Source: Fundidesulfovibrio soli
Lineage (GTDB): Bacteria; Desulfobacterota; Desulfovibrionia; Desulfovibrionales; Desulfovibrionaceae
Length of the DNA: 64,000 bases
Direction: 5' to 3'
Assembly: GCF_022808695.1 (NCBI RefSeq)
Contig: NZ_JAKZKW010000009.1
Coordinates: forward strand, 62,001-126,000
The translations under genes and the position numbers were made by a program. This document shows, piece after piece, positions 1 to 64,000 of the stretch; position 1 is the stretch's first letter, and every line of letters starts with the position of its first letter. The notes beneath the pieces were generated by a model. It had not been told where the DNA came from. It worked only from the letters and a program-made list of their open reading frames with translations, and made no database searches.

Positions 1-1856
1 AGGTGCGCGCCCTGGCCCATGCGCGCAAGGGCGCACTCCCAGGCGATTTCCGACGCCTTCCCCGCCCAGGCGTTGGCCAGCGCCTGCCGTTTGTTCACCG
101 GAAGGACAGCCGGCAGGAACTCCTCACATCCGGCGGAGTGCTCCACGCTCACGGCGCACAGCAGCGGATCCTCTCCGTTGACGGGACGCCGCCATTCCCA
201 GCTGGCTTCGTCCTCACCGCTCTCCAAGGCCCAGGAGATGCGCACCGTGCCGCTGGAGGCGCTCTGCGCCGCCACCTCCACCCCCACGCCCGGCCAGGAG
301 ACGCAGACGCTGCGCTCAGGCTCGGGGAAGCGCTCCTCCAGGTGCAGGGTCAAGAGCGCCTGTGCCGTAAGGGAGGCCTCGGATTCGCGCCTGGGCGCGA
401 CCATTGTGCGCCAGATCACCTCGGCGTTGCCGTACTCCGGCAGGTTCGACACCGCCTGGCGCAGGACGGGCAGAAGCTCCGGCTCCATGTCCGGGCCGCC
501 GGTGCGCCGCGCCAGCTCCATGGAGCGCAGGGCGAAGGTCAGGGCGTTCACGGGCTCGATGCGGGAGACCTCGTCGAAGAACCAGGCGCAGCTGGCCAGG
601 GAGGCCAGTCCCCACTGCTGCATGGAGAGCAGCCTCCAGGCCGTGGCCTGCTGCGCGGCGGGCAGGCCCTGGCGGAAGTGGCCCTTGGCGAAGGCCTCCT
701 GGCTTGAGAGCCCGGCCAGCACCTTCCCATAGGCCACCAGGGCTGAGCGCGGGTCCTTGAAGCACTCGGCCCCGCGCAGGAAGTAGTGCGTGTCCGTCGC
801 GTCCTTCACGCCCTGCAGGGCCCGGCGCAGGGGGCCGCGCCAGCGCTGGTGCCAGCCGGGATGCCCGCCGGTGGTGCAGCCGCAGTCCGAGCGCCAGCGA
901 TCCACCCCGTGGGCGCAGCTCCAGGCCGAGGGCTCGTGCAGCCGCACCTGCATGGCGGGCGGGTTGGCCTCCAGGTAGGCGGCAAAGTTGGTCAGGGCCA
1001 CTTCGTCGCGGCCCTGGCGGGCCTGATCAAGCACGAAGGCCAGGGCCATATCGCCGAACTTGAAGTGGTGGCCGTAGGTCTCGCCGTCGGTGGCCAGGGC
1101 CAACAGGCCCGGGGAGCAGGCTCCGGAGAGCCGCCGCCAGAAATTCTCGCCGTCCGCCAGCAGGCCCTCGAAGGCCACCGCCTGCGAGAGCGGGCCGTCG
1201 TAAAAGAACACGCTCACCGTGCGGCCGGAGGGCAGCTTCACCAGGTAGGGCTGGCGGATATCCAGGCTGGAGGCGTCCACGGGGCTCCAGACCGGCTCCC
1301 CCAGCGAGGCAACGGCCTGGGCCTGGCCGGGGGCCAGCACGGTGAAGCGCACCCCGTGGCGGGCCAGCGCCTCAAGCGAGGCGGTGTCCACGGCGGTCTC
1401 GGCCAGCCACATGCCCTCGGGAGCGCGGCCGAAGCGGGCCGTGAAGTCGTCCACAGCCCAGGCCACCTCAAGCTCCTTGTCCAGCTCGCTGGCCAGGGGC
1501 AGGATCTGGTGGTGGTAGACCTGGGCCATGGCGTTGCCCTTGCCCAGCCTGCGGATGCTGGCCGCGTCGGCCTCGCGCATGAGCCGCACGGTGTCCGGGT
1601 CGGCCCCGGCCATCCAAGAGAGCAGCGTGGGCCCCGCATTGAAGGACATCCACTCGTAGCAGTTGAGCAGCCCTGTGATGCGCCCTGAGCCGTCCAGCCG
1701 TCTGGCCCGGGCCAGCGGCGCGTAGGATTCGCCTGTGATGCGCTGGTTCCAGTTCAGGCTCGGGGCGGCGCTGCCTTCGGGAAGGATGGCGCCCAGCCAG
1801 GGGTCTTCGCGGGGAGGTTGGTAGAAATGGCCGTGGATGCAGAGATGCTTGCGCAT
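1..1856 (-). CDS. Glycoside hydrolase family 57 protein with DUF3536 (C-terminus cut by window edge)
   Basis: The frame is open from an ATG at 1856 to the left edge, about 618 codons, so the stop lies outside the window. The N-terminus carries HGHFYQPPRE at residues 8-17, the hallmark opening strand of GH57 enzymes. A second signature, DGETYGHH, falls around residue 259, where family 57 members of the DUF3536 type have a conserved acidic/His cluster. The GH57 family acts on alpha-glucans (amylase, branching or 4-alpha-glucanotransferase activities); the exact reaction here is not decidable. The protein has no signal peptide, so it is probably cytoplasmic. The ATG lies 37 bp downstream of the histidine kinase stop on the same strand. 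treZ and treY at the other end of the window make a role in glycogen/maltodextrin turnover plausible. Confidence 0.85.
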   Translation of the reverse strand, partial: MRKHLCIHGHFYQPPREDPWLGAILPEGSAAPSLNWNQRITGESYAPLARARRLDGSGRITGLLNCYEWMSFNAGPTLLSWMAGADPDTVRLMREADAASIRRLGKGNAMAQVYHHQILPLASELDKELEVAWAVDDFTARFGRAPEGMWLAETAVDTASLEALARHGVRFTVLAPGQAQAVASLGEPVWSPVDASSLDIRQPYLVKLPSGRTVSVFFYDGPLSQAVAFEGLLADGENFWRRLSGACSPGLLALATDGETYGHHFKFGDMALAFVLDQARQGRDEVALTNFAAYLEANPPAMQVRLHEPSAWSCAHGVDRWRSDCGCTTGGHPGWHQRWRGPLRRALQGVKDATDTHYFLRGAECFKDPRSALVAYGKVLAGLSSQEAFAKGHFRQGLPAAQQATAWRLLSMQQWGLASLASCAWFFDEVSRIEPVNALTFALRSMELARRTGGPDMEPELLPVLRQAVSNLPEYGNAEVIWRTMVAPRRESEASLTAQALLTLHLEERFPEPERSVCVSWPGVGVEVAAQSASSGTVRISWALESGEDEASWEWRRPVNGEDPLLCAVSVEHSAGCEEFLPAVLPVNKRQALANAWAGKASEIAWECALARMGQGAH

Positions 1857-1892
1857 GGTTGGCCCGGAGGGGGCGGGCGTGGTTGCTCCAGG

Positions 1893-4274
1893 TCAGCTGA
1901 GCCTTCGCCGGGCAGGGTTGCCCATGACCCTGGCCAGCACCATCTCCAGGTGCTCGAAATCCACGGGTTTCGCAAGATAATCGTTCATGCCGGCGGCCAG
2001 CACGCGCTCCCTGTCGCCCGGGAGGGCGTGCCCGGCGAGGGCGATGATGGGGATCTCCGCCTTGAGCCCCAGATCCGAATCGGACCGTATGACCCTGGTG
2101 GCGGTTATGCCGTCCATCTCGGGCATCTGGAGATCCATGAGCAGGCAGTCGAAATCCTCCTGGGAGAGGGCCTTGATGGCCTGGCTGCCGTTCTCCACGA
2201 TGGTGGCGCGGTAGCCCAGGCTTTCGAGCATGTCCATGGTCAGCACGGTGTTGATGGGGTCGTCCTCGGCCAGGAGCACGCGGCCCGCGCCCCGCGGAGC
2301 GGCCAGGGTGGCCGGTGCGTGATGCGGGGCCTCGATTCCGGGCGGAGCCGGGCGCGCGGGGATGGTGACGGACACCGTGGTCCCCCTGCCGGGGGCCGAG
2401 GCCATGTCCAGGCGGCCGCCCCACAGGGACACGAGGCGGCTGACGATGGCCAGCCCCAGGCCCGCGCCCTGGTAGCGCCTGGTATGCGAGCCGTCGGCCT
2501 GGGTGAAGGGCTCGAAGACGCTGCGCAGCTTGTCCGGCCCGATGCCGATGCCCGTATCCGACACCTCGAAGCGCAACAGCGCGGCGCCGTCGGACGTTTC
2601 GCCCGCCATGCCCACCTTGAGGGTGACCGAGCCGCTCTGGGTGAATTTCACCGCGTTGCCCACAAGATTGAAGAGCGCCTGGCGCAGCCTGCCCCCGGCC
2701 CCGATCATGGTGCCGGGCAGCCCCGCCTCGGGCACCACGGCGAGCAGGATGTCCTTGTCCTGGGCCTGGTGGGAGAAGAGCTGCGCCATTTCGAAGAGCA
2801 GCCCCGCCGGGGAGAAGGGTTCCTCCGCGAAGCCCGCCCCGTCCGACTCCAGCGAGGAGAAGTCCAGAATGTCGCCCAGCAGGATATACAGCGACCGTCC
2901 GCACTCCAGGGCGTTGCCCACCCAGTCCATCTGGCGCGGCTCCAGTTGGGAGCGTTCCAGCAGCTGCAGCATGCCCAGCATGCCGTTGAGCGGGGTGCGT
3001 ATCTCATGGCTGACGTTGGCCAGGAACTCGCCCTTGGCCCGGTTGGCCGCCTCGGCCGCGTCCCTGGCCTCTCTCAGGTCCCGCTCCGTGTTCTGCTGGT
3101 CGGTCACGTCCATGACCGCCGCGAGCACCACCTGCCGCCCCACGGGGTCTTCCGTGAGGAGGGCGTTCAGGAGCGCCCGGCGTTGCTCCCCGCCCTTGAG
3201 CCGCAACAACACCGGGACCTTCCGCATGGACAAGCCGGACCACAGCCCCCGCAGTTGTCCGGGCTCCATCAGGACCAGCCGTTCGGCCTCCATGCCCACC
3301 AGGTTCTCGCGCGAATAGCCGCCATGCTCGCAGAGCATGCGGTTCACGTCGCTCAGCCGGCCGTCTTGGGTCACTGAGAACATCATCACCGGCGCGGCCT
3401 CGAACATCTGCCGGTACCATGTGCGGCTGACACGCAGCTGCCTGTCGCGCTCCTCAAGGGAATCCATGACCTTGCCGATGGACTCGGCAACCGCCGAGAA
3501 CTCCTCGATGCCCTTGTAGCCGGGGCGCTCGCCGCGCTGCAAGGCGTCCCTTATGCTCTCCAGCGGCTCGGAGACCGTGCGCCGGGTGTAGTGCAGGTAG
3601 GCAAGAAGCCCCACGAGCAGGAACGCCGCCCCCCCGAGGGATATGTTGCGGATGTCGGCAGCCATGAACTGGTAGCCGGTGCTCACGTCGCCCAGGACCA
3701 CCCGCCACCCCCAGGGCTGGAAAGCAAGCTCGATGGCGTGGCCCGTGAGGCCATCCATTTTCATGGGCATGGTGGTCATTTGTTCCGTGAGCTCCACGGG
3801 CACCCTCAGGCCGCCCGGGGCGTGGCGCAACAGTTCGGAGCCGTTGGCGTCCAGCACGACAGCTGGAACGTCCTCTATGCGGTAAAGCCTGAGGAGCCTG
3901 TCCAGGGCCTGCCGCCTGGCTCCGCGTTCCGCGGCCGCGGCCTGGGCCTGGGCCTGGGCGGGATTCTGGGTGGAATTCTGGGCCAGCTTCTGAGCCAGGG
4001 CGCGCATGGACGCCATCTCAAATTCGTTGCTCTCCGTCAGGATGTTCCTGGTCTCCCGGGCGTAGCTGCGCAACTGGTGATCCGCGTGGTCGGCGACCAC
4101 TTCAGAGATGAGGTTCAAGGCCACGGCCAGCAGTCCGCCCCAGAGGAGCAGCACTCCCCCCACCACGGGTATGGCCAGACGACAGAAAAGGCGGTTGCGC
4201 AAAGAATGTCTCCCCTGGCGCGTCAACTGGATTAAGCCCTCGGCAACCTGTGACAGCGTACAGCAGCGGATCAC
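1893..4274 (-). CDS. Membrane-bound hybrid sensor histidine kinase with receiver domain
   Basis: This is a 793-residue multidomain signalling protein. A first transmembrane helix lies around residues 33-55, followed by a periplasmic sensor loop of about 145 residues and a second helix around 200-222. Then come a HAMP-like linker, a PAS domain (about 285-390), a HisKA domain with the phospho-accepting His423 in SHEIRTPLNG, a HATPase domain (about 520-650) and a C-terminal receiver with Asp714 in MDLQMPEMDG. No DNA-binding output is present, so phosphate must pass to a partner protein not seen nearby. The GTG at 4274 has no Shine-Dalgarno sequence; a TTG at 4202 preceded by AGGGGAG with 7-nt spacing is an equally good start and keeps both helices. 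A strong promoter lies directly upstream. Confidence 0.92.
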   Translation of the reverse strand: MIRCCTLSQVAEGLIQLTRQGRHSLRNRLFCRLAIPVVGGVLLLWGGLLAVALNLISEVVADHADHQLRSYARETRNILTESNEFEMASMRALAQKLAQNSTQNPAQAQAQAAAAERGARRQALDRLLRLYRIEDVPAVVLDANGSELLRHAPGGLRVPVELTEQMTTMPMKMDGLTGHAIELAFQPWGWRVVLGDVSTGYQFMAADIRNISLGGAAFLLVGLLAYLHYTRRTVSEPLESIRDALQRGERPGYKGIEEFSAVAESIGKVMDSLEERDRQLRVSRTWYRQMFEAAPVMMFSVTQDGRLSDVNRMLCEHGGYSRENLVGMEAERLVLMEPGQLRGLWSGLSMRKVPVLLRLKGGEQRRALLNALLTEDPVGRQVVLAAVMDVTDQQNTERDLREARDAAEAANRAKGEFLANVSHEIRTPLNGMLGMLQLLERSQLEPRQMDWVGNALECGRSLYILLGDILDFSSLESDGAGFAEEPFSPAGLLFEMAQLFSHQAQDKDILLAVVPEAGLPGTMIGAGGRLRQALFNLVGNAVKFTQSGSVTLKVGMAGETSDGAALLRFEVSDTGIGIGPDKLRSVFEPFTQADGSHTRRYQGAGLGLAIVSRLVSLWGGRLDMASAPGRGTTVSVTIPARPAPPGIEAPHHAPATLAAPRGAGRVLLAEDDPINTVLTMDMLESLGYRATIVENGSQAIKALSQEDFDCLLMDLQMPEMDGITATRVIRSDSDLGLKAEIPIIALAGHALPGDRERVLAAGMNDYLAKPVDFEHLEMVLARVMGNPARRRLS

Positions 4275-4325
4275 GGAGGCCGAAATTCAGGCGTTTGAAT
4301 ATACCCGCCGGATACGGTCGATATT

Positions 4326-4369
4326 ATTATACCCCAATCGGATGAAAAAAAACAAGAGAGAATCCGATT
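4326..4369 (-). promoter_or_regulatory. Sigma70-type promoter with flanking inverted repeat, upstream of the hybrid kinase
   Basis: Read on the minus strand there is a TTGTTT -35 (4355-4350), an 18-bp spacer and a perfect TATAAT -10 (4331-4326). An 8-bp perfect inverted repeat, AATCGGAT (4336-4343) and ATCCGATT (4362-4369), brackets the -35 element, as a repressor or activator operator would. The region is AT-rich against a GC-rich background. Binding by any particular regulator is not shown. Confidence 0.6.
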
Positions 4370-4449
4370 AAGGGCATGACCTTCAACATTGCCGGGGTTT
4401 TCAGGGAGTTGGCTGGCGGGGGGGGCCTGACAGGCGGGTTTCCGGGCGC

Positions 4450-5328
4450 TCAGCGCACCCAGAGGGCCACGCGGGTGGCCATCCACTCGATGGACAGGGC
4501 CGGGTTGGCCTGGCCCACCAGGGCCTCCTGGGTGGTCTCCAGCAGCAGGTCCAGGCTGCGCAGGCCCTGCAGGCCCAGACGCTCGCCCAGGAACCGGCCC
4601 AGTCTGGAGCACTCCCGCCCGGCCAGCACGTCGGCCAGTTCCTTGGAGAGGGCCAGCACCACGGCCAGGGCCACGTTGCGCGTCAGGCGTGTCTTGGCGG
4701 AGGTCAGGCCGAAGAGGCCCTGCCCGGTGCGCCAGAAGCGTTCCAGGGCTTCGAGCCATATGGTGTTGTCGCAGGTCTCGGAGTCCACCGGGCAGGCCAG
4801 GGAGCCCCCGGCCTCGGGCCAGGCCAGGGTGAGCGTCCAGGAGCGGGAGACGAGGGTGGGGAGAAGGCGCTCGCGCTGCGGCGCCAGAAGCAGGAAGCAG
4901 TTGCCGGGGCGCGGCTCCTCCATGGACTTCAGCAGCGCGTTGGCCGCCGACGGCGTGAGGGCCTGGGCCTCGGTGAACACCACCACGCGGTGGCCGGAGC
5001 CGCGCGGGGGCTCGCCCACCTTCTGGCGCACCTCGCGCACGTCGTCCACCTTGATGGACTGCTCCGCCCCGTCCAGGAAGATGAGGTCCATGAAGATCTT
5101 GTCGCGTATCTGCACGCAGGCCGGGCAGGCTCCGCAGGCGCCTGCCCCCGGGCTCGCCCCGGAACCGGCGCAATTGCAGGCCGCGGCGAAATAGAGGGCG
5201 GCCGCCTCCCTTTCGGGAGCCAGTCCGCCCTCCAGCACGAGCACTTGCGGGGGGTTCGCCGCCAGCCGGTCAAGCTGCAGGCGGGCGCGGTCCTGCCTGG
5301 GGCCGAGTCCGAAGAACGCTGCGTCCAT
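4450..5328 (-). CDS. holB: DNA polymerase III delta-prime subunit
   Basis: This is a clamp-loader subunit of the replicative polymerase; it helps open the beta clamp on primed DNA. The 292-residue protein has the AAA+ type fold but, like other delta-prime subunits, lacks a Walker A lysine motif. It keeps the four-cysteine zinc module (CNCAGSG followed by CGACPAC) around residues 50-75 and the sensor-like stretch SAANALLKSMEEP near residue 130, which is typical of HolB/DnaX relatives. Its start is 20 bp from the end of purA on the same strand, so the two are probably cotranscribed. The C-terminal domain is poorly conserved, as is usual in the family. Confidence 0.88.
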   Translation of the reverse strand: MDAAFFGLGPRQDRARLQLDRLAANPPQVLVLEGGLAPEREAAALYFAAACNCAGSGASPGAGACGACPACVQIRDKIFMDLIFLDGAEQSIKVDDVREVRQKVGEPPRGSGHRVVVFTEAQALTPSAANALLKSMEEPRPGNCFLLLAPQRERLLPTLVSRSWTLTLAWPEAGGSLACPVDSETCDNTIWLEALERFWRTGQGLFGLTSAKTRLTRNVALAVVLALSKELADVLAGRECSRLGRFLGERLGLQGLRSLDLLLETTQEALVGQANPALSIEWMATRVALWVR

Positions 5329-5347
5329 GCACTGACCGTCCGTGGGG

Positions 5348-6628
5348 TTAGCCCCTGTAGATGGTCTGCTCCCGGTCCGGGCCGACGGAGATGACGCTCA
5401 CCGGGGCCCCGGCCAGCTCCTCCACCCGCTGCAGATACTTGCGGGCGGCCTCGGGCAAGGATTCCCAGGTGCGGCAGCCGGTGATGTCGTCCTTCCAGCC
5501 GGGCACGGTCTCGTAGATGGGCTCCACGTGGGCCAGCGCGCCTTCGCGCTGCGGCGGGTAGAGGATGGTCTCTCCCTGGTAGAGGTAGCCTATGCAGATC
5601 TTGATCTTGTCCAGCCCGCCCAGCACATCCAGCTTGGTCACGGCCAGGCCGGTGGTGCCGTTGAGGCGCACGGCCTCGCGCAGGAGCACGGCGTCCAGCC
5701 AGCCGCAGCGGCGCTTGCGGCCGGTGGTGGCCCCGAACTCGGCGCCCACGCTCTGCAGGTGGTCGCCCTGGGCGCAGGTCAGCTCCGTGGGGAAGGGGCC
5801 GGAGCCCACGCGGGTGGTGTAGGCCTTGACCACGGAGATTATGGAGCCCATGTCCTTGGGGCAGCAGCCCGATCCGGCCGCGGCGTTGCCCGCCAGGCAG
5901 CTGGAGGAGGTTACGAAGGGATAGGTGCCGTGGTCGATGTCCAGGTGGGTGCCCTGAGCGCCCTCGAAGAGCACGCCTTCGCCGCTCTTCAGGGCCTCCT
6001 GCACCATGCCGGGCACGTCGGCCAGGTAGGCGGCCACGCGCTTGGCCAGGGGCCTCAGGTCCGCCAGGACCTTGGCCGGGTCCAGCGGCTCCAGGCCGTA
6101 GAGCCCCGCCAGCAGGGCGTTTTTCTCCTTGAGGGCGTGGGCGACCTTCTCGGCCAGCAGCTCCTCGTCGAGGAAGTCGCCGGCGCGGATGCCCACGCGC
6201 GACGCCTTGTCCTCGTAGCAGGGGCCGATGCCGCGCCCGGTGGTGCCGATCTTGGCTCCGGCCTTGGCGGCCTCGCGGGCGGCGTCGAGCATCTTGTGAT
6301 AGGGCATGATCACATGGGTGCGCAGGCTCACGGCCAGGCGCGCGGGGGACATGTCCACGCCCTTGGCGGCCAGCTTGTCCACCTCCTGCAGGAAAACCTC
6401 GGGGTCCAGCACGACGCCGGCGCCGATCACGCAGCGCTTGCTCTGGTGCAGGATGCCGGAGGGAATAAGGTGCAGCACCGTCTTCTCGCCGCCCACCACC
6501 AGGGTGTGCCCGGCGTTGTTGCCGCCGTGGAAACGGACGATGATCCCCGCCTTTTCGGTGAGGAGGTCCACGATCTTGCCTTTGCCCTCGTCGCCCCATT
6601 GGGCGCCGTGCACCACGATGCCAGCCAT
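5348..6628 (-). CDS. purA: Adenylosuccinate synthetase
   Basis: The enzyme joins IMP and aspartate using GTP to give adenylosuccinate, the first committed step to AMP. The start at 6628 gives 426 residues, the normal family length, and begins with the GTP-binding signature [12 protein letters not shown] (residues 7-18), holding the catalytic Asp. HGGNNAGHT follows at about residue 38 and GIGPCYEDK near 130. A strong GGAGGAG ribosome-binding site sits 2 nt before the ATG. An upstream in-frame start at 6832 would add 68 residues of unrelated sequence and is not used here. holB follows closely; purH of the same pathway is about 6 kb away on the other strand. Confidence 0.97.
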
Positions 6629-6834
6629 TGCTCCTCCAGGAGTGTGGCCGCGCGAAAGCCTTCTCCGCGCGGCCGCCGGGGTTCGCAGGACGCCCCCGGA
6701 CCTCGGATGATATTGTTGCCCCGGCTTGCCCTGGCCGGGGCGGGAAGTTAGCACTTTCACAAAAGGCTTTTTTGCGTAAAAAACCGCACCAGCGTTGTCA
6801 ACGAAATACCTTGGCCGCCGGGAGGCCGACACAC

Positions 6835-8187
6835 ATGGATTTCACTGTCTATCTCGCCCCAAAGGGCTTCGTGAACGAGCTCGTCTACGAGCTGGGCGAC
6901 GTTTCCGAGGTGGTGGACCGCCTGGTCTTCGCCCCCGGTCCGCCGCGCCGCGTGGCCTGGGCCCAGAACATCTGGCTCAACCCCAGGCGCATCCCCATCA
7001 CCTCCATCGGGGACGGCGTGGCAAAGCTCAAGTCCCTGCAACGCAACTGGGCCTTGTGGTCCGTGCGCCACCACCGCCGGGCCAAGCTCATCGAGGAGCA
7101 GCTGCCCGCCGTGCGCCCCAAGCCCGTGGCCATCGGCACCCAGCCGCCCCGCTCGCCCCTGGGCTCCTGGACCATGCTGGACCGCGACACCATCATCGCC
7201 TCCCCGGCCTGCTCCAGCCCCTTCCCGCACGGTGAGGTGGAGTTCCTGGAGAACAAGGTCGATCCGCCCAACCGGGCCTACCTCAAGCTCTGGGAGCTGT
7301 TCACCCTGCTGGAGACCGCGCCCAAGCCCGGCAGCTTCTGCCTGGACCTGGGCGGCAGCCCCGGCGGCTGGACCTGGGTGCTGGCCAGCCTGGGCTGCAA
7401 GGTGCTCAGCGTGGACAAGGCCCCGCTGGAGCCGCGCATCGAGGCCATGCCCGGCGTGGAGTTCCGCATGCTCTCGGCCTTCGCCCTGGACCCGCGCGAG
7501 ACGGGCCCGGTAGACTGGCTCTTCAGCGACGTGATCTGCTACCCGGACCGCCTCTGGCGGCTGGTGGAGCGCTGGCAGAACTTCGGCAAGGCCCGCAACT
7601 TCGTGTGCACGCTCAAGTTCCAGAACCCCACGGACCACGAGACCGCCGCGAAATTCTGGGGCTTCCCCGGCTCGCGCCTGGTGCACCTCTACAACAACAA
7701 GCACGAGCTGACCTGGGTCTACCTGGATCCCGAGGAATACCCGGACTTCGCCCCGCCCGACAACAGGACCCCCCTGGCCAGCCCCTTCGTGGCCCCGAGC
7801 GACCGCCCGGTGACAATCGACACGCCCCCGGCCCCGCTGGACGGCGAGGAGGCCCCCGCCCCCGGGGCGGAGCCTGCCGGGGACGCGCCGGATGCGCCGT
7901 CCGATAACGCAACGAGCCCTGCGCCCGCATCCGATGCCCAGACGGCCGGGGAGGACGGCGACGCGCCCAAAGCCCGGCCCGCATCCGAAGATATGTCCGG
8001 CGCTGAACCCGGCGCCCCCTCCGATCCGGCGGCCACATCCGAGGCCCAGCCAGAGGCGCCGTCCGGCGAGGCCTCGAAAGTCCCGGCCGCCCTGGAAACG
8101 CAGCCCGGCGGGGCAGTTCCCGCTTTAGGGGACGCCGAAGCCGGGGAGGGCAAGCCCCTCCACCCAGGGGGAGGCGAAACCAAATAA
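6835..8187 (+). CDS. RlmM/FtsJ-like SAM-dependent RNA methyltransferase with long Pro/Ala/Glu-rich tail
   Basis: The 450-residue protein divides in two. The first ~320 residues resemble the RlmM (23S rRNA C2498 2'-O-methyltransferase) and FtsJ group: an N-terminal RNA-binding-like region, then a Rossmann SAM-binding motif [12 protein letters not shown] (about residues 169-180), and an acidic strand SDVICYP. The lysine in CTLKFQNP matches the catalytic Lys position of 2'-O-methyltransferases. The last ~130 residues are low complexity (Pro, Ala, Glu, Asp, Ser) and likely disordered; such a tail is not part of the usual family. GGGAGG precedes the ATG by about 10 nt. The gene is divergent from purA. 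The substrate RNA is inferred, not shown. Confidence 0.75.
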
Positions 8188-8204
8188 GCTGCAATGATGC
8201 TCGC

Positions 8205-8249
8205 CCCGGCCTGCCTGGAGGATCAGCCACCAGGCCTGGCCGGGTTTTT
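8205..8249 (+). terminator. Rho-independent terminator after the methyltransferase gene
   Basis: A GC-rich stem pairs CCCGGCC (8205-8211) plus CCTGG with CCAGG plus GGCCGGG (ending at 8244), and is followed at once by a T5 run. It sits 18 bp after the stop codon. Confidence 0.8.
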
Positions 8250-8564
8250 GCCGCCATCGAAGCCCCCCTCGGGCTGCTGGCGGCCCTCTTCCCACAGGTC
8301 GCCGCGTGGCGGCGCGCAAACTCGACGGCCGGCAGGCCGCTTCGGCCCGAGCCGACACCACCGATTCCTTGCTCCTGATCGCGTATTTCGTAATTCTAAC
8401 GAGTTACGTGATGTTTAGGCGGCTATATATTTTCCTGTAATATTTCGCCTTCCCCGGAACGGCACTTTCATATTAAGCTGCTCCCCTACGCTTTCTGCAA
8501 GCTGCCTCCGACGGCAGCCGCGACCGGCGTCGTTCTCCAACCTACCGCATCCGAGGTTGTACCA
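8250..8564. other. Intergenic region with AT-rich promoter-like stretch
   Basis: No gene is seen in this ~315-bp stretch. An AT-rich island at 8385-8450 contains TATATATT and TAATATTT boxes that could serve as -10 elements for the binding-protein genes at 8565, but no convincing -35 is visible. A short inverted repeat, CGTAA and TTACG, lies at about 8388-8407. No PhoB-box repeat was recognised. Confidence 0.4.
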
Positions 8565-9449
8565 ATGCTCCAACACTCCTCATGGCGCGAAGCCCTCCCG
8601 GGCCTCCGTCGCGGGCTGGCGCTCATCGCCCTGGCCGCAGCCCTCGTCCTCCCCGCGGCCATCCAGGCCTTGGCGGCCGGTGGCTCGCAGAGCGTCCACG
8701 TCGCGGGTTCCAACACCCTGCGCCTCTTCACCCAGCTTTCTGCCGAGCAGTACATGCGGGAGAACCCCGGGACCATAGTCACCGTTGCGGGCGGCGGCAC
8801 CGCGCGCGGGGTGAAGGCCTTGATCGACGGCACCGCCGAGGTCGCGTTGATTTCCTCTGAAATCCCGGAGGAGCTGGAGCGCAAGGCCAAGGCCGAAAAA
8901 ATCCACCTCAAGACGATCCCCCTCAGCAGCGACGCGGTGGTCCCGGTGGTCAATCCGCAAAACCCCGTGTCGGCCCTCACGATGGACCAGCTCAAGAAAA
9001 TCTACTCCGGCAAGATCACCAACTGGAAGGACGTGGGCGGCGACAACGCCCCCATCGTCGTCACCACACACGACGGGGTCTCCGGCACCTACGAGCTCTG
9101 GAAGGACAAGGTCCTGGGTACGGACGCGGCCATCACCCCCCAGGCCAAAACCCTGGAGATGCAGCCCATGCTGCGCGCCGTGGCCGCCGACAGGAACGCC
9201 ATCGGCTACGTGGCCTGGAGCCTGCTCAACGACAACGTCAAGGCGCTCACCGTGGATGGATTCGCGGCCGACAGGGAGACCATCCTGAACGGCGGCTACC
9301 CGCTGATGCGCGTCCTGGCCGTGGTCGTCAGGGAAAACCCCTCAGAGGGGACGCAGGCTTTCGTCCGCTTCCTGCAAGCTCCCGGCAAGGGCCAGGAGCT
9401 GGCGAAGCAGCTCAGGATGCTCCCGATCAGCACCAACCCCGCCCAGTAG
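8565..9449 (+). CDS. PstS-like periplasmic substrate-binding protein
   Basis: The 294-residue protein belongs to the PBP-like domain-2 (PstS, phosphate-type) family. Residues 1-38 form a signal peptide with basic start, hydrophobic core and an AxA-like cleavage region near IQALAA. Diagnostic stretches are VAGSNTLRLF, the glycine-rich AGGGTARGVKAL, the TMDQLKKIYSGKITNWKDVGG block near residue 150, and the SGTYELW loop that contacts oxyanions in PstS. The protein would bind phosphate or a similar ligand in the periplasm. The next gene encodes a second protein of the same fold 12 bp later, but no PstC/PstA/PstB genes are present, so a sensor or scavenging role is possible. Confidence 0.85.
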   Translation: MLQHSSWREALPGLRRGLALIALAAALVLPAAIQALAAGGSQSVHVAGSNTLRLFTQLSAEQYMRENPGTIVTVAGGGTARGVKALIDGTAEVALISSEIPEELERKAKAEKIHLKTIPLSSDAVVPVVNPQNPVSALTMDQLKKIYSGKITNWKDVGGDNAPIVVTTHDGVSGTYELWKDKVLGTDAAITPQAKTLEMQPMLRAVAADRNAIGYVAWSLLNDNVKALTVDGFAADRETILNGGYPLMRVLAVVVRENPSEGTQAFVRFLQAPGKGQELAKQLRMLPISTNPAQ

Positions 9450-9461
9450 GAGGCCGCCGCA

Positions 9462-10313
9462 ATGTCCGCACCCATTTCCTCGAGCCGCCGGACCGGCCGC
9501 GCCGCGCGGGCGCTCCTCCGTTTCAGCCTGCTTGCCGTGCTGTGCCTCTCCCTGCTTGGTCTGGGCTGCCAGCGCGAAAAGGCCGACAGGTCGCTGCTCA
9601 TAGCCGGGTCATCCACTGTGCAGCCCTTCGCCAAGCATCTCAGCGAGGCCTTCGCCGCCAAGAACGAGGGCCTGCGCGTGGTGTGCGACGGCGGGGGCTC
9701 CACCGCCGGGCTCCTGGCCGTCAAGACCGGGGCCATCGACGTGGCCGGCCTCTCCCGCGACATGAGCCGCAGCGAGGACAGCGACAAGGTCCGCAACTTC
9801 CTCCTGGCCAAGAACGCCATCGCCATCATCGCCCACCCCGACAACCCGGTGTCCAACCTGACCATGAAGCAGGTCAAGGACGTGTTCTCCGGGCAGGTCA
9901 CCAACTGGAGCGAGCTCGGCGGGCCGGACATGCCCATCGCGCTGCTTTCGCGCAAGTCCTCCTCCACCACCCGGCGCGGCCTGGAAGAGGCCGCCCTGGA
10001 AGGCGAGGACATGGCCAAGGGCGCCAAGCTGCTCGAAAGCGGCAAGCTGATGGCCGGGGAGATCCAGGCCAACCCTTGGGCCATCGGGTACGCCGCGCTG
10101 CCCGACCTGGGCGGGGAGATCAAGGTGCTTACCATCGACACGGTGGAGCTCAACCGCGAGACCGTGCTCTCGGGCCGCTACCCCCTGGCCCGGGCCTACT
10201 ATTTCGCCATCGGCCAGACCGCCACCCCCTGGGCAAAGCGGTTCGTCGAGTTCGCCATCAGCGGCGAGGGCCAGGCCCTGCTCGAAAAAGAGCAGCTCGT
10301 CCGCGTCTACTAA
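9462..10313 (+). CDS. PstS-like substrate-binding protein, probable lipoprotein
   Basis: This 283-residue protein is a second PstS-fold protein. Its N-terminus is basic, then hydrophobic, ending in LLGLGC at about residue 30; this resembles a lipobox, although Gly at -3 is unusual. The mature part has AGSSTVQPFAKHL, GGGSTAGLLAVK, and TMKQVKDVFSGQVTNWSELGG, the last matching the equivalent block in the preceding gene, so the pair may be an old duplication. It starts 12 bp after the previous stop, with AGGAGG overlapping that stop, so both are in one operon. The ligand is unknown; phosphate or another oxyanion is the family default. Confidence 0.85.
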   Translation: MSAPISSSRRTGRAARALLRFSLLAVLCLSLLGLGCQREKADRSLLIAGSSTVQPFAKHLSEAFAAKNEGLRVVCDGGGSTAGLLAVKTGAIDVAGLSRDMSRSEDSDKVRNFLLAKNAIAIIAHPDNPVSNLTMKQVKDVFSGQVTNWSELGGPDMPIALLSRKSSSTTRRGLEEAALEGEDMAKGAKLLESGKLMAGEIQANPWAIGYAALPDLGGEIKVLTIDTVELNRETVLSGRYPLARAYYFAIGQTATPWAKRFVEFAISGEGQALLEKEQLVRVY

Positions 10314-10367
10314 CAGCCCGGAACATTACGCGGAACTCGCGCAACCCAAGGTTCTCAAGGAGCGACC

Positions 10368-11723
10368 ATGGCGTCAGAAGCTCAAGACGTACTCAACAAA
10401 TATCTCGTCAGACTGCAGAAAAACGTCTGGTTCAGGCGCGTGCTGGGCGGCCTCATCGTGCTGGCCCTGGCGGGCTGGTGCGGCTACTCCGTCTGGGAGC
10501 TCTGGCCGCGCAGCTACACCCTGCGCATCACCGGCGGCGACATCCTTGGCAACCGCCACAAGCTGGCCACCGTACTGCGCCAGGAGGCGGCCAAGCGCTC
10601 CATCAACCTGGTGATCGAGCCGATTTCCGGGTCCTTCGCGGCCCTGGAGGCCGTGGACAAGGGCGAGCTGGACCTGGCCATCATCCAGGGCGGCCTGGAC
10701 GTGCACCTGCCCAACGTCCGGCACGTCACGGCCATCATGCCCGAGGTCGTCCACCTGCTGGTGCGCCCCGAGATCAAGGACATCAAGGACCTCAAGGGCA
10801 AGGTCATCAACATGGGCTCCAAGGAGGGCGGCACCCGCATCGTGGCCCAGACCGTGCTCAACTTCTCGCAGCTCGAACACGGGGTGGACTACGCCGAGAC
10901 CAACTTCTCCTCCGAGAAGCTGACCGCCCTGCCCCCGCGCAAGATGCCCGACGCCATCTTCGTGCTCTCCACCCTGCCCTCCTTCCTGGTGGAGCACCTG
11001 ATCAAGCACTACGGCTACCAGATGATGGAGCTGCCCTTCCCGGCCTCGCTGTCCCTGCGTTTCGGCTGGGTCGCCAACGCCACGATCCTCAGCTACACCT
11101 ACAGCGTCAACCCGCCCATACCCGCCAAGGACATCAAGGCCCTGGGCGTGAACATGTTCATGGTCGCCAACGCCAAGTGCCCGCCAGCGGCCGTGGCCGA
11201 TCTGCTGGAAGTGCTCTTCAGCGTGGGCATGGAGACGTCGCTGCGCCAGAAGCTCGACCCGAAACTGGTCACGACGCCCTCGGGCTTCCCGATCTCGGAA
11301 GGCACCACCGCCTACCTCAAGCGCCAGGATCCCGTGTTCTCGGAGAAGACCTGGAAGAAGGTCCAAGGCATCTTCGGCCTGGTCATGAGCCTTGCGTCCG
11401 GCTTCCTGGTGATCACCCGCTGGCTCATGGGCGCGGGCTCCACCAGGGAGGAGGCGGACAGGGAGTTCAAGCGCTATCTGGGCGAGGTGGCCGCGCTGGA
11501 GCGCGAGCTTACCAGGCTGGAGGGCTCGGGCGGCGCGGACGAGGCCGCGTTGGCCGCGCTGGCCCAGAAGGCGGACACGCTCTACGCCACCGGCATCGAG
11601 CGCTACACAAAGATGAAGATGGGCGACCCCAACCTGATGACGCGCTTCCTGCTGGCCATGCAGGAGACCAGGGGCCGCATCGAGCGCGCCCAGGAGCACC
11701 TGGAGCCCAAGGCCGCTGTTTAG
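10368..11723 (+). CDS. Membrane-anchored TAXI-type solute-binding protein
   Basis: The 451-residue protein has an N-terminal membrane anchor (about residues 25-47) instead of a cleaved signal. A periplasmic domain follows that resembles the TAXI family of TRAP solute receptors (RITGGDILGNRHKLA, then GELDLAIIQGG and LKGKVINMGSKEGGTR). A second hydrophobic helix is at about 345-362. The last ~85 residues are charged, probably cytoplasmic and helical. Free TAXI receptors feed a fused TRAP permease (DctQM/TRAP-12TM); here none is encoded next to it and the receptor is tethered, so signalling or presentation to a distant permease is possible. It follows the two PstS-like genes by 54 bp and is closed by a terminator. 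Confidence 0.75.
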   Translation: MASEAQDVLNKYLVRLQKNVWFRRVLGGLIVLALAGWCGYSVWELWPRSYTLRITGGDILGNRHKLATVLRQEAAKRSINLVIEPISGSFAALEAVDKGELDLAIIQGGLDVHLPNVRHVTAIMPEVVHLLVRPEIKDIKDLKGKVINMGSKEGGTRIVAQTVLNFSQLEHGVDYAETNFSSEKLTALPPRKMPDAIFVLSTLPSFLVEHLIKHYGYQMMELPFPASLSLRFGWVANATILSYTYSVNPPIPAKDIKALGVNMFMVANAKCPPAAVADLLEVLFSVGMETSLRQKLDPKLVTTPSGFPISEGTTAYLKRQDPVFSEKTWKKVQGIFGLVMSLASGFLVITRWLMGAGSTREEADREFKRYLGEVAALERELTRLEGSGGADEAALAALAQKADTLYATGIERYTKMKMGDPNLMTRFLLAMQETRGRIERAQEHLEPKAAV

Positions 11724-11747
11724 GAGAGGCCGAAATAACGAACGAGG

Positions 11748-11778
11748 AAGGGCCCGCGCTTATGGCGCGGGCCCTTTT
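11748..11778 (+). terminator. Rho-independent terminator after the binding-protein operon
   Basis: A perfect stem of at least 10 bp (GGGCCCGCGC at 11750-11759 with its complement at 11765-11774) is followed by TTTT. A-rich bases before it would let it work in both directions. Confidence 0.88.
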
Positions 11779-11963
11779 GATTCTCCGCGCCTTTCACGGC
11801 AGCTGGCAAGGGGCGGATGCGAGGTGCGCCCGTCATGCGCGAGGTTTGACGCGTGGGGGGCCGGGAAGCGGCGACCGCAGATGATCGTCACGCGCGCCGG
11901 GCTGGGGCGACGGTAATTCTTGTGCTCTATCCGGAATAACTGGAGCAGACAAATCGGGGCAGG

Positions 11964-12021
11964 GCCTCCGGCGGCCAAAGGGACTTCGTCCCTCCGGACT
12001 CCCCTTCGACTACGCGCCGGG
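11964..12021 (+). repeat. REP-like interspersed repeat, copy 1
   Basis: This copy begins GCCTCCGGCGGCCAAAGGG, has a short hairpin (GGGAC-ttc-GTCCC), and ends with a GACTACGCGCC-type tail. The same layout recurs at 13826-13881 (reverse), 14127-14181 and 37352-37408, always between genes. Confidence 0.75.
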
Positions 12022-12034
12022 AGCGAATACGGGG

Positions 12035-12418
12035 CTACTGGCCGTCGTCCTCGGATTCGTCGCGGGTGACGATGGTTTCGCTCATGGCGTCCTCCTTGTG
12101 CTTGAAGGAGAGCACCCTGCCCTTGGGCTTTGGCGATACGTGGCTCTGGGGGGCGTGGCCGGGCTGGTGCACGGCCTCGATGAGGGATTTTTCCGGCTGG
12201 GCCTCGCCGGGGGCGCGGCCCTCCGACCAGTGCAGGTTGAAGAGCTGGTTCTTGAAGCGCACGGCCTGGATCATGGAGAGGATCAGCACGGACTCCTCCC
12301 AGCGGCGCGAGGGCTCGAAGCGCTTGACCTGCTCGGCGTACTTCTCCCACAGGTTGATCAGCGACGCCTCGTCGTAGTTGTTGAGCTGTTTGGCCAGCTT
12401 CACGAGCACTTTTTCCAC
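12035..12418 (-). CDS. Small conserved hypothetical protein
   Basis: I do not recognise a family. With the GTG start at 12418, which has GGAGG 4 nt upstream, the protein has 127 residues. The first ~65 residues are predicted helical and contain NNYDEASLINLWEKYAEQV and a Trp/Phe-rich stretch; the C-terminal half is polar with Pro and acidic residues and probably unstructured. No signal peptide, cysteine pair or transmembrane segment is visible. It is divergent from purH, with about 120 bp between the two starts. An in-frame ATG at 12514 would extend it by 32 Arg/Ala-rich residues that look non-native. Confidence 0.65.
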   Translation of the reverse strand: MEKVLVKLAKQLNNYDEASLINLWEKYAEQVKRFEPSRRWEESVLILSMIQAVRFKNQLFNLHWSEGRAPGEAQPEKSLIEAVHQPGHAPQSHVSPKPKGRVLSFKHKEDAMSETIVTRDESEDDGQ

Positions 12419-12540
12419 ACGGCCTCCACGTTCGTACCCGCACCGCCTAGCACGAAAAACCGGCGCGGCCAATGCCCGTTTGCCGCCCACTCCCTGCTGT
12501 GCTAGGGTGCCCACCTCAGCACGCCATACCGGAGCAGACC

Positions 12541-13818
12541 ATGAGCGATCTCAAGAAGATGTACACCACGATTTCCGAGGACCCCTTCCCGCAGGACATG
12601 ACCATCACCATGGGCGGGCAGACCCTGACCTTCACCAAGCGCAGCTGGACCATCGACGGCGAGGCCAAGGGCCTGCGCTACGGCGAAAACCCTGACCAGC
12701 CGGCCGCGCTCTACCAGCTCACCTCCGGCGCGCTGGAGCTGGGCGGAATCCGCTTCAGGGGCGCGGGCCAGGGCCTTGTCTCGGCCATCACCGAGGAGCA
12801 CCTGATCCAGTCCGGCAAGCACCCGGGCAAGACCAACCTCACCGACGTGGACAACGGCCTGAACATCCTCCAGTACCTCTCGGCCAAGCCCGCCGCCGTG
12901 ATCCTCAAGCACAACAACCCCTGCGGCGCCGCCTGGACGGACGAGGGCCTGGCCACGGCCTTCGAGCGCGCCAACCTCTCCGACCGCATCGCCGCCTTCG
13001 GCGGTGCCATCGTGGTCAACCGCACCCTGGACAAGGCAACGGCCGAGCGCATCGTGGCCAACTATTTCGAGGTGGTGGCCGCCCCGGACTACGAGCCCGC
13101 CGCCCTGGAAGTGCTCAAGACCAAGAAGAACCTGCGCATCATCGCCCTGCCCGGCATCGCCCGCCTGTCCGAGATGGTGGGCCAGCCCTTCCTGGACATC
13201 AAGTCGCTCATGGACGGCGGCATGGTCATGCAGTTCTCCTTCCGCAACCGCATCCTGAGCCAGGACGACTTCATCCCGGCCCAAGGCTCCACCAAGGACG
13301 GCAAGACCTTCATCGCCCGCGCCCCCAGCCCGCGCGAGGCCGACGACCTGCTCTTCGCCTGGGCCGTGGAGGCGGGCGTGACCTCCAACTCCGTGATCTT
13401 CGTGCGCGACGGGGCCACCGTGGGCATCGGCACCGGCGAGCAGGACCGCGTGGGCGTGGTCCAGCTGACCATCCACAAGGCCTACACGAAGTACGCCGAC
13501 CTGCTGGCCTGGGAGCGCCACCAGCTCTCCATCCACGAGCTGCGCGAGAAGGCCGCCGCGGACACCTCCCTGGCCAAGGTCCTGGAGGGCATCGAAGCCC
13601 AGACCAAGGCCGACCGGGGCGGGCTGCCCGGCTCCGTGCTGGTCTCGGACGGTTTCTTCCCCTTCCGCGACGGCGTGGACCTGGCCCTGGCCCAGGGCGT
13701 CACGGCCATCGCCCAGCCCGGCGGCTCCATCCGCGACTGGGAGGTGGTGCAGGCCGTGAACGAGGCCTCGCCGCAGGTGGCCATGGTCTTCACCGGGCAG
13801 CGCTCCTTCAAGCACTAA
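12541..13818 (+). CDS. purH: AICAR transformylase, stand-alone (PurH without IMP cyclohydrolase domain)
   Basis: The enzyme formylates AICAR to FAICAR, the penultimate step of IMP synthesis. The 425-residue protein starts at MSDLKKMY and reaches RYGENPDQPAALY at about residue 44, which in bifunctional PurH marks the start of the transformylase domain; the catalytic motif LKHNNPCG lies near residue 122. Bifunctional PurH proteins are about 520 residues, with an MGS-fold IMP cyclohydrolase domain in front; that domain is absent and the start is well placed (GGAGCAG 4 nt before the ATG), so this is not a truncation. The cyclohydrolase must be encoded elsewhere. A REP-like hairpin follows the stop. 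Confidence 0.93.
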   Translation: MSDLKKMYTTISEDPFPQDMTITMGGQTLTFTKRSWTIDGEAKGLRYGENPDQPAALYQLTSGALELGGIRFRGAGQGLVSAITEEHLIQSGKHPGKTNLTDVDNGLNILQYLSAKPAAVILKHNNPCGAAWTDEGLATAFERANLSDRIAAFGGAIVVNRTLDKATAERIVANYFEVVAAPDYEPAALEVLKTKKNLRIIALPGIARLSEMVGQPFLDIKSLMDGGMVMQFSFRNRILSQDDFIPAQGSTKDGKTFIARAPSPREADDLLFAWAVEAGVTSNSVIFVRDGATVGIGTGEQDRVGVVQLTIHKAYTKYADLLAWERHQLSIHELREKAAADTSLAKVLEGIEAQTKADRGGLPGSVLVSDGFFPFRDGVDLALAQGVTAIAQPGGSIRDWEVVQAVNEASPQVAMVFTGQRSFKH

Positions 13819-13825
13819 GGCGCTT

Positions 13826-13881
13826 GCCGCGAAGCCGTTTCGGGTGTCCAGAGGGGCGAAGCCCCTTTGGCCGCCGGAGGC
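13826..13881 (-). repeat. REP-like interspersed repeat, copy 2 (reverse orientation)
   Basis: Read on the minus strand it begins GCCTCCGGCGGCCAAAGGGG, has the hairpin GGGGC-ttc-GCCCC, then CTCTGGAC and a CGGCTTCGCGGC tail. It lies 8 bp after the purH stop; on the plus strand the GGGGCGAAGCCCC stem followed by TTTGG could act as a weak terminator. Confidence 0.75.
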
Positions 13882-13960
13882 TTTCCTGTTTCCAGCCCCC
13901 GCGAAGGAAGGAAAGCCCTGTATATTCGCCACGTTTCAATCGCGGCGGACCGTGCTGGGG

Positions 13961-14043
13961 CCTGCCGGTGCCTCCCCCGCGTCGAACTGGCTGATGTTCT
14001 TCAAATACAGCGGACAGTTCGACGCGGGGGAGGCACCGGCAGG
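13961..14043. repeat. Perfect 29-bp inverted repeat with 25-nt loop
   Basis: The left arm (13961-13989) and right arm (14015-14043) are exact reverse complements over 29 bp, separated by 25 nt. Neither arm carries a T-run after it, and the stem is far longer than an ordinary terminator. It lies between purH and the RNase gene, flanked by REP-like copies 2 and 3. Its function is unknown: a structured RNA, a mobile-element end pair or a protein-binding cruciform are all possible. Confidence 0.9.
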
Positions 14044-14126
14044 AGCCGAGAACAGCGAAAAGCCTCGCATGGTTGCAGTGTTTCAGACGCGGTGAACCGT
14101 AGCGGGTCCAGCCGTGACATATGGAA

Positions 14127-14181
14127 GCCTCCGGCGGCCAAAGGGAGTTCCTCCCTTTGGGATCCCTCCCGGCTTCGCGCC
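14127..14181 (+). repeat. REP-like interspersed repeat, copy 3
   Basis: This copy has GCCTCCGGCGGCCAAAGGGA, a GGGAG-ttc-CTCCC hairpin, TTTGGGATCCC and a CGGCTTCGCGCCG tail. It is the same family as the copies at 11964, 13826 and 37352. The remaining sequence of this 414-bp intergenic stretch (13819-14232) shows no gene. Confidence 0.75.
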
Positions 14182-14232
14182 GTGCGCAGTGAATACAGTT
14201 TATGACGGGCGGCCCGTCCCGGCCGCCGGAGA

Positions 14233-16362
14233 ATGTTTTTGACCAAGCATCCGTCCATACAGTCCATGGCCAGCGCAGGCTGCATCGTGGAGTTCCTCCA
14301 GGGCAACGAGCCCCAGCTCGCCTGGGTGGAGCAGGCCACGGGGGACAAGCTGCACCTGTTCACCCTGAACAAGCGCGAGAGCAAGCTGGCGGCCTCGCGC
14401 ATCCTGCCCTGGATCGGTCCCCGCTTCGAGGGCGCGCACAACCGCGAGTCCATCCTGGAGAAGCTGCGCGAGCACTCCCGCCTGCGTGAGGAGCTGGCCC
14501 AGGGCATCGACCCGCTGGAGATCTGGGAGCTGGCCCAGGGCGAGGTCACGGTGTCCTCCCCGGCCTGGTTCGCGGGCCTGAGCTTCGAGACCCCGGACGT
14601 TGACCGCGTTGCCGCCATGGGCCGCGCGCTTTTGGCCGTGAAGACGCACTTCAAGTTCCAGCCGCCCAACTTCGAGGTCTACCCCGCCGAGGTGGTGGAG
14701 CGCCGGCTGGCCGAGCAGGCCGCCGCGCGCGAACGCGAGCTGGTGGTCACCGCCGGGCAGTCCTTCTTCCACGAGCTGTGGACCGGCTGGGCTTCGGGCA
14801 GGCGCAAGGACGCAGCCAAGCTGGCCGCCCAGCTGGACCCGGCAGCGGCCGCCAAGCTGAAGGAGATGCTCAAGGCCCTGCTGGCCGACCAGGAGAGCCC
14901 CCAGTGGGCACCGCTGTGGCAGCAGCTGCGCAAGGGCCTGCCCGAGCACCCGCAGCAGCCGCTGATCCTGGCCCAGGAGTGGGGCTTGGTGCCCCCGCAC
15001 CACAACTTCCTGCTGGACCAGGCCGGGTACGATCCCGGCGACGCCTGGAGCGAGGCGTTCTCCGGCGAGATCGAAGCCATGCGCGCCCGGATAGAGGCCA
15101 TGCGCGGCGAGCCGGACCCGGCCCGCTTCCTGAGCGTGGACTCCCCCACCACCCGCGACATCGACGACGCCTTCCGCGTGGAGCCCCTGCCCGGCGGGGG
15201 CTGGAAGGTGCGCATGGCCCTGGCGCGGCCCACCGCCGCCTGGAATTTCGAGAGCCCGCTGGGCCAGGCCGTGAACGACAGGGCCACCAGCCTCTACCTG
15301 CCGGAGCAGACCAGCCACATGCTCCCCGAGGCCCTTGGCTGCGGCCTGCTGAGCCTCAACGCCGGGCAGGTCAGCCCGGCCCTGCTGCTGGACTGGGAGC
15401 TGGACGCCCAGGCCGCGCCGCAGAGCTTCGAGCCCCGGCTCGGCTGGGTTCGCGTGGAGGCCAACCTGACCTACGAGTCCGTGGAGCGGGGGCTGGAGTC
15501 CGGCCAAGGGGACCCCGACGTGGCCGCCGCCCACCAGGTGGCCCAGGCCCTGCGCGCCGCGCGCATCGTGCGCGGGGCAGTGATCCTGGACCGGCCAGAG
15601 CCCAAGATGTCGCTGTGCGGCCCGCCCGAGGCCCTGCGCGTGGAGCTGTGCAGGCAGGAGGAGCACCCCAAGGCCCAGATGACCGTGAGCGAGCTGATGA
15701 TCCTGGCCAACGCCTCCATCGCCGCCTGGGCCAGGGAGCGGGAGATCCCCCTGCTGCACCGCGTCCAGGACGTCTCCATCCCCCACGGCTACGCCGGGGT
15801 CTGGACCAGCCCGGTGGACATGCACCGCGCCGTGAAGCAGCTCAGCGGGGCCACCCTGGAGGCACGCCCGGGCAGGCACGCCTCCATCGCGGCCGAGGCC
15901 TACGCGCCCATCACCTCGCCCCTGCGCCGCCTGAGCGACCTGGTGAACATGGCCCAGGTGCAGCATTTTCTGGAATCCGGCGACCCGCAGCACAGCCGCG
16001 AGGCCCTGGCGGAGCTGCTGCCCCGCATCGCGGCGCGCCTGGACGCCGTGGGCCAGGTGCAGCGCTTCCGCCCACGCTACTGGAAGCTCCTGTTCATGCA
16101 GCAGAACGCCCGCGAGCGTGAGTTCGAAGCCGTTGTGGTCGAGGAGTGCGGGCAGCTGACGGCCTTGAGCCTCACGGAGCTGCAGATGTACGTGCGGGTG
16201 GGCCGCGAGATGCTCGGCGGCCATGCCCAGCCCGGCCAGCGCTTCTGGGTCAAGCTCGGCAAGGTGGACCCGCTGACCAACGAATTCCGCGTGATGAGCG
16301 CGAGAGAGGAAGAAGAAAAGCCCGACGTTGGGGACTGGTTCCCCATGGACGGCAAGGAGTAG
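14233..16362 (+). CDS. RNB-domain exoribonuclease (RNase II/R family)
   Basis: This 709-residue 3'-5' exoribonuclease is built on an RNB catalytic domain. The signature SVDSPTTRDIDDAF (about residues 300-313) holds the aspartates that bind the two Mg ions; a later conserved stretch, YAPITSPLRRLSDL (about 557-570), is the RNB RNA-contact region. The N-terminal ~250 residues are divergent from E. coli RNase II cold-shock domains; the C-terminus (about 630-695) may be an S1-like barrel. The ATG at 14233 has GGAG close in front; an internal ATG at 14266 lacks any. The gene is followed 3 bp later by plsY, so they share a transcript. It could be named rnb or rnr; the sequence does not decide. Confidence 0.87.
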   Translation: MFLTKHPSIQSMASAGCIVEFLQGNEPQLAWVEQATGDKLHLFTLNKRESKLAASRILPWIGPRFEGAHNRESILEKLREHSRLREELAQGIDPLEIWELAQGEVTVSSPAWFAGLSFETPDVDRVAAMGRALLAVKTHFKFQPPNFEVYPAEVVERRLAEQAAARERELVVTAGQSFFHELWTGWASGRRKDAAKLAAQLDPAAAAKLKEMLKALLADQESPQWAPLWQQLRKGLPEHPQQPLILAQEWGLVPPHHNFLLDQAGYDPGDAWSEAFSGEIEAMRARIEAMRGEPDPARFLSVDSPTTRDIDDAFRVEPLPGGGWKVRMALARPTAAWNFESPLGQAVNDRATSLYLPEQTSHMLPEALGCGLLSLNAGQVSPALLLDWELDAQAAPQSFEPRLGWVRVEANLTYESVERGLESGQGDPDVAAAHQVAQALRAARIVRGAVILDRPEPKMSLCGPPEALRVELCRQEEHPKAQMTVSELMILANASIAAWAREREIPLLHRVQDVSIPHGYAGVWTSPVDMHRAVKQLSGATLEARPGRHASIAAEAYAPITSPLRRLSDLVNMAQVQHFLESGDPQHSREALAELLPRIAARLDAVGQVQRFRPRYWKLLFMQQNAREREFEAVVVEECGQLTALSLTELQMYVRVGREMLGGHAQPGQRFWVKLGKVDPLTNEFRVMSAREEEEKPDVGDWFPMDGKE

Positions 16363-16365
16363 ACC

Positions 16366-16962
16366 ATGTTCGCCAAGATCGCCTGGCTGGCCCTGGCCTA
16401 TCTGGCCGGCTCGTTCCCCTTCGGACTGTTCATAGCCCAGGCTGCCCGGGGCATCGACCCGCGCACCGCCGGCAGCCGCAACATCGGCGCCACCAACGTA
16501 TCGCGCCTGTGCGGCACCAAGCTCGGCGTGCTGACCCTGGTGCTGGACGCCCTCAAGGGCCTGCTGCCCGTGGCCGTTGCCTGGCAGATGAGCTGCGGGG
16601 GCTTCTACCCTGGGCTGGTGGCCCTGGCGGCCGTGGCCGGGCACATGTTCCCGGTGTTCCTGCACTACAAGGGCGGCAAGGGCGTGGCCACCACCATCGG
16701 CGCGTTCCTGGCGCTTTCGGTTCCCGCCACGCTGGTCTCCGTGGGCTTGTGCATTGCCGCCATCGCGATCTCGGGCTTCGTCTCGCTGGGGTCGCTGCTG
16801 CTGGCGGTGAGCCTGCCCTTCACGGTCTGGTGGTTCGGGCCGGGCAGCGTGGTGCCCGTGACCTTCGCGGTCTCCGGACTGGTGGTCTGGAAACACCGGG
16901 AGAACATCGAGCGACTGCGCCAAGGCACTGAAAAACCTTGGAAAAAGAAAAAGGAAGACTGA
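16366..16962 (+). CDS. plsY: Glycerol-3-phosphate acyltransferase
   Basis: PlsY transfers an acyl group from acyl-phosphate to glycerol-3-phosphate, the first step of phospholipid synthesis, in the inner membrane. The 198-residue protein has the three family motifs: SFPFG near residue 16, GSRNIGATNVSR at about 36-47, and HYKGGKGVATT near 101. Around five hydrophobic segments span the rest. It starts 3 bp after the nuclease stop with an AAGGAG inside the upstream coding end. Confidence 0.95.
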   Translation: MFAKIAWLALAYLAGSFPFGLFIAQAARGIDPRTAGSRNIGATNVSRLCGTKLGVLTLVLDALKGLLPVAVAWQMSCGGFYPGLVALAAVAGHMFPVFLHYKGGKGVATTIGAFLALSVPATLVSVGLCIAAIAISGFVSLGSLLLAVSLPFTVWWFGPGSVVPVTFAVSGLVVWKHRENIERLRQGTEKPWKKKKED

Positions 16963-17052
16963 GCCGGAGCGCGAGCTGCCCGGCCGTTATCGGCTGAACC
17001 GCAGCCCGCTCAAAAAAAAGCCCTGCTGTATCAAAGGGTTGTAATTTGTCTC

Positions 17053-17082
17053 TTGACAGATTTCTCTGGTAATCTGTAAGAA
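17053..17082 (+). promoter_or_regulatory. Candidate promoter for the nrdGD transcript
   Basis: A consensus -35 TTGACA (17053-17058) is followed after 18 bp by TAAGAA(T) (17077-17082). It lies just upstream of the cobalamin riboswitch, in an AT-richer stretch. Confidence 0.6.
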
Positions 17083-17089
17083 TAATTCC

Positions 17090-17222
17090 TGTACGCCCCG
17101 GGAAACGGAAGACGGTGCAAGTCCGTCGCAGGCGCGCTGCTGTAACCGGCACATGGGCGGAGGCCACTGGGTAGACACCTGGGAAGGCCTCCGGGCACCA
17201 CCCCGCCGGAAGCCAGAAGACG
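17090..17222 (+). ncRNA. Cobalamin (AdoCbl) riboswitch controlling nrdG-nrdD
   Basis: The conserved B12-aptamer blocks occur in order: GGGAA (17100-17104), the B12 box variant GGTGCAAGTCCGTCGCAG, CTGCTGTAACCGG, GCCACTGGG, GGGAAGG and the closing GCCGGAAGCCAGAAGAC. Downstream, between 17223 and 17461, a GC stem (GGCGCGC at 17295-17301 with GCGTGCT at 17321-17327) sits just before a T6 run at 17329-17334; this could be the terminator of the expression platform. In the known arrangement, cobalamin would turn off the B12-independent reductase when the B12-dependent class II enzyme can work. Confidence 0.9.
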
Positions 17223-17461
17223 TCCCTGGGGAGATCAGGCCATGCCCCGCGAAACGGGCACGGGCTCCCGCGAATCGCCCGCCGGAAATGATCCGGCGCG
17301 CGTCCACCACCTCGCACCGGGCGTGCTGTTTTTTATCATTTTGACAACTCCTTTATTGTCGAGCCGTTGCAGTTTTTGCATTGTAAGCGTTGCATATCAC
17401 GGCGCATTTTTCTCTTTTTGCGTGCGCCCCGATATGCTAGCGGTAAGGGAATCGTTCGCCT

Positions 17462-18139
17462 ATGGAAAATCTCGCCCGCACCCTGACCACGGCCCCGTGC
17501 CCCGGAGCGCCCCTGGCGCCCGAGGCGCGTCTCAGGGCCTTCACGCCCTTCTCCCTGTGCGACTGGCCGGGGCGCAGCGTGAGCGTGGTCTACCTGGGCG
17601 GGTGCAACCTGCGCTGCCCCACCTGCCACAACCAGAGCCTGGCCTTCACCCCGGAGAAGCACCCCGAACTGGACCGCAAGAGCGTCCTACGCACATTGAC
17701 ACAGCGTTCGCGTTGGCTTGACGGCGTGGTGGTCTGCGGGGGCGAGCCCACGCTGGACCCAGGCCTGCCCGGCCTCGTGGGCAGGCTCGCCGGGCTGGGC
17801 CTGCCAGTCAAGGTTGACACCAACGGCATGCTGCCCGGGGTGGTGGAGCACATTTTGGCCCTGCACCCCGGCACGCTCTTCGCCGTGGACGTCAAGGGCC
17901 CCTGGGAGCGCTACCCGGAGCTGACCGGCGGCGCGGCAAGCCCGGAGGCGGCGCGCGCCGCCCTGGAACGGATTTTCGCCCTGGCCGAGGCCCGGCCCGG
18001 CTCGTTTCTTTTCAGAATTACGCTCGTTCCGGGGCTTACCCCGGAGGATGTCCGGCGGGTGCGCGATTGCCTGCCCCCCGGCCACGAGCTTACGGAACAA
18101 ACATACATCCCCCCGAAGTTCGAGGGGAAGGGAGCCTGA
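17462..18139 (+). CDS. nrdG: Anaerobic ribonucleoside-triphosphate reductase activating protein (radical SAM)
   Basis: NrdG uses a 4Fe-4S cluster and S-adenosylmethionine to place the glycyl radical on NrdD. The cluster-binding cysteines are C48, C52 and C55 in GCNLRCPTCHN. A SAM-contact stretch, VVCGGEPTLDP, lies near residue 90, and VKVDTNGMLPG near 118. At 225 residues it is of the NrdG-like class found in archaea and anaerobic bacteria. The gene precedes nrdD by one base pair, so the two are translationally coupled; both are downstream of the cobalamin riboswitch. Confidence 0.92.
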   Translation: MENLARTLTTAPCPGAPLAPEARLRAFTPFSLCDWPGRSVSVVYLGGCNLRCPTCHNQSLAFTPEKHPELDRKSVLRTLTQRSRWLDGVVVCGGEPTLDPGLPGLVGRLAGLGLPVKVDTNGMLPGVVEHILALHPGTLFAVDVKGPWERYPELTGGAASPEAARAALERIFALAEARPGSFLFRITLVPGLTPEDVRRVRDCLPPGHELTEQTYIPPKFEGKGA

Positions 18140-18140
18140 C

Positions 18141-20228
18141 ATGCCCCAGCAGATAATGAAGCGCGACGGATGCCTGGAAACCTGGTCCCTGGAGCGCATC
18201 GCCCAGGCCATCCTCAAGGCCCTGCGCGCCAGCGGCGTGCAGGACCCGCTGCTGGCCAAGCGCCTGGCCCGCAAGGTGGAGGAGAAGCTCGAGGGCGTCG
18301 ACGTGCCCATACAGGAGCACGTGCAGGACATGGTCGAGCGCGTGCTCATGGACTCGCGCATGTTCGAGGTGGCCAAGCGCTTCATCATCTACCGCGAGAA
18401 GCGCCGCACCCTGCGCGAGCAGAAGGCCGCCTTCCTGGACATCGCGGAGACCATCGACAACTACATCTCCAAGGCGGACTGGCGCGTGGCCGAGAACGCC
18501 AACATGAGCCACTCCTTCCAGGGGCTGATGCTGCACCTCTCCGGCACGGTGCAGGCCCGCTACGCCCTTGAGAAATACCCTGAGGAAGTGCGCTCCGCCC
18601 ACGACCACGGGTATTTCCACATCCACGACCTATCCTTCGGCCTGGCGGGTTACTGCGCGGGCTGGAGCCTGCGCGACCTGCTGCTGGAGGGCTTCAACCT
18701 GGAGGGCCGCTCCTCCGCCGGCCCGGCGCGACACTTCGACTCGGCCCTCGGGCAGATGGTCAACTTCCTGGGCACGCTGCAGAACGAATGGGCCGGGGCC
18801 CAGGCCTTCAACAACGTGGACACCTACCTGGCGCCCTTCATCCGCCACGACGGGCTGGACTACCGCCAGGTGCGCCAGGCCGTGCAGAAATTCGTGTTCA
18901 ATCTGAACACCACCTCGCGCTGGGGCGGCCAGACGCCCTTCACCAACCTGAGCTTCGACCTCACGCCCCCCAAGCACATCGCCAAGGAGGCCGTCATCAT
19001 CGGCGGCACGCTGCAGGACGCCAACTACGGCGAGTTCCAGGCCGAGATGGACATGTTCAACCGGGCCTTCCTGGAGGTCATGGGCGAAGGCGACTACGCG
19101 GGGCAGATCTTCTCCTTCCCCATCCCGACCTACAACGTCACCGAGGACTTCCCCTGGGATTCCGAGATCGGGGCCAAGCTCCTGGACCTCACCGCCCGTT
19201 ACGGCGCGCCCTACTTCCAGAACTTTATCAACTCCGACCTCTCCCCCGAGGACGTGCGCTCCATGTGCTGCCGCCTCCAGATGGACCTGCGCGAGCTGCG
19301 CAACAAGGTGGGCGGCCTGTTCGGCGCGGGCGACCTCACCGGCTCCATCGGCGTGGTCACGCTGAACCTGCCCAAGCTGGCCTACCTCTCCCACGGCGAG
19401 GAGGACTTCCTGGACCTGCTCACCGAGTACGCCACCATGGCCAAGGACGCCCTGGAGTTCAAACGCAAGATGATCCAGGAGCACCTGGACCGCAAAATGT
19501 TCCCCTGGAGCGCCCGCTACCTCAAGAACGGCTACAAGGGCCACTTCGCCACCATCGGCCTGGTGGGCGGGCACGAGGCCTGCCTGAACATCCTGGGCAA
19601 GGGCATCGAGACCGAGGCGGGCGTGCGCCTGATGACCCGGGCGCTGAACCACCTGCGCGAGCTGACCTCCCGCTTCCAGGAGGAGACAGGCAACCTCTAC
19701 AACCTGGAGGCCACCCCGGCCGAGGGCACCAGCTACCGCCTGGCCAAGATCGACAAGTCGCTCTACGCCGACATCCAGGCCTCGGGCGACGGCACCCCGT
19801 ACTACACCAACTCCACCAACCTGCCCGTGGGGTTGAGCCAGGACGTCATCGCCTCGCTCGAGCACCAGAACAAGCTGCAGCCGCTCTACACCGGCGGCAC
19901 CGTGTTCCACACCTTCCTGGGCGAGGCCGTGTCCGACCATGAGGCGCTCAAGAACTTCATCGTGCGCGCCTTCAGGATGACCAAGATCCCGTACCTTTCC
20001 ATCACGCCCACCTTCAGCGTGTGCAAGGAGCACGGCTACATCTCCGGCGAGCACCACTTCTGCCCGAGCTGCGGCAAGGATGCCGAGGTGTTCACCAGGG
20101 TGGTGGGGTACTACCGCCCGGTCTCGCGCTGGAACAAGGGCAAGCAGGCCGAGTACGCGGACAGGGTGACGTACCAGGGAGTGTGCGAGGCCGAAGTTGC
20201 CGCGCAGGCCAAGGAAGAGACCGCGTAG
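18141..20228 (+). CDS. nrdD: Anaerobic (class III) ribonucleoside-triphosphate reductase
   Basis: The glycyl-radical enzyme reduces ribonucleotides to deoxyribonucleotides without oxygen. The 695-residue protein starts with an ATP-cone allosteric domain (about residues 3-95, QIMKRDGCLETWSLERIA). The catalytic barrel follows. Near the C-terminus is a Zn site with CKEHG and CPSCG (about residues 630-650), then the glycyl-radical loop RVVGYYRP with Gly656. The ATG at 18141 has GGGAAGGGAG about 6 nt upstream, and the start lies one base after nrdG. Regulation by cobalamin is predicted from the riboswitch; I saw no NrdR box. Confidence 0.96.
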   Translation: MPQQIMKRDGCLETWSLERIAQAILKALRASGVQDPLLAKRLARKVEEKLEGVDVPIQEHVQDMVERVLMDSRMFEVAKRFIIYREKRRTLREQKAAFLDIAETIDNYISKADWRVAENANMSHSFQGLMLHLSGTVQARYALEKYPEEVRSAHDHGYFHIHDLSFGLAGYCAGWSLRDLLLEGFNLEGRSSAGPARHFDSALGQMVNFLGTLQNEWAGAQAFNNVDTYLAPFIRHDGLDYRQVRQAVQKFVFNLNTTSRWGGQTPFTNLSFDLTPPKHIAKEAVIIGGTLQDANYGEFQAEMDMFNRAFLEVMGEGDYAGQIFSFPIPTYNVTEDFPWDSEIGAKLLDLTARYGAPYFQNFINSDLSPEDVRSMCCRLQMDLRELRNKVGGLFGAGDLTGSIGVVTLNLPKLAYLSHGEEDFLDLLTEYATMAKDALEFKRKMIQEHLDRKMFPWSARYLKNGYKGHFATIGLVGGHEACLNILGKGIETEAGVRLMTRALNHLRELTSRFQEETGNLYNLEATPAEGTSYRLAKIDKSLYADIQASGDGTPYYTNSTNLPVGLSQDVIASLEHQNKLQPLYTGGTVFHTFLGEAVSDHEALKNFIVRAFRMTKIPYLSITPTFSVCKEHGYISGEHHFCPSCGKDAEVFTRVVGYYRPVSRWNKGKQAEYADRVTYQGVCEAEVAAQAKEETA

Positions 20229-20254
20229 GCTGTGAGCGGCGAATCCTTGCAACG

Positions 20255-20356
20255 GGCCGCCCGAGAGGGCGGCCAAGAAACATGGATTCTTGATCTGGGA
20301 TTAACCCAAGAATGATGAGGAAAGCCCTCCAGATGTTGGCGCATCTGAAGGGCTTC
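20255..20356 (+). other. Two stem-loops downstream of nrdD
   Basis: The first is a perfect 8-bp hairpin with a GAGA tetraloop (GGCCGCCC at 20255-20262, GGGCGGCC at 20267-20274) but no T-run. The second pairs AAGCCCT-CAGATG (20322-20335) with its complement (20342-20355), with one mismatch, and is followed by an A7 run, so it is not a plus-strand terminator. They may stabilise the nrd 3' end or form the leader of the small gene at 20489. No gene was found in 20229-20488. Confidence 0.5.
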
Positions 20357-20488
20357 TGAAAAAAACTTCCCCGAAATCCAAACCAGGGCCGGATCGGGGA
20401 CTCAAGGTGGAAAGAACCACTAATCAGGGGTGAATTTATCACTCCGGTTCCTTTCCGTCAAGAGAGGCCAGAAGAAAGGAGGTTCCCC

Positions 20489-20611
20489 ATGAGTTCTGAA
20501 AAAGAACGCGCAGGGAAACGCCTGATCTTCCGCTGGACGCGCATCGACAAGCGCACCGGGAAGGTCATCCGTGCACACCGCCGCCCCTTCCCCATGTGGG
20601 TGGACGCGTAG
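20489..20611 (+). CDS. Small basic protein, 40 residues
   Basis: I do not recognise the family. A very strong ribosome-binding site (AAAGGAGG) lies 6 nt before the ATG. The product is rich in Arg and Lys, with the core RLIFRWTRIDKRTGKVIR, and ends PFPMWVDA. The alternation of charged and hydrophobic residues suggests a beta-hairpin, possibly nucleic-acid binding. It is followed by a stem-loop and then by a DUF2188 gene on the same strand. Coding is supported by the ribosome-binding site and the placement, not by homology. Confidence 0.6.
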   Translation: MSSEKERAGKRLIFRWTRIDKRTGKVIRAHRRPFPMWVDA

Positions 20612-20634
20612 GCTAGCCCGGCTGGCAGGACTCA

Positions 20635-20662
20635 GCTTGGGAGGAGGCAACTCCTTCCAAGC
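20635..20662 (+). terminator. Stem-loop after the 40-residue gene, possible weak terminator
   Basis: GCTTGGGAGGAG (20635-20646) pairs with CTCCTTCCAAGC (20651-20662) over 12 bp with one G-U pair and a GCAA tetraloop, followed by GGCTTTAG. The T-run is weak. Confidence 0.5.
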
Positions 20663-20694
20663 GGCTTTAGTACCCTCTAACTAGGAAAGGACAC

Positions 20695-20922
20695 ATGAAG
20701 AAACAAAACCTCTACGTAGTTAAGCATGGTGACGACTGGGCTGTCAGACGTGAAGGAGCCCAGCGGGTCTCCTCCACACACAGCACCCAAGCTGATGCCA
20801 TCAATACAGCCAGGGACCGTGGGATTAATCACGGAAATACTTCGGTCAGAATTCAGGACTCCAAAGGTAAATTCCGTGATGAAAGGACCTATGGGCCTGA
20901 CCCCAATCCTCCGAAGGGTTAA
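20695..20922 (+). CDS. DUF2188 small protein
   Basis: The 75-residue product matches the DUF2188 family along its length: YVVKHGDDWAVRREGAQR at the start, an SSTHSTQADAINTARD helix, and VRIQDSKGKFRDERTYG with the terminal DPNPPKG. Members are short, cytoplasmic and of unknown role; they are frequent near mobile elements and in stress contexts. AAAGGA lies 5 nt before the ATG. GC content is clearly lower than in neighbouring genes, which suggests recent arrival. A good terminator follows the stop. Confidence 0.85.
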   Translation: MKKQNLYVVKHGDDWAVRREGAQRVSSTHSTQADAINTARDRGINHGNTSVRIQDSKGKFRDERTYGPDPNPPKG

Positions 20923-20936
20923 CCTGTCTTGAATGC

Positions 20937-20961
20937 GGGCCGCCCACCTGGGCGGCCCTTT
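20937..20961 (+). terminator. Rho-independent terminator after the DUF2188 gene
   Basis: A 9-bp stem, GGGCCGCCC (20937-20945) with its complement (20950-20958), and a 4-nt loop are followed by TTTC. The stem sequence is the same as that of the first hairpin after nrdD. Confidence 0.85.
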
Positions 20962-21039
20962 CATTGGAGCTAGCCCCCTCCCCCCCGCCTTGCGTCCCGC
21001 CTCGTATCGCTGTATGGTCCGCGCGGTTTGGAGGCCCCT

Positions 21040-21732
21040 ATGCCCATACGTGCCCTCTCGCTCACATTCGTCCTCGTTCTGGCCTTGGCCGTATCCGTGA
21101 TCGGCGGTCCCGCCGCCGCGCAGCAGCCCCCGCAGGCCAAGCCCTTCAAGATCGCCATCCTGGAATTCGACGCCGTCACCGACGAGGCCCTCAAAGAGAA
21201 CCTCGGGCGCGTCACGGCGGAGTTCCTCATCACCAGCGCGGTGAACTCCGGCTCCTTCAGCGTGGTGGAGCGCGCCGCGCTCAAGAAGGTGCTGGACGAG
21301 ATGCAGTTCGGCCAGGGCAGCAACGCCCCCGGCACCGTGGCCCAGGCCATCGGCTCCATGGTGGGCGCGCAGGGCGTGCTCACCGGCTCCGTGGCCAAGA
21401 CGGGCGCGTCCGTGCGTCTGGACGCCCGGCTCGTGGACGTGGCCACCGGCAGCATCGTTGCCGCGCGCAACGCCTACGCCAAGGGGGACCTGCGCTCCAT
21501 CGCCACCGCGGCGGAGCTGCTGGTGAGCCAGCTGGAGGGCGACCTCTCGCGCCTGACCCCCCCGGCCCCCAAGCCGGAGCCAGACGTCAAGGCTGAGGCC
21601 AAGCCCGAGGCCAAGCCCGAGCTCAAGCTGGAGCAGAAACAGCCCGAAGCCAGGCCCCAGGCCCAGGACGATCAGGCCCGCAACGTCCCTCCCCAGGGGG
21701 AGCAGGCCCCGGCCTCCTCCGCCCAGCAGTGA
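21040..21732 (+). CDS. CsgG/LpoB-like secreted protein with Lys-Pro-Glu tail
   Basis: The 230-residue protein has a signal peptide (about residues 1-28, cleavage after AAA). Its core domain (about 36-170) has the fold signatures of CsgG/FlgO/LpoB-type proteins: FKIAILEFDAVTDEALKENLG, FSVVERAALKKVLDEM, a G-x-x-x-GAQGVLTGSV strand and LDARLVDVATGSIV. No lipobox cysteine is visible. The last ~60 residues are Lys/Glu/Pro/Gln-rich with repeats of the KPEAKPE kind, likely a periplasm-spanning linker. GGAGG 5 nt upstream fixes the start at 21040. Possible roles are outer-membrane export assembly or control of peptidoglycan synthesis; the carboxypeptidase gene next to it favours the latter weakly. 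Confidence 0.72.
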   Translation: MPIRALSLTFVLVLALAVSVIGGPAAAQQPPQAKPFKIAILEFDAVTDEALKENLGRVTAEFLITSAVNSGSFSVVERAALKKVLDEMQFGQGSNAPGTVAQAIGSMVGAQGVLTGSVAKTGASVRLDARLVDVATGSIVAARNAYAKGDLRSIATAAELLVSQLEGDLSRLTPPAPKPEPDVKAEAKPEAKPELKLEQKQPEARPQAQDDQARNVPPQGEQAPASSAQQ

Positions 21733-21985
21733 GAGGCCGAGCTCCAGTTTTTGGATGCAGTAACGATTGCAACGCTTGCAATCCGCTCGTGCAGCCATTG
21801 CAGCTGCACAGAAAGTGGTTGCGCGGCGCGTTGCACTTGCGCTAGGAAAACCCCAGTCCGTTGATCGGAGGCTGGCGCATTCCTCCACCGGGCCGCACAG
21901 CGAAGCGACCGGTTCCCGGAAAACGCCGCGCCGCCGTACCATAAGCGACGTCAACCGGCCACGCGCCGATATGGAGACCGATGGA

Positions 21986-23101
21986 ATGCGCATTTGGAAG
22001 GTGTTCGCAACCCTCTTGACCATCCTCAGCCTGATCCTGCCAGCCGACATCACCCTGGCTGCATCATCCAAAGACGGCAAGAAAAACTCCTCCCACTCCC
22101 AGACGCAGACCAAGAAAGCCTCCTCCCCCGCCAAACAGGCCAAGAGCAGCGGCCAGAAACAGTCCACATCCTCCAAGCCTTCTGAATCAAAAGCCAAGCA
22201 CGGCGGCAAGAAAGCCACCAAAAAGAACTCTAAGGCCCAGGCCCTCGAGGCCAAGGCCCCGGTCAAGGTGGTTGCGCAGCCCGAGTCCAACAAGGGCGAG
22301 TTCGGGGTGGACACCAAGGCCGCCCTGGTCATGGACATGGAGACCGGGCACATCCTCTTCGCCCAGGAGCCCGACCTGGCCATCCCCCCCGCCTCCCTGA
22401 CCAAGGTCCTGACGCTCTACATCCTCAACGAGCTCATCCAGTCGGGCAACCTCAAGCCTGAGCAGGTCATCCCCGTCAGCCAGGAAGCCAGCCACGCGGG
22501 CGGCTCCACCATGCGCCTGCGCACCGGCGAGCAGGTCACGCTCGACGAGTTGATGAAAGGCATCGCCATAGCCTCCGCCAACGACGGCTGCGTGGCCGTG
22601 GCCGAATACCTGGGCAAGGGCGACACCCACCCCTTCGTTGAGGCCATGAACCGCAAGGCCAAGGAAATCGGCATGGCCAACTCCCAGTTCTTCAACCCCA
22701 ACGGCCTGCCCGCCGACGGCCAGTTGACCACCGCGCGCGACATGGCCCTGCTGGCCCAGGCCTACCTCAAGCGCTTCCCGCAGACCCTGACAATGCACTC
22801 CATGACCGAATTCACCCACAACAACCGCGTGCGCCACAACTCCAACAGCCTGCTGGGCAAAGTGGAGGGCGTGGACGGCCTCAAGACCGGCTTCGTCTGC
22901 GCTTCGGGCTTCAACATCGTGGTCACGGCCCGGCGCGGCGACACCCGCCTGGTGGCCGTGGTGCTCGGGGCCAAGAACCGCCGCATCCGCGAACGCGAGG
23001 CCACCCGCCTGATCGAGGAGGGCTTCAAGATCGTGGCGGCCCAGAAGCAGCACGAGGTCAAGCACGTGGCCATGAACCCCGGCGCCAGCTCGCCCCAATA
23101 G
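21986..23101 (+). CDS. D-alanyl-D-alanine carboxypeptidase (peptidase S11)
   Basis: This low-molecular-weight penicillin-binding protein trims the terminal D-Ala of peptidoglycan stem peptides. After a signal peptide (about residues 1-24) there is an unusual ~75-residue linker of Ser, Lys, Gln and Thr, then the catalytic domain. The three active-site motifs are present: SLTK (Ser-x-x-Lys), SAN (Ser-x-Asn) and KTG. At 371 residues it lacks the C-terminal beta domain and amphipathic anchor of DacA-like proteins. The start at 21986 has GGAG about 9 nt upstream; an in-frame ATG at 21971 lacks one. The basic linker may bind anionic wall or membrane surfaces. Confidence 0.9.
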   Translation: MRIWKVFATLLTILSLILPADITLAASSKDGKKNSSHSQTQTKKASSPAKQAKSSGQKQSTSSKPSESKAKHGGKKATKKNSKAQALEAKAPVKVVAQPESNKGEFGVDTKAALVMDMETGHILFAQEPDLAIPPASLTKVLTLYILNELIQSGNLKPEQVIPVSQEASHAGGSTMRLRTGEQVTLDELMKGIAIASANDGCVAVAEYLGKGDTHPFVEAMNRKAKEIGMANSQFFNPNGLPADGQLTTARDMALLAQAYLKRFPQTLTMHSMTEFTHNNRVRHNSNSLLGKVEGVDGLKTGFVCASGFNIVVTARRGDTRLVAVVLGAKNRRIREREATRLIEEGFKIVAAQKQHEVKHVAMNPGASSPQ

Positions 23102-23229
23102 CGCCGCCCCCGCCCGCGCGGGCGAACATCCCTGCCATCCGACGAAGCGCGCCGCATCACGCGGCGCTGGACGTCCGCCCCGATACGCAGTAACCGGAGC
23201 GCCCGGCCTGCGGGTTGGAGGTTTTCCCC

Positions 23230-24600
23230 ATGGACAAGTCATTCACCAGCGTCAACCCAGCCACCGGGGCCGTGATAGCCAGCTACGGCGAACACACGGA
23301 CCAGGAGTTGGAGGCCATACTCACTCAAAGCCACGGCGCGCTGCGCTGCTGGCGCAAGTTCCGCATGGACGAACGCGCGGCCTGCCTGCACAAGCTGGCC
23401 GATATGCTGGAGGCCGCCACCGACGAGCTTGCCGCCCTGATCACCGCCGAGATGGGCAAACCCGTGGGCGAGGCCCGGGCCGAGATCAAGCGCTGCGCCT
23501 CGGGCTGCCGCTTCTACGCCGACCACGCCCCGGAGATGCTCGCCCCCGAGACGCCCCCCGGCGCGCCCGAGGACGCCCAGATCGTCTACGACCCCATCGG
23601 CGTGGTGCTCGGGATCATGCCCTGGAATTTCCCCTTCTGGCAGGCCCTGCGCTGCGTCGCGCCGGTGCTCATGGCGGGCAACAGCTTCCTGCTCAAGCAC
23701 GCGCCCAGCGTCACGGGCTGCGCCCTGGCCATCGAGGACCTCTTCGCCCGCTGCGGCGCGCCCGACGGCCTGCTGCGCGTGTTGCGCATCAGCGAGGAGC
23801 GCGTGGCCTCCGTGATCGAGGACAAACGCGTGCGCGCCGTGAGCCTCACCGGTTCCTGCCGGGCCGGGTCCGCCGTGGCCGCCGTGGCCGGGCGGGCCAT
23901 CAAGAAGTGCGTGCTGGAGCTGGGCGGGTCGGACCCGTTCGTGGTGCTGGAGGACGCCGACCTGCACCTGGCCGCCACCACGGCCGTGGCGGCGCGCTTC
24001 TACAACGCGGGGCAGACCTGCGTCTCGGCCAAGCGTTTCCTGGTGGCGCGCAAGGTGGTGCGGGAATTCGAGGAGAGGATGGTCCACGCCGTGGGGCTGC
24101 TCAGGATGGGCGACCCCTGCGACGCGGCCACCCGCGTGGGCCCAATGGCCCGGGCGGACCTGCGGGACACGCTGCACGCCCAGGTGAGCCGCTCGGTGGA
24201 GATGGGCGCGAAGATGCTGCTGGAGGGCGGCCCCGTGGAGGGGCCGGGCTTCTTCTACAGCCCGGTGGTGCTGGGCGACGTGCGCCCCGGCATGCCCGTG
24301 TTCGAGCAGGAGGTCTTCGGCCCCGTGGCCAGCATCACCAGCTTCTCAAACCCGGAGGACGCCCTGCGCCTGGCCAACCAGACCCCCTACGGCCTGGGCG
24401 GCAGCGTCTGGACGCGCAACGCGACCCTTGGCCGCAAGCTGGCCAGCTTCATCGAGGCGGGCACCGTGGCCGTGAACGCACTGGTGAAGTCGGACCCGCG
24501 CCTGCCCTTCGGCGGGGTGAAGAACTCGGGGTTCGGCAGGGAGCTGGGAAGGCAGGGATTGCTCGAGTTCGTCAACGTGAAGGTGCTCAGGATTCCGTAG
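23230..24600 (+). CDS. NAD(P)-dependent aldehyde dehydrogenase, succinate-semialdehyde dehydrogenase type
   Basis: The 456-residue enzyme oxidises an aldehyde to an acid. The cofactor-binding region MPWNFPFWQALR (about residue 131), the general-base glutamate in LELGGSDPF and the nucleophilic cysteine in NAGQTCVSAKR (about residue 261) are all present. Overall length and FPFW/GKPVGEARAEI wording place it with the Sad/GabD succinate-semialdehyde and related short-chain dehydrogenases. GGAGG 9 nt before the ATG sets the start. It stands alone, convergent with the GGDEF gene, so the substrate stays open. Confidence 0.9.
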   Translation: MDKSFTSVNPATGAVIASYGEHTDQELEAILTQSHGALRCWRKFRMDERAACLHKLADMLEAATDELAALITAEMGKPVGEARAEIKRCASGCRFYADHAPEMLAPETPPGAPEDAQIVYDPIGVVLGIMPWNFPFWQALRCVAPVLMAGNSFLLKHAPSVTGCALAIEDLFARCGAPDGLLRVLRISEERVASVIEDKRVRAVSLTGSCRAGSAVAAVAGRAIKKCVLELGGSDPFVVLEDADLHLAATTAVAARFYNAGQTCVSAKRFLVARKVVREFEERMVHAVGLLRMGDPCDAATRVGPMARADLRDTLHAQVSRSVEMGAKMLLEGGPVEGPGFFYSPVVLGDVRPGMPVFEQEVFGPVASITSFSNPEDALRLANQTPYGLGGSVWTRNATLGRKLASFIEAGTVAVNALVKSDPRLPFGGVKNSGFGRELGRQGLLEFVNVKVLRIP

Positions 24601-24608
24601 CCCCGGGC

Positions 24609-25796
24609 TCAGCCCCGCCCGGGCGACTGGGCTCTCACCCGGTTGCGGCCGTCCCGCTTGGCCTCGTAGAGGTAGGCGTCGGCGCGCAGCAGCAGCCCCT
24701 CCACGTCCTCGTCGCCCGTCAAGGAGGCCACGCCGAAGCTGGCCGTGGCCGCCATCTCGCCGGCCTGCCCGGCCCGCTGCCCCTCAAGGCATTCGCGCAG
24801 CCGCTCCGCCGTCTCCATGGCCCCAGCCAGCCCGGTCTGGGGCAGCAGCACCGCGAACTCCTCGCCGCCCCAGCGGGCCGCCACGTCCGCCTGGCGCAGC
24901 ACCTTCCGGCAGGTCTCGGCCGCACCGCGCAGCACGTCGTCCCCCGCGGCGTGGCCGAAGGTGTCGTTGATGTCCTTGAATCCGTCCATATCGAAGAGGA
25001 TCACGGAGAGCGGCTGCCCGTAGCGTTTTGCCTGGCGCGCGGCCTGGCTGGCCAGCTCGGAGAAGTGCCGCCGGTTGAGCAGGCCCGTCAGCCCGTCGTG
25101 CTGAGCCTGCTCCCGGAGCTGCTCCTGGGTCTGGAGCAATTCTTCCTCCAGGCGGCAGCTGGTGAGCGTGATCAGGCAGAAGACCATGACCACGATGCTC
25201 AGAATGTTCCCCGCCAAAAGGGGCAGGATGCCCGAACCCTGGCGCAGGATTTCCGAGTCGGGGTTCATGGACCAGACCATGATCCCCCTGGCGACAAGGA
25301 GCGCCGCCAGTACGCAGAAGCACCCCGAAAGAAGCCTTTGGATCGGCAGGCACCGGCCGTGCGAGCCCCGCAGGGCGTCCAACCCCGTACGCACCATCAG
25401 CGCGCCCATGGTCAGGCTGTTGAGCAGAACGCGCATGTGGAGGTCGTTCTTGAGGAAAAGAAAACCCAGCACCACTGCGTACATCATCAAGGCGACGAGG
25501 AGGTTCTGACGCTGCCGGACGCGGTCCCTGTCGAAGCCGTAGAACCGGGCCAGCCCGCTGTAGAACAGCAGGATGCTCGCGAAGTAGAGCCCGTTGGTAA
25601 GCACCACCGAGGGTATCTCGCCGAGAATCCCGCGGGCGTAGAAGCTCCCCCCGGCGAAGACCCAGCAGACCAGGGCGATGGTCCAGGAGCGGAACCCGGG
25701 ATAGGCCGTGCGCAGGGTGTAGGCCAGCACCATGATCATCGCCATGGCGAATTGCAGCAGGAAGCCCAGGAGCAGGGCGGTGTTCAGGTCGATCAT
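24609..25796 (-). CDS. Membrane diguanylate cyclase (GGDEF)
   Basis: The protein makes cyclic di-GMP from two GTP. About six hydrophobic helices span residues 5-220; no known sensory domain is recognised there. The C-terminal GGDEF domain (about 235-390) has the active site RWGGEEF and a feedback-inhibition RxxD site (RQAD) five residues before it. FDMDGFKDINDTFGHAAGD carries the metal- and substrate-binding residues. The start used here (ATG at 25796) gives 395 residues; an upstream in-frame ATG at 25919 would add 41 residues rich in Cys and Arg. Neither has a clear ribosome-binding site. The 307 bp between this start and the next gene (25797-26103) hold nothing recognisable. Confidence 0.9.
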   Translation of the reverse strand: MIDLNTALLLGFLLQFAMAMIMVLAYTLRTAYPGFRSWTIALVCWVFAGGSFYARGILGEIPSVVLTNGLYFASILLFYSGLARFYGFDRDRVRQRQNLLVALMMYAVVLGFLFLKNDLHMRVLLNSLTMGALMVRTGLDALRGSHGRCLPIQRLLSGCFCVLAALLVARGIMVWSMNPDSEILRQGSGILPLLAGNILSIVVMVFCLITLTSCRLEEELLQTQEQLREQAQHDGLTGLLNRRHFSELASQAARQAKRYGQPLSVILFDMDGFKDINDTFGHAAGDDVLRGAAETCRKVLRQADVAARWGGEEFAVLLPQTGLAGAMETAERLRECLEGQRAGQAGEMAATASFGVASLTGDEDVEGLLLRADAYLYEAKRDGRNRVRAQSPGRG

Positions 25797-26103
25797 CGGA
25801 TGGGCCGGGCTGATGGTCCGGCGCGGCGGGAACTTCGCTGAGCCGCACGGCGCGTCTCGCCGGTGGCATCCAGAAAACAAGCCGCATCCGCAAAGGCGGA
25901 AATAACGCAGGATGCGCATTCCATGAATGACGTCTAAAACCCGCGCCGCGCGCTGTCAACATGACCGCCAGGGCGGCGGCCCGCTGCGTGACAGACTCCC
26001 TTCCCCGGACTTGCGGCGGCGGACGCCTTCAGGCTCGACCGGGGCGCCGTTTTCTGGCAGGAATCTTCGGCCTACACGCAGCTTTCGACCAACAGGCGGC
26101 CTA

Positions 26104-27237
26104 ATGTCCATACCCCAGCGCCGGATGTACCTGTTCCTGCTTGTCACCGCAGTGGCCTCCCAGATCGGGATGCAGGGCTGGGTGACGCTCATCAACAACT
26201 TCGCGGTGGAGGCCGCGGGGCTCGGCCCCTTCGAGATGGGCATGGTCCACTCCGTACGCGAGATCCCGGGCTTTCTCTCCCTGCTGGTCATCTACCTGCT
26301 GCTGCTCATGAGCGAGCACCGCGCCGCCGCGCTCTCCGTGCTGGTGCTGGGGGTGGGCGTCTCGGTCTCGGGGCTGGCGCCCAGCTTCTGGGGCGTGGTG
26401 TTCACCACGCTGCTCATGTCCACGGGCTTCCACTTCTTCGAGCCGCTCAACCAGTCGCTCTCCCTGCAATACTTCAGCCTGGAGATGGCCCCGGTGATCC
26501 TGGGGAGGCTCCGGGCCGCCTCGGCCATCGCCAACATCGCGGTGGGCGTGTTCATCTACGCCCTGGCGGGCAGCCTGGGCTACCCCACCCTGTTCGGGCT
26601 GGTGGGCGGCTTCGTGGCCCTGCTGGGCCTCTGGGCCCTGTTCCAGGACCCCTCCGACAAGGACATGCCCCCCCAGCACAAGAAGATGGTCCTGCGGGCC
26701 CGCTACTGGATCTACTACGCCCTGACCTTCCTCTCCGGGGCGCGCCGCCAGATCTTCATGGTCTTCGCGACCTATCTGCTGGTGAAGAAGTTCGAGTACT
26801 CCCTGGCCGCCATGAGCGCGCTGTTCGTGGTCAACAACCTGGTGGCCTGGGTGGCCAACCCGATCATCGGGCGCATGATCAACCGCTTCGGCGAGCGGGC
26901 GCTCATGACTATCGAGTACGTCTGCGCCATCCTGGTGTTCATCACCTACGCCTACACCGAGTCGCACATCGTGGCCGGGGCCATGTTCATCCTGGACAGC
27001 CTGGCCTTCAACTTCGTGGTCTGCATCCGCACCTATCTGCAGAAGATAGCGGACAAGCCCGACATCGCGCCCTCCTCAGCCGTGGGCTTCACCATCAACC
27101 ACGTGGCCGCGGTGTTCATCCCGGCGCTGGGCGGCTGGCTCTGGACCTTCAACTACCGCATCCCCTTCATCACGGGCGCGGCCCTGGCCGTGGCCTCCCT
27201 GGCCCTGGCCCAGCTGGTGCGCACGGAGAGGGCCTGA
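26104..27237 (+). CDS. Major facilitator superfamily transporter
   Basis: The 377-residue protein is hydrophobic throughout with about 11-12 predicted membrane helices and a charged central loop (DPSDKDMPPQHKKMVLRARY, about residue 185). That matches the two-bundle MFS layout. A GRMINRFGERALM stretch in the second half corresponds to the loop 8-9 signature. No substrate can be inferred. The ATG at 26104 has only a weak AGGCGG upstream; frame-open sequence before it is low-quality. It is divergent from the GGDEF gene and is followed after 107 bp by the epimerase. Confidence 0.8.
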   Translation: MSIPQRRMYLFLLVTAVASQIGMQGWVTLINNFAVEAAGLGPFEMGMVHSVREIPGFLSLLVIYLLLLMSEHRAAALSVLVLGVGVSVSGLAPSFWGVVFTTLLMSTGFHFFEPLNQSLSLQYFSLEMAPVILGRLRAASAIANIAVGVFIYALAGSLGYPTLFGLVGGFVALLGLWALFQDPSDKDMPPQHKKMVLRARYWIYYALTFLSGARRQIFMVFATYLLVKKFEYSLAAMSALFVVNNLVAWVANPIIGRMINRFGERALMTIEYVCAILVFITYAYTESHIVAGAMFILDSLAFNFVVCIRTYLQKIADKPDIAPSSAVGFTINHVAAVFIPALGGWLWTFNYRIPFITGAALAVASLALAQLVRTERA

Positions 27238-27344
27238 TCGCGGCCCTTCCCTTCCCGGCCCGCACCTGATACGCGGCCCACGAAACCAAGCCGCACATCA
27301 CATCCGGCCCGCAAGGCGCGGGCCGGCTCCACGCAGAGGGAAAC

Positions 27345-28424
27345 ATGAAGAAATACGACGGCGCCATCCTGGTCACCGGCGGAGCCGGGTTCGTGGGCTC
27401 CAACCTGGCCATGACCTTCAAGGCCCGCTACCCGGAGCAGGAGATCATCGTCCTGGACAACCTCAAGCGCCGGGGCTCGGAGTTCAACCTGGGCCGCCTG
27501 GCCGACGCGGGCATCCGCTTCGTGCACGGCGACATCCGCAACCCCGAGGACTTGAGCTTCGAGTCCAAGATCGACCTGCTGCTGGAGTGCTCGGCCGAGC
27601 CCTCCGTGCTGGCCGGGTTCGGCGGCAGCCCCGAATACCTGATCAACACCAACCTCACGGGCACCATCAACTGCCTGGAGGTCTGCCGCAAGCACAAGGC
27701 GGACGTGGTGTTCCTCTCCACCAGCCGGGTCTACGCCTACGACCCGCTCAACGCCGTGCCCGTCACCGAAGGGGCCACCCGCCTGGTGTGGTCCACCGAG
27801 GACGGCCCCCAGGGCTGGAGCCCGCGCGGCGTGGCCGAGGACTTCCCCATCTACGGGGCCAAGTCCATGTACGGGGCCACCAAGCTCTGCTCGGAGTTCG
27901 TGCTGGAGGAGTACCGCGCCATGTACGGCGTGCGCGGAGTGGTCAACCGCTGCGGCGTGATCGCGGGGCCCTGGCAGTTCGGCAAGGTGGACCAGGGCGT
28001 GTTCTCGCTGTGGATGCAGGCCCACTATTTCAAGCGCAAGCTCAAGTACATCGGCTTCGGCGGCTCGGGCAAACAGGTGCGCGACCTGTTCCACCCGGCT
28101 GACCTCTTCGATCTCATCGAGCTGCAGCTGGCGGATTGGAACAAGGCGGACGGGGGCATCTTCAACGTGGGCGGCGGCCTGGAAGTGAGCCTCTCGCTTC
28201 TGGAGACCACCATGCTCTGCGAGCAGATCACCGGCAACCGCATCGAGGTGCTGCGCGACCCCGAAAACCGCCCGGCTGACATGGCCATCTACCTCACGGA
28301 CACCGCCAAGGTGCGCGAGACCTTCGGCTGGACGCCCAAAAAGAGCGCCCGCGACATCCTGACGGACCTGTTCGACTGGGTGCGGGAGCACGAGAAGGAG
28401 CTGGAGCTGCTGGGGAAGATGTAG
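27345..28424 (+). CDS. NAD-dependent epimerase/dehydratase, CDP-paratose 2-epimerase-like
   Basis: This is an extended short-chain dehydrogenase of 359 residues. The Rossmann motif TGGAGFVGSN is at residues 11-20, the catalytic Ser/Thr in LSTSRVYAY, and the Tyr/Lys pair in YGATKLCSE. The length and the WSTEDGPQGWSPRGVAEDFP insert are like CDP-tyvelose/paratose 2-epimerases, which act on nucleotide sugars for surface polysaccharide. No other polysaccharide gene is adjacent, so the substrate is uncertain. AGAGGGAAAC precedes the ATG; a terminator follows the stop. Confidence 0.85.
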   Translation: MKKYDGAILVTGGAGFVGSNLAMTFKARYPEQEIIVLDNLKRRGSEFNLGRLADAGIRFVHGDIRNPEDLSFESKIDLLLECSAEPSVLAGFGGSPEYLINTNLTGTINCLEVCRKHKADVVFLSTSRVYAYDPLNAVPVTEGATRLVWSTEDGPQGWSPRGVAEDFPIYGAKSMYGATKLCSEFVLEEYRAMYGVRGVVNRCGVIAGPWQFGKVDQGVFSLWMQAHYFKRKLKYIGFGGSGKQVRDLFHPADLFDLIELQLADWNKADGGIFNVGGGLEVSLSLLETTMLCEQITGNRIEVLRDPENRPADMAIYLTDTAKVRETFGWTPKKSARDILTDLFDWVREHEKELELLGKM

Positions 28425-28455
28425 CGCAGCGGGCGAACACGCTTCACAATGGATC

Positions 28456-28490
28456 AGCCCCGCGCCGACTCTACGGCTGCGGGGCTTTTT
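28456..28490 (+). terminator. Rho-independent terminator after the epimerase gene
   Basis: AGCCCCGC (28456-28463) pairs with GCGGGGCT (28479-28486), extended by GCCG/CGGC, and is followed by T5. Confidence 0.88.
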
Positions 28491-28540
28491 CTTGCCCGCC
28501 GAAAAGGCTTCCAGCAGGCTCGCCGGAATGCCCGGGCATC

Positions 28541-28582
28541 CAAAAATAAAAAGCCGCCGCGGGGTCACCCCCGCGGCGGCTT
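28541..28582 (-). terminator. Rho-independent terminator of the minus-strand gene at 28605
   Basis: On the minus strand a 12-bp GC stem (AAGCCGCCGCGG and its complement) is followed by TTTTTATTTTTG. It lies 23 bp after the stop codon of that gene. Confidence 0.88.
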
Positions 28583-28604
28583 GGAACTCGAAGCGAAGCG
28601 GCCG

Positions 28605-29138
28605 TTACTGCCGCACGGACCTCTCGAAGCGCGACTCCTTGCGTTCGATGAGGTAGCGGGCGAAGTCCGAGGCGTCCATGAACACCACGTCGGGCGAGCC
28701 CTGGGTGGCGGCGATGGGCGCGAACTGGCCGAGCATCCCCGCGTCCTCGTGGATCCACCACTTGCCGGCCGGGATCTTCGTGCCGCAGCAGGGGGTGGTC
28801 ATATCCTTAGCGGCGTAGCCCCAGCGCTGGCCCTTGAACTTGGGCATGTTGGTGCACACGCTCTCCACCAGGGCGTCGATGTCCGCGTCGGAGATTTCGG
28901 ACTTGCGCTTCCAGTAGTCCAGGCGGCGCACCTCCACGGCCAGCTTGCGGATCTCGCCGTACAGCTCGTCCAGGGTGGGCGTGGCGTGTGAGAAGGTGCG
29001 GCGGCGCTGGGCCGGGTCGGTGACGTAGAAATAGGCGTAGCCGCCTTCAGGCTCGTCCTGCCCGGCGCGGGCGACTTCGAAGCCCTTGGGCAGCACGTCG
29101 GCCACCAGGCGGCGAAGGTTCATGGGAACTTGGTTCAT
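28605..29138 (-). CDS. Hypothetical protein, 177 residues
   Basis: I do not recognise this family. The product is soluble and rich in charged residues, with no signal peptide. It has a central helical, Arg/Lys-rich segment (about residues 55-85) and one CCGTKIP stretch whose paired cysteines could bind metal or form a disulfide. The ATG at 29138 has AGGTT about 9 nt upstream. A minus-strand TTTACA (29222-29217) with TAATAA 17 bp later is a reasonable promoter. The gene is isolated, with its own terminator. Confidence 0.68.
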   Translation of the reverse strand: MNQVPMNLRRLVADVLPKGFEVARAGQDEPEGGYAYFYVTDPAQRRRTFSHATPTLDELYGEIRKLAVEVRRLDYWKRKSEISDADIDALVESVCTNMPKFKGQRWGYAAKDMTTPCCGTKIPAGKWWIHEDAGMLGQFAPIAATQGSPDVVFMDASDFARYLIERKESRFERSVRQ

Positions 29139-29199
29139 CGCTATCAACCTGATATATATGCAAATTTGCTTTACATGCGTTGTTCAGCAGGAGGTTATT

Positions 29200-29301
29200 A
29201 TGCACTTTTTGATTACTTGTAAAGGTCACAACAGTGACATTCGCGCGGCGGGGCCTGCAAAAGAGCAATTCTTCCGTTTTTGCGGCGTGCTCGCCGGGTA
29301 A
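29200..29301 (+). CDS. Possible 33-residue protein
   Basis: An ideal AGGAGG lies 7 nt before an ATG at 29200, opening a 33-codon frame starting MHFLITCKGHN and ending with TAA. The local GC is low at its start and the upstream AT-rich stretch may contain promoters for both strands. The product has two cysteines and no recognisable domain. Only the ribosome-binding site supports coding. The sequence 29302-29599 that follows has no gene; it contains a short GGGCG-tcc-GCCC hairpin resembling the core of the REP-like repeats. Confidence 0.35.
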   Translation: MHFLITCKGHNSDIRAAGPAKEQFFRFCGVLAG

Positions 29302-29599
29302 TGCTCCAATTGCTTCCGCACCTGGCCGGCGGCGACAAAAACCGTTTCAGCCTTCGTATGGAGAATCCGGGAGGGCGTCCGCCCTTTGGAAAACCCATGC
29401 CAGGCCGGACATGCTCTTGAGTTTCGGGCTCAAGCAGCGAGTGCCCTGAGAGGCTGCTCCACCCGGGCAAAACAACGTGCGACCGGCCGGCGTCGCCCCT
29501 TCTGCTTCCGCGACCATGCCCATGCTGGGAAACCGCTCCCACGCCCTGCCCCGTGACAACTGGCCTAAAAAAACCTACCAATATCCCCGGAGGACGACC

Positions 29600-29836
29600 A
29601 TGAAGTACATCATCTTCGAGGATTTCGCGGGGCATCCGGCCCCGATTCTCTTCCCCGGCCGAGTCAGCCACGGCGAGATGCGCGAACTCGTCCCCTATTC
29701 GTCCGTTCTCTCGGCCGGATATGTGGAGTTCGCGGGCGGAAGCCTGAACGTGCACGGCCACTCAGTTTCGCTGGGCGTCAAGTCCCGCGCGGCGGACCTG
29801 GAGATCATCCTGCGCCACCTGGCCCCGGAGGCCTAG
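29600..29836 (+). CDS. Small conserved hypothetical protein, 78 residues
   Basis: No domain is recognised. The protein starts MKYIIFEDFAGHPAPILFPG and continues with a predicted alternating beta/alpha pattern, ending in a short helix (EIILRHLAPEA). GGAGG lies 6 nt before the ATG. It has no cysteine and no signal peptide. It is the first of a run of closely spaced plus-strand genes (29600-32504), but its link with them is unclear. Confidence 0.65.
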   Translation: MKYIIFEDFAGHPAPILFPGRVSHGEMRELVPYSSVLSAGYVEFAGGSLNVHGHSVSLGVKSRAADLEIILRHLAPEA

Positions 29837-29907
29837 CTTTTTGCTCGTGCGGAGGGTAGAGACCCGTTGTTCACATCAAATCCGCACCCAATCGCAAGGA
29901 GAATACC

Positions 29908-30123
29908 GTGGAAGAAGAAACCTTCGAGATCGATCCCCAGGATCTGCTGCTGGAAAACGCCATGCGCGTGGTCTTCAAGGCCGCCGAGCTGCTCGACGCC
30001 GACGACCTGACCCCCGCCCAGCTCAAGGACCTCTCCGGCGCCCTGCGTGACGCCACCGAGATCGTCGTGACCATCGAGAGCGCCTGCGGCTGCGACCACG
30101 ACCACGAAGGGGACGTCGCGTAG
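29908..30123 (+). CDS. Small acidic hypothetical protein, 71 residues
   Basis: The GTG start at 29908 has AAGGAG 8 nt upstream. The product is acidic and helical (DLLLENAMRVVFKAAELLDADD), and ends with CGCDHDHEGD, a Cys/His/Asp cluster that looks able to bind a metal ion. No family is recognised. It is 9 bp before the acyltransferase gene, so the two share a transcript. Confidence 0.65.
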   Translation: MEEETFEIDPQDLLLENAMRVVFKAAELLDADDLTPAQLKDLSGALRDATEIVVTIESACGCDHDHEGDVA

Positions 30124-30132
30124 CGTAACCCG

Positions 30133-30867
30133 ATGACGATTCTGTACCGCATCACGTATCTGGCGTTCTTCCTGCCCCTGCTCATCGCCGTGTCCTGCCT
30201 GTGCTGGCTCACGGCCGGGATCGGGAAGAACGCCCCCGTGGCCCACTGGTTCATGTGCCTGTGGGCCCGGTTTTCCCTGGCCGTTTCGGGCGTTGAGGTC
30301 CGCGCGGACCTCTCCGCCCTGAAGCGGGGCGTGCCTTGCGTGTTCCTGGCCAACCACCAGAGCCAGTTCGACATCCTGGTGCTGGTGCACGCCCTGCGTG
30401 ACTGGAACGTGCGTTTCGTGGCCAAGGAGAGCCTGTTCAAGATACCCATTTTCGGGCCAGCCATGCGCCGCACCGGGCACATCCCCATCCTGCGGGAGAA
30501 CTCGCGCAAGGCCATGAAGTCCATCGACGACGCGGTGGCGGCCGCCAGGAAGGGCATCTCCGTGGTGGTCTTCCCCGAAGGCACCCGCAGCAACGACTTC
30601 AGCCGCCTGGGCGAGTTCAAGATCGGCGGCATGATCATGGCCCTCAAGTGCGGGCTGCCCGTGGCCCCGGTGATCGTCTCCGGTTCGGGAGACGTGCTGC
30701 CACGGGGCAAGTGGATGCCCAAGCCCGGCGTGGTGCACGTCAAGGCCCTGCCCGCCTTCGACCCGGCCGAGCGCTTCACCATCCGCGAGCGCGAAGCCTT
30801 CCGCACCTGGCTGCAGGACTACATGGGGGCAGCATACCAGGAGGTTCGCCAATGTCCGCCGCGGTGA
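30133..30867 (+). CDS. plsC: 1-acyl-sn-glycerol-3-phosphate acyltransferase (PlsC family)
   Basis: This enzyme makes phosphatidic acid from lysophosphatidic acid at the inner membrane. The 244-residue protein has an N-terminal membrane helix (about residues 8-30), the catalytic NHQSQFD (His75 to Asp80, the HX4D motif) and the acceptor-site motif FPEGTRSN near residue 141. IPIFGPAMRRTGHIPI fits the second family block. It ends inside the next gene, overlapping the RNase J start by 16 nt. Confidence 0.93.
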   Translation: MTILYRITYLAFFLPLLIAVSCLCWLTAGIGKNAPVAHWFMCLWARFSLAVSGVEVRADLSALKRGVPCVFLANHQSQFDILVLVHALRDWNVRFVAKESLFKIPIFGPAMRRTGHIPILRENSRKAMKSIDDAVAAARKGISVVVFPEGTRSNDFSRLGEFKIGGMIMALKCGLPVAPVIVSGSGDVLPRGKWMPKPGVVHVKALPAFDPAERFTIREREAFRTWLQDYMGAAYQEVRQCPPR

Positions 30868-32504
30868 CCATCTATCCCCTGGGCGGCCTGGGGGAGATCG
30901 GCATGAACTGCATGGGCCTGAGCTGCGACGGCAGCCTGGTCATGGTGGACTGCGGCCTCATGTTCCCCGAGGACTACCTCTTCGGCGTGGACGTGGTCAT
31001 CCCCCGGTTCGATTTCATCCTGGCCCGCAAGGAGCAGCTCAAGGCCATCGTGCTCACCCACGGCCACGAGGACCACATCGGCGCCCTGCCCTGGCTGCTG
31101 CCCTACGTGGACGCCCCCATCTACGGCTCGCCCTTCACCCTGGCCCTGGTGGCCAAGAAGCTCGAGGAGCACGACCTGCTCAAGCACGCGGACCTGCGCC
31201 CCGTGCAGAAGAACGAGCGCGTGGAGATCGGCCCGTTCGCCTTCAATTTCTTCCAGGTCTGCCACTCCATCGTGCACAGCTACGGCCTGGGCATCGAGAC
31301 CCCGGCCGGGCGCATCGTGCACACCGGGGACTTCAAGATCGACCGCTATCCGCTGGACGGCCACCAGACCGACCTGGACGCCTTCCGCGGCTTCGCCGAG
31401 CCGGGCGTGCTGTGCATGATGTCGGACTCCACCAACGTTGAGCGCGAAGGCTTCGCCCTCACCGAGATGGAGATCAAGCAGAGCCTGGGCGAGATTTTCC
31501 GCAAGGCCACCGGGCGCATCGTGGTCACGCTGTTCTCCAGCCACATCCAGCGCATGCAGGAGATCTTCGACCTGGCCCACGACACGGGCAAGCGCGTGGC
31601 GGTTTCCGGCAGGAGCCTGGCCACCAACATCGAGCTGGCCCGCGACCTGGGCTACCTGCGCATGCCCGCCGGGGTCTGGGCCGACATGGACGAGCTGCCC
31701 GCCATGCCCCTGGACAAATCCGTGCTTTTGGTCACCGGCTCCCAGGGCGAACCGCTCTCGGCGCTCTCGCGCCTGGCCACCGGCGAGCACCGCCAGCTGC
31801 GCGTGCACCCGGGCGACCTGGTGCTCATGAGCTCGCGCTTCATCCCCGGCAACATCCGGGCCATCCACAAGCTCATCGACAAGCTCTACCGCCAGGGCGC
31901 GGAGGTGCTCTACGAGCGCGTCCAGGGCATCCACGCCTCGGGGCACGCCCACCAGGAAGAGCTGGCCATCATGCTCGACACCGTACGCCCCAAGTTCTTC
32001 ATCCCCGTGCACGGCGAGTACCGCCACCTGGTCAAGCACCGCCGCCTGGCCCTGGAGCACGGCGTGGCCCCGGAGCGGGCCATCATCATCGAGGACGGCC
32101 AGCCCATCACCTTCCTGGGGGAGGGCGGCATCCGCCTGGAGGACCCCATCCTCGTGGAGCAGGTCTACGTGGACGGCAAGGGCGTGGGCGACGTGGGCCA
32201 GAGCGTGCTCAAGGAGCGCCAGCTCCTGGCGGGCGAAGGCATGGTGGTGGTGATGCTGGTGTTGGACGACAAGACCGGCGAGGTGATGATCGGCCCCAAC
32301 CTGATCTCCAAGGGCTTCGTGTTCGAGCAGCAGTATTCCCACGTTCTGGAGGACGCCAAGTGCGTCATCCTGGACACCATCGACAGTGTGCCCCCCGGCA
32401 ACACGGACAAGCTCAAGGAGCGAATCCGCTCCTCCCTGCGGCGCTTCTTCCGCAAGGTCCTGGAGCGCGACCCCGTGGTGGTGCCGGTGGTCATCTCGCT
32501 CTAG
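30852..32504 (+). CDS. rnj: Ribonuclease J
   Basis: RNase J is a metallo-beta-lactamase/beta-CASP nuclease with endo- and 5'-3' exoribonuclease activity. The 550-residue protein has the zinc motif HGHEDHIG (His70, His72, Asp74, His75), the GLGEIGMNC opening, SDSTNVEREG of the beta-CASP domain and a C-terminal domain of about 100 residues. The ATG at 30852 lies within the plsC reading frame's last codons and has AGGAGG upstream, so expression is coupled to plsC. A frame that begins earlier is open but overlaps the acyltransferase and is not the gene. Confidence 0.95.
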   Translation: MSAAVTIYPLGGLGEIGMNCMGLSCDGSLVMVDCGLMFPEDYLFGVDVVIPRFDFILARKEQLKAIVLTHGHEDHIGALPWLLPYVDAPIYGSPFTLALVAKKLEEHDLLKHADLRPVQKNERVEIGPFAFNFFQVCHSIVHSYGLGIETPAGRIVHTGDFKIDRYPLDGHQTDLDAFRGFAEPGVLCMMSDSTNVEREGFALTEMEIKQSLGEIFRKATGRIVVTLFSSHIQRMQEIFDLAHDTGKRVAVSGRSLATNIELARDLGYLRMPAGVWADMDELPAMPLDKSVLLVTGSQGEPLSALSRLATGEHRQLRVHPGDLVLMSSRFIPGNIRAIHKLIDKLYRQGAEVLYERVQGIHASGHAHQEELAIMLDTVRPKFFIPVHGEYRHLVKHRRLALEHGVAPERAIIIEDGQPITFLGEGGIRLEDPILVEQVYVDGKGVGDVGQSVLKERQLLAGEGMVVVMLVLDDKTGEVMIGPNLISKGFVFEQQYSHVLEDAKCVILDTIDSVPPGNTDKLKERIRSSLRRFFRKVLERDPVVVPVVISL

Positions 32505-32596
32505 CGCACGGGCCGCCGCGAGGCGCGGCCACTCTCCGCCTTGCCCACCCTTCAGTTCCCGCAGCACGGAACGGCGCTGCGGAGCCCAACGCAAGA

Positions 32597-32623
32597 CGGG
32601 CCACGACTCAGCGCCGTGGCCCG
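32597..32623 (-). terminator. Stem-loop between convergent RNase J and Spy-like genes
   Basis: CGGGCCACG (32597-32605) and CGTGGCCCG (32615-32623) form a perfect 9-bp stem with a 9-nt loop. On the minus strand it is followed by TCTTGCGTT, a weak T-tract; it could serve either gene. Confidence 0.5.
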
Positions 32624-32658
32624 CCAATGCGAGGGATGGAGGGAAAATCCGCTATCAG

Positions 32659-33312
32659 TTAGTTGTGGGAGCCGTGCCCGCCGGGCTGGGCGCCGCCGGT
32701 CTTGGGCTTGTCGCCGCCGTGGCCCCCGTCATGGCCCGAGGAATGGTCCATGCCGCCCATCATGCCGCCCATTTGGCCGCCCATCTTGTCCATCTTGCCG
32801 CCCATCTTGTCCATCATGCCGGACATGCAGCCTTCCTTGCCGCCCATGTTGTCCATCATACCGTCCATGCGGCCCCAGGTGGGAATGCCTTCTTTCTCCA
32901 GCTTGCGGCGCAGGGCCACCTCGGCCCCGAGCAGCTTCTCCTCCTGAGAGGCGACCTCCTTGACCAGGGCGGCCACGGCCTTGTCGTCAGCGTTCGGCAT
33001 GGCCAGGAGCGCGTTGAGCTCATGGCGCTTGGCCTTGAGCATCTCCTTGTGGGCCACGACTGTGCGGCCTTCGGTGAGCCAGATCTTGCGGGCGGTCTCC
33101 TGCTGGTCGGCGGGCAGGTGCTTCATCCAGCCAGGCAGGCCCGGGGCGTAGGTCTGGGGCTTGGAGGGCGTGGACGCAGCGGCCGGAGCCTGGGCCTGCG
33201 GGGCGGCCTTGGGGGCGGTGGCGGCGTCCTGGGCGGCCATGGCGCCCAGGCCGATCAGGAAAGCCAGGGACATGCCGCCCACGGCCTGAAGGTAACGGGA
33301 AGTCTTGGACAT
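32659..33312 (-). CDS. Spy/CpxP/ZraP-like periplasmic protein with Met/Gly/His-rich tail
   Basis: The 217-residue protein has a signal peptide (about 1-32), a short Ala/Pro linker, then a helical LTxxQ-type core (LPADQQETARKIW and EEKLLGAEVALRRKLEKEG), as in Spy, CpxP and ZraP envelope-stress chaperones. The last ~60 residues repeat DKMGGKMDKMGGQMGGM units and end in a His/Gly stretch (DHSSGHDGGHGG). That tail would bind soft or transition metals such as copper, nickel or zinc. AGGAG lies about 8 nt before the ATG at 33312. A palindrome upstream may be the operator. Confidence 0.8.
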   Translation of the reverse strand: MSKTSRYLQAVGGMSLAFLIGLGAMAAQDAATAPKAAPQAQAPAAASTPSKPQTYAPGLPGWMKHLPADQQETARKIWLTEGRTVVAHKEMLKAKRHELNALLAMPNADDKAVAALVKEVASQEEKLLGAEVALRRKLEKEGIPTWGRMDGMMDNMGGKEGCMSGMMDKMGGKMDKMGGQMGGMMGGMDHSSGHDGGHGGDKPKTGGAQPGGHGSHN

Positions 33313-33336
33313 ATTGCGGTACTCCTTTGGGGGTTC

Positions 33337-33360
33337 AATGCCTACCTGACAGGTAGCATT
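33337..33360 (-). promoter_or_regulatory. Palindromic operator candidate upstream of the Spy-like gene
   Basis: CTACCTG (33342-33348), one base, CAGGTAG (33350-33356) is a perfect palindrome, and AATG/CATT outside it extends the symmetry with a one-base offset. It is 30-48 nt before the start codon. The binding protein is unknown. Confidence 0.55.
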
Positions 33361-33652
33361 TGGCGTGCCAACCTGGAACACCTCGAAACTACAGGCATCT
33401 TAACCCGTTGCGGCCCTGCGAGGCGCGCACAGCCTTGCACATGCCTGCACATGCCCGTGCAAGGGCTTGCACACCCTGCGCGCCGGGCGCCGAAAATCGC
33501 ACCCTATGGCCGCTACCCCCTTGCCAACTCGCGCATTGCGTAGTAGCTAGTCCCGCTTCCCAACATCACACACGCCGTCATCGCCGCCAAGGGTGCCCTT
33601 ACGGGCCGGCAGCGGGGCCCGGCGTGGAGGAAAAACCCAAAGGAGAGGACTC
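33361..33652 (+). other. Leader region before rpsB with TTGCACA repeats
   Basis: No gene is seen in these 292 bp. CTTGCAC (33434-33440), GTGCAAG (33457-33463) and GCTTGCAC (33465-33472) form direct and inverted copies that could fold or bind a regulator. The 3' end, up to the AAAGGAGAGG ribosome-binding site, would be the rpsB leader, the usual place of S2 autoregulation in bacteria; I cannot confirm a specific fold. Confidence 0.4.
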
Positions 33653-34429
33653 ATGGCTTACGTCACCATGAAGCAGCTGCTCGAGACCGGCGTCCACTTC
33701 GGACACCAGACCCGCCGTTGGAACCCCAAAATGCGCCCCTTCATCTTCGGCGCGCGCAACGGCATCCATATCATCGACCTGCAGCAGACCGTGAAGCTGT
33801 TCCAGAAGGCCCACGACTTCCTGGTCGAGACCGTGGTCAAGGGCGGACGCATCATCTTCGTCGGCACCAAGCGCCAGGCCCAGGAGGCCGTGCGCAAGGA
33901 AGCCGAGCGCTCCGGCCAGTACTTCGTGACCCACCGCTGGATGGGCGGCATGCTCACCAACTTCCAGACCATCCGCGGCTCCATCGACCGCCTGAAGAAG
34001 CTGGAGACCGCCTTCGAGGACGGCTCCATCCACAAGCGCTACCACAAGAAAGAAATTTCCATGTACGGCCGCGAGGTGACCAAGCTCAACGCCACCCTGG
34101 GCGGCATCAAGGACATGGACGGCCTGCCCGCCGCGGCCTTCATCATCGACCCCAAGCGTGAAGAAATCGCCGTGCAGGAGTGCCGCAAGCTGGGCATCCC
34201 CGTCGTGGCCGTCGTCGACACCAACTGCGACCCCGACCTGATCGACTACATCATCCCCGGCAACGACGACGCCATCCGGGCCATCAAGCTCTTCGTCACC
34301 TGCGTGGCCGACGCCTGCCTCGAAGGCCAGGCCGCCTCCAAGGACGAGGGCGCCGCCGCCGAGAAAGAAGACGTGAAGCCCGAAGCCGCGACCGTCGAGG
34401 AAGCCGCCGGGGCACAGGAGGAGAAATAA
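33653..34429 (+). CDS. rpsB: 30S ribosomal protein S2
   Basis: The start [19 protein letters not shown] with the following [23 protein letters not shown] is unmistakable for S2. The 258-residue length is normal, including an acidic Ala/Glu-rich C-terminal tail of about 35 residues that is common in this group. AAAGGAGAGG precedes the ATG. tsf begins 2 bp after the stop, giving the standard rpsB-tsf pair. Confidence 0.98.
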
Positions 34430-34431
34430 TC

Positions 34432-35040
<609 letters not shown>

Positions 35041-35051
35041 CTGCCGAAGAA

Positions 35052-35076
35052 ACGGGCCGCAAGGCCCGTTTTTTTT
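35052..35076 (+). terminator. Rho-independent terminator after tsf
   Basis: ACGGGCC (35052-35058), GCAA loop, GGCCCGT (35063-35069), then a T7 run. The following 212 bp before pyrH contain no gene. Confidence 0.95.
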
Positions 35077-35288
35077 GATCTCAAGTGCGGGGCGGGAGCT
35101 TTGGTCCAGCAAAGTTTCCCCTCGCGCTTCTTCAAGAAAACCATTACGTAGCTTCGCGTCGATCGCGTCATTTTTGTAGCACCCCCCTGCCCCGGCCAGC
35201 CGGGATTCGGGGTGGGCGCTGCGCACCCGCGCCGCGTGGCCAGGCCCGCGGCCGGCGGCCCATCGCGCCCTCCCCAGGATGAATTCAT

Positions 35289-36002
35289 ATGGAAAACCTT
35301 CGTTTCAAGCGCGTTCTGTTCAAGCTCTCCGGCGAGGCCCTGGCCGGGAATAAAGGTTTCGGCATCGACCCCGAGACCGTCTCCGCCTTCTGCGGCCAGA
35401 TCGTCGAGGCAGCGGAGATGGGCGTGCAGCTGGCCATGGTCATCGGCGGCGGCAACATCTTCAGGGGCATGTCCGCCTCCGCGTCGGGCATGGACCGCGC
35501 CAGCGCCGACTACATGGGCATGCTCGCCACCGTGATGAACGCCGTGGCCGTGCAGGACGCCCTGGAGAAGCTCGGCCTCTGCACCCGGGTGCTCTCCGCC
35601 ATCACCATGCGCGAGGTCTGCGAGCCCTACATCCGCCGCCGCGCCATCCATCACCTGGAGAAGGGCCGCGTGGTCATCTGCGCCGCCGGAACCGGCAACC
35701 CCTACTTCACCACCGACACCGCCGCCGCCCTGCGCGCCATGGAGCTCAAGACCCAGGCCATCATCAAGGGCACCAAGGTGGACGGCGTCTACGACAAGGA
35801 CCCCAAGACCAACCCCGACGCGGTCATGTTCGACCGCCTCACCTACATGGACGTGCTGGAGAAGCAGCTCAAGGTCATGGACTCCACCGCCGTGACCCTG
35901 GCCATGGACAACAGCATGCCCATCGTTGTCTTCAACATGTTCGTGCCCGGCAACCTGAAAAAGGTAGTCACCGGCCAGAAGGCCGGCACCATCGTGGAAT
36001 AA
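35289..36002 (+). CDS. pyrH: UMP kinase
   Basis: This enzyme phosphorylates UMP to UDP. It belongs to the amino-acid-kinase fold: [13 protein letters not shown] at the N-terminus, the GGGNIFRG loop near residue 54 and the [16 protein letters not shown] block near 137, all classic PyrH features. Its length of 237 is normal. AGGA lies about 8 nt before the ATG. It heads a pyrH-frr-uppS run. Confidence 0.97.
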
Positions 36003-36012
36003 GGAGAGACGC

Positions 36013-36567
36013 ATGGACGCCGTGATCGCTGACGTCAAGACCCGCATGGAAAAGGCCTCCGCGGCCCTGGACAAGGAATTCTCCCACCTGCGCACCGGCA
36101 GGGCTTCCGTGGCCCTGCTCGACGGCATCAAGGTGGACTACTACGGCACACCCACGCCCATCGACCAGTTGGCTTCCGTCTCCACGCCGGACAGCCGCAC
36201 CATCACCATCCAGCCCTGGGACCGCGCCGCCTTCGGCCTGATCGAGAAAGCCATCCAGAAGTCCGACCTGGGCCTCAACCCGGTCAACGACGGCAAGGTC
36301 ATCCGCATCGGCATGCCTCCCCTCACCGAGGACCGCCGCAAGGAGCTGGTGAAGGTCGGCAAGAAGTACACCGAGGAGGCCAAAGTCGCCGTGCGCAACA
36401 TCCGCCGCGACGCCAACGACTCCCTGAAGAAGAAGCTCAAGGACAAGTCCCTCTCCGAGGACGACGTGCGCAAGGGTGAGGCCGAAATCCAGAAGATCAC
36501 CGACTCCTTCGTGGCCAAGCTGGACCAGCAGTTCGCCAAGAAGGAAAAGGAAATCATGGAGATCTGA
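36013..36567 (+). CDS. frr: Ribosome recycling factor
   Basis: The 184-residue protein has the RRF signatures: [31 protein letters not shown] near the start, [16 protein letters not shown], and [29 protein letters not shown]. Together with EF-G it splits post-termination ribosomes. The start is 10 bp after pyrH with AAGGAGAG upstream; its stop codon overlaps the uppS start by one base. Confidence 0.98.
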
Positions 36568-37295
36568 TGACGGGTCCGGTTTCGGCGCTGCCGCGCCACC
36601 TGGCCGTCATCATGGACGGCAACGGACGCTGGGCCGAACGCAAGGGCCTGACGCGAAGCGAGGGGCACGACGCGGGCACCCGCAACGCCAAGGCCCTGGT
36701 GACCCGCTGCCGGGAGCTTGGCATCGGGCACCTGACGCTCTACACGTTCTCCACCGAGAACTGGGGGCGCCCCAAGGATGAGGTCAACTTCCTGTTCGAC
36801 CTCATCGTGCGTTTCCTGAACAACGAGCTGTCCTCCCTGGTGGAGCAGGACATCAGGCTGCGCGTGTTCGGCGCGATGGACCAGTTTCCGTTCACCATGC
36901 GCCAGGTGCTCAAGCACGTCATCAAGAAGACCGAGAAGTGCGCCTCCATGTCGCTCAACCTGGCCCTGAACTACTCCGGCCGGGAGGAGATCCTGCGGGC
37001 CTGCCGCAGGCTCATGGAGCGCGGCGTGGGGCCAAAGGGCGTCACCGAGGAGAGCTTCTCGGCCGAGCTGTACACCGTGGGCCAGCCCGACCCCGACCTG
37101 GTGATCCGCACCAGCGGTGAGGTGCGCATCAGCAACTACCTGCTCTGGCAGAGCGCCTACGCGGAGTACTACTTCACGGACGTGCCCTGGCCGGACTTCG
37201 ACGCCGCCGAACTGGACAAGGCCCTGGAGTCCTACGCCGCCAGGCAGCGGCGCTACGGGCTCACGGGAGCCCAGGCCGAAGAGGCCGGAAATTAG
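36567..37295 (+). CDS. uppS: Undecaprenyl diphosphate synthase
   Basis: UppS makes the C55 lipid carrier for peptidoglycan and other wall polymers by adding isoprenyl units in cis configuration. The catalytic Asp17 is in HLAVIMDGNGRWAERKG, and the conserved YTFSTENWGRP and SGEVRISNYLLWQ blocks follow. It is 242 residues long. In many bacteria cdsA comes next; here a terminator ends the operon instead. The start overlaps the frr stop (TGATG). Confidence 0.97.
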   Translation: MTGPVSALPRHLAVIMDGNGRWAERKGLTRSEGHDAGTRNAKALVTRCRELGIGHLTLYTFSTENWGRPKDEVNFLFDLIVRFLNNELSSLVEQDIRLRVFGAMDQFPFTMRQVLKHVIKKTEKCASMSLNLALNYSGREEILRACRRLMERGVGPKGVTEESFSAELYTVGQPDPDLVIRTSGEVRISNYLLWQSAYAEYYFTDVPWPDFDAAELDKALESYAARQRRYGLTGAQAEEAGN

Positions 37296-37306
37296 CCGAG
37301 AAACGA

Positions 37307-37336
37307 AACGCCCGCGCAAGCGGGCGTTTTTCTTTG
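37307..37336 (+). terminator. Rho-independent terminator after uppS
   Basis: AAACGCCCGC (37307-37316), GCAA loop and GCGGGCGTTT (37321-37330) form a perfect 10-bp stem, followed by more T residues. Confidence 0.93.
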
Positions 37337-37351
37337 AATCGTCAAAAGTTG

Positions 37352-37408
37352 CCTCCGGCGGCCAAAGGGGCTTAACCCCTCTGGACTCCCACTCCGCTTC
37401 GCGTCGGC
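37352..37408 (+). repeat. REP-like interspersed repeat, copy 4
   Basis: GCCTCCGGCGGCCAAAGGGG, a GGGGC-ttaa-CCCC type hairpin, CTCTGGACTCCC and a CCGCTTCGCGTCGG tail match the copies at 11964, 13826 and 14127. Confidence 0.78.
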
Positions 37409-37504
37409 TGCGGTGGCGATTTCCGGGTTGAAACCTCCGTTCATCCCCCAAGGCGACGCGCCTTCGCGGCGCCCAGGGGACAGGGGCGAAGGCCCGAAAA
37501 GCCG

Positions 37505-38878
37505 TCACCCCCTCGGCAACCGCACCCTGACCGTCGTGCCGCTCCCGTTGCCGGTGCTCACCGCCACGTCGCCGCCGTGGGTCCTGGCGATGAGCCGGGC
37601 AGAGTAGCCCCCCAGCCCGGTGCCGCCCAGCTTGCCGTGGGTGGCGTACTTCTCGAACAGGCAGCCCCGCATGGCCTCTGGCACGTCCCGCACGTTGCGC
37701 ACCTCCACCACGTCCCAGCCGTCCTCGCGCAGCAGGTTCACGCCCACCCTGTCCCCGGGTGAGGACGCCTCCAGCGCGTTTTTGATCAGGTTGGCCAGCA
37801 TGGTGTAGCAGAGCAGCTCCTCGCCGCGCACCATGAACGGCTCCTCCTGGGCCACGAACTCCAGCAGGATGTCCGAGGCGCGGTACGGCCCGCCGGATTC
37901 GTCCCAGATGGAGCGCACAAGCCCCGCAGCGTCCACGGGGCGGGCGTCCAGGTCGTATTCGCCCCGCTCCATGCGGTAGATGGAGAGCGACAGCGTGATC
38001 ATGTTCTGCATGCGCCGCCCGGCCTCCAGCATCAGGCGGATCATCTCCTTCTGGCGGGCGGTGATGTTGTCCGATTCAAGCAGCATCTGCGGCAGGGTAA
38101 GGAAGGCCGACAGCGGGGACTTGAGATCGTGCCGGGCGATGCGCTCCACGTCCTCACGCAGGTTCTCGGCGCGCTTGTGCTCCGCGAGGCCGGAGACAGC
38201 GCTGGCCAGCACGTCGCTGAAGTGCTCCATGTAGTCCGTGGCCATCTCCGGGCGGTAGCGCTGCGAATTGGCGTCCGCCAGCACCAGCACCCCGGCCCAC
38301 TCGCCTTCGCGGAAGCGGTCCTTCAGGGGATAGACGAAACAGGAGCGCCAGCGCCTGGCCTCCTCCTCGCTCAGCACCCCGGCGGGCGCCTGCGCCGTGG
38401 AGCCCAGATAGGCCTTCGCCTTCCCGGCCAGCACCTTGGCGGCGATGTCCCCCAGGCACCCGCGCTCCATGAGCGGGAAGCCCTCCGGCAGCAGGGGCTC
38501 GAAATCCACCCTCTCCAGGCTCAGGCGCATCAGCCCCACGCGGAACAGGCGGCGCAACTGCTCCACGAGCTGGGGCAGGCGCTCCAGGTCGCGCAGTTCC
38601 TCCACCAACTGGAAACCCTGCCGGAAGCGGTCGAAGGATCGCAACCCGCCCTCGTAGAGCTTCTTGTTGCGCTCCAGCGCGGCCTCCAGCTTCTCCACGC
38701 GCAGGGCGGCCATCATGGCCCGTTCCTCCACGGCCTCGCGGTCGGCCAGAAGGCCGAGCACCGCCTGGCGCAGGGCTTCGGCCTGACCCACAAGCAGGGG
38801 GATCTGCTCTTCGCGCGCGGAGCGCTCCAGAGCCTGGAGCTGCCCGAGCACCGCCGCCAATAAAGGATGACCGTTCAT
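37505..38878 (-). CDS. Soluble sensor histidine kinase with GAF-like domain
   Basis: The 457-residue protein has no membrane segment. An N-terminal coiled coil (about 1-90) leads into a GAF/DUF484-like sensory domain (about 100-245), then a HisKA domain with the phospho-accepting His in IARHDLKSPLSAF, and a HATPase domain with LIKNALEASSPGD (N box) and GGTGLGGYSARL (G box). No receiver is fused and no response regulator gene lies next to it, so its partner is unknown. The start at 38878 is chosen over GTG at 38884; neither has a strong ribosome-binding site. It is divergent from the XRE-PAS gene with 115 bp between the starts. Confidence 0.88.
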   Translation of the reverse strand: MNGHPLLAAVLGQLQALERSAREEQIPLLVGQAEALRQAVLGLLADREAVEERAMMAALRVEKLEAALERNKKLYEGGLRSFDRFRQGFQLVEELRDLERLPQLVEQLRRLFRVGLMRLSLERVDFEPLLPEGFPLMERGCLGDIAAKVLAGKAKAYLGSTAQAPAGVLSEEEARRWRSCFVYPLKDRFREGEWAGVLVLADANSQRYRPEMATDYMEHFSDVLASAVSGLAEHKRAENLREDVERIARHDLKSPLSAFLTLPQMLLESDNITARQKEMIRLMLEAGRRMQNMITLSLSIYRMERGEYDLDARPVDAAGLVRSIWDESGGPYRASDILLEFVAQEEPFMVRGEELLCYTMLANLIKNALEASSPGDRVGVNLLREDGWDVVEVRNVRDVPEAMRGCLFEKYATHGKLGGTGLGGYSARLIARTHGGDVAVSTGNGSGTTVRVRLPRG

Positions 38879-38993
38879 GGCCACATGCTAGCCCACGGCC
38901 GCACTTCTGAAAAGGCTTACCACGCAGGGGCAAAGCCCAGGGTTGTGTCTTACGGCGTTCATGGTTAAAAAAACAATAATCAGGGGACGCTGC

Positions 38994-40733
38994 ATGAAAA
39001 AACTCTTCGGCGCCCGCATCAAGGCGCTCAGACACCAGGCTGGCTTGACCCAGGCCGAGCTTGCCTCCCAGGCAGGCATCTCCGACCGTTTCCTGGGTAG
39101 GCTCGAACGCGGCCTGGCTGCGCCTTCATTCGAGAGTGTGGTCATCCTGGCGCGCACCCTGGGGGTCGATCCCGGGGAGCTGTTCCAACCCGCTCCGCGA
39201 AAGAGCGCACGGGGGAAGCCGCCGGAAGGGCCGCCCTCTCACCCCGTTGGCGGGCCCGGCGATTCCCCTGTCTCCGGAGTCCCCAGCCAAGCTGATTTCC
39301 TCAAAGGCATCGACGGCATCACCATAAAATGCGTCGATCCCGAGATGAAGCTTCTGTGGATGTTCTCCAACAACCCGTTCATGCAGGAGAGGATCCAGGG
39401 CCACCAGGGCCGGAAATGCCACTCGCACCTGCACGGCTTCGAGTCCCCCTGCCCGGGCTGCGAACTCCCCGAATCCATCCGCGCCCTCAGGCCGCTCAGC
39501 GGGGAGCTCACTGTCCCCGAGGGGCTGACGTTCCTCACGCGCAGCGCCCCGGTATTCGACGAGACAGGCCGTCTGGTCTGCGCCATCCACCTGACCGTGG
39601 ACATCACCGAGCGCAAGCACATGGAGGAGGCGCTGCGCCTCACCCAGGCCCGCCTGGAGCACCTGCTCGCCTCCAGCCCCATGGTGCTGCGCACCTGTTC
39701 GCCCGACGACCCCTTCACGCCGACCTATGTTTCTGAAAACATCCGCGACATCTTCGGCCATTCGCAACTGGACCTTATGGAGGCCTCCTTCTGGCTTTCG
39801 CAGGTGCACCCCGTCGACGCCGAGAGGGTACGCCGCGCCCAGGCCGGGCTGGCCGCCAGGGGCCGTCTGTTGCAGGACTACAGGGTGCGCAACCGGGAAG
39901 GCGTGTGGCGCTGGGTGCGCGACCACCAGAGGCTCGTCACCGACTGCGAGGGCCGCCAGTTGGAGATCGTCGGAGCCTGGCAGGATATAACCGACTCCAA
40001 GGCATCGGAGATCGTGCTGCGCTCCTCCGAATCGCGCTACCGCGACCTGTTCCTCACCAACTCCACGGTGCAGCTGCTCGTAGACGGCGACACCGGAGCC
40101 ATCCTGGACGCCAACCCGGCGGCCCAGGCTTTTTACGGCTACACCTGCGGCGAACTGCGCTCCATGAACATCGCCGACATCAACACCCTGGAGCTGCCCG
40201 TGCTTGGGCAACGGCTGCGGGAGGCCTCCAGCGCGAGGACGCGCGTTTTCCGCTTCCGGCACAAGATTGCCTCAGGAGCCCTCCGCGACGTGGAAGTGCG
40301 CGTCTCCCCCCTGCTCCAGGGCAAACGGGTGGTTCTGCACTCGCTGATCTTCGACGTCACGGACAGCCAGACCGCCATGCAGTCGGTCAAGCCGGGGAGG
40401 GACTGCGCGGCCCTGCTCGGCATGATCTCGGACATGGCGGCCGTCCTGGATTCGGGGGAGAAGCTGCTGGCATGCAACGAGCCCCTGGCGCAGGCGCTGG
40501 GCTCCACGCGGGATGCGCTGCGGGGAGCGCCCTGCCCTCCCGAACTCAGTGACGTGCTGCACCGTTGCCAGCAGCGGGAGGCCCAAGCCGGCCTGGCGGA
40601 CGAAACATGGCTGCGCTGCACCTTCGCGGGCAGGGAGGCGCAGGCGCGGGCCACCACCATCTCGGGCCAGGGCCAGCCGGACAAGATCGTCATCGTGCTG
40701 CGCGACTCTCCCGGCTTGCCAGGCGGGCGATAA
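38994..40733 (+). CDS. XRE-family HTH protein with serial PAS domains
   Basis: The 579-residue protein has an N-terminal XRE helix-turn-helix (about residues 5-62: RIKALRHQAGLTQAELASQAGISDRFLGRLERG), then a proline-rich linker and three or four PAS domains (about 95-215, 220-345, 350-465, and a weaker one to 570). The first has a CPGC pair after a His-rich stretch (CHSHLHGF), which could hold a metal or act in redox. No kinase, GGDEF, EAL or HD-GYP output follows, so the protein probably senses through PAS and acts through its own DNA-binding domain. GGGGA lies about 8 nt before the ATG. It is divergent from a histidine kinase gene with which it may work. Confidence 0.85.
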   Translation: MKKLFGARIKALRHQAGLTQAELASQAGISDRFLGRLERGLAAPSFESVVILARTLGVDPGELFQPAPRKSARGKPPEGPPSHPVGGPGDSPVSGVPSQADFLKGIDGITIKCVDPEMKLLWMFSNNPFMQERIQGHQGRKCHSHLHGFESPCPGCELPESIRALRPLSGELTVPEGLTFLTRSAPVFDETGRLVCAIHLTVDITERKHMEEALRLTQARLEHLLASSPMVLRTCSPDDPFTPTYVSENIRDIFGHSQLDLMEASFWLSQVHPVDAERVRRAQAGLAARGRLLQDYRVRNREGVWRWVRDHQRLVTDCEGRQLEIVGAWQDITDSKASEIVLRSSESRYRDLFLTNSTVQLLVDGDTGAILDANPAAQAFYGYTCGELRSMNIADINTLELPVLGQRLREASSARTRVFRFRHKIASGALRDVEVRVSPLLQGKRVVLHSLIFDVTDSQTAMQSVKPGRDCAALLGMISDMAAVLDSGEKLLACNEPLAQALGSTRDALRGAPCPPELSDVLHRCQQREAQAGLADETWLRCTFAGREAQARATTISGQGQPDKIVIVLRDSPGLPGGR

Positions 40734-40757
40734 TTCTCTAGGGAACTCTCTTCCAGT

Positions 40758-40834
40758 CGGGGCGTAGCGCAGCCTGGTAGCGCACCTGCCTTGGGCGCAG
40801 GGGGCCGTGAGTTCAAATCTCGCCGCCCCGACCA
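40758..40834 (+). tRNA. tRNA-Pro (anticodon UGG)
   Basis: The cloverleaf folds with a 7-bp acceptor stem (CGGGGCG with CGCCCCG), D arm GCGC, anticodon arm CCTGC/GCAGG with loop CTTGGGC (anticodon TGG) and T arm GTGAG-TTCAAAT-CTCGC. CCA is encoded at 40832-40834. It stands at the border of the AT-richer island that follows. Confidence 0.97.
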
Positions 40835-40842
40835 ATAGAATC

Positions 40843-40876
40843 AATGGGTTACGATGAAAATCGTGGCCCATTTTTT
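40843..40876 (+). terminator. Terminator after tRNA-Pro
   Basis: AATGGGTTACGAT (40843-40855) pairs with ATCGTGGCCCATT over 13 bp with two G-U pairs and a GAAA tetraloop, followed by a T-run to 40876. Confidence 0.85.
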
Positions 40877-41035
40877 CTTTGGAAAATTTCGGGATACAAA
40901 CTGGGTCAAACAATGGAGTCGTAGGAGCCTTAAGGGGAATCGTCCTTCGCGAGCAAGGCGTGATGCCGGTGCAAACTTCCAGAGTCTAGTACGTTTCGAA
41001 AGTATAGACCTCGGGCAAGTTGACGGGAGGCACCC

Positions 41036-41654
41036 GGGGGGAAGGTCACTCCGAGCGGCTTATGTGCCTCTGCTCATTGTACGGCTTTACCCAGTCCTGC
41101 ACGATCTCCATGACTTCGCCCAAACTGTTGAAAACATGAAAATGCAACACGCCGTGACGAGAGGTGCGGTTGAGCCTCCCGTCATACGAGTTCTGAGTGG
41201 GCCTGCCTGGCTGATGCGCTCCAATTCCACTCCGTGCTTCTCGGCCCAATCTGCCAGCGCAGGCTCAGCCCGTGATCGAGACAGAGGTAGGTGATCAACT
41301 CGCACTTGTCGGCCGGCCTTACAACTTTTTGCGATCACATCCTTCAGCTCCTGGTTTTCCAGGCTCAGCTCAGCAAACATCGGCTTCGGCCTGTTGTGTT
41401 CGGACTCAAGCTCCTTCAGGCGTCGCACATCAGACGCCTCCATGCCGCCGTATTTGGCCTTCCACTTGTAGAACGTGGTCGAACTGACCACGTTCTCACG
41501 GCATATGCCCGAGGCTGGGCGACCAGCCTCTTCCTCTTTGAGCATCTTGACGATCTGGCTTTCTGAAAATCGAGATTTCCGCATCGTTCCCTCCGGGGCT
41601 GCTTTGCCAGAAATCTCAACTTTTGGCTGGTCCTATTCTAGGGGAGGGTTACAC
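41036..41654 (-). mobile_element. IS3-family insertion sequence remnant (orfA plus broken orfB)
   Basis: On the minus strand an ATG at 41584 opens a typical IS3 OrfA (RKSRFSESQIVKMLKEEEAG with an HTH and then a leucine-rich helix). It runs straight into a piece of OrfB, skipping the central DDE core. The OrfB C-terminal sequence continues in another frame (QPGRPTQNSYDGRLNRTSR and VQDWVKPYNEQR), so there is at least one frameshift and a large internal deletion. The upstream end, TGTAACCCTCCCC at 41653-41641, could be a terminal inverted repeat; the partner end was not recognised. The element cannot encode an active transposase. Confidence 0.85.
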
Positions 41655-41675
41655 ATGGAGTGAATTCGATTCAGG

Positions 41676-41819
41676 TTGGAAGCCAAGATGGTCATTGAAG
41701 ACTGGCGCAAGCAGCACAACGAGGTCCGGTCCCACTCAAGCCTTGGAAGGATGACCCCCAAGACCTTCGCCGGAATGATCGGCAACAACCTGAATCAGGG
41801 GGCCACTCTCAAATATTGA
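41676..41819 (+). pseudogene. IS3-family transposase orfB, C-terminal fragment
   Basis: The open frame codes for EDWRKQHNEVRSHSSLGRMTPKTFA and then ends at TGA; this is the normal C-terminus of IS3 OrfB. It lies on the opposite strand to the other IS3 remnant, about 20 bp from that element's end, so it is probably from a different insertion. It has no start or catalytic part. Confidence 0.8.
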
Positions 41820-42023
41820 GTGGTCCGAAGTGACCCGGCAGGCTAGGCCATGCCGGAGCGAACACTGTTTCAACGACTTGAACAAGATATATACCCAAGC
41901 ATAATTTTAAATATGTCACGCAAATAACTGCACATTACAAGATGTTCACATGAATACGGCAGGATCAATCCAGTATCATTAATGAATGTGGGAGTTGATT
42001 AGCACTCAATAAACCAGGAATAG

Positions 42024-42052
42024 TTTGACTGAGTCAAAAAGCCTGTTAAAAT
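42024..42052 (+). promoter_or_regulatory. Promoter-like site with perfect palindrome over the -35
   Basis: TTTGACT-G-AGTCAAA (42024-42038) is a perfect 7-bp palindrome whose left arm contains a TTGACT -35. TAAAAT (42047-42052) follows with a 16-bp spacer. No intact gene lies directly downstream, so this may be a leftover of a lost gene or an element's own promoter. Confidence 0.4.
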
Positions 42053-42246
42053 AAGAATGAAAAATACCATACTGATTTAGTTGTGAACGGATCTTGCTGG
42101 GTTCATTCGAAATATTTTACCGGACACCACGGAGTGCCATTGAAACTATACGGCGGGCCACAACGGATTCGCTGCCGCATGCGGCCAGGAAAGATGTCTA
42201 CAGCCCCCCTGAGCGGCTTAAAGGGGTAAAATATTAAAAGTCATCG

Positions 42247-42505
42247 ATGCGGATCATTGATGAGATAGGCTTTCAGCCTTTGCCCCATGGCGAAGCTGTT
42301 TCATGGTTCCGGGTGGTTAACTGACGCTACGACACAGGCAGTACGGCCATCCCGACGAACAAGTTAGTCAAAGATTATCCGGAGATTTTAGCCGGTGACG
42401 GTACGATGGCCACGACAAATTGATCGATTGCCGCACGGGAGTCACGTCCTGGACGTCACAGGACGTTCATACAGGCTCAAGGCATTAGAGAGCATGCTCA
42501 AGTAG
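42247..42505 (+). pseudogene. IS21-family istB remnant (helper ATPase), frameshifted
   Basis: Translating across frames gives RIIDEIGFQPLPHGEAVSWF (IstB Walker B and following strand), then RYDTGSTAIPTNKLVKDYPE in a shifted frame after a stop, then RLPHGSHVLDVTGRSYRLK and ALESMLK ending at TAG. These three blocks follow in order the C-terminal half of IstB. At least two frameshifts and several substitutions are present. The N-terminal half with Walker A and the istA transposase gene are missing. Confidence 0.82.
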
Positions 42506-42963
42506 AAGTCCGGTACTTCAAGGCGTTTTGATGAAAGAGGACGCTGGAAATGGTCCGGCGGGCAATCAAAACAACCAGGAGTCGTAAAGACTCATGTCCC
42601 CGATCTTCATAAAAACTCCCGCCCCTGGACACCTCTGAGTGGTTCTGAGCTTAGGGGGCCTCAAGAATTCAGGGATATATTCTTCGATGGGCGGAACTAG
42701 CGCTCACATGCCGCCGACTAGAGCGTTCACTTCCTGGAGCAGAGTCTTTTGCGGATTTTGCTGAAGCCACAAGGCCCAAAAAACAGTTTTTTGGCAATAG
42801 CACTCTTAACCCTGGATTACATGCAGTTCCAACTGGACGGCAACAGGGAACAAGACAGAGTTTTCGACACTGGGTTCTATATTCGCAACATTTCTGGATA
42901 AAGGCAATTTGCCTTGAAGTTAACAAAGATGTTCACACGTTATGCCTACCACAGGAGGTAGTT

Positions 42964-44859
42964 ATGAAGTGGAAACATATGTTTCACCGGAATACTGGCG
43001 TCGTGGTTATCTTGATCTGTCTTGATTTTCTTGGATTTAACGTCCATGCCACAGCTCAGCACCCTGCAACAGACCCCAACTACCAAGCATCAGACTCCGG
43101 TGAAGATGGAATATCCTGCTATGACCCTCTCCAGGTATTCGCCTTTAACGACCTGGGAATGCACTGCTACGACCAAGACTTCTCTGTTTTTTCCCTCCTG
43201 CCGCCTTTTAACGTAGTCCACTCCCAGGTTGTCATCAAAGGGGCCAAACCCAGACTATTGAATGACACCCAGGTCAACCTCACTTATCGCGCCATAGCCG
43301 ACCCCAGTGGATCCATCAATACCACCAGCATCGGCAAGACCAACTTTTGGACATATATCACCAAGCTCTATGGAGTGACTCAGCCCCCGGACACAGGAAT
43401 CCTGGGTTACAAAATGCCCAACGCCAATTTCGGACCGCAGGCTCTGACGCCATACGACCCTAACTATAAATGGTTCAGCGCTACCGGTATTCCCACGACC
43501 AACATTGACGATAAGCTCAACATCAATTCCTTCACCATGATGAAAGTTCGGGCCGTGCACAAGATTGCCTTCCTCAGGCCCAAATCCCTCGACATCGTAC
43601 TTCCAGCCTCAAGCGAGATGAATTGCGCATCTTGCCACGAGACCGCCGCTTTTGTCCCGCTCAACCCCGGCAGCGCCAGCGATGCCTCACCGCCGCCACG
43701 GCTCACCTCGCTGACGCCTGACAGCTTCAGCACCAATCCGGACGCCAACATTCGCTTCCGTGAGAATATCCTGATCCTGCACGACGCTTTGAACGCCACT
43801 ACCCTGTACGCCAAGTATCTTGCCGGCAACCCGACGCTCTGCGCCTCCTGCCATTATTCCAAGGCGCTGGATCTGGGGGGGACCGGTCCCCAGGGGCCTC
43901 AGCTGACCCACATCTATCTCTCCAGGGGCATGCATAAACATCACGGCACCTCCTGGCCCATGCTGGACGGCATGGGAACCTATGTGGTCCCGATTCCGGG
44001 GACCGGGGTGACGCAATGTTATTACTGTCATCCCGGCAACGACACCCAGTGTCTGCGTAGCGTCATGGCGGTCAAGGGCATGCAGTGCCAGAGCTGCCAC
44101 GGTGAATTGCTGCAGGTGGGCGGCTTCACCCCGAATTTAGGGCAGCCGGGCTTCGTAGATCCCTACCTGCCGGACGTTAACGCCCCGAACCTGGTGGTCA
44201 ACCTGACTACCACCGGAGCCCAAAGGCGCCCCTGGGTGGATATGCCCAAGTGCCAGTCCTGCCACTCCGGTGACGCCCTCAGCCATCTGGGAGACAATCT
44301 CATCGGCCAGACGGCATATGATCCCAACGACCCGGCCGCGACGTCCCTCATCGCGCCCAACCAGCGCTTTGCCGAAAATCCAGGGCAGCTCTTCCGCTTC
44401 AGCGGGACGCATGGGGGCATGGCCTGCCAGGCCTGCCACGGCAGCCCCCACGCCGAGTGGCCGGCCCGGTCCAGCACCAACGACAACATCACCGCAACAC
44501 AGATCCAAGGCCACACCGGCGAAATCGCCGAATGCGGCGCCTGCCATCTTCCCCTGCTGCGCCCAAGTTTAGGAGGGCCTCACGGCCTCCACAACGTTAA
44601 TGACGCTGGCTGGATGAGACAGCACGGCTTCTTTATGCGGCGCGACCGGACCACCTGCATGGCCTGCCACGGCACGGACCTGAATGGCACGGCACTGAGC
44701 CGGGCCAAAGACAACCGGACTCTTCACCGGAGCAGGAGTCTGGGCGGCGTGGTCAACTACACCACGGGAACACAGGTGAGCTGTTATAGCTGTCATACCA
44801 ACATCATCTTTCACACCTATCTCCCCCAGATCAATTTATTGCTTCAGAACGGCAAATAA
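42964..44859 (+). CDS. Nine-heme c-type cytochrome
   Basis: The 631-residue protein has an N-terminal signal peptide or anchor (about residues 10-32). A heme-free domain of ~190 residues follows, with two lone cysteines in ISCYDP and LGMHCYDQD. Then there are nine CXXCH heme-binding motifs, at about residues 221, 293, 352, 375, 430, 488, 524, 565 and 607. It would carry electrons in the periplasm or at the cell surface. Base composition is AT-richer than the rest of the window, mostly in the first third. GGAGG lies 6 nt before the ATG. It stands alone among decayed insertion sequences, with no porin or quinol oxidase gene, so its electron partner is unknown. It resembles large multiheme cytochromes of Geobacter-like deltaproteobacteria. 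Confidence 0.9.
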   Translation: MKWKHMFHRNTGVVVILICLDFLGFNVHATAQHPATDPNYQASDSGEDGISCYDPLQVFAFNDLGMHCYDQDFSVFSLLPPFNVVHSQVVIKGAKPRLLNDTQVNLTYRAIADPSGSINTTSIGKTNFWTYITKLYGVTQPPDTGILGYKMPNANFGPQALTPYDPNYKWFSATGIPTTNIDDKLNINSFTMMKVRAVHKIAFLRPKSLDIVLPASSEMNCASCHETAAFVPLNPGSASDASPPPRLTSLTPDSFSTNPDANIRFRENILILHDALNATTLYAKYLAGNPTLCASCHYSKALDLGGTGPQGPQLTHIYLSRGMHKHHGTSWPMLDGMGTYVVPIPGTGVTQCYYCHPGNDTQCLRSVMAVKGMQCQSCHGELLQVGGFTPNLGQPGFVDPYLPDVNAPNLVVNLTTTGAQRRPWVDMPKCQSCHSGDALSHLGDNLIGQTAYDPNDPAATSLIAPNQRFAENPGQLFRFSGTHGGMACQACHGSPHAEWPARSSTNDNITATQIQGHTGEIAECGACHLPLLRPSLGGPHGLHNVNDAGWMRQHGFFMRRDRTTCMACHGTDLNGTALSRAKDNRTLHRSRSLGGVVNYTTGTQVSCYSCHTNIIFHTYLPQINLLLQNGK

Positions 44860-45224
44860 AACCCAGGAGAACCATAAAATAATACATTGTAATCGCCTCA
44901 GGCCTGCAACTCTTGCATGATGCATTATAACTCTGGGCAGCCGCGGAGGTTAACAATGGCCAATCTCAACCTATTGCCCCGGTCACCACCAAGTTCAGGA
45001 TGCAATGACGGCTAACGTACTTGAGGGATGAATCGGGATCGGTCACCTTTGAAGTCTAGTCCACTCGAAACCTGCGCTAGCGGTCCAGATCGTGGCGCCG
45101 AGGGAAGCGTTTGCCTCGGCGCCACGTTCACGCTAAGCATCTGCTGCGACGCGTCCACGGGCTGGGCGCCGCGCCTGCTCCGCGCGCTGATCCGGGGCGA
45201 AACCGTGACGAAACGGCGGTTGAG
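44860..45224. other. Intergenic region with a 19-codon frame and a possible insertion-sequence end
   Basis: A GGAGG precedes an ATG at 44956 that opens only 19 codons (stop at 45013), perhaps the stub of a truncated gene. The stretch from about 45028 to 45062 (ATGAATCGGGATCGGTCACC and following) resembles outer ends of IS21-type elements, but I cannot confirm it. The perfect hairpin at 45091 is listed separately. GC content rises to the genome level from about 45060, marking the right border of the AT-rich island. Confidence 0.45.
45091..45126 (+). other. Perfect 13-bp hairpin in the leader of the 45225 operon
   Basis: CGTGGCGCCGAGG (45091-45103) pairs exactly with CCTCGGCGCCACG (45114-45126), leaving a 10-nt loop. 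There is no T-run after it. It lies 99 bp before the first gene of the aminotransferase/MFS operon and may shape its leader RNA or bind a regulator. Confidence 0.6.
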
Positions 45225-46532
45225 ATGGACACCATTCTTTCCCTGGAGACCCCACCGGAGATCGGGTACGCCCGCGTCCTGACCTTCGCAGCCGAGACGC
45301 TGGCCCGGTCGCGGGGGCTTGCGGCGCGCGAGCAGACACGCTTCCAGCTGGCGGTCGAAGAGTTCTTCACCTACCTCGCCAAAACCGTACCCGGCCATGC
45401 CCCCATCAAGACCGTCCTGACGGGCAAGCCCTACCAGGTCTGCGCCTCCATCCGCTTCAAGGCGGCCAATCTGTGCCTGGGGGCGCTCAACGCGTGCTGC
45501 CCCGCCGCTCCGGCGGGCGACCTCGAGGCCGGGGAGCCCCTGAGCCTCATCCTCGCGGGGCGTGTGGCCGACCGGTTCCGCATCGACTGCGAGGGCGGCG
45601 ACGCGTTCGTCCTGCACGCCGAGGTGGACAAGGTCTATCCCAAGGCCGACACGCCGGACCAGCACATCATCATCCGGCCGCCCTACCGCGCGGCCGCCCA
45701 GGACGACCCGGGCCTGCTCGTGCTCGCGGCGGGCCTGGCGGCGGCCAGCTACCCGGCTTGGCACTGCCCGGCCAGCTTCCAGACACCCGGGAAGTTCGCC
45801 GACATGAGCCAGGCCGGCAGGTTCCAGAGCATCATGGCCCTGGACGCGGCGTCCCATCCCGCGGGGCTTTTGTGCTGGACCAGGTCCGGCGACAAGGGGT
45901 TGTCCTTTTCAGGCCCGTTCGTGTTCGCGCCCCCCGAGGACGGAGCCGAGGTGGCCCGCTTGCTCATGGACGCGTTCCTGGCAGCCGTGGCCCGCGAAAC
46001 CGCCGAGATCGTCTTCAGCGAGCGGGCCACGCCGGACACCCCACCGGGCTACTTCGAGCCCCTGGGGTCGCTCACCCTGCACGCCCCGGGCGGCACGATC
46101 GAACAGCCCGTACTGTACCGCCACCTGCGGGAAGACACGGGCGAGACGGTCTGGGCGGCCCCTGAACTCGCGGATTTCCTGCATGGCGCCTACGACCGGC
46201 TGGCCATGTGCCGCAACGTCATGACGGCCCACCCCGCGACCTCCGCCGAGCGAGAACGATCGCTCTTTTCGGCCACAGTGGACAAATACAAGGCGACAGC
46301 GGCGCTGCGCCCCTTGCTGGACGGCGAGGACACCCAAGCCAACCTCGCGGCCCACGTGGGGGCCTTGTCCGGGAAGGGCGTCGCGAACATCTTCCTCTAC
46401 ATCGACCTCTCCCGCTCCTGGGAGGCCGCATTGGCCGGGGCGGCCCTGCGGGCAGGTTTCAGGCCGAGGCTCGTGCTTCCCTTCGCGGGCCGCTCGGACG
46501 TCCTGGTGCTCCAGCATGACCAGGCTGATTGA
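45225..46532 (+). CDS. Degenerate RsbW-like ATPase-fold protein with GNAT-associated C-terminal domain
   Basis: The 435-residue protein starts with an anti-sigma/RsbW-like HATPase domain (about residues 1-130). The N-box glutamates are present in FQLAVEEFFTYL (Glu45-Glu46), but the Asn that coordinates Mg-ATP is Tyr50, so ATP binding is doubtful. The middle (about 150-300) is not assigned. The C-terminal ~110 residues (LAAHVGALSGKGVANIFLYID through LVLQH) resemble the last domain of the ACP-GNAT protein encoded at 52497; in other bacteria this domain occurs in fused RsbW-GNAT proteins. The ATG at 45225 has only a weak ribosome-binding site. The next gene overlaps its end by 17 nt. Confidence 0.62.
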   Translation: MDTILSLETPPEIGYARVLTFAAETLARSRGLAAREQTRFQLAVEEFFTYLAKTVPGHAPIKTVLTGKPYQVCASIRFKAANLCLGALNACCPAAPAGDLEAGEPLSLILAGRVADRFRIDCEGGDAFVLHAEVDKVYPKADTPDQHIIIRPPYRAAAQDDPGLLVLAAGLAAASYPAWHCPASFQTPGKFADMSQAGRFQSIMALDAASHPAGLLCWTRSGDKGLSFSGPFVFAPPEDGAEVARLLMDAFLAAVARETAEIVFSERATPDTPPGYFEPLGSLTLHAPGGTIEQPVLYRHLREDTGETVWAAPELADFLHGAYDRLAMCRNVMTAHPATSAERERSLFSATVDKYKATAALRPLLDGEDTQANLAAHVGALSGKGVANIFLYIDLSRSWEAALAGAALRAGFRPRLVLPFAGRSDVLVLQHDQAD

Positions 46533-47625
46533 CCTCGTCCCGCCCCACGTCCTGGGCTTCGAGAGCTACGTCCCGAGCCGCCCGGACGAGGTTCTCAGGC
46601 GCCAGTACGGTGTGGACGCGCTCCTGCGCCTCAACAACAACGAGAACGCCCTGGGGCCGCCGCAGGCCGCCCGCGAAGCCTTGGCGGCCTTTCCGCCCGT
46701 GCAGGGTGCGGTCTACCCCAACGGCGACTGCCACTTCCTGCGCGAGGCCCTGGGCCGCGCCTTCGGCAAGGACCCCGGGCAGTTCCTGGTGGGCAACGGC
46801 TCCTGCGAAGTGATCACCTCCGTCATCAAGGCGTTCTGCCAGCCGGGAGACGCCATCGTCACGGCGGACAAGACCTTCGCCGTGTACGAATGGGTGGCCG
46901 CCTTCTCCGGCATAGAGACCAGGCTGGTCCCGCTCAAGGATTACGCCCTGGACCCCGAGGCCATGCTCGAAGCCGTGACCGAACGGACCAAGATCGTCTT
47001 CGTGTGCAACCCCAACAACCCCACAGGCTCCTGGTGGGACAAGGCCGTTCTGGAGCGTTTCCTGGAAAGGCTCGCCGGGCGCGCGGTGGTCGTGCTGGAC
47101 GAGGCCTATCGCGAGTTCGCGGAGTCCCCCGACTTCCCGGACGGCATGGACGTGCTGGAGCGCCACCTCAACGTGCTCGTGTTCAGGACGTTCTCGAAGA
47201 TGTACGGGCTGGCCGCGTTGCGGGTGGGGTACCTGTGCGGCGCGGTCGAATCCGTGGACTTCGTGCGGCGCACGCACCTGGTCTACTCGGTCAACGCCCC
47301 GGGGCAGCTGGCGGCCCGGGCCGCCGTGGAGGACGGAGCCGCCCACGTCAAGGCCACGCGCAGGATGGTGGCCCAGGCGCGCGGGTACCTGCGGGGCGTG
47401 TTCGACTCGCTCGGCCTGGAGCACGTCTCGGGCGAGGGGAACTACATCATGGCCCGCGTGCCCGTCCCGGACACGCTGCTCTACCGGCTCCTGATGCGCC
47501 AGGGGGTGATGGTGCGCACCATGACGGGCTTCCGCTTCCCCAACTGGATACGGGTCACCCTGGCGGAGCAGCCCGCCATGGAGGCCTTCGCCGCGGCCTT
47601 GCGCAAATCCCTGGACGGCAGATGA
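46516..47625 (+). CDS. HisC-like PLP-dependent aminotransferase
   Basis: This class I/II fold aminotransferase of 369 residues is closest to histidinol-phosphate aminotransferases (and the related CobD decarboxylase group). LRLNNNENALGPP near residue 38, NPNNPTG at 166-171, the PLP-contacting Asp195 and Tyr198 in LDEAYREF, and the Schiff-base Lys228 in RTFSKMYGL are all present. Its operon position, between the RsbW-like gene (17-nt overlap) and an MFS carrier (ATGA overlap), argues for a role in a special pathway and not in histidine synthesis. The amino acceptor is not known. Confidence 0.88.
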   Translation: MTRLIDLVPPHVLGFESYVPSRPDEVLRRQYGVDALLRLNNNENALGPPQAAREALAAFPPVQGAVYPNGDCHFLREALGRAFGKDPGQFLVGNGSCEVITSVIKAFCQPGDAIVTADKTFAVYEWVAAFSGIETRLVPLKDYALDPEAMLEAVTERTKIVFVCNPNNPTGSWWDKAVLERFLERLAGRAVVVLDEAYREFAESPDFPDGMDVLERHLNVLVFRTFSKMYGLAALRVGYLCGAVESVDFVRRTHLVYSVNAPGQLAARAAVEDGAAHVKATRRMVAQARGYLRGVFDSLGLEHVSGEGNYIMARVPVPDTLLYRLLMRQGVMVRTMTGFRFPNWIRVTLAEQPAMEAFAAALRKSLDGR

Positions 47626-48842
47626 ACGATCCCGCCGTGGAAGGGCCGCAACGCCTCTTCACCTATGATTTCACGGTGCTCACCCTGGCGGCGGCTTTCG
47701 GCTTCTGCAACATCGCCGTCTTCTACGGGCTCGCCAGCTGGCTCGAGCGCATAGGTGTCGACCCAGCCTGGCGCGGGGCCGTGATCGCGGCCGAGCCGCT
47801 GGCCGCGCTACTGGCGCGGCCGGTGTTGAGCGCGCGGCTCACCCCCCGCCATGCGCTCGCCCTGGCGCGGATCTCCATGGCCGGCATGGGGGTCGCCCTG
47901 CCGTGCTACCAGTTCGCGCACGGGGTTCCCGCTTTGCTCGCCGTGCGCATCCTCCACGGATTGTCCTTCGTCTGCCTGGTGAGTTCGGTCATGACGCTGC
48001 TCGCCAGGGCCGTGCCTCCCCGGCTTGCCGGGCGGGCGTTCGGCTACTTCTCCCTGTCGTCCCTGGTGCCCTACGCCCTCATGCCGCCCTTGACGGAGTG
48101 GCTCCTGCCGCGCGTGGGGGGCGAGGCCCAGGCCTACGCCTGGACCGCGCTGCTGGTCCTGCCCGCCCTGGCGCTCATGCTGCCGCTCAGCGCGAGCCTG
48201 GGGCCCTCCGCGCTGTCCGGGGAGGAGTGCCGGCCCCCTTCCAGGGGCGACATCCTGAGCAACCTGGGCAGGCTACCGATCCAGCTGCTGCTCGGCTCCA
48301 ACCTGCTCGTGTTCGCCGCCACCACGCAGGTCTTCTTTTTCATGAAGCCGTATGCCCTCTCCCTGGGGCTGGCCGACCCGGGGCTCTTCTTCACGCTGTC
48401 CACCGCCGCGTCCATAGCCGTCCGGGTCCTCGCCGGGTCCTTCTACGACAGGCTCCCCCGGCGCGCGGCCGCCACGCTGGCCATGCTGGCCCTGGGCGCA
48501 TGCATGGCGTCGTTCCTGCCGGCCGGGGGCGGGGCGCTGTTCTTCGTCCTGGCCGGGGCCTACGGCCTGTGCCTGGGCGTGGCCCTGCCCCTGCTCAACG
48601 CCGCCATGTTCCTGGAGTCCGAGCCGCGCCTTCGGGGCATGAACATGAACCTGATGCTCTTCATGATGGACGCCGGGTATGTGCTGGGGCCGCTGGCCGG
48701 CGGGGCGCTCGTGGCCGGAGCCGGCGGCTACGGCGCGCTGTTCGCGGTCAGCGCGGCAAGCGCGCTGGCGGGTGCCGCGATGCTCGCGCCGCTGGCGGTC
48801 AGGGAGCTCAGGGAGCGACGCGGCGGCCGGCACGCACCCTGA
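47622..48842 (+). CDS. MFS transporter, probable exporter of the cluster
   Basis: The 406-residue protein has about 12 hydrophobic helices. It starts with the ATGA overlap with the aminotransferase stop, so it is translated with it. GRAFGYFSLSSLVPYALMPP and MNLMLFMMDAGYVLGPLAGG resemble the sugar-efflux/antibiotic-type DHA groups of the MFS. Its gene ends 67 bp from the convergent Mo-hydroxylase operon. An export role is inferred from its place in the cluster; uptake is not excluded. Confidence 0.82.
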   Translation: MNDPAVEGPQRLFTYDFTVLTLAAAFGFCNIAVFYGLASWLERIGVDPAWRGAVIAAEPLAALLARPVLSARLTPRHALALARISMAGMGVALPCYQFAHGVPALLAVRILHGLSFVCLVSSVMTLLARAVPPRLAGRAFGYFSLSSLVPYALMPPLTEWLLPRVGGEAQAYAWTALLVLPALALMLPLSASLGPSALSGEECRPPSRGDILSNLGRLPIQLLLGSNLLVFAATTQVFFFMKPYALSLGLADPGLFFTLSTAASIAVRVLAGSFYDRLPRRAAATLAMLALGACMASFLPAGGGALFFVLAGAYGLCLGVALPLLNAAMFLESEPRLRGMNMNLMLFMMDAGYVLGPLAGGALVAGAGGYGALFAVSAASALAGAAMLAPLAVRELRERRGGRHAP

Positions 48843-48909
48843 ACCTGCTTGCGGGATCAATGTTCCGGCGGCGGCACGCCCAAGGCAGGCGAACGCGGCG
48901 GGGGGAGGT

Positions 48910-49728
48910 TCAGACGGCGAGGCGCAGCGGGAGATTCCCGGCCACGGTCCGGCGGTACGCGGCGGTTGCTCGCAGATCGTCGATGGGCGAAATTTCTTCC
49001 CGAAGGGTCTCGCCAACGGCCAGGAGGGTTTCCCGGTCGAGGCGGCGGCCCGTGAGCATGGCCTCGGCGCGGGGGCAGCGCAGCACCGTGGGGCCGACGC
49101 TGCCGAGCGCCAGGCGCGCCGACGCGACGGTGCCCGAACCGTCCAGGCGGAGCACCGCCGCCAGGCTGACCACCGAGATGGCCAGGGCCTTGCGCCGCCC
49201 CACCTTTTCAAAATGCTGGACCTCTCCCGCTGCCGGGATGCGCGCCAGAACGGCCGACACGATCTCCCCCTCGCCGAGGGCGGTGCGGCCCGGCCCCAGG
49301 ATGAACCCGTCCAGGGGGACCCGCCTGGTCCCCTGCCTGGAGGCCAGTTCCACCACGGCGTCCAGGGCGTAAAGGGGCGGCAGGGTGTCCCCGGCCGGAG
49401 AGGCCGTGACGATGTTGCCCCCGATGGTGCCCATGTTGCGGACCAGCGGGGAGCCCAGCACGGAGAGCGCACGCGCCAGCACCGGCAACCCCGAAGCCGT
49501 CAGGGGGTGGCGCAGGAGACGCGAGTGCGTCTCGCACGCGCCCATGCGCAGGAGACCTTCCTCCTCGCGGATGCCCTGGAGGCCCGCGATGCGCTCCAGG
49601 CAGGCGACGCGCCCGGGCGCGCCACGGCGCGCCAACAGGTCCGTTCCTCCGGCCATGACCGCGAACCCGTCTTCCAACAGGGGCCACAACTCGGCCAGGG
49701 AGCCGGGACAGCGCACGTCAGCGTTCAC
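48910..49728 (-). CDS. Molybdenum hydroxylase FAD-binding subunit (CoxM/XdhB type)
   Basis: The 272-residue protein has the FAD-binding-5 signatures: VMAGGTDLLARR near residue 24 and the TIGGNIVTASPAGDTLPPL block near 102, which in this family holds the pyrophosphate-binding loop. A CO-dehydrogenase flavoprotein C-terminal domain follows (RRKALAISVVSLAAVL). It passes electrons from the Fe-S subunit to an acceptor such as NAD or a quinone. The start overlaps the Fe-S gene by 4 nt. This is the last gene of the minus-strand operon. Confidence 0.92.
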   Translation of the reverse strand: MNADVRCPGSLAELWPLLEDGFAVMAGGTDLLARRGAPGRVACLERIAGLQGIREEEGLLRMGACETHSRLLRHPLTASGLPVLARALSVLGSPLVRNMGTIGGNIVTASPAGDTLPPLYALDAVVELASRQGTRRVPLDGFILGPGRTALGEGEIVSAVLARIPAAGEVQHFEKVGRRKALAISVVSLAAVLRLDGSGTVASARLALGSVGPTVLRCPRAEAMLTGRRLDRETLLAVGETLREEISPIDDLRATAAYRRTVAGNLPLRLAV

Positions 49729-50210
49729 TTCGTTTCCTTTCCCATGGCCTGGGCCGCATCCATCACCGCATCCACGATCTTCACGTACCCCGTGCAGCGG
49801 CAGAGGTTGCCCGAAATCGCCTCGCGCGCCTCATGGCGCTGCGGGCTGGGGTTGCGGGCGAGCAGCTCGGCGACAGCCACGGTCATGCCCGGGGTGCAGT
49901 AGCCGCACTGCACGGCTCCGGCGGCGGCGAACGCCGCCTGGATGGGGTGGGGGTCATCGATGGTGCCGAGGCCCTCGGCCGTGACGACCTCGCGCCCTTC
50001 CAACTGGGCCGCCAGCATCAGGCAGGAAAGCCTGGCCACGCCGTCCACCAGCACGGCGCAGGCCCCGCACTCGCCCGAGCCGCAGCCCTCCTTGACGGCG
50101 GTGAGCCCCAGATCCTCGCGGATCAGGTCCACCACCCTCCTGCCGGGGCTGGTCTCGATGCGGACGGGTGCACCGTTCAGGGTGAACGTCAAAGTCACCA
50201 TCCCGCTCAT
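49725..50210 (-). CDS. Molybdenum hydroxylase 2Fe-2S subunit (CoxS/XdhC type)
   Basis: The 161-residue protein has both [2Fe-2S] sites of the family: a plant-ferredoxin-like cluster with CGSGECGACAVLVDG (about residues 43-57) and a helical second cluster with CGYCTPGM and NLCRCTGY. It carries electrons from the Mo centre to the FAD subunit. It overlaps both neighbours by 4 nt, so the three subunits are made together. Confidence 0.95.
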   Translation of the reverse strand: MSGMVTLTFTLNGAPVRIETSPGRRVVDLIREDLGLTAVKEGCGSGECGACAVLVDGVARLSCLMLAAQLEGREVVTAEGLGTIDDPHPIQAAFAAAGAVQCGYCTPGMTVAVAELLARNPSPQRHEAREAISGNLCRCTGYVKIVDAVMDAAQAMGKETK

Positions 50211-52489
50211 GGTTTTTCGCCTCCCATCGCCTCAAGCACCTCCTGCGGGTTCACGGGCAGCCGCCGCGCGACAAGGCCGACGGCGTCCTCCAGGGCCTGG
50301 GCCACGGCCGGGGCCGGGCCGTGCACGCCCACCTCGCCCATGCCCTTGAGGCCGTGCGGGCCGGTGGGCTCGTCGCCCTCCACGCTGACGCACTCCAGGG
50401 GGGGCAGGTCCAGCGCGGTGGGGATCAGGTAGCGGTCCAGGCCGTCCGCCCGGATGAGCCCCTCCTCCACGTGAAGGTCCTCCAGCAGGGCGAACCCGGC
50501 TCCCTGGGCCGCCGCGCCCTGCACCTGGCGTTCGACCCCCAGGGAGTCGAACACGCGCCCGCACTCCACGGCGGTGACGCAGCGCACGAGCTCGACCTGC
50601 CCGGTCAGCTCGTCCGCCTCCACGGCGCAGACGCACGCCCCGTGGGAATACATGCGGTGCGGAAAGCCCAGCCGAAATTCCTTGCCGGTGTCCGGCGGAT
50701 TCTCCACGACGGGCATGACGAACTGGTCGATGCAGATGCGGTCGTCGCGCTGAAGCATGGACCCGATCTGGGAAAGGGAGACGCTGCGCCCCGTGGCCTC
50801 GTCCACGACCGCCCCCGGCCTAATCGCCAGGCGGTCCGGTTCATCGGCCAGCAGAAAGAGCGCGGCCCGGGCCTTGAGCTTCTCCCGCATGGCCCCGCAG
50901 GCCTTCAGCAGCGCGTTGCCGAACGTGTAGGTGGTGCGGCTGGCCGAGGAGGACCCCGCCGGCAGGCACAGGCGGGTGTCCGGCTGGACGACCTCGATGG
51001 CGGCGGTCTCCTGGTTCAGGGCCTCGGCCGCCATGAGCGCGAACGCGGCCGCGTTGCCTTGCCCCATGTCCGGCACGGAGTTGAAGACGCGGAACGTCCC
51101 CCCCTTGGTGAGTTCGAGCTTGGCCGCAGCTGCGTCCGGCAGGCCGCGCCCGTAGCCCATGGCGTTGAACGAGGCGGCGATGCCCACCCCACGGCGCTTG
51201 CAGGCCGGGGCCTGGGCCTTCCAGGCGTCCCTCTCCTTCCAGGCCGGATGGGCCATGACCGCCTCCAGGCATTCGGCCGCGCCCGCAGGGGACTCCATGG
51301 GCACGCCCGCGCAGTTCAGGTCACCCGGGCGCAGGGCGTTTTTCAGGCGGAGTTCGGCGGGGTCCATGCCCAGGCGCTGGGCCAGGCTGTCCATGGCCCG
51401 CTCCACGGCGAAGCTGGCCTGCGCGACGCCGAAGCCCCGGAAAGCGCCGCCCACGGGGTTGTTGGTGTAGGCGCAGGAGCCCTCGATGCGCGTATGGGGG
51501 ATGAGGTACGGCCCGCCCGCGTGCTCCATGGCCAGGGCCATGATCTCCACGGCCAGGTGGGCGTACGGCCCGGAATCGAACAGCATGGCGCAGTCCAGCG
51601 CCTGGAGCGTTCCCTGGCGCGAGGCCCCGAGCCGCACGCGCACGCGTGCGGCGTGGCGCTTGTAGCCAGCCAGGAAGGTCTCCCCCCGGCTCCAGCACAT
51701 CTTCACCCAGCGCCCGCCGCCGTGCAGGGCGGCCAGGGCCAGCAGGCACTGCACCGTCGCCCCGTCCTTGCCGCCGAAACCGCCGCCCAGGTAGGGCGCG
51801 CGCACGCGCACGCGCATGGGGTTGAGGCCGAGGGCGTGGCCGATCTCGAAACGGTCGCGGAAGGGTGCCTGGGTGGAGGCGGTCATCTCGATGCCGCCGT
51901 CGCGGGTCATCCTGGCCGTGCCGTTGGGCGGCTCCAGGAAGGCGTGCTCCTGCATGGGGGTCTCGAAGCGGCCCTCCACCACCACGTCGCAGCCGGCAAA
52001 GGCTGACGGCGCGTCGCCCTTCTCCACGAGGGCGTGGGCCAGGAGGTTGCCGCCCTCACGGCCGGAATGGACCAGCGGCGCCCCCGGCGCGAGGGCCTGC
52101 TCAGGGTCGAAGACCCCGGGCAGGGGAACGAGCTCCGTGCGGATGAGGGACAGGGCCCCGGCCAGGGCCTCCCGGCTCTCGGCCAGCACCAGGGCCACGG
52201 CGTCGCCCGCGTGGCGCACCGTGTCCGTGACCAGCACGGGCTGGTCCTTGTGCACGATGCCCTGCAGGTTGGCGCCGGGCACGTCCGCCCCGGTGAGCAC
52301 TGCCACGACGCCGGGCAGGGCGCGGGCCTCGCGCGTGTGCACGGCCACGACCCGGGCGTGGGGGACGCCCGCGCGCCTGGCCCCGGCCCAGAGGCAGCCC
52401 GGCGGGGCGATGTCCGTGCTGAAGCGCTCGGCCCCCACGGCCTTGGACATGGTGTCCCTCAGGGGAGGCCCGTTCCGGCGCGTCGCCAT
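50207..52489 (-). CDS. Molybdenum hydroxylase large subunit (xanthine dehydrogenase family)
   Basis: The 760-residue catalytic subunit binds molybdopterin-cytosine dinucleotide. PYLGGGFGGKDG (about residue 245), GAFRGFGVAQ (about 352) and the catalytic base Glu719 in KGMGEVGVHG are the three Mo-pocket motifs. Enzymes of this family hydroxylate heteroaromatic or aldehyde carbons using water, or reductively dehydroxylate aromatic acyl-CoA (4-hydroxybenzoyl-CoA reductase). The adjacent benzoate-CoA-ligase-like gene makes an aromatic substrate plausible. It starts 7 bp after the ACP-GNAT gene. Residues that select CO dehydrogenase (AYXCSFR) are absent. Confidence 0.93.
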   Translation of the reverse strand: MATRRNGPPLRDTMSKAVGAERFSTDIAPPGCLWAGARRAGVPHARVVAVHTREARALPGVVAVLTGADVPGANLQGIVHKDQPVLVTDTVRHAGDAVALVLAESREALAGALSLIRTELVPLPGVFDPEQALAPGAPLVHSGREGGNLLAHALVEKGDAPSAFAGCDVVVEGRFETPMQEHAFLEPPNGTARMTRDGGIEMTASTQAPFRDRFEIGHALGLNPMRVRVRAPYLGGGFGGKDGATVQCLLALAALHGGGRWVKMCWSRGETFLAGYKRHAARVRVRLGASRQGTLQALDCAMLFDSGPYAHLAVEIMALAMEHAGGPYLIPHTRIEGSCAYTNNPVGGAFRGFGVAQASFAVERAMDSLAQRLGMDPAELRLKNALRPGDLNCAGVPMESPAGAAECLEAVMAHPAWKERDAWKAQAPACKRRGVGIAASFNAMGYGRGLPDAAAAKLELTKGGTFRVFNSVPDMGQGNAAAFALMAAEALNQETAAIEVVQPDTRLCLPAGSSSASRTTYTFGNALLKACGAMREKLKARAALFLLADEPDRLAIRPGAVVDEATGRSVSLSQIGSMLQRDDRICIDQFVMPVVENPPDTGKEFRLGFPHRMYSHGACVCAVEADELTGQVELVRCVTAVECGRVFDSLGVERQVQGAAAQGAGFALLEDLHVEEGLIRADGLDRYLIPTALDLPPLECVSVEGDEPTGPHGLKGMGEVGVHGPAPAVAQALEDAVGLVARRLPVNPQEVLEAMGGEKP

Positions 52490-52496
52490 CGCGGCC

Positions 52497-53795
52497 CTAC
52501 CCTTGAGCCCGGGCGCGGTCGAAGTCCGCGCGGATGTGTTCGAGGATGGTCTTGGCCCTGTCGGAATGGAGGTTGATGGCCTCGAACTCGGGCTCGACGG
52601 TGAGCTTCTGCATGAGGAGCCCGTCCGCCCCGAACCAGAGGGGGATGAGCCCCCCCAGGAAGAAGCCGCGCGCCCGGAGCGCCTCCACGGCGAAAGCCGT
52701 GCCCGGAGCGCCCGTGTTCACGAAAACCTGGATCACGGCCTGGCCCTGGCTGGCCGCGTCCCGGTCCAGCTCCTCCACCCGCGCGGGGAAATCCGCCCCC
52801 ACGGCCAGGACCTGGGCGCGCACCACCTGGGCGAAATCGAAGGCGCGGCTCTCAAGCGAAGTCACCGCGGCGGCGGGAGCGTCCGGGGGGCTGAAGTGGA
52901 TGTCGCGCTCCAGGCGGAAGCCGTCCAGAATGTATTCCAGCTCACGCCGGTAGCACTGCGGCAGGTGCAGGGGCATGCGCCTGTCGCGGTCCACCCGGGC
53001 CCCGAGCAGGCAGCTCACCCGCTGGGCTCCCGCGCCTTCCTTCTCGTAGGCCCCGTCGGGCATGAGGGCCACCTCCAGGCCGCACTCCGAGTAGCTCTGC
53101 TTGTGGACGAGCTTCTGGGTGATGGTGTGCGAGCACACCGCCTCCCCGAAGAACCCCTGGGCCTGGGTCATGGTGCGCGACAGGTTGTCCATCGCCCGGA
53201 TGATCTTGGCGGCCATGAGCGTGTCGCGATACTCGTGGGCCACCATGACCTGCCCGAACTCGAAGAGCGCCTTGTTGGGGGGCGAACTCCGGTAGTAGGC
53301 CCCCTGCCCGGCCACGACTCCCGTTTCCAGGCGGGCGACCACGGTGAGCAGGCTGCCCTCGGCGTTGAGCTCCTCGATGCGCTCCGGGATGTAATAGTCC
53401 TCCACGGGGTAGCGGTCGCCGTAGACGGTGTAGAAGAGCTGGGCCACGCCCTGCCCGTCGCCGGGCCGCAGGGGGCCGATCTCGTAGGCCTTCCCGGGCT
53501 CCACGTTCTTCCAGTTCCGGCGTATGCGGCCGATGTGGCCGTCCTCCGGCCGCCCAGCGTCCAGGTGCGCGCGGATGTGCGCGGCGAAATCATCCAGGGT
53601 GCGCAGCGACAGGGAGTCGCGCTCGCCGATGGTCACCCCGTAGCGGCTCTCCACCGCCAGGGTGAAGGCCGGATAATCCAGGGAGTCCACCCCCTGGCGC
53701 AGCAGCGGCGCATCGGGGCGCACCGCCTCGGCCACGGCCTGGTCCACCCCGGCTTCCACCAGCAGGTCGCGAAGTTCACGCGTCGTCACGTCCAT
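52497..53795 (-). CDS. Acyl carrier protein fused to GNAT-like acyltransferase
   Basis: The N-terminal ~80 residues are an acyl carrier domain: the phosphopantetheine attachment Ser38 is in RQGVDSLDYPAF, with the helix ESRYGVTIGERD after it. Residues about 105-260 resemble a GNAT domain (YEIGPLRPGDGQGVAQLFY, EFGQVMVAHEYRDTLMAAKI, FGEAVCSHTITQKL). The C-terminal ~120 residues (IQVFVNTGAPGTAFAVEALR, GFFLGGLIPLWF) match the final domain of the protein at 45225. The carrier may hold an acyl group made by the adjacent ligase and the GNAT part may pass it to an amine. I know of no characterised protein with this order. It lies 19 bp after the ligase gene. Confidence 0.78.
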   Translation of the reverse strand: MDVTTRELRDLLVEAGVDQAVAEAVRPDAPLLRQGVDSLDYPAFTLAVESRYGVTIGERDSLSLRTLDDFAAHIRAHLDAGRPEDGHIGRIRRNWKNVEPGKAYEIGPLRPGDGQGVAQLFYTVYGDRYPVEDYYIPERIEELNAEGSLLTVVARLETGVVAGQGAYYRSSPPNKALFEFGQVMVAHEYRDTLMAAKIIRAMDNLSRTMTQAQGFFGEAVCSHTITQKLVHKQSYSECGLEVALMPDGAYEKEGAGAQRVSCLLGARVDRDRRMPLHLPQCYRRELEYILDGFRLERDIHFSPPDAPAAAVTSLESRAFDFAQVVRAQVLAVGADFPARVEELDRDAASQGQAVIQVFVNTGAPGTAFAVEALRARGFFLGGLIPLWFGADGLLMQKLTVEPEFEAINLHSDRAKTILEHIRADFDRARAQG

Positions 53796-53814
53796 GAGGC
53801 CCCCTGAAAATGGC

Positions 53815-55299
53815 TCAGCATTGGCGCAGCACGAACCGCTGCACCTTGCCGGTTGCGGTCTTGGGAAGCTCCGGCACGAACTCGAAGCACGCCGGGCACA
53901 TGTGCTCCTGGAGGCGGCCCAGCAGGAACTTGCGCAGCTCGAGAGTCAAGGCTTTGCCCGTCGCCGCGCCGGGCGCGGCCACCACGAAGGCGCAGATCAC
54001 GTCCAGGCCGTTGACGCGTCGCGCTGCGACAGCGCATTCGGCGACTGCCGGATGCCGCAACAGCTCCTCCTCGACCCGCACCGGCGACACCCACTGGCCC
54101 GCGGACTTGAGCATGTCGTCGCTGCGGCCCTGGTGCGCGTAGAATCCGCCCTCCTCCACGAAGACGTCGCCTGTGCGCAGCCAGCCGTCCGCGAGCATGG
54201 TCTCGCGGGTCTTGTCCGGGCGGTTCCAGTATTCCCGGCACAGCCCCTCGCCCCTGACGAGCAGGTGGCCCTGGCTCCCCGGGGGGACGTCCCGCCCCGC
54301 GTCGTCCACGAGCCTGGCCTCGAACCCCTGCACCGTCTGCCCCGCGCTCCCCGGCCTGGAATGCCCCTTCCGGTTGGAGATGAACACGTTGAAGGCTTCG
54401 GTGGAGCCGATGCCCTCCAGGACCTCCCTCCCGGTGATGCGCGCCCACTCCTCGTGGAGGAGCGAAGGCAAGGCTTCGCCCGCGCTGTAGCACAGGCCGG
54501 GGACGCTCTCCTTCATGGCTGGCTCGAAGGCCCTGATCATCGCGTTGTAGAGGGTGGGCACCCCGAAAAACGCCGTCGGCCTGTGCCGGAGCATCAGGTC
54601 GAACACGTCGCAAGGGCCGGGCTTGCCGGGGAAAAGCACCGTGGCCGCCCCGGCGGCCAGGGGCAGGGCGAGGCTGGCGAGCAGGCCGTAGGCGAAGAAG
54701 AGCTTGCTGGAGGAGAGGACCACATCCCGGTCCGTAAGCCCCAGCACGAGGCCCCAGGTCCGCGCCGGGACCAGCAGGTCATCCTGCCGGTGCGGCACGC
54801 CTTTGGGCCGCCCGGTGGAGCCGGAACTGTAGAGCATGAAGCCCGGACGGGCGTCGTCCGCCGGGCGGGGATCGAAAACGGGCGGGAGACCGTCCAGGCC
54901 GGGAGGCCCCATGTCGTCGCAGAGGACGGCCGGGCAACGGCCCTCGGCGGCCTCGAGCGAGGGATGCCCCGGGACGGTGAGCAGGAGCTTCGCGCCGGAA
55001 TCCTCCAGCAGGAAGCCATAGTCCGGCGCATGCAGGGAGGTGTTGACCGGCACGGGGCAAGCCCCGGCGAGCATTGCGCCGAGGAAGGCGCAGACCATGG
55101 CGGGCGTGTCGGGCAGGGACAGCATGACCCTGTCCCCAGGCCGGATGGACCGGGAATCGAGGAAGGAGGCGCACCGCAGGCAACGTCCGGCGAGCTCGCC
55201 GTATGTCAGGGCCGATGACCCGAACCGATACGCCGTCCTGTCCGGGCCGAAAGACATGCCGGATTCCAGCAGAGACCAAGCCGCGTTGCGTCGCCCCAT
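53815..55299 (-). CDS. Acid-activating adenylate-forming ligase, benzoate-CoA ligase-like
   Basis: The 494-residue ANL-superfamily enzyme makes an acyl-adenylate and then a thioester. The P-loop YSSGSTGRPKG is at about 157-167. The A5-like motif is GIGSTEAFNVFISN and the hinge region is RSDDMLKSAGQWV. The C-terminal catalytic Lys485 is in KTATGKVQR. The GSTE and FISN wording is closest to benzoate-CoA ligases. As the first gene of a minus-strand operon with an ACP-GNAT fusion and a Mo hydroxylase, it likely supplies an aryl or acyl group, with either CoA or the carrier domain as acceptor. The 236 bp up to the divergent yceI-like gene would hold both promoters; none is evident. Confidence 0.9.
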   Translation of the reverse strand: MGRRNAAWSLLESGMSFGPDRTAYRFGSSALTYGELAGRCLRCASFLDSRSIRPGDRVMLSLPDTPAMVCAFLGAMLAGACPVPVNTSLHAPDYGFLLEDSGAKLLLTVPGHPSLEAAEGRCPAVLCDDMGPPGLDGLPPVFDPRPADDARPGFMLYSSGSTGRPKGVPHRQDDLLVPARTWGLVLGLTDRDVVLSSSKLFFAYGLLASLALPLAAGAATVLFPGKPGPCDVFDLMLRHRPTAFFGVPTLYNAMIRAFEPAMKESVPGLCYSAGEALPSLLHEEWARITGREVLEGIGSTEAFNVFISNRKGHSRPGSAGQTVQGFEARLVDDAGRDVPPGSQGHLLVRGEGLCREYWNRPDKTRETMLADGWLRTGDVFVEEGGFYAHQGRSDDMLKSAGQWVSPVRVEEELLRHPAVAECAVAARRVNGLDVICAFVVAAPGAATGKALTLELRKFLLGRLQEHMCPACFEFVPELPKTATGKVQRFVLRQC

Positions 55300-55535
55300 G
55301 CGCCCTATCCTTCGTGGACCGGATTCGTTTCAGCCATGGCTCGTCAGGGGAAAGGACCGAATTTCACGTCCGCACATTCAAAAGGGTAGAATGATTAGCC
55401 AACGCAGTCAAACACAGGAAGTGTGGTGGGGCAGGCCGTTATTGGCTATCATCCGCCCGGACCAGGCGGCAGCCCCGGCAACGGCCCGGCCCGCCCGGCC
55501 CCGAGTCGTCATCAACCCGTTCTCCGGAGCACGCC

Positions 55536-56135
55536 ATGAAAACCCGTTCCGCATTGTGTGTGATCTGCATCCTGCTGTGCGCGCTTTCCCAGGCGGAGGC
55601 CGCGCAACCCGCGCGGGAGTTCGTCTTCGACCCGCCCCACTGCGCCATCACCTTCAAGGTCCGCCACATCTTCGTGGAGATACCGGGGCGCTTCGCCGAA
55701 TACGGAGGAACGGTGCGCTTCGACCCCGGGAACCTGGCGGGCAGCGTCTTCGACGTGACGGTCAAGGCCGCCAGCCTGGACACCTTCGTGGACAAGCGCA
55801 ACGAACACCTGCGCAGCCCCGACTTCTTCGATGCGGCCAAGTTCCCCGACATCAGCTTCAAGAGTTCGAAGATCCAACGCGTCTCGGCGCATGAATTCAC
55901 GATGACAGGCACGCTGACCCTCAAGGGCGTCAGCAAGGTGATCACCCTGCCGCTCACCTACCACGGGATGAAAATCCATCCCATGGACCCCAAGGTGGAA
56001 GTGGCGGGCTTTTCGGCCAAGCTGAACATCTTCATGCCGGACTACTCCTTCTGCGACCCCAAATGGAGCGAGATGGGCGTGCTCGGCCAGAACGCCCTGG
56101 TGGAGATCGGCTTCGAGCTGGCGAGCCCCAGGTAG
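55536..56135 (+). CDS. YceI-family periplasmic protein
   Basis: The 199-residue protein has a signal peptide (about 1-22, cleaved after AEA) and a YceI lipocalin-like barrel: FDPPHCAITFKVRHIFVE, GTVRFDPGNL, SFDVTVKAASLDT and FPDISFKSSKI. YceI proteins bind isoprenoid or polyprenyl-like lipids; the ligand here is unknown. It is divergent from the ligase operon and could be regulated with it, but this is only proximity. Confidence 0.9.
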   Translation: MKTRSALCVICILLCALSQAEAAQPAREFVFDPPHCAITFKVRHIFVEIPGRFAEYGGTVRFDPGNLAGSVFDVTVKAASLDTFVDKRNEHLRSPDFFDAAKFPDISFKSSKIQRVSAHEFTMTGTLTLKGVSKVITLPLTYHGMKIHPMDPKVEVAGFSAKLNIFMPDYSFCDPKWSEMGVLGQNALVEIGFELASPR

Positions 56136-56318
56136 CGGGCCGACTCGCACCCGGCGGTCCATCATCAGTTCCTGTCCCTTGAGAACGGCCAGGCTGGCGA
56201 CGCCTTGCGCTTGTGTGTTGTTTGTGTGTAAAAAAGATCGCGACCCTCTTTAAAGCATCCCTGTGTTTCTGTGGGCGGCGTGTCGTTTTGCAATCCTTTT
56301 CCACCAGGAGGACCGTGT

Positions 56319-56744
56319 ATGATGCTCAGAGCTGCGCTGGCGTGTATGTTCACTCTCATCCTCACCACCTCTCTTGCTTTTGCTGGCGGGAAAACCCCTT
56401 CACTTGTCGGGAAATGGGATGTTGAGTCCACAGGCGGGATGATGCTTAACGGAGACAAGGAATCCAAGGAGACGCACTGGACTCATGGGCAGAGCGTCCT
56501 GAAAGGACAGCTCGAGATCATCAGCCAGGACGGCCGTTTTGTGAAAGGGACGTACACGTCGTCCCGTGGCTCTGAAAAGTTCATCGCGATGATCTCCCCT
56601 GACGGCAAATACATGTACGCATCCGATACGGACGGTTTCTTCGATTGCAAGATCGTCGGGAAAGACAGGCTTGAGATAGTCTACCGCCATGTAAAGCCCA
56701 CGGACAGCGTGGTGGCCACCAGCGTAGCCAAGCGGCAGAAATAA
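56319..56744 (+). CDS. Small secreted protein with lipocalin-like pattern
   Basis: The 141-residue product has a signal peptide (about 1-22, cleaved after AFA). The mature part starts KTPSLVGKWDVESTGG and is made of alternating beta-strand segments with a SPDGKYMYASDTDGFF stretch, as in small lipocalin-like or DUF domains. No conserved catalytic residues are visible. AGGAGG lies 8 nt before the ATG; a second ATG directly follows. GC content is lower than in its neighbours. A clear terminator follows. Confidence 0.72.
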   Translation: MMLRAALACMFTLILTTSLAFAGGKTPSLVGKWDVESTGGMMLNGDKESKETHWTHGQSVLKGQLEIISQDGRFVKGTYTSSRGSEKFIAMISPDGKYMYASDTDGFFDCKIVGKDRLEIVYRHVKPTDSVVATSVAKRQK

Positions 56745-56780
56745 TCGGCGCTGTAACTGCAGACCCTCGTCGGAAAATCG

Positions 56781-56819
56781 ATGGGGTTATCCTTTGCCGG
56801 GATAACCCCATTTCATTTT
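56781..56819 (+). terminator. Rho-independent terminator after the small secreted protein gene
   Basis: ATGGGGTTATCC (56781-56792) pairs exactly with GGATAACCCCAT (56800-56811), followed by TTCATTTT. Confidence 0.88.
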
Positions 56820-56909
56820 CTGCCCAGGGCTGCCCGTGCGACAGCGGGATTCCGGGGGCCCCCCGCCCGGCACGCGGCCCCTCCCGCGAGGAGCCGGCCG
56901 CGCTCCCCC

Positions 56910-57905
56910 TTACGGCTCCAGCGCCGCCCGAGGGACATCCGCGATCAGCGCCACCCGGGTGCGGGTTTCCAGGGTGAATTCCGAGAACTCCACCACGTTG
57001 CCCACGGAGGCGTCGGCCAGGTCGTGGATGATGCCGTATTCATCCAGCCGGTAGCTCGTGTGGCGGCCTGAAAGTATCCCCCCTGGGTTGGCCAGCGCCC
57101 CGGCCACCTCCCGCGCGTAGGCCACGGGGTCCTGGAGCCGGCTCCGCAGCCCGTCCAGCTCGGCCTCGAACGACGCCCTGAGCTCCCTGGCCGAGGCCAG
57201 CTTCGCGGCCTCGTCCTCCTTGCCGGAAAACATCCCGCCGATGGATTTCGTGTTGATCTCCAGAATCTTGATCTTGCAGCCCAGCGATTTGGCCTGGTGC
57301 TCACACTCGGCACGGCGGGATTCCAGGTCCAGGAGCATCTCGCCGATCTTGGCGGCGTAGAGGTCCATGAGGGCGGAGACGACGGACTCCGTGAAGGCGT
57401 CGCCGTCCTGGGTCACCAGCGGGCAGCGGTGGGACTCGAAGGTGAGGCCCCGCTGCAGCACGTCCCTCTGGATGACCTCCCCCTGGACCGCGCTGCCGAA
57501 CTGCCCCCGCGCGACGGGCGTGGCCGTGAGCAGGATGCGGGCCGTCTCGCGGGAGGCCTCGCCGAAGAACGCGCGCAGGGCGGCCTGTTCGCGCACGAAG
57601 CCCTGCAGCTGTTCGGCCGAGGTGAACATGGCGTTGACCCGGGGCTCCTTGAAGAAGGCCTCCCTGTTCAGGAGCACCGGCTGGCCGAGGCTGCCCACGA
57701 GGCCGCGCATATGCCCGATGGCCCGCAGGGCCGGCTCCATGAGCGTGTCGGGGCGGACCTCGGCGTGTTTGAGCTGCGGGATCGCCTCGGGCAGCAGCCG
57801 TGTGGCAAGCCTGTAGGCCAGGGCCTCGTCGCCCGAGGACGGCGCGGACAGCGGCGCGGGCGACGAGGCCTGCGGCCGAAACCATTTCAGAAATGTCTGG
57901 AGCAT
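56910..57905 (-). CDS. Hypothetical coiled-coil protein, 331 residues
   Basis: I do not recognise the family. With the ATG at 57905 the protein is soluble, without a signal peptide. It is rich in Ala, Arg and Glu, with long predicted helices (about 40-175) and a charged coiled-coil stretch (about 200-275, ESRRAECEHQAKSLG and SARELRASFEAELDGLRSR). The C-terminus (GIIHDLADASVGNVVEF onward) looks like a small beta domain. A few bases of GGGGG upstream could serve as ribosome-binding site. It stands alone between terminators. Confidence 0.62.
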   Translation of the reverse strand: MLQTFLKWFRPQASSPAPLSAPSSGDEALAYRLATRLLPEAIPQLKHAEVRPDTLMEPALRAIGHMRGLVGSLGQPVLLNREAFFKEPRVNAMFTSAEQLQGFVREQAALRAFFGEASRETARILLTATPVARGQFGSAVQGEVIQRDVLQRGLTFESHRCPLVTQDGDAFTESVVSALMDLYAAKIGEMLLDLESRRAECEHQAKSLGCKIKILEINTKSIGGMFSGKEDEAAKLASARELRASFEAELDGLRSRLQDPVAYAREVAGALANPGGILSGRHTSYRLDEYGIIHDLADASVGNVVEFSEFTLETRTRVALIADVPRAALEP

Positions 57906-58079
57906 GTGACCCCCGCCGGTTTCATGACATTGGGATGAAGAATACCCCAACATCGGTGGGCGTGCCAACCATTTGCCCGATCCGGCCGGGTGCCCGCGCG
58001 GACCCCGCCTTCACGGCCCGGTGGGGCATGGAGGGGGGCCAGGGCGCGGGACGCCGCCCCGCGCCCAGCCCCGGCGAGG

Positions 58080-59066
58080 TCATTTCGCCTTGGGGTAGAT
58101 CACTTTCCAGTCCTGCTGCATGTCCACCACGGTCCAGCCCTTCTCCTTGGCCTCCGCCAGGGCGTTCTCGGCGCCCTTGTCGTAGGCGTATTCACGCTTG
58201 GCGTCGGTATGGCGCACCAGCAGGGCGAGGCGCGCGCCCGGCCCGGCAGTGGTCCATTCGAGCATCTGCTGGTCCCCGTCGGAGTTGCCGAACGCGGCAA
58301 CCGGGCGGCGGCCGATGTGCAGGTTGATGCCCACGGGCTTGCCCGCCTTGTCATCGATCAGGTCGATCTGCGGCAGCCTGACGAGCACAGGGCCGTCCGG
58401 GCGCATCTCGTATTTGGTCTTGGTGCTGCTGCCCACCACCTGCTCGGGCGGGATGCCATAAACCGCCTCGGTCCAGGGGCGCATGAACTCGATGCCCCCG
58501 CCGGAGACGATAAAGGTCTTGAAGCCGTTGGCGCGCATGTAATCCAGCAGTTCGAGCATGGGCTGATAGACCATCTGCGTGTAGAGCATCTTGGTCTGGG
58601 GGTGCCGGGCGGTGGCGATCCAGTCCTTCACGAGCTTCTCGAACTCGGCGATGGTCATGCCCGAGTGGGTGGCCATGACGATGTCGAGGAGGGCCTTGTC
58701 CCCTTCCTGCAGGGCGGTTTTCAGGTCGCCCTTGAGGATGGAGGCGAAGGGCTCCCGGGTTTTCCACTCCGGGTGCTCGGGGGCCAGAGCCTTCACGCGA
58801 TCGATGGCGAAGAACAACTGGAAATAGACCGGCTTTTCGGCCCAGAGGGTGCCGTCGTTGTCAAAGGCGGCGATGCGCTCCTCCATCGGGATGAACGACT
58901 TGGAGTTCCTGTCCGTCACTGTGGCCACGAACCCGGTGATTGCGGACTTGGCCGGGCCGTCGTTCCAGGACGGCAGCGGGTCCGCCGCCTGGGCGAACAC
59001 CAGTTGGGCAGAGGCCAGGGCGAACGCCAGCAGCAATGCGGGCAGGAGCGCGTGCTTGGATCTCAT
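58080..59066 (-). CDS. Secreted HAD-superfamily phosphatase
   Basis: The 328-residue protein has a signal peptide (about 1-27) and then a haloacid-dehalogenase fold. The nucleophile motif is AAFDNDGTLW (Asp69 and Asp71). Motif II is FIVSGGG near residue 185. The acidic motif NSDGDQQMLEW is near 268. The size and the phosphoserine-phosphatase-like cap point to a periplasmic phosphomonoesterase or phosphotransferase. A sulfatase gene lies 175 bp upstream on the same strand, so the pair may release phosphate and sulfate from organic substrates. Confidence 0.88.
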   Translation of the reverse strand: MRSKHALLPALLLAFALASAQLVFAQAADPLPSWNDGPAKSAITGFVATVTDRNSKSFIPMEERIAAFDNDGTLWAEKPVYFQLFFAIDRVKALAPEHPEWKTREPFASILKGDLKTALQEGDKALLDIVMATHSGMTIAEFEKLVKDWIATARHPQTKMLYTQMVYQPMLELLDYMRANGFKTFIVSGGGIEFMRPWTEAVYGIPPEQVVGSSTKTKYEMRPDGPVLVRLPQIDLIDDKAGKPVGINLHIGRRPVAAFGNSDGDQQMLEWTTAGPGARLALLVRHTDAKREYAYDKGAENALAEAKEKGWTVVDMQQDWKVIYPKAK

Positions 59067-59164
59067 GGGGGCCTCCGGGTGGATGTGGTTGATGTGAGCC
59101 GGACGCGGCGGGCCTCAGGGTCGCGGGGGCGGCGGGCCTGCCTCACCGGTCCAGTCTCGAAGAA

Positions 59165-59186
59165 GCCCCCGGCTCTCGCCGGGGGC
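59165..59186 (-). terminator. Stem-loop between sulfatase and phosphatase genes
   Basis: A perfect 9-bp stem, GCCCCCGGC (59165-59173) with GCCGGGGGC (59178-59186), and a TCTC loop. On the minus strand TTCTTCG follows, a weak T-tract. It may terminate or attenuate transcription from the sulfatase gene. Confidence 0.5.
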
Positions 59187-59241
59187 CGCGATTGTTTCAT
59201 GGCTCAGGCAGGTGCGGGCGGGCGGCCCACTTGTTGCCCGC

Positions 59242-60876
59242 CTAGTTGCCGGAAGGCATGGGAAGGGTCACGCCGTTCTTCTTCAACTCCTCACGCGCCC
59301 ACTCCAGGTTCTGGTACTTCGAGATGGTGAGCGGCCCCGTGTAGACCTCGCTCTGCATCTTGCGCGGCGGGTACTGGACGTAGGTCTTCATCAGGTCGGT
59401 GACTTCCTGGTTGAAGGTCACGAGGGTCCAGGTCCTCTCGGTGTAGTTGTTCATGAAGATGTCGTAGCGTTCCTGCGGGTCCTGCCAGAGATCGAAGATC
59501 TGGGGCGCGGTGGCCACGTATTTCTCGGGGCCCTTCCAGCCGAGGTTGGCGTCCACGGCGAGGCCGCCGGTGGCCTGGCCGTCGTCGCCGCGCAGGTTGA
59601 ACACGGCCTTGTAGTTGCCCGCGCGCACCGCGCCGGGGCTCAGCTCGTTCTCGGTGAAGTAGAACCAGCTCTTGCGGGCGGACTTGCCGGTGCCGAAGAG
59701 CATGGGGGACATGTCGAAGCTGTCGAAGATGATGGGCTGGCCCTCGCGGTCCTTCTCGGGGAGCTTGAGCCCGGCCAGGGTGGCGAAGGTGGACATCAGG
59801 TCCAGGCCGCCGACGATGTCGTGGTTCTTGGTGTTGGCCTTGATCTTGCCGGGCATCCAGGCGATGGCCGGGACGCGGTTGCCGCCTTCGCGCACGGTGC
59901 CCTTGGTGCCGCGGAAGGGGGTGTAGCCCGCGTCGGGGTATACGTCCTGCCAGGCGCCGTTGTCGGTGGTGAAGAAGACGATGGTGTTCTTGTCCAGGCC
60001 GAGGGCGCGCAGCTTGTCCATGATGCGCCCGATCCTGGTGTCCAGCTCCACGACGGAGTCGGCGTACTTGCTCTTGGAGAGCGACTTGTGCTCGAACTCG
60101 GGGGCGGGAAGGTTGGGCTGGTGCACCTTCATGAAGTTCACGTTGATGAAGAAGGGCTTGCCGGACTTTTTGGCCTCGTCCAGGAATTCCAGGGCGGCCT
60201 TTTCCACGTAGGAGTCGAAGAAGGGGATGCCCACCACGCCCTTCTCGGGCGTGTTCACGTACTGGCCGTTGATCTTGAAGTCCTCCTTGGGCTTTTCCCC
60301 GGCCTTGCCGGAGAGGGCGCCCTTGGTCACCTTCTGGAACATCTCGCGCAGCTCGGGGGCCATGTCCGGGAACCAGGCGGGGTCGGCGTAGGTGTAGGCG
60401 TTCAAGTGGTACAGGCCCACGTAGCGCATCTCGTCGTAGCCCTGGGCGTTGGGCATCGCGTAGTCGGCCTCGCCCAGGTGCCACTTGCCGGTGAAGTAGG
60501 TCTGGTACCCGGCCTGCTTGAGCACGGAGGCCAGGGTCCACTCGGCGGCGGGCAGGCCGCCGCCCTGGCCCTGGAAGGCCACGGTGGTCATGCCGCTGCG
60601 GTTGGGGATGCGCCCGGTCTGCATGGCGGCGCGGCCCGGAGTGCAGCTGGGCTGGGCGTAGAACGAGAACATGGTCATGCCCTCGCTGGCCAGGCGGTCC
60701 AGGCTGGGGGTGGGCATGCCGCGCCCCTCGCCGCCGCCGTAGACGCCCAGGTCGCCGTATCCCACGTCGTCGCCGACGATCAGGAGGATATTGGGTTTGT
60801 CCGCGGCCAGGGCAGCCCCGGCCAGGCAAAGCAGGGCGGCCAGCGCAGCAGCCGCTCGTTTGATCAGGTGGTTCAT
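59242..60876 (-). CDS. Secreted arylsulfatase (formylglycine-type)
   Basis: The 544-residue protein has a signal peptide (about 1-25). The sulfatase core starts with NILLIVGDDVGYGD (metal-binding Asp36, Asp37). The nucleophile site is SCTPGRAAMQTG, with Cys78, the residue changed to formylglycine by a maturase (FGE or an anaerobic radical SAM enzyme, not seen in this window). GKWHLGE and TTDNGAWQD supply further active-site residues. It hydrolyses sulfate esters in the periplasm. The 393 bp up to treZ (60877-61269) contain no gene and no clear promoter. Confidence 0.93.
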   Translation of the reverse strand: MNHLIKRAAAALAALLCLAGAALAADKPNILLIVGDDVGYGDLGVYGGGEGRGMPTPSLDRLASEGMTMFSFYAQPSCTPGRAAMQTGRIPNRSGMTTVAFQGQGGGLPAAEWTLASVLKQAGYQTYFTGKWHLGEADYAMPNAQGYDEMRYVGLYHLNAYTYADPAWFPDMAPELREMFQKVTKGALSGKAGEKPKEDFKINGQYVNTPEKGVVGIPFFDSYVEKAALEFLDEAKKSGKPFFINVNFMKVHQPNLPAPEFEHKSLSKSKYADSVVELDTRIGRIMDKLRALGLDKNTIVFFTTDNGAWQDVYPDAGYTPFRGTKGTVREGGNRVPAIAWMPGKIKANTKNHDIVGGLDLMSTFATLAGLKLPEKDREGQPIIFDSFDMSPMLFGTGKSARKSWFYFTENELSPGAVRAGNYKAVFNLRGDDGQATGGLAVDANLGWKGPEKYVATAPQIFDLWQDPQERYDIFMNNYTERTWTLVTFNQEVTDLMKTYVQYPPRKMQSEVYTGPLTISKYQNLEWAREELKKNGVTLPMPSGN

Positions 60877-61269
60877 CCGGTAAGGCCTCCTTGTCCCGTT
60901 GAGGCCCGCCCCAAGGAGCGGGTACAGCCGCCTAACGACCTACGACCCGGGACAGCCCGGAACGTCACCTCATCGCCACTACCTGGAGAAATCCATCCTG
61001 GTCAGCCTCTTCGGCCTAATTCAACATGAATATGCACTACCACGTTCCGATATTCCACCAGAAAATTCATACCCTGCTCCCCCTCTCCAGTTGTGGCGCG
61101 AGCAGGCGGGCTCCTCAGCCAGCCTCCGCCACGCAAGGCCATGCTGTCAGGCCGGCCCGATTCTTTTCGCCTCAGACTTGACCTGATTCGAAAATACGTG
61201 GCAACTGAAGGGAATCCCTTTCCATCGACCCCAGATGGAAGGTTGGAGTAAAGCCCTAGTCCCCAGCGG

Positions 61270-63324
61270 ATGGAATCCATGAACGTACGGACGCCGTCGC
61301 TCCTCTCACGCCTTTCCGGCCTTGAACCCGGCCCGCGCCCGTTGCCCGATATCGGGCATTGGCGGACGGGACCTGGCTCCCACGACTTTTGCGTGTGGGC
61401 TCCCCTGGCCGCCAAGGTCGATCTGGAGTTTTCCGCCCCGGGCTCCCTCCCGAAGGGCGACGCCGCCTGGGACGCCTCCCCTGCCCTGGAGGCCGTGCTG
61501 CCCATGGCTGCGGCGGGAAACGGCTACTGGATGGCGGAAGCAGCGGGCCTCGCCCCGGGCAGCCTCTATCGCTTCCGGCTGGACGGCGGCCCGGCCCGGC
61601 CCGACCCTGCCTCGCACCACCAGCCCCACGGCGTGCACGGCCCTTCGCGCCTCACCGAGCACGCCCTCTTCCCCTGGGGCGACGCGGGCTTCAGGCCCCC
61701 GGCCCTCTCCGATCTCATTCTCTACGAGCTGCACATCGGAACCTTCACCCCGGAGGGCACGTTCCAGGCCGCCCTGGAGCGCCTGCCGGACCTGGCCGGG
61801 CTGGGGGTGACGGCGGTCCAGGTCATGCCGGTGGGGCAGTTCCAGGGAGGGCGCAACTGGGGGTACGACGGGGTCTACCCGTTCAGCGTCCAGCACGGCT
61901 ACGGCGGGCCTGAGGGATTCAAGCGCTTCGTTGACGCCAGCCACCGCCACGGGCTGGCCGTGGTCCTGGACGTGGTCTACAACCACCTTGGGCCGGAGGG
62001 GAACTACCTGCGTGACTTCGGCCCCTACTTCACCGGCCGCTACGAGACCCCCTGGGGGGAGGCATTCAACCTGGACGGCCCTGAGAGCGACCACGTCCGG
62101 CACTACTTCTTCCAGAACGTGCTGCACTGGCTGGAGCGCTACCACGTGGACGGCTTTCGGCTGGACGCCACCCACGCCATCTTCGACAAGACCCCGGCTC
62201 CCTTCCTGGGGCAACTGAAAGAGCTGGCCGCGCGCTATGGGTCCGTGCACGGCCGGGAGCCCTTCTTCCTGGCCGAGAGCGACCTGAACGACCCCCGGCT
62301 GGCCCTGCCGCCGGAGGCGGGCGGCCTGGGCCTTTCCGCCATCTACAATGAGGATTTCCACCACTGCGCCCACGCCCTGCTCACAGGCGAGCGCCAGGCC
62401 TACTACATCGATTACGGGCGCATGAGCCAACTGGCCGAGGCACTGACCAACGGGTTCGCCTACACGGGCCAGTATTCGCCGTTCCGAAGGCGCGGCCACG
62501 GCCGGGACGCGCGGAGCCTGCCCTCCCACGCCCTGGTGGCCTTCCTGCAGAACCACGACCAGACCGGAAACCGCGCCCACGGGGAGAGGCTGGCCGCCCT
62601 GGTTCCTTTCGAAGCCCTGAAGGCCGCAGCCACCCTGCCCCTGCTTGCCCCATTCATCCCCTTGCTCTTCATGGGCGAGGAATACGGCGAGGAGCGCCCC
62701 TTCCTCTACTTCACCAGCCATTCAGACCCGGATCTGACCCGGTCCGTGCGCCGGGGGCGTCTCGGGGAGTTCGCCGGGTTCCACGACGGCCAGCCCCCGC
62801 CGCCCGATCCCCAGGACGAGGCGACATTCCTGCGCTCCAAGCTCCAGTGGGAGCATCGGGAAGAGGCCCGCCATGGGACGCTGCTCGCATGGCACAGGGA
62901 ACTGATAGCCCTGCGCAAAGCCCTGGGGCTTGGGCGGGGCGAAATCCAGCGGCCGAAGGTCACGGCCTGGGACGAGGAAGGGCTCCTGGCGCTGGTGACC
63001 CAGTGCGGTGCGGCGCGGCTGCTGTGCCTGTTCAACTTGTGCGGGGCGGGCCGAAGCGTCGCCACAGCAGGGCTTGGGCTGGGTTCACCGGACGCGCACG
63101 AGGCCCCGGTCGCCGCGCCAGGCGCGGCGCTCAACAGGGACGGTGCTGCCGGGAACGGCGCGAAACAAAACGGCGCGGATGAAACGGGCTGGAGGCTGCG
63201 GCTCTTTTCCGCCGATGCCCGCTGGGGCGGCCCCGGCTCCGCCCTGTCCGGTGATCTCGGGGAGCGGACCCACCTGCCCCCCTGGTCCGTGGCCGTATAC
63301 ATCCGGGAGGAGGCCGCCCCATGA
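61270..63324 (+). CDS. treZ: Malto-oligosyltrehalose trehalohydrolase
   Basis: TreZ releases trehalose from maltooligosyl-trehalose made by TreY. The 684-residue protein has an N-terminal E-set domain (FCVWAPLAAKVDL) and then the GH13 barrel with VLDVVYNHLGPEGNY, GFRLDATHAI (nucleophile Asp299), AESDLND (acid/base Glu336) and FLQNHDQTGNRA. Usual TreZ length is about 580-620; the excess lies near the C-terminus as an Ala/Gly/Asn-rich insert (about residues 600-640). Translation could start at 61270 or at 61279. treY starts in an ATGA overlap with its stop. Confidence 0.95.
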   Translation: MESMNVRTPSLLSRLSGLEPGPRPLPDIGHWRTGPGSHDFCVWAPLAAKVDLEFSAPGSLPKGDAAWDASPALEAVLPMAAAGNGYWMAEAAGLAPGSLYRFRLDGGPARPDPASHHQPHGVHGPSRLTEHALFPWGDAGFRPPALSDLILYELHIGTFTPEGTFQAALERLPDLAGLGVTAVQVMPVGQFQGGRNWGYDGVYPFSVQHGYGGPEGFKRFVDASHRHGLAVVLDVVYNHLGPEGNYLRDFGPYFTGRYETPWGEAFNLDGPESDHVRHYFFQNVLHWLERYHVDGFRLDATHAIFDKTPAPFLGQLKELAARYGSVHGREPFFLAESDLNDPRLALPPEAGGLGLSAIYNEDFHHCAHALLTGERQAYYIDYGRMSQLAEALTNGFAYTGQYSPFRRRGHGRDARSLPSHALVAFLQNHDQTGNRAHGERLAALVPFEALKAAATLPLLAPFIPLLFMGEEYGEERPFLYFTSHSDPDLTRSVRRGRLGEFAGFHDGQPPPPDPQDEATFLRSKLQWEHREEARHGTLLAWHRELIALRKALGLGRGEIQRPKVTAWDEEGLLALVTQCGAARLLCLFNLCGAGRSVATAGLGLGSPDAHEAPVAAPGAALNRDGAAGNGAKQNGADETGWRLRLFSADARWGGPGSALSGDLGERTHLPPWSVAVYIREEAAP

Positions 63325-64000
63325 GCGCGGAAAATTCGTCCGCACAGTCCATGGCCGCCCAGATTCCCGGCGGCCTTGCCTCCGCCATGGTGGCCCCCCT
63401 GTCCACCTACAGGCTTCAACTGCACCCCGGCTTCGGTTTCGCCCAATGCCGTGAGACGCTGCCCTACCTGGCCGCGCTGGGGATATCCCACGTGTACGCC
63501 TCCCCCATCTTCAAGGCCCGGGCGGGCTCCACCCACGGCTACGACGTGTGCGACCACCAGACCCTGAACCCCGAGCTGGGAACCACTGAGGAATTCGACG
63601 CCCTCATGGCCGAGTGCAAAAGGCTGGGCATGGGCTGGATTCAGGATATCGTGCCCAACCACATGGCCGTCTCCGGCGACAACGGGATGCTGGTGGACGT
63701 GCTGGAGAACGGTGAATCATCGCGCTATTTCAACTACTTCGATATCGAGTGGAACCACCCCTACAAGAGCATGGCGGGCCGGATGCTGGCCCCCTTCCTC
63801 GGCGTCTACTACAGCCAGGCCCTGGACAACGGCGAGATTCAGATACGCTTCGGGGAGGACGGCTTCAGCGTCCATTATTACGGCATCAGGCTTCCCCTGC
63901 GCATCGACTCCTACGGCAAGATCCTCACCCACAACCTCGGGGAGTTCCGGGACAAGGCGGGGCGCGACCACCCGGACTACGTCAAACTCCTGGGCATCCT
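63321..64000 (+). CDS. treY: Malto-oligosyltrehalose synthase, N-terminal part (cut by window edge)
   Basis: TreY turns the reducing end of a maltodextrin into a trehalose unit. The frame runs open from the ATG at 63321 to the right edge, about 226 codons of an enzyme that is normally over 700. STYRLQLHPGFGF, YLAALGISHVYASPIFKARAGSTHGYDV and QDIVPNHMAV are diagnostic of TreY. GGAGGAGG precedes the start and the ATG overlaps the treZ stop, so the pair is coupled. Confidence 0.95.
   Translation, partial: MSAENSSAQSMAAQIPGGLASAMVAPLSTYRLQLHPGFGFAQCRETLPYLAALGISHVYASPIFKARAGSTHGYDVCDHQTLNPELGTTEEFDALMAECKRLGMGWIQDIVPNHMAVSGDNGMLVDVLENGESSRYFNYFDIEWNHPYKSMAGRMLAPFLGVYYSQALDNGEIQIRFGEDGFSVHYYGIRLPLRIDSYGKILTHNLGEFRDKAGRDHPDYVKLLGI

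Follow-up and report, generated by a model that had tools for sequence, protein, structure and literature searches.

Partner switching, as in the RsbU/RsbV/RsbW and SpoIIAB/SpoIIAA systems, usually controls stress responses. Benzoate-CoA-type ligases and molybdenum (Mo) hydroxylases are best known from the breakdown of aromatic compounds and N-heterocycles, curacin-type polyketide synthases use GNAT loading domains, and a coumarate ligase (TIGR02372) together with an ammonia-lyase supplies the chromophore of PYP. The locus described here, in a window of 64,000 nucleotides from Fundidesulfovibrio soli, joins relatives of several of these parts in a cluster of which searches of open-licence papers, judged by title and abstract opening, found no description; a megablast search of a plasmid collection gave no near match to it.

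As the original prediction had it, eight genes form two converging operons, ordered RsbW-like, HisC-like and MFS on the plus strand and ligase, ACP-GNAT, Mo subunit, 2Fe-2S and FAD on the minus strand, with 67 bp separating the stops at 48842 (+) and 48910 (-):

45225..46532, + strand: RsbW-like protein, 435 aa (PDB profile match, AlphaFold model and Foldseek)
46516..47625, + strand: HisC-like class I/II PLP aminotransferase (Aminotran_1_2; TIGR01141 below cut-off)
47622..48842, + strand: MFS transporter, probably an exporter (MFS_1, E 1e-26)
48843..48909, no strand: convergent intergenic stretch, 67 bp
48910..49728, - strand: FAD subunit of the Mo hydroxylase, 272 aa (FAD_binding_5, CO_deh_flav_C)
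49725..50210, - strand: [2Fe-2S] subunit of the Mo hydroxylase (Fer2, Fer2_2)
50207..52489, - strand: Mo-cofactor subunit, nicotinate/xanthine dehydrogenase type (PDB profile match, MoCoBD_1/2)
52497..53795, - strand: ACP-GNAT fusion (PP-binding, E 3e-6; AlphaFold model and Foldseek)
53815..55299, - strand: adenylate-forming ligase, benzoate-CoA ligase family (TIGR02262, PDB match)

The operons had been called tightly overlapping, and the genes do overlap at four of the six within-operon junctions (17, 4, 4 and 4 bp), with gaps of 7 and 19 bp at the remaining two. Apart from GNAT, the families initially named find support in Pfam (Aminotran_1_2, MFS_1, FAD_binding_5/CO_deh_flav_C, Fer2/Fer2_2, MoCoBD_1/2, PP-binding, AMP-binding). 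Genes were called with a simple custom caller, and the family counts given below come from a six-frame profile search with score limits of our own choosing. No T-tailed terminator was found within the 67-bp gap. A strong hairpin at 45091-45126, upstream of the RsbW-like gene, found no support as a conserved regulatory element, as it was not seen at that place in the other five members of the genus.

The eight genes are one widely conserved system, whose core genes (RsbW-like, HisC-like, GNAT and Mo subunit) occur together and co-evolve. The RsbW-like gene is present in six of the seven genomes searched in the genus, this one included, and these six share the layout of the core genes, with variation in ligase and ACP, which argues against chance; the seventh, G302, is 66% complete. 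The protein that the original title left out turns out to belong to the tightest core: in 23 of 25 loci selected by RsbW, the RsbW-like gene and the HisC-like gene are no more than 60 bp apart (of the remaining two, one has them 2.4 kb apart and one is at a contig edge), and they are fused into a protein of 810 aa in G309.

A search for GNAT and RsbW-like genes within 10 kb of each other, proposed earlier as a check, reveals a conserved set that is not complete everywhere. Among 79 named loci selected by GNAT there are 33 RsbW-like genes, all with GNAT within 10 kb, as expected from the selection, and HisC adjoins 32 of the 33; some of these loci share a genome and some are contigs of other loci in our sample (L105=G202, L156=G297), repeats that family and pocket counts retain. 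HISC-family genes occur in none of the 46 GNAT loci without RsbW-like versus 32/33 with it, and the Mo subunit in 7/46 versus 20/33. In the reverse sample of 25 RsbW-selected loci, GNAT is found within 10 kb in 17, MFS in 14, the Mo subunit in 13 and the ligase in three; 12 thus lack the Mo subunit and eight lack GNAT at that distance, some being cut by contig ends. In G040, the ligase, ACP, GNAT and Mo genes are on the same contig as RsbW-like but some 20 kb away, and two loci (L074, L078) show RsbW-like and HisC as their only cluster families in the 20 kb examined. The distance matrices of RsbW-like, HisC-like, Mo and GNAT proteins correlate with r of 0.75-0.89 over 33 distinct clusters (36 before identical RsbW proteins were dropped), a level reached by 0 of 2000 permutations in a test that ignores the shared descent of the hosts.

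The RsbW-like protein matches no Pfam or NCBIfam family at E<=0.01. A search against solved structures aligns it with an RsbW profile (E 7e-4, profile positions 3-84), and its AlphaFold model (mean pLDDT 91.7) has SpoIIAB as best Foldseek match (E 2e-7, target TM 0.78), placing the N-terminal domain in the RsbW/SpoIIAB anti-sigma kinase fold. The ATP site of that group, with its N-box Asn and DxG, is not kept by the family: of 33 aligned rows, the 32 listed all have Y, F, H, A or W at position 50, and the Gly of DxG is replaced by Arg in 24/33 and retained in four. Residues ~1-140 are a degenerate HATPase, followed at ~155-435 by a tandem GNAT-like body that is homologous to the GNAT protein by profile comparison (prob 94, E 1.2e-7), with Asp where the latter has its conserved R190. 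The protein combines a pseudo-RsbW domain with a paralogue of the GNAT protein.

The ACP-GNAT protein comprises a carrier domain (residues 1-85, motif GVDSLD) and a tandem GNAT domain. Neither Pfam nor NCBIfam matches the part after the carrier at E<=0.01; its fold is indicated by an AlphaFold model (mean pLDDT 92.3) for which Foldseek returns GNATs (E 1e-8). PF00583 is found in two family members (L162, L099) and not in the window protein, where R190 after beta-4 is conserved and the glycines of the acyl-CoA loop are not kept. A PDB sequence search with the GNAT profile gave weak GNAT matches only (best E 0.14), with no curacin-type GNAT chain among them. Curacin-type loading domains share with this protein a GNAT fold adjoining an ACP, but here the GNAT is tandem, the ACP is N-terminal and the window holds no ketosynthase. 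The D-S motif is present in all 29 carrier matches, with a different preceding residue or V/M after it in ten; one of the 29 is a relic (L065) and two are low-scoring (L126, L162). One search matches 96/297 genomes, many through the ACP part alone, which makes this figure unfit as a count of GNATs.

The ligase scores 388.9 against TIGR02262 (cut-off 375.25), matches a benzoate-CoA ligase in the PDB with E 2e-100, and has the KLFFAYGL, SAGEAL and TGK motifs of the benzoate-/anthranilate-CoA ligase family. It differs from the two solved benzoate ligases compared in having STEAFN in place of STEMLH, and from the family in that its gene comes with a dedicated ACP, the two being fused in two relatives (L108, L110). 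This suggests that it is probably a carrier ligase; as pocket residues differ between clades, the acid is probably not identical everywhere.

Ligase and carrier constitute a coupled and optional branch for acyl supply, absent from most relatives. Of eight near relatives that hold the cluster, the ligase and an intact ACP are found in four (G000, G297, G298, G300), and both are lost or inactive in the other four (G299, G301, G316, G326), including G301, where a C-terminal relic of the ligase persists (51% over 35 aa, E 1.3e-4), and G299, which falls in a separate clade of the RsbW tree from G301; the ninth genome searched, the incomplete G302, gave no RsbW-like match. Neither ligase nor ACP lies near 89 of 126 GNAT matches, so the core needs another acyl source or different chemistry in most relatives. 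Other arrangements are seen in relatives: a GNAT-ligase fusion in L162, an NRPS module fused to GNAT in one relative, KAS III with ACP in L107, a ketosynthase with ACP in L120, and ACP and GNAT with an acetyl-CoA-carboxylase-like protein in L116. The G365 (=L076) cluster, where neither the ligase nor the ACP family of the window was seen, encodes an AMP-ligase/GNAT/aromatic-ammonia-lyase fusion, and L129 a similar coumarate-ligase-GNAT-ammonia-lyase fusion (TIGR02372 score 277.9, below the cut-off of 334.7). This recalls the PYP chromophore supply, except that ligase and lyase flank a GNAT domain in one fusion and are absent from the window. The early statement that there is no polyketide or NRPS core consequently applies to the window, but not to all relatives.

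The HisC-like protein narrowly misses TIGR01141, histidinol-phosphate aminotransferase (269.1 bits, cut-off 276.55). A second gene in the same genome (G000:C16) scores 323.8, which excludes the HisC-like protein as the only enzyme of its kind in the histidine pathway, and it is probably not the main HisC. A PLP enzyme beside a GNAT could also perform other chemistry. Two clusters without an MFS match (L108, L162) have a MATE gene, which supports a role in export.

The Mo enzyme belongs to the xanthine dehydrogenase superfamily, with Mo, 2Fe-2S and FAD subunits, a nicotinate dehydrogenase large subunit as closest solved chain to the Mo subunit (E 2e-85), and E270, R351 and E719, which we take to be the active-site Glu-Arg-Glu, each retained in 41/42 aligned rows. 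It differs from nicotinate and xanthine dehydrogenases in its biosynthesis-like setting and in falling under every listed NCBIfam equivalog cut-off (pucD 525.4 vs 783.65; XdhA 436.9 vs 780). Hydroxylation or reduction had both been envisaged; the enzyme looks to be of the hydroxylase type rather than a 4-hydroxybenzoyl-CoA reductase, whose FAD subunit carries an extra [4Fe-4S] loop, the FAD subunit here having 272 aa, four scattered Cys and a TIGR03195 score of 86.1 vs 404.55.

We favour, at a probability of about one half, the reading of this locus as the Fundidesulfovibrio form of one predicted system that makes and exports a small acylated nitrogen compound, of acyl-amide type. In order of decreasing confidence, we infer that an aryl acid would be adenylated by the ligase and loaded on the ACP domain; that the GNAT domain would pass the acyl group to an amine, taking it from the carrier or, where relatives have no ligase and ACP, from a CoA thioester; that the product would leave through the MFS pump; that the HisC-like enzyme would make or use an amino compound and the Mo enzyme hydroxylate a heteroaromatic or the acyl part; and that the RsbW-like protein might be a non-catalytic partner of the GNAT and HisC enzymes that docks a STAS protein, with a Cache-PP2C phosphatase and a STAS kinase toggling the enzymes post-translationally. 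The originally proposed order of acid, carrier or CoA, GNAT and export finds support in the fusions, the coupled losses and the MATE in place of MFS.

A catabolic system, in which MFS imports a substrate, the ligase activates it, the Mo enzyme adds a hydroxyl group, a transamination follows, and GNATs detoxify or shuttle CoA esters, seems unlikely to us. It would suit the usual setting of the ligase and Mo hydroxylase families and the presence among the hosts of Syntrophus and Syntrophorhabdus, which are known aromatic degraders. The standard partners of aromatic degradation, named from the outset as evidence against biosynthesis, are however missing from the 11 neighbours scanned in the window, which belong to cytochrome, YceI, HAD, sulfatase, amylase, HTH/PAS or HATPase families, or match nothing, and include no gene for ring reduction, ring cleavage or beta-oxidation. 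The dedicated ACP with its conserved D-S motif, the MATE where MFS is unseen, and the ketosynthases or NRPS module of relatives also speak against catabolism, and the ammonia-lyase and AMP-ligase of relatives would make, not break, a cinnamoyl group. We regard as quite improbable that the GNAT starts an acyl chain on the ACP or edits it there, as in curacin-type systems, so that a small ketide or a derivative of an aryl acid is made and no amide. The ACP beside or fused to GNAT and the contents of L107, L120 and L116 would fit, but most GNAT matches have no carrier beside them, the ketosynthases were identified in just the two loci whose unlabelled genes were scanned, and the window is devoid of an elongation enzyme.

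A device for signalling or protein acylation, with GNATs that acylate proteins of the cell and an RsbW-like regulator of transcription, is very improbable: RsbW-type domain, GNAT fold and partner-switch neighbours are all compatible with it, but hardly any RsbW-like gene lacks an adjoining HisC, and genes for a Mo enzyme, a transporter and acyl supply are frequent nearby. Two unrelated operons, neighbours by chance, can practically be dismissed in spite of their opposite strands in the window, given that the genes stand in a single same-direction row in relatives (e.g. L104, L177), that protein distances co-vary, and that RsbW-like, HisC, GNAT and Mo genes co-occur elsewhere, contrary to what separate operons had been said to predict.

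Within the favoured acyl-amide system, regulation is the more tentative part. The window's one pointer to a partner switch is the pseudo-RsbW domain, and switch genes, identified by Pfam on L177, occur in a minority of loci: among the 33 RsbW-bearing named loci, STAS is found within 10 kb in 14, PP2C in 11, a kinase in ten and an NMT1 sensor in six, and each in 4/25 RsbW-selected loci. Their position beside RsbW-like in part of the relatives suggests that partner switching probably controls the enzymes. The likeness to RsbU/RsbV/RsbW and SpoIIAB/SpoIIAA lies in the RsbW fold and in the STAS, HATPase_c_2 kinase and Cache-HAMP-SpoIIE phosphatase of some relatives, the difference in a domain that lacks the ATP-site Asn and continues into a GNAT-like body, with as yet no hint of action on a sigma factor. 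In the genus, genes of these STAS, kinase and phosphatase families were not found near the cluster, and the RsbW-STAS step may be relaxed or supplied from elsewhere there; the best match in this genome to the cluster-type phosphatase has 31% identity over query residues 262-636. It is conceivable, though we hold it with some doubt, that the cluster stands for a new biosynthetic class, with partner switching acting on the enzymes themselves: a pseudo-kinase RsbW/pseudo-acyltransferase fusion would serve as the non-catalytic, STAS-docking subunit of a GNAT/aminotransferase complex, and a periplasmic or membrane signal would gate the synthesis of an exported acyl-amide post-translationally.

If right, the RsbW-GNAT fusion would shift partner switching from the control of transcription to that of metabolic enzymes directly, and an unnamed family of exported small molecules would exist in anaerobes (sulfate reducers, Geobacter relatives and syntrophs), its marker gene being carried by roughly an eighth of the phylum's sampled genomes (50/395 have the RsbW-like family). 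The swaps in acyl supply (benzoate-type ligase and ACP, cinnamate-type, NRPS fusion) would then predict related products whose acyl parts may be guessed from the genes. The RsbW-like family also occurs in MAGs labelled with other phyla. Its tree, which has a weak root and 11 of 45 forks open, shows hardly any clustering by phylum label: there are 13 changes, where shuffled labels average 14.1 and go as low in 39 of 200 shuffles.

The cluster has the form given in the original prediction: its gene content is seen in the window, where a plus-strand and a minus-strand operon are convergent with a separation of 67 bp, in a host genome of 3,996,106 bases on 41 contigs.

45225-46532, plus strand: RsbW-like protein, 435 aa
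46516-47625, plus strand: HisC-like aminotransferase
47622-48842, plus strand: MFS transporter
55299 down to 48910, minus strand: operon encoding first a benzoate-CoA-ligase-family enzyme, then the ACP-GNAT protein, then three subunits of a Mo hydroxylase (Mo, 2Fe-2S, FAD)

This cluster is one conserved system. A search of 99 relatives, our own genome counted in, with the RsbW-like protein gave matches in 26; every genome of the genus with a completeness of 96% or more (six, again with our own) is among them. Of the regions around the 25 matches other than our own, 23 have a HisC-like gene no more than 60 bp from the RsbW-like one; in one of the remaining two it is 2.4 kb away, and the other is truncated by the end of its contig. 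These 25 loci contain, within 10 kb of the RsbW-like gene, the GNAT (17), MFS (14), Mo subunit (13) and ligase (3) genes, and in one relative (G040) the genes for ligase, ACP and GNAT and the Mo genes are found about 20 kb from it. Scanning named genomes by alignment to the GNAT yielded 79 loci, 33 of which have an RsbW-like gene, with HisC adjoining in 32 of these, whereas in none of the 46 loci lacking the RsbW-like gene was a HisC-family gene seen. The Mo subunit was seen in 20/33 loci with the RsbW-like gene versus 7/46 without, and MFS in 25/33 versus 8/46. In L104 (Desulfobulbus elongatus), L177 and similar named loci, the cluster genes form a single row in a single direction. Finally, pairwise distances of the RsbW-like, HisC-like, Mo and GNAT proteins from 33 distinct clusters are correlated (r 0.75-0.89, a value to which shared descent of the hosts contributes), and none of 2000 permutations reaches the observed values.

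Of 395 genomes sampled from the phylum, 50 have a member of the RsbW-like family at E ≤ 1e-10; two of the matches are strong though partial, and three are weak. In the RsbW tree, loci labelled Geobacter, Thiodictyon, Rhodoferax, Chlorobiaceae and Desulfobulbus are grouped with strong support, and phylum labels hardly cluster. This suggests that the family has moved between phyla, bearing in mind that labels and bins of metagenome-assembled genomes can be wrong. A full-text search of a library of open-licence papers found no description of such a cluster, an absence that is not proof.

The AlphaFold model of the RsbW-like protein (pLDDT 91.7) has an RsbW-type N-terminal domain, which matches SpoIIAB (Foldseek E 2e-7), followed by GNAT-like folds in a region homologous to the cluster's own GNAT protein (hhalign probability 94, E 1.2e-7). 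At least 32 of the 33 aligned rows have another residue in place of the ATP-site Asn, and the DxG glycine has become Arg in 24 of the 33. Among the 33 named loci with an RsbW-like gene, a STAS protein occurs in 14, an intact HATPase_c_2 kinase in 10, a Cache-HAMP-SpoIIE phosphatase in 11 and an NMT1-type binding protein in six, identities that come from Pfam on L177; within 10 kb in the 25 RsbW-selected loci, STAS, kinase, phosphatase and NMT1 sensor occur in four each. The simplest reading is that the STAS protein would bind the pseudo-RsbW domain and, by docking there, regulate the enzymes. In the genome of the window, the best relative of the cluster phosphatase is 31% identical over query residues 262-636. 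In L099 (9292-11232), a GNAT from a distant branch of the family is fused to a HATPase_c_2 domain, with Pfam matches to both domains.

Fusions link the predicted ligase, ACP and GNAT steps: ligase-ACP in L108 and L110, ACP-GNAT in the window and others, and GNAT-ligase in L162. Relative G365 (L076:8081-12088) has, between its RsbW/HisC/GNAT and Mo genes, a three-part protein of 1336 aa in which an AMP-ligase, this tandem GNAT domain and an aromatic amino acid ammonia-lyase are joined, and a similar fusion is found at L129:8759-12724. In L129, the lyase and ligase parts score best, below cut-off, with phenylalanine ammonia-lyase and a 4-coumarate ligase model, respectively. At the position concerned the lyase carries FL, as in PAL-type enzymes. 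Elsewhere, the GNAT is joined in one protein with NRPS domains, namely the C-terminal part of a condensation domain, an adenylation domain and a carrier domain (L145:4695-8318), or accompanied by KAS III and ACP (L107) or by a ketosynthase, ACP and class III aminotransferase (L120). Given such varied partners, the GNAT seems to act as a module that accepts acyl groups from various sources. The motif of the ligase pocket also varies by clade (STEAFN or STEACN in the window's genus; STEALH, TTELTH and others elsewhere), so different acids are predicted. The L145 fusion, in a locus labelled Syntrophomonas, is near Mo-hydroxylase and MobA-like genes. In L153, L163, L174 and L175, a GNAT of this family repeatedly follows a set of five genes whose lengths agree between the loci, a second conserved setting. 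The five encode, in L163, an aminotransferase, a protein with no match, two proteins of the 2-oxoacid:ferredoxin oxidoreductase type and a glycosyltransferase.

Ligase and carrier are coupled to each other and form a side branch of the system. At 115 of 126 GNAT hits (all loci, repeats of genomes included), the presence of a ligase within 3 kb and of an ACP within 0.7 kb is concordant (26 both, 89 neither), and at 11 discordant. The window carrier has the motif GVDSLD. Two members of the window's genus, G301 and G299, have neither ligase nor carrier: G301 has a C-terminal ligase relic (51% over 35 aa, E 1.3e-4) and an apparent carrier stub, and G299 seems to retain only the first carrier residues. 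As they fall in separate supported clades of the RsbW tree, these look like two losses within the genus. Relatives G326 and G316, which look like a third lineage of loss, have a carrier-like domain lacking the serine motif, and a search of the surroundings revealed no ligase in either; in G326 a carrier relic with the motif lies directly upstream. All four genomes retain the GNAT, Mo enzyme, HisC, RsbW-like and MFS genes, and their best ligase matches elsewhere are 31-35% identical. A carrier-domain relic with the serine motif is also seen at L065:2922-3086, upstream of a GNAT gene whose carrier-like domain lacks it.

The solved chain nearest to the Mo subunit is the large subunit of nicotinate dehydrogenase (E 2e-85). 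In the alignment of the Mo subunit, the putative active-site Glu, Arg and Glu, which we take to be those of xanthine dehydrogenase, are each conserved in 41 of 42 rows. With its short length and few Cys, the FAD subunit apparently has no extra cluster loop of the kind found in 4-hydroxybenzoyl-CoA reductase. From this, together with the likeness to nicotinate and xanthine dehydrogenases, we expect hydroxylation and not reductive dehydroxylation. Concerning export, a MATE-family gene is present in the clusters of L108 and L162, where no MFS-family match was seen; since MATE proteins are exporters, the MFS of the window is probably an exporter too. The proposed route from acid to carrier to GNAT to export has the support of the comparative data, though it is not proven.

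A strong hairpin, a near-perfect inverted repeat, lies at 45091-45126, about 100 bp before the start of the RsbW-like gene, and no counterpart was found at the same position in five other members of the genus; the fold z-score of its region (45075-45145) is -4.45. Further upstream, at 40758-44859, a tRNA-Pro is followed by a low-GC stretch with a multihaem cytochrome gene, which may be acquired DNA; GC is 51.5% in 42001-44000 versus 59-73% in the remaining 2-kb steps.
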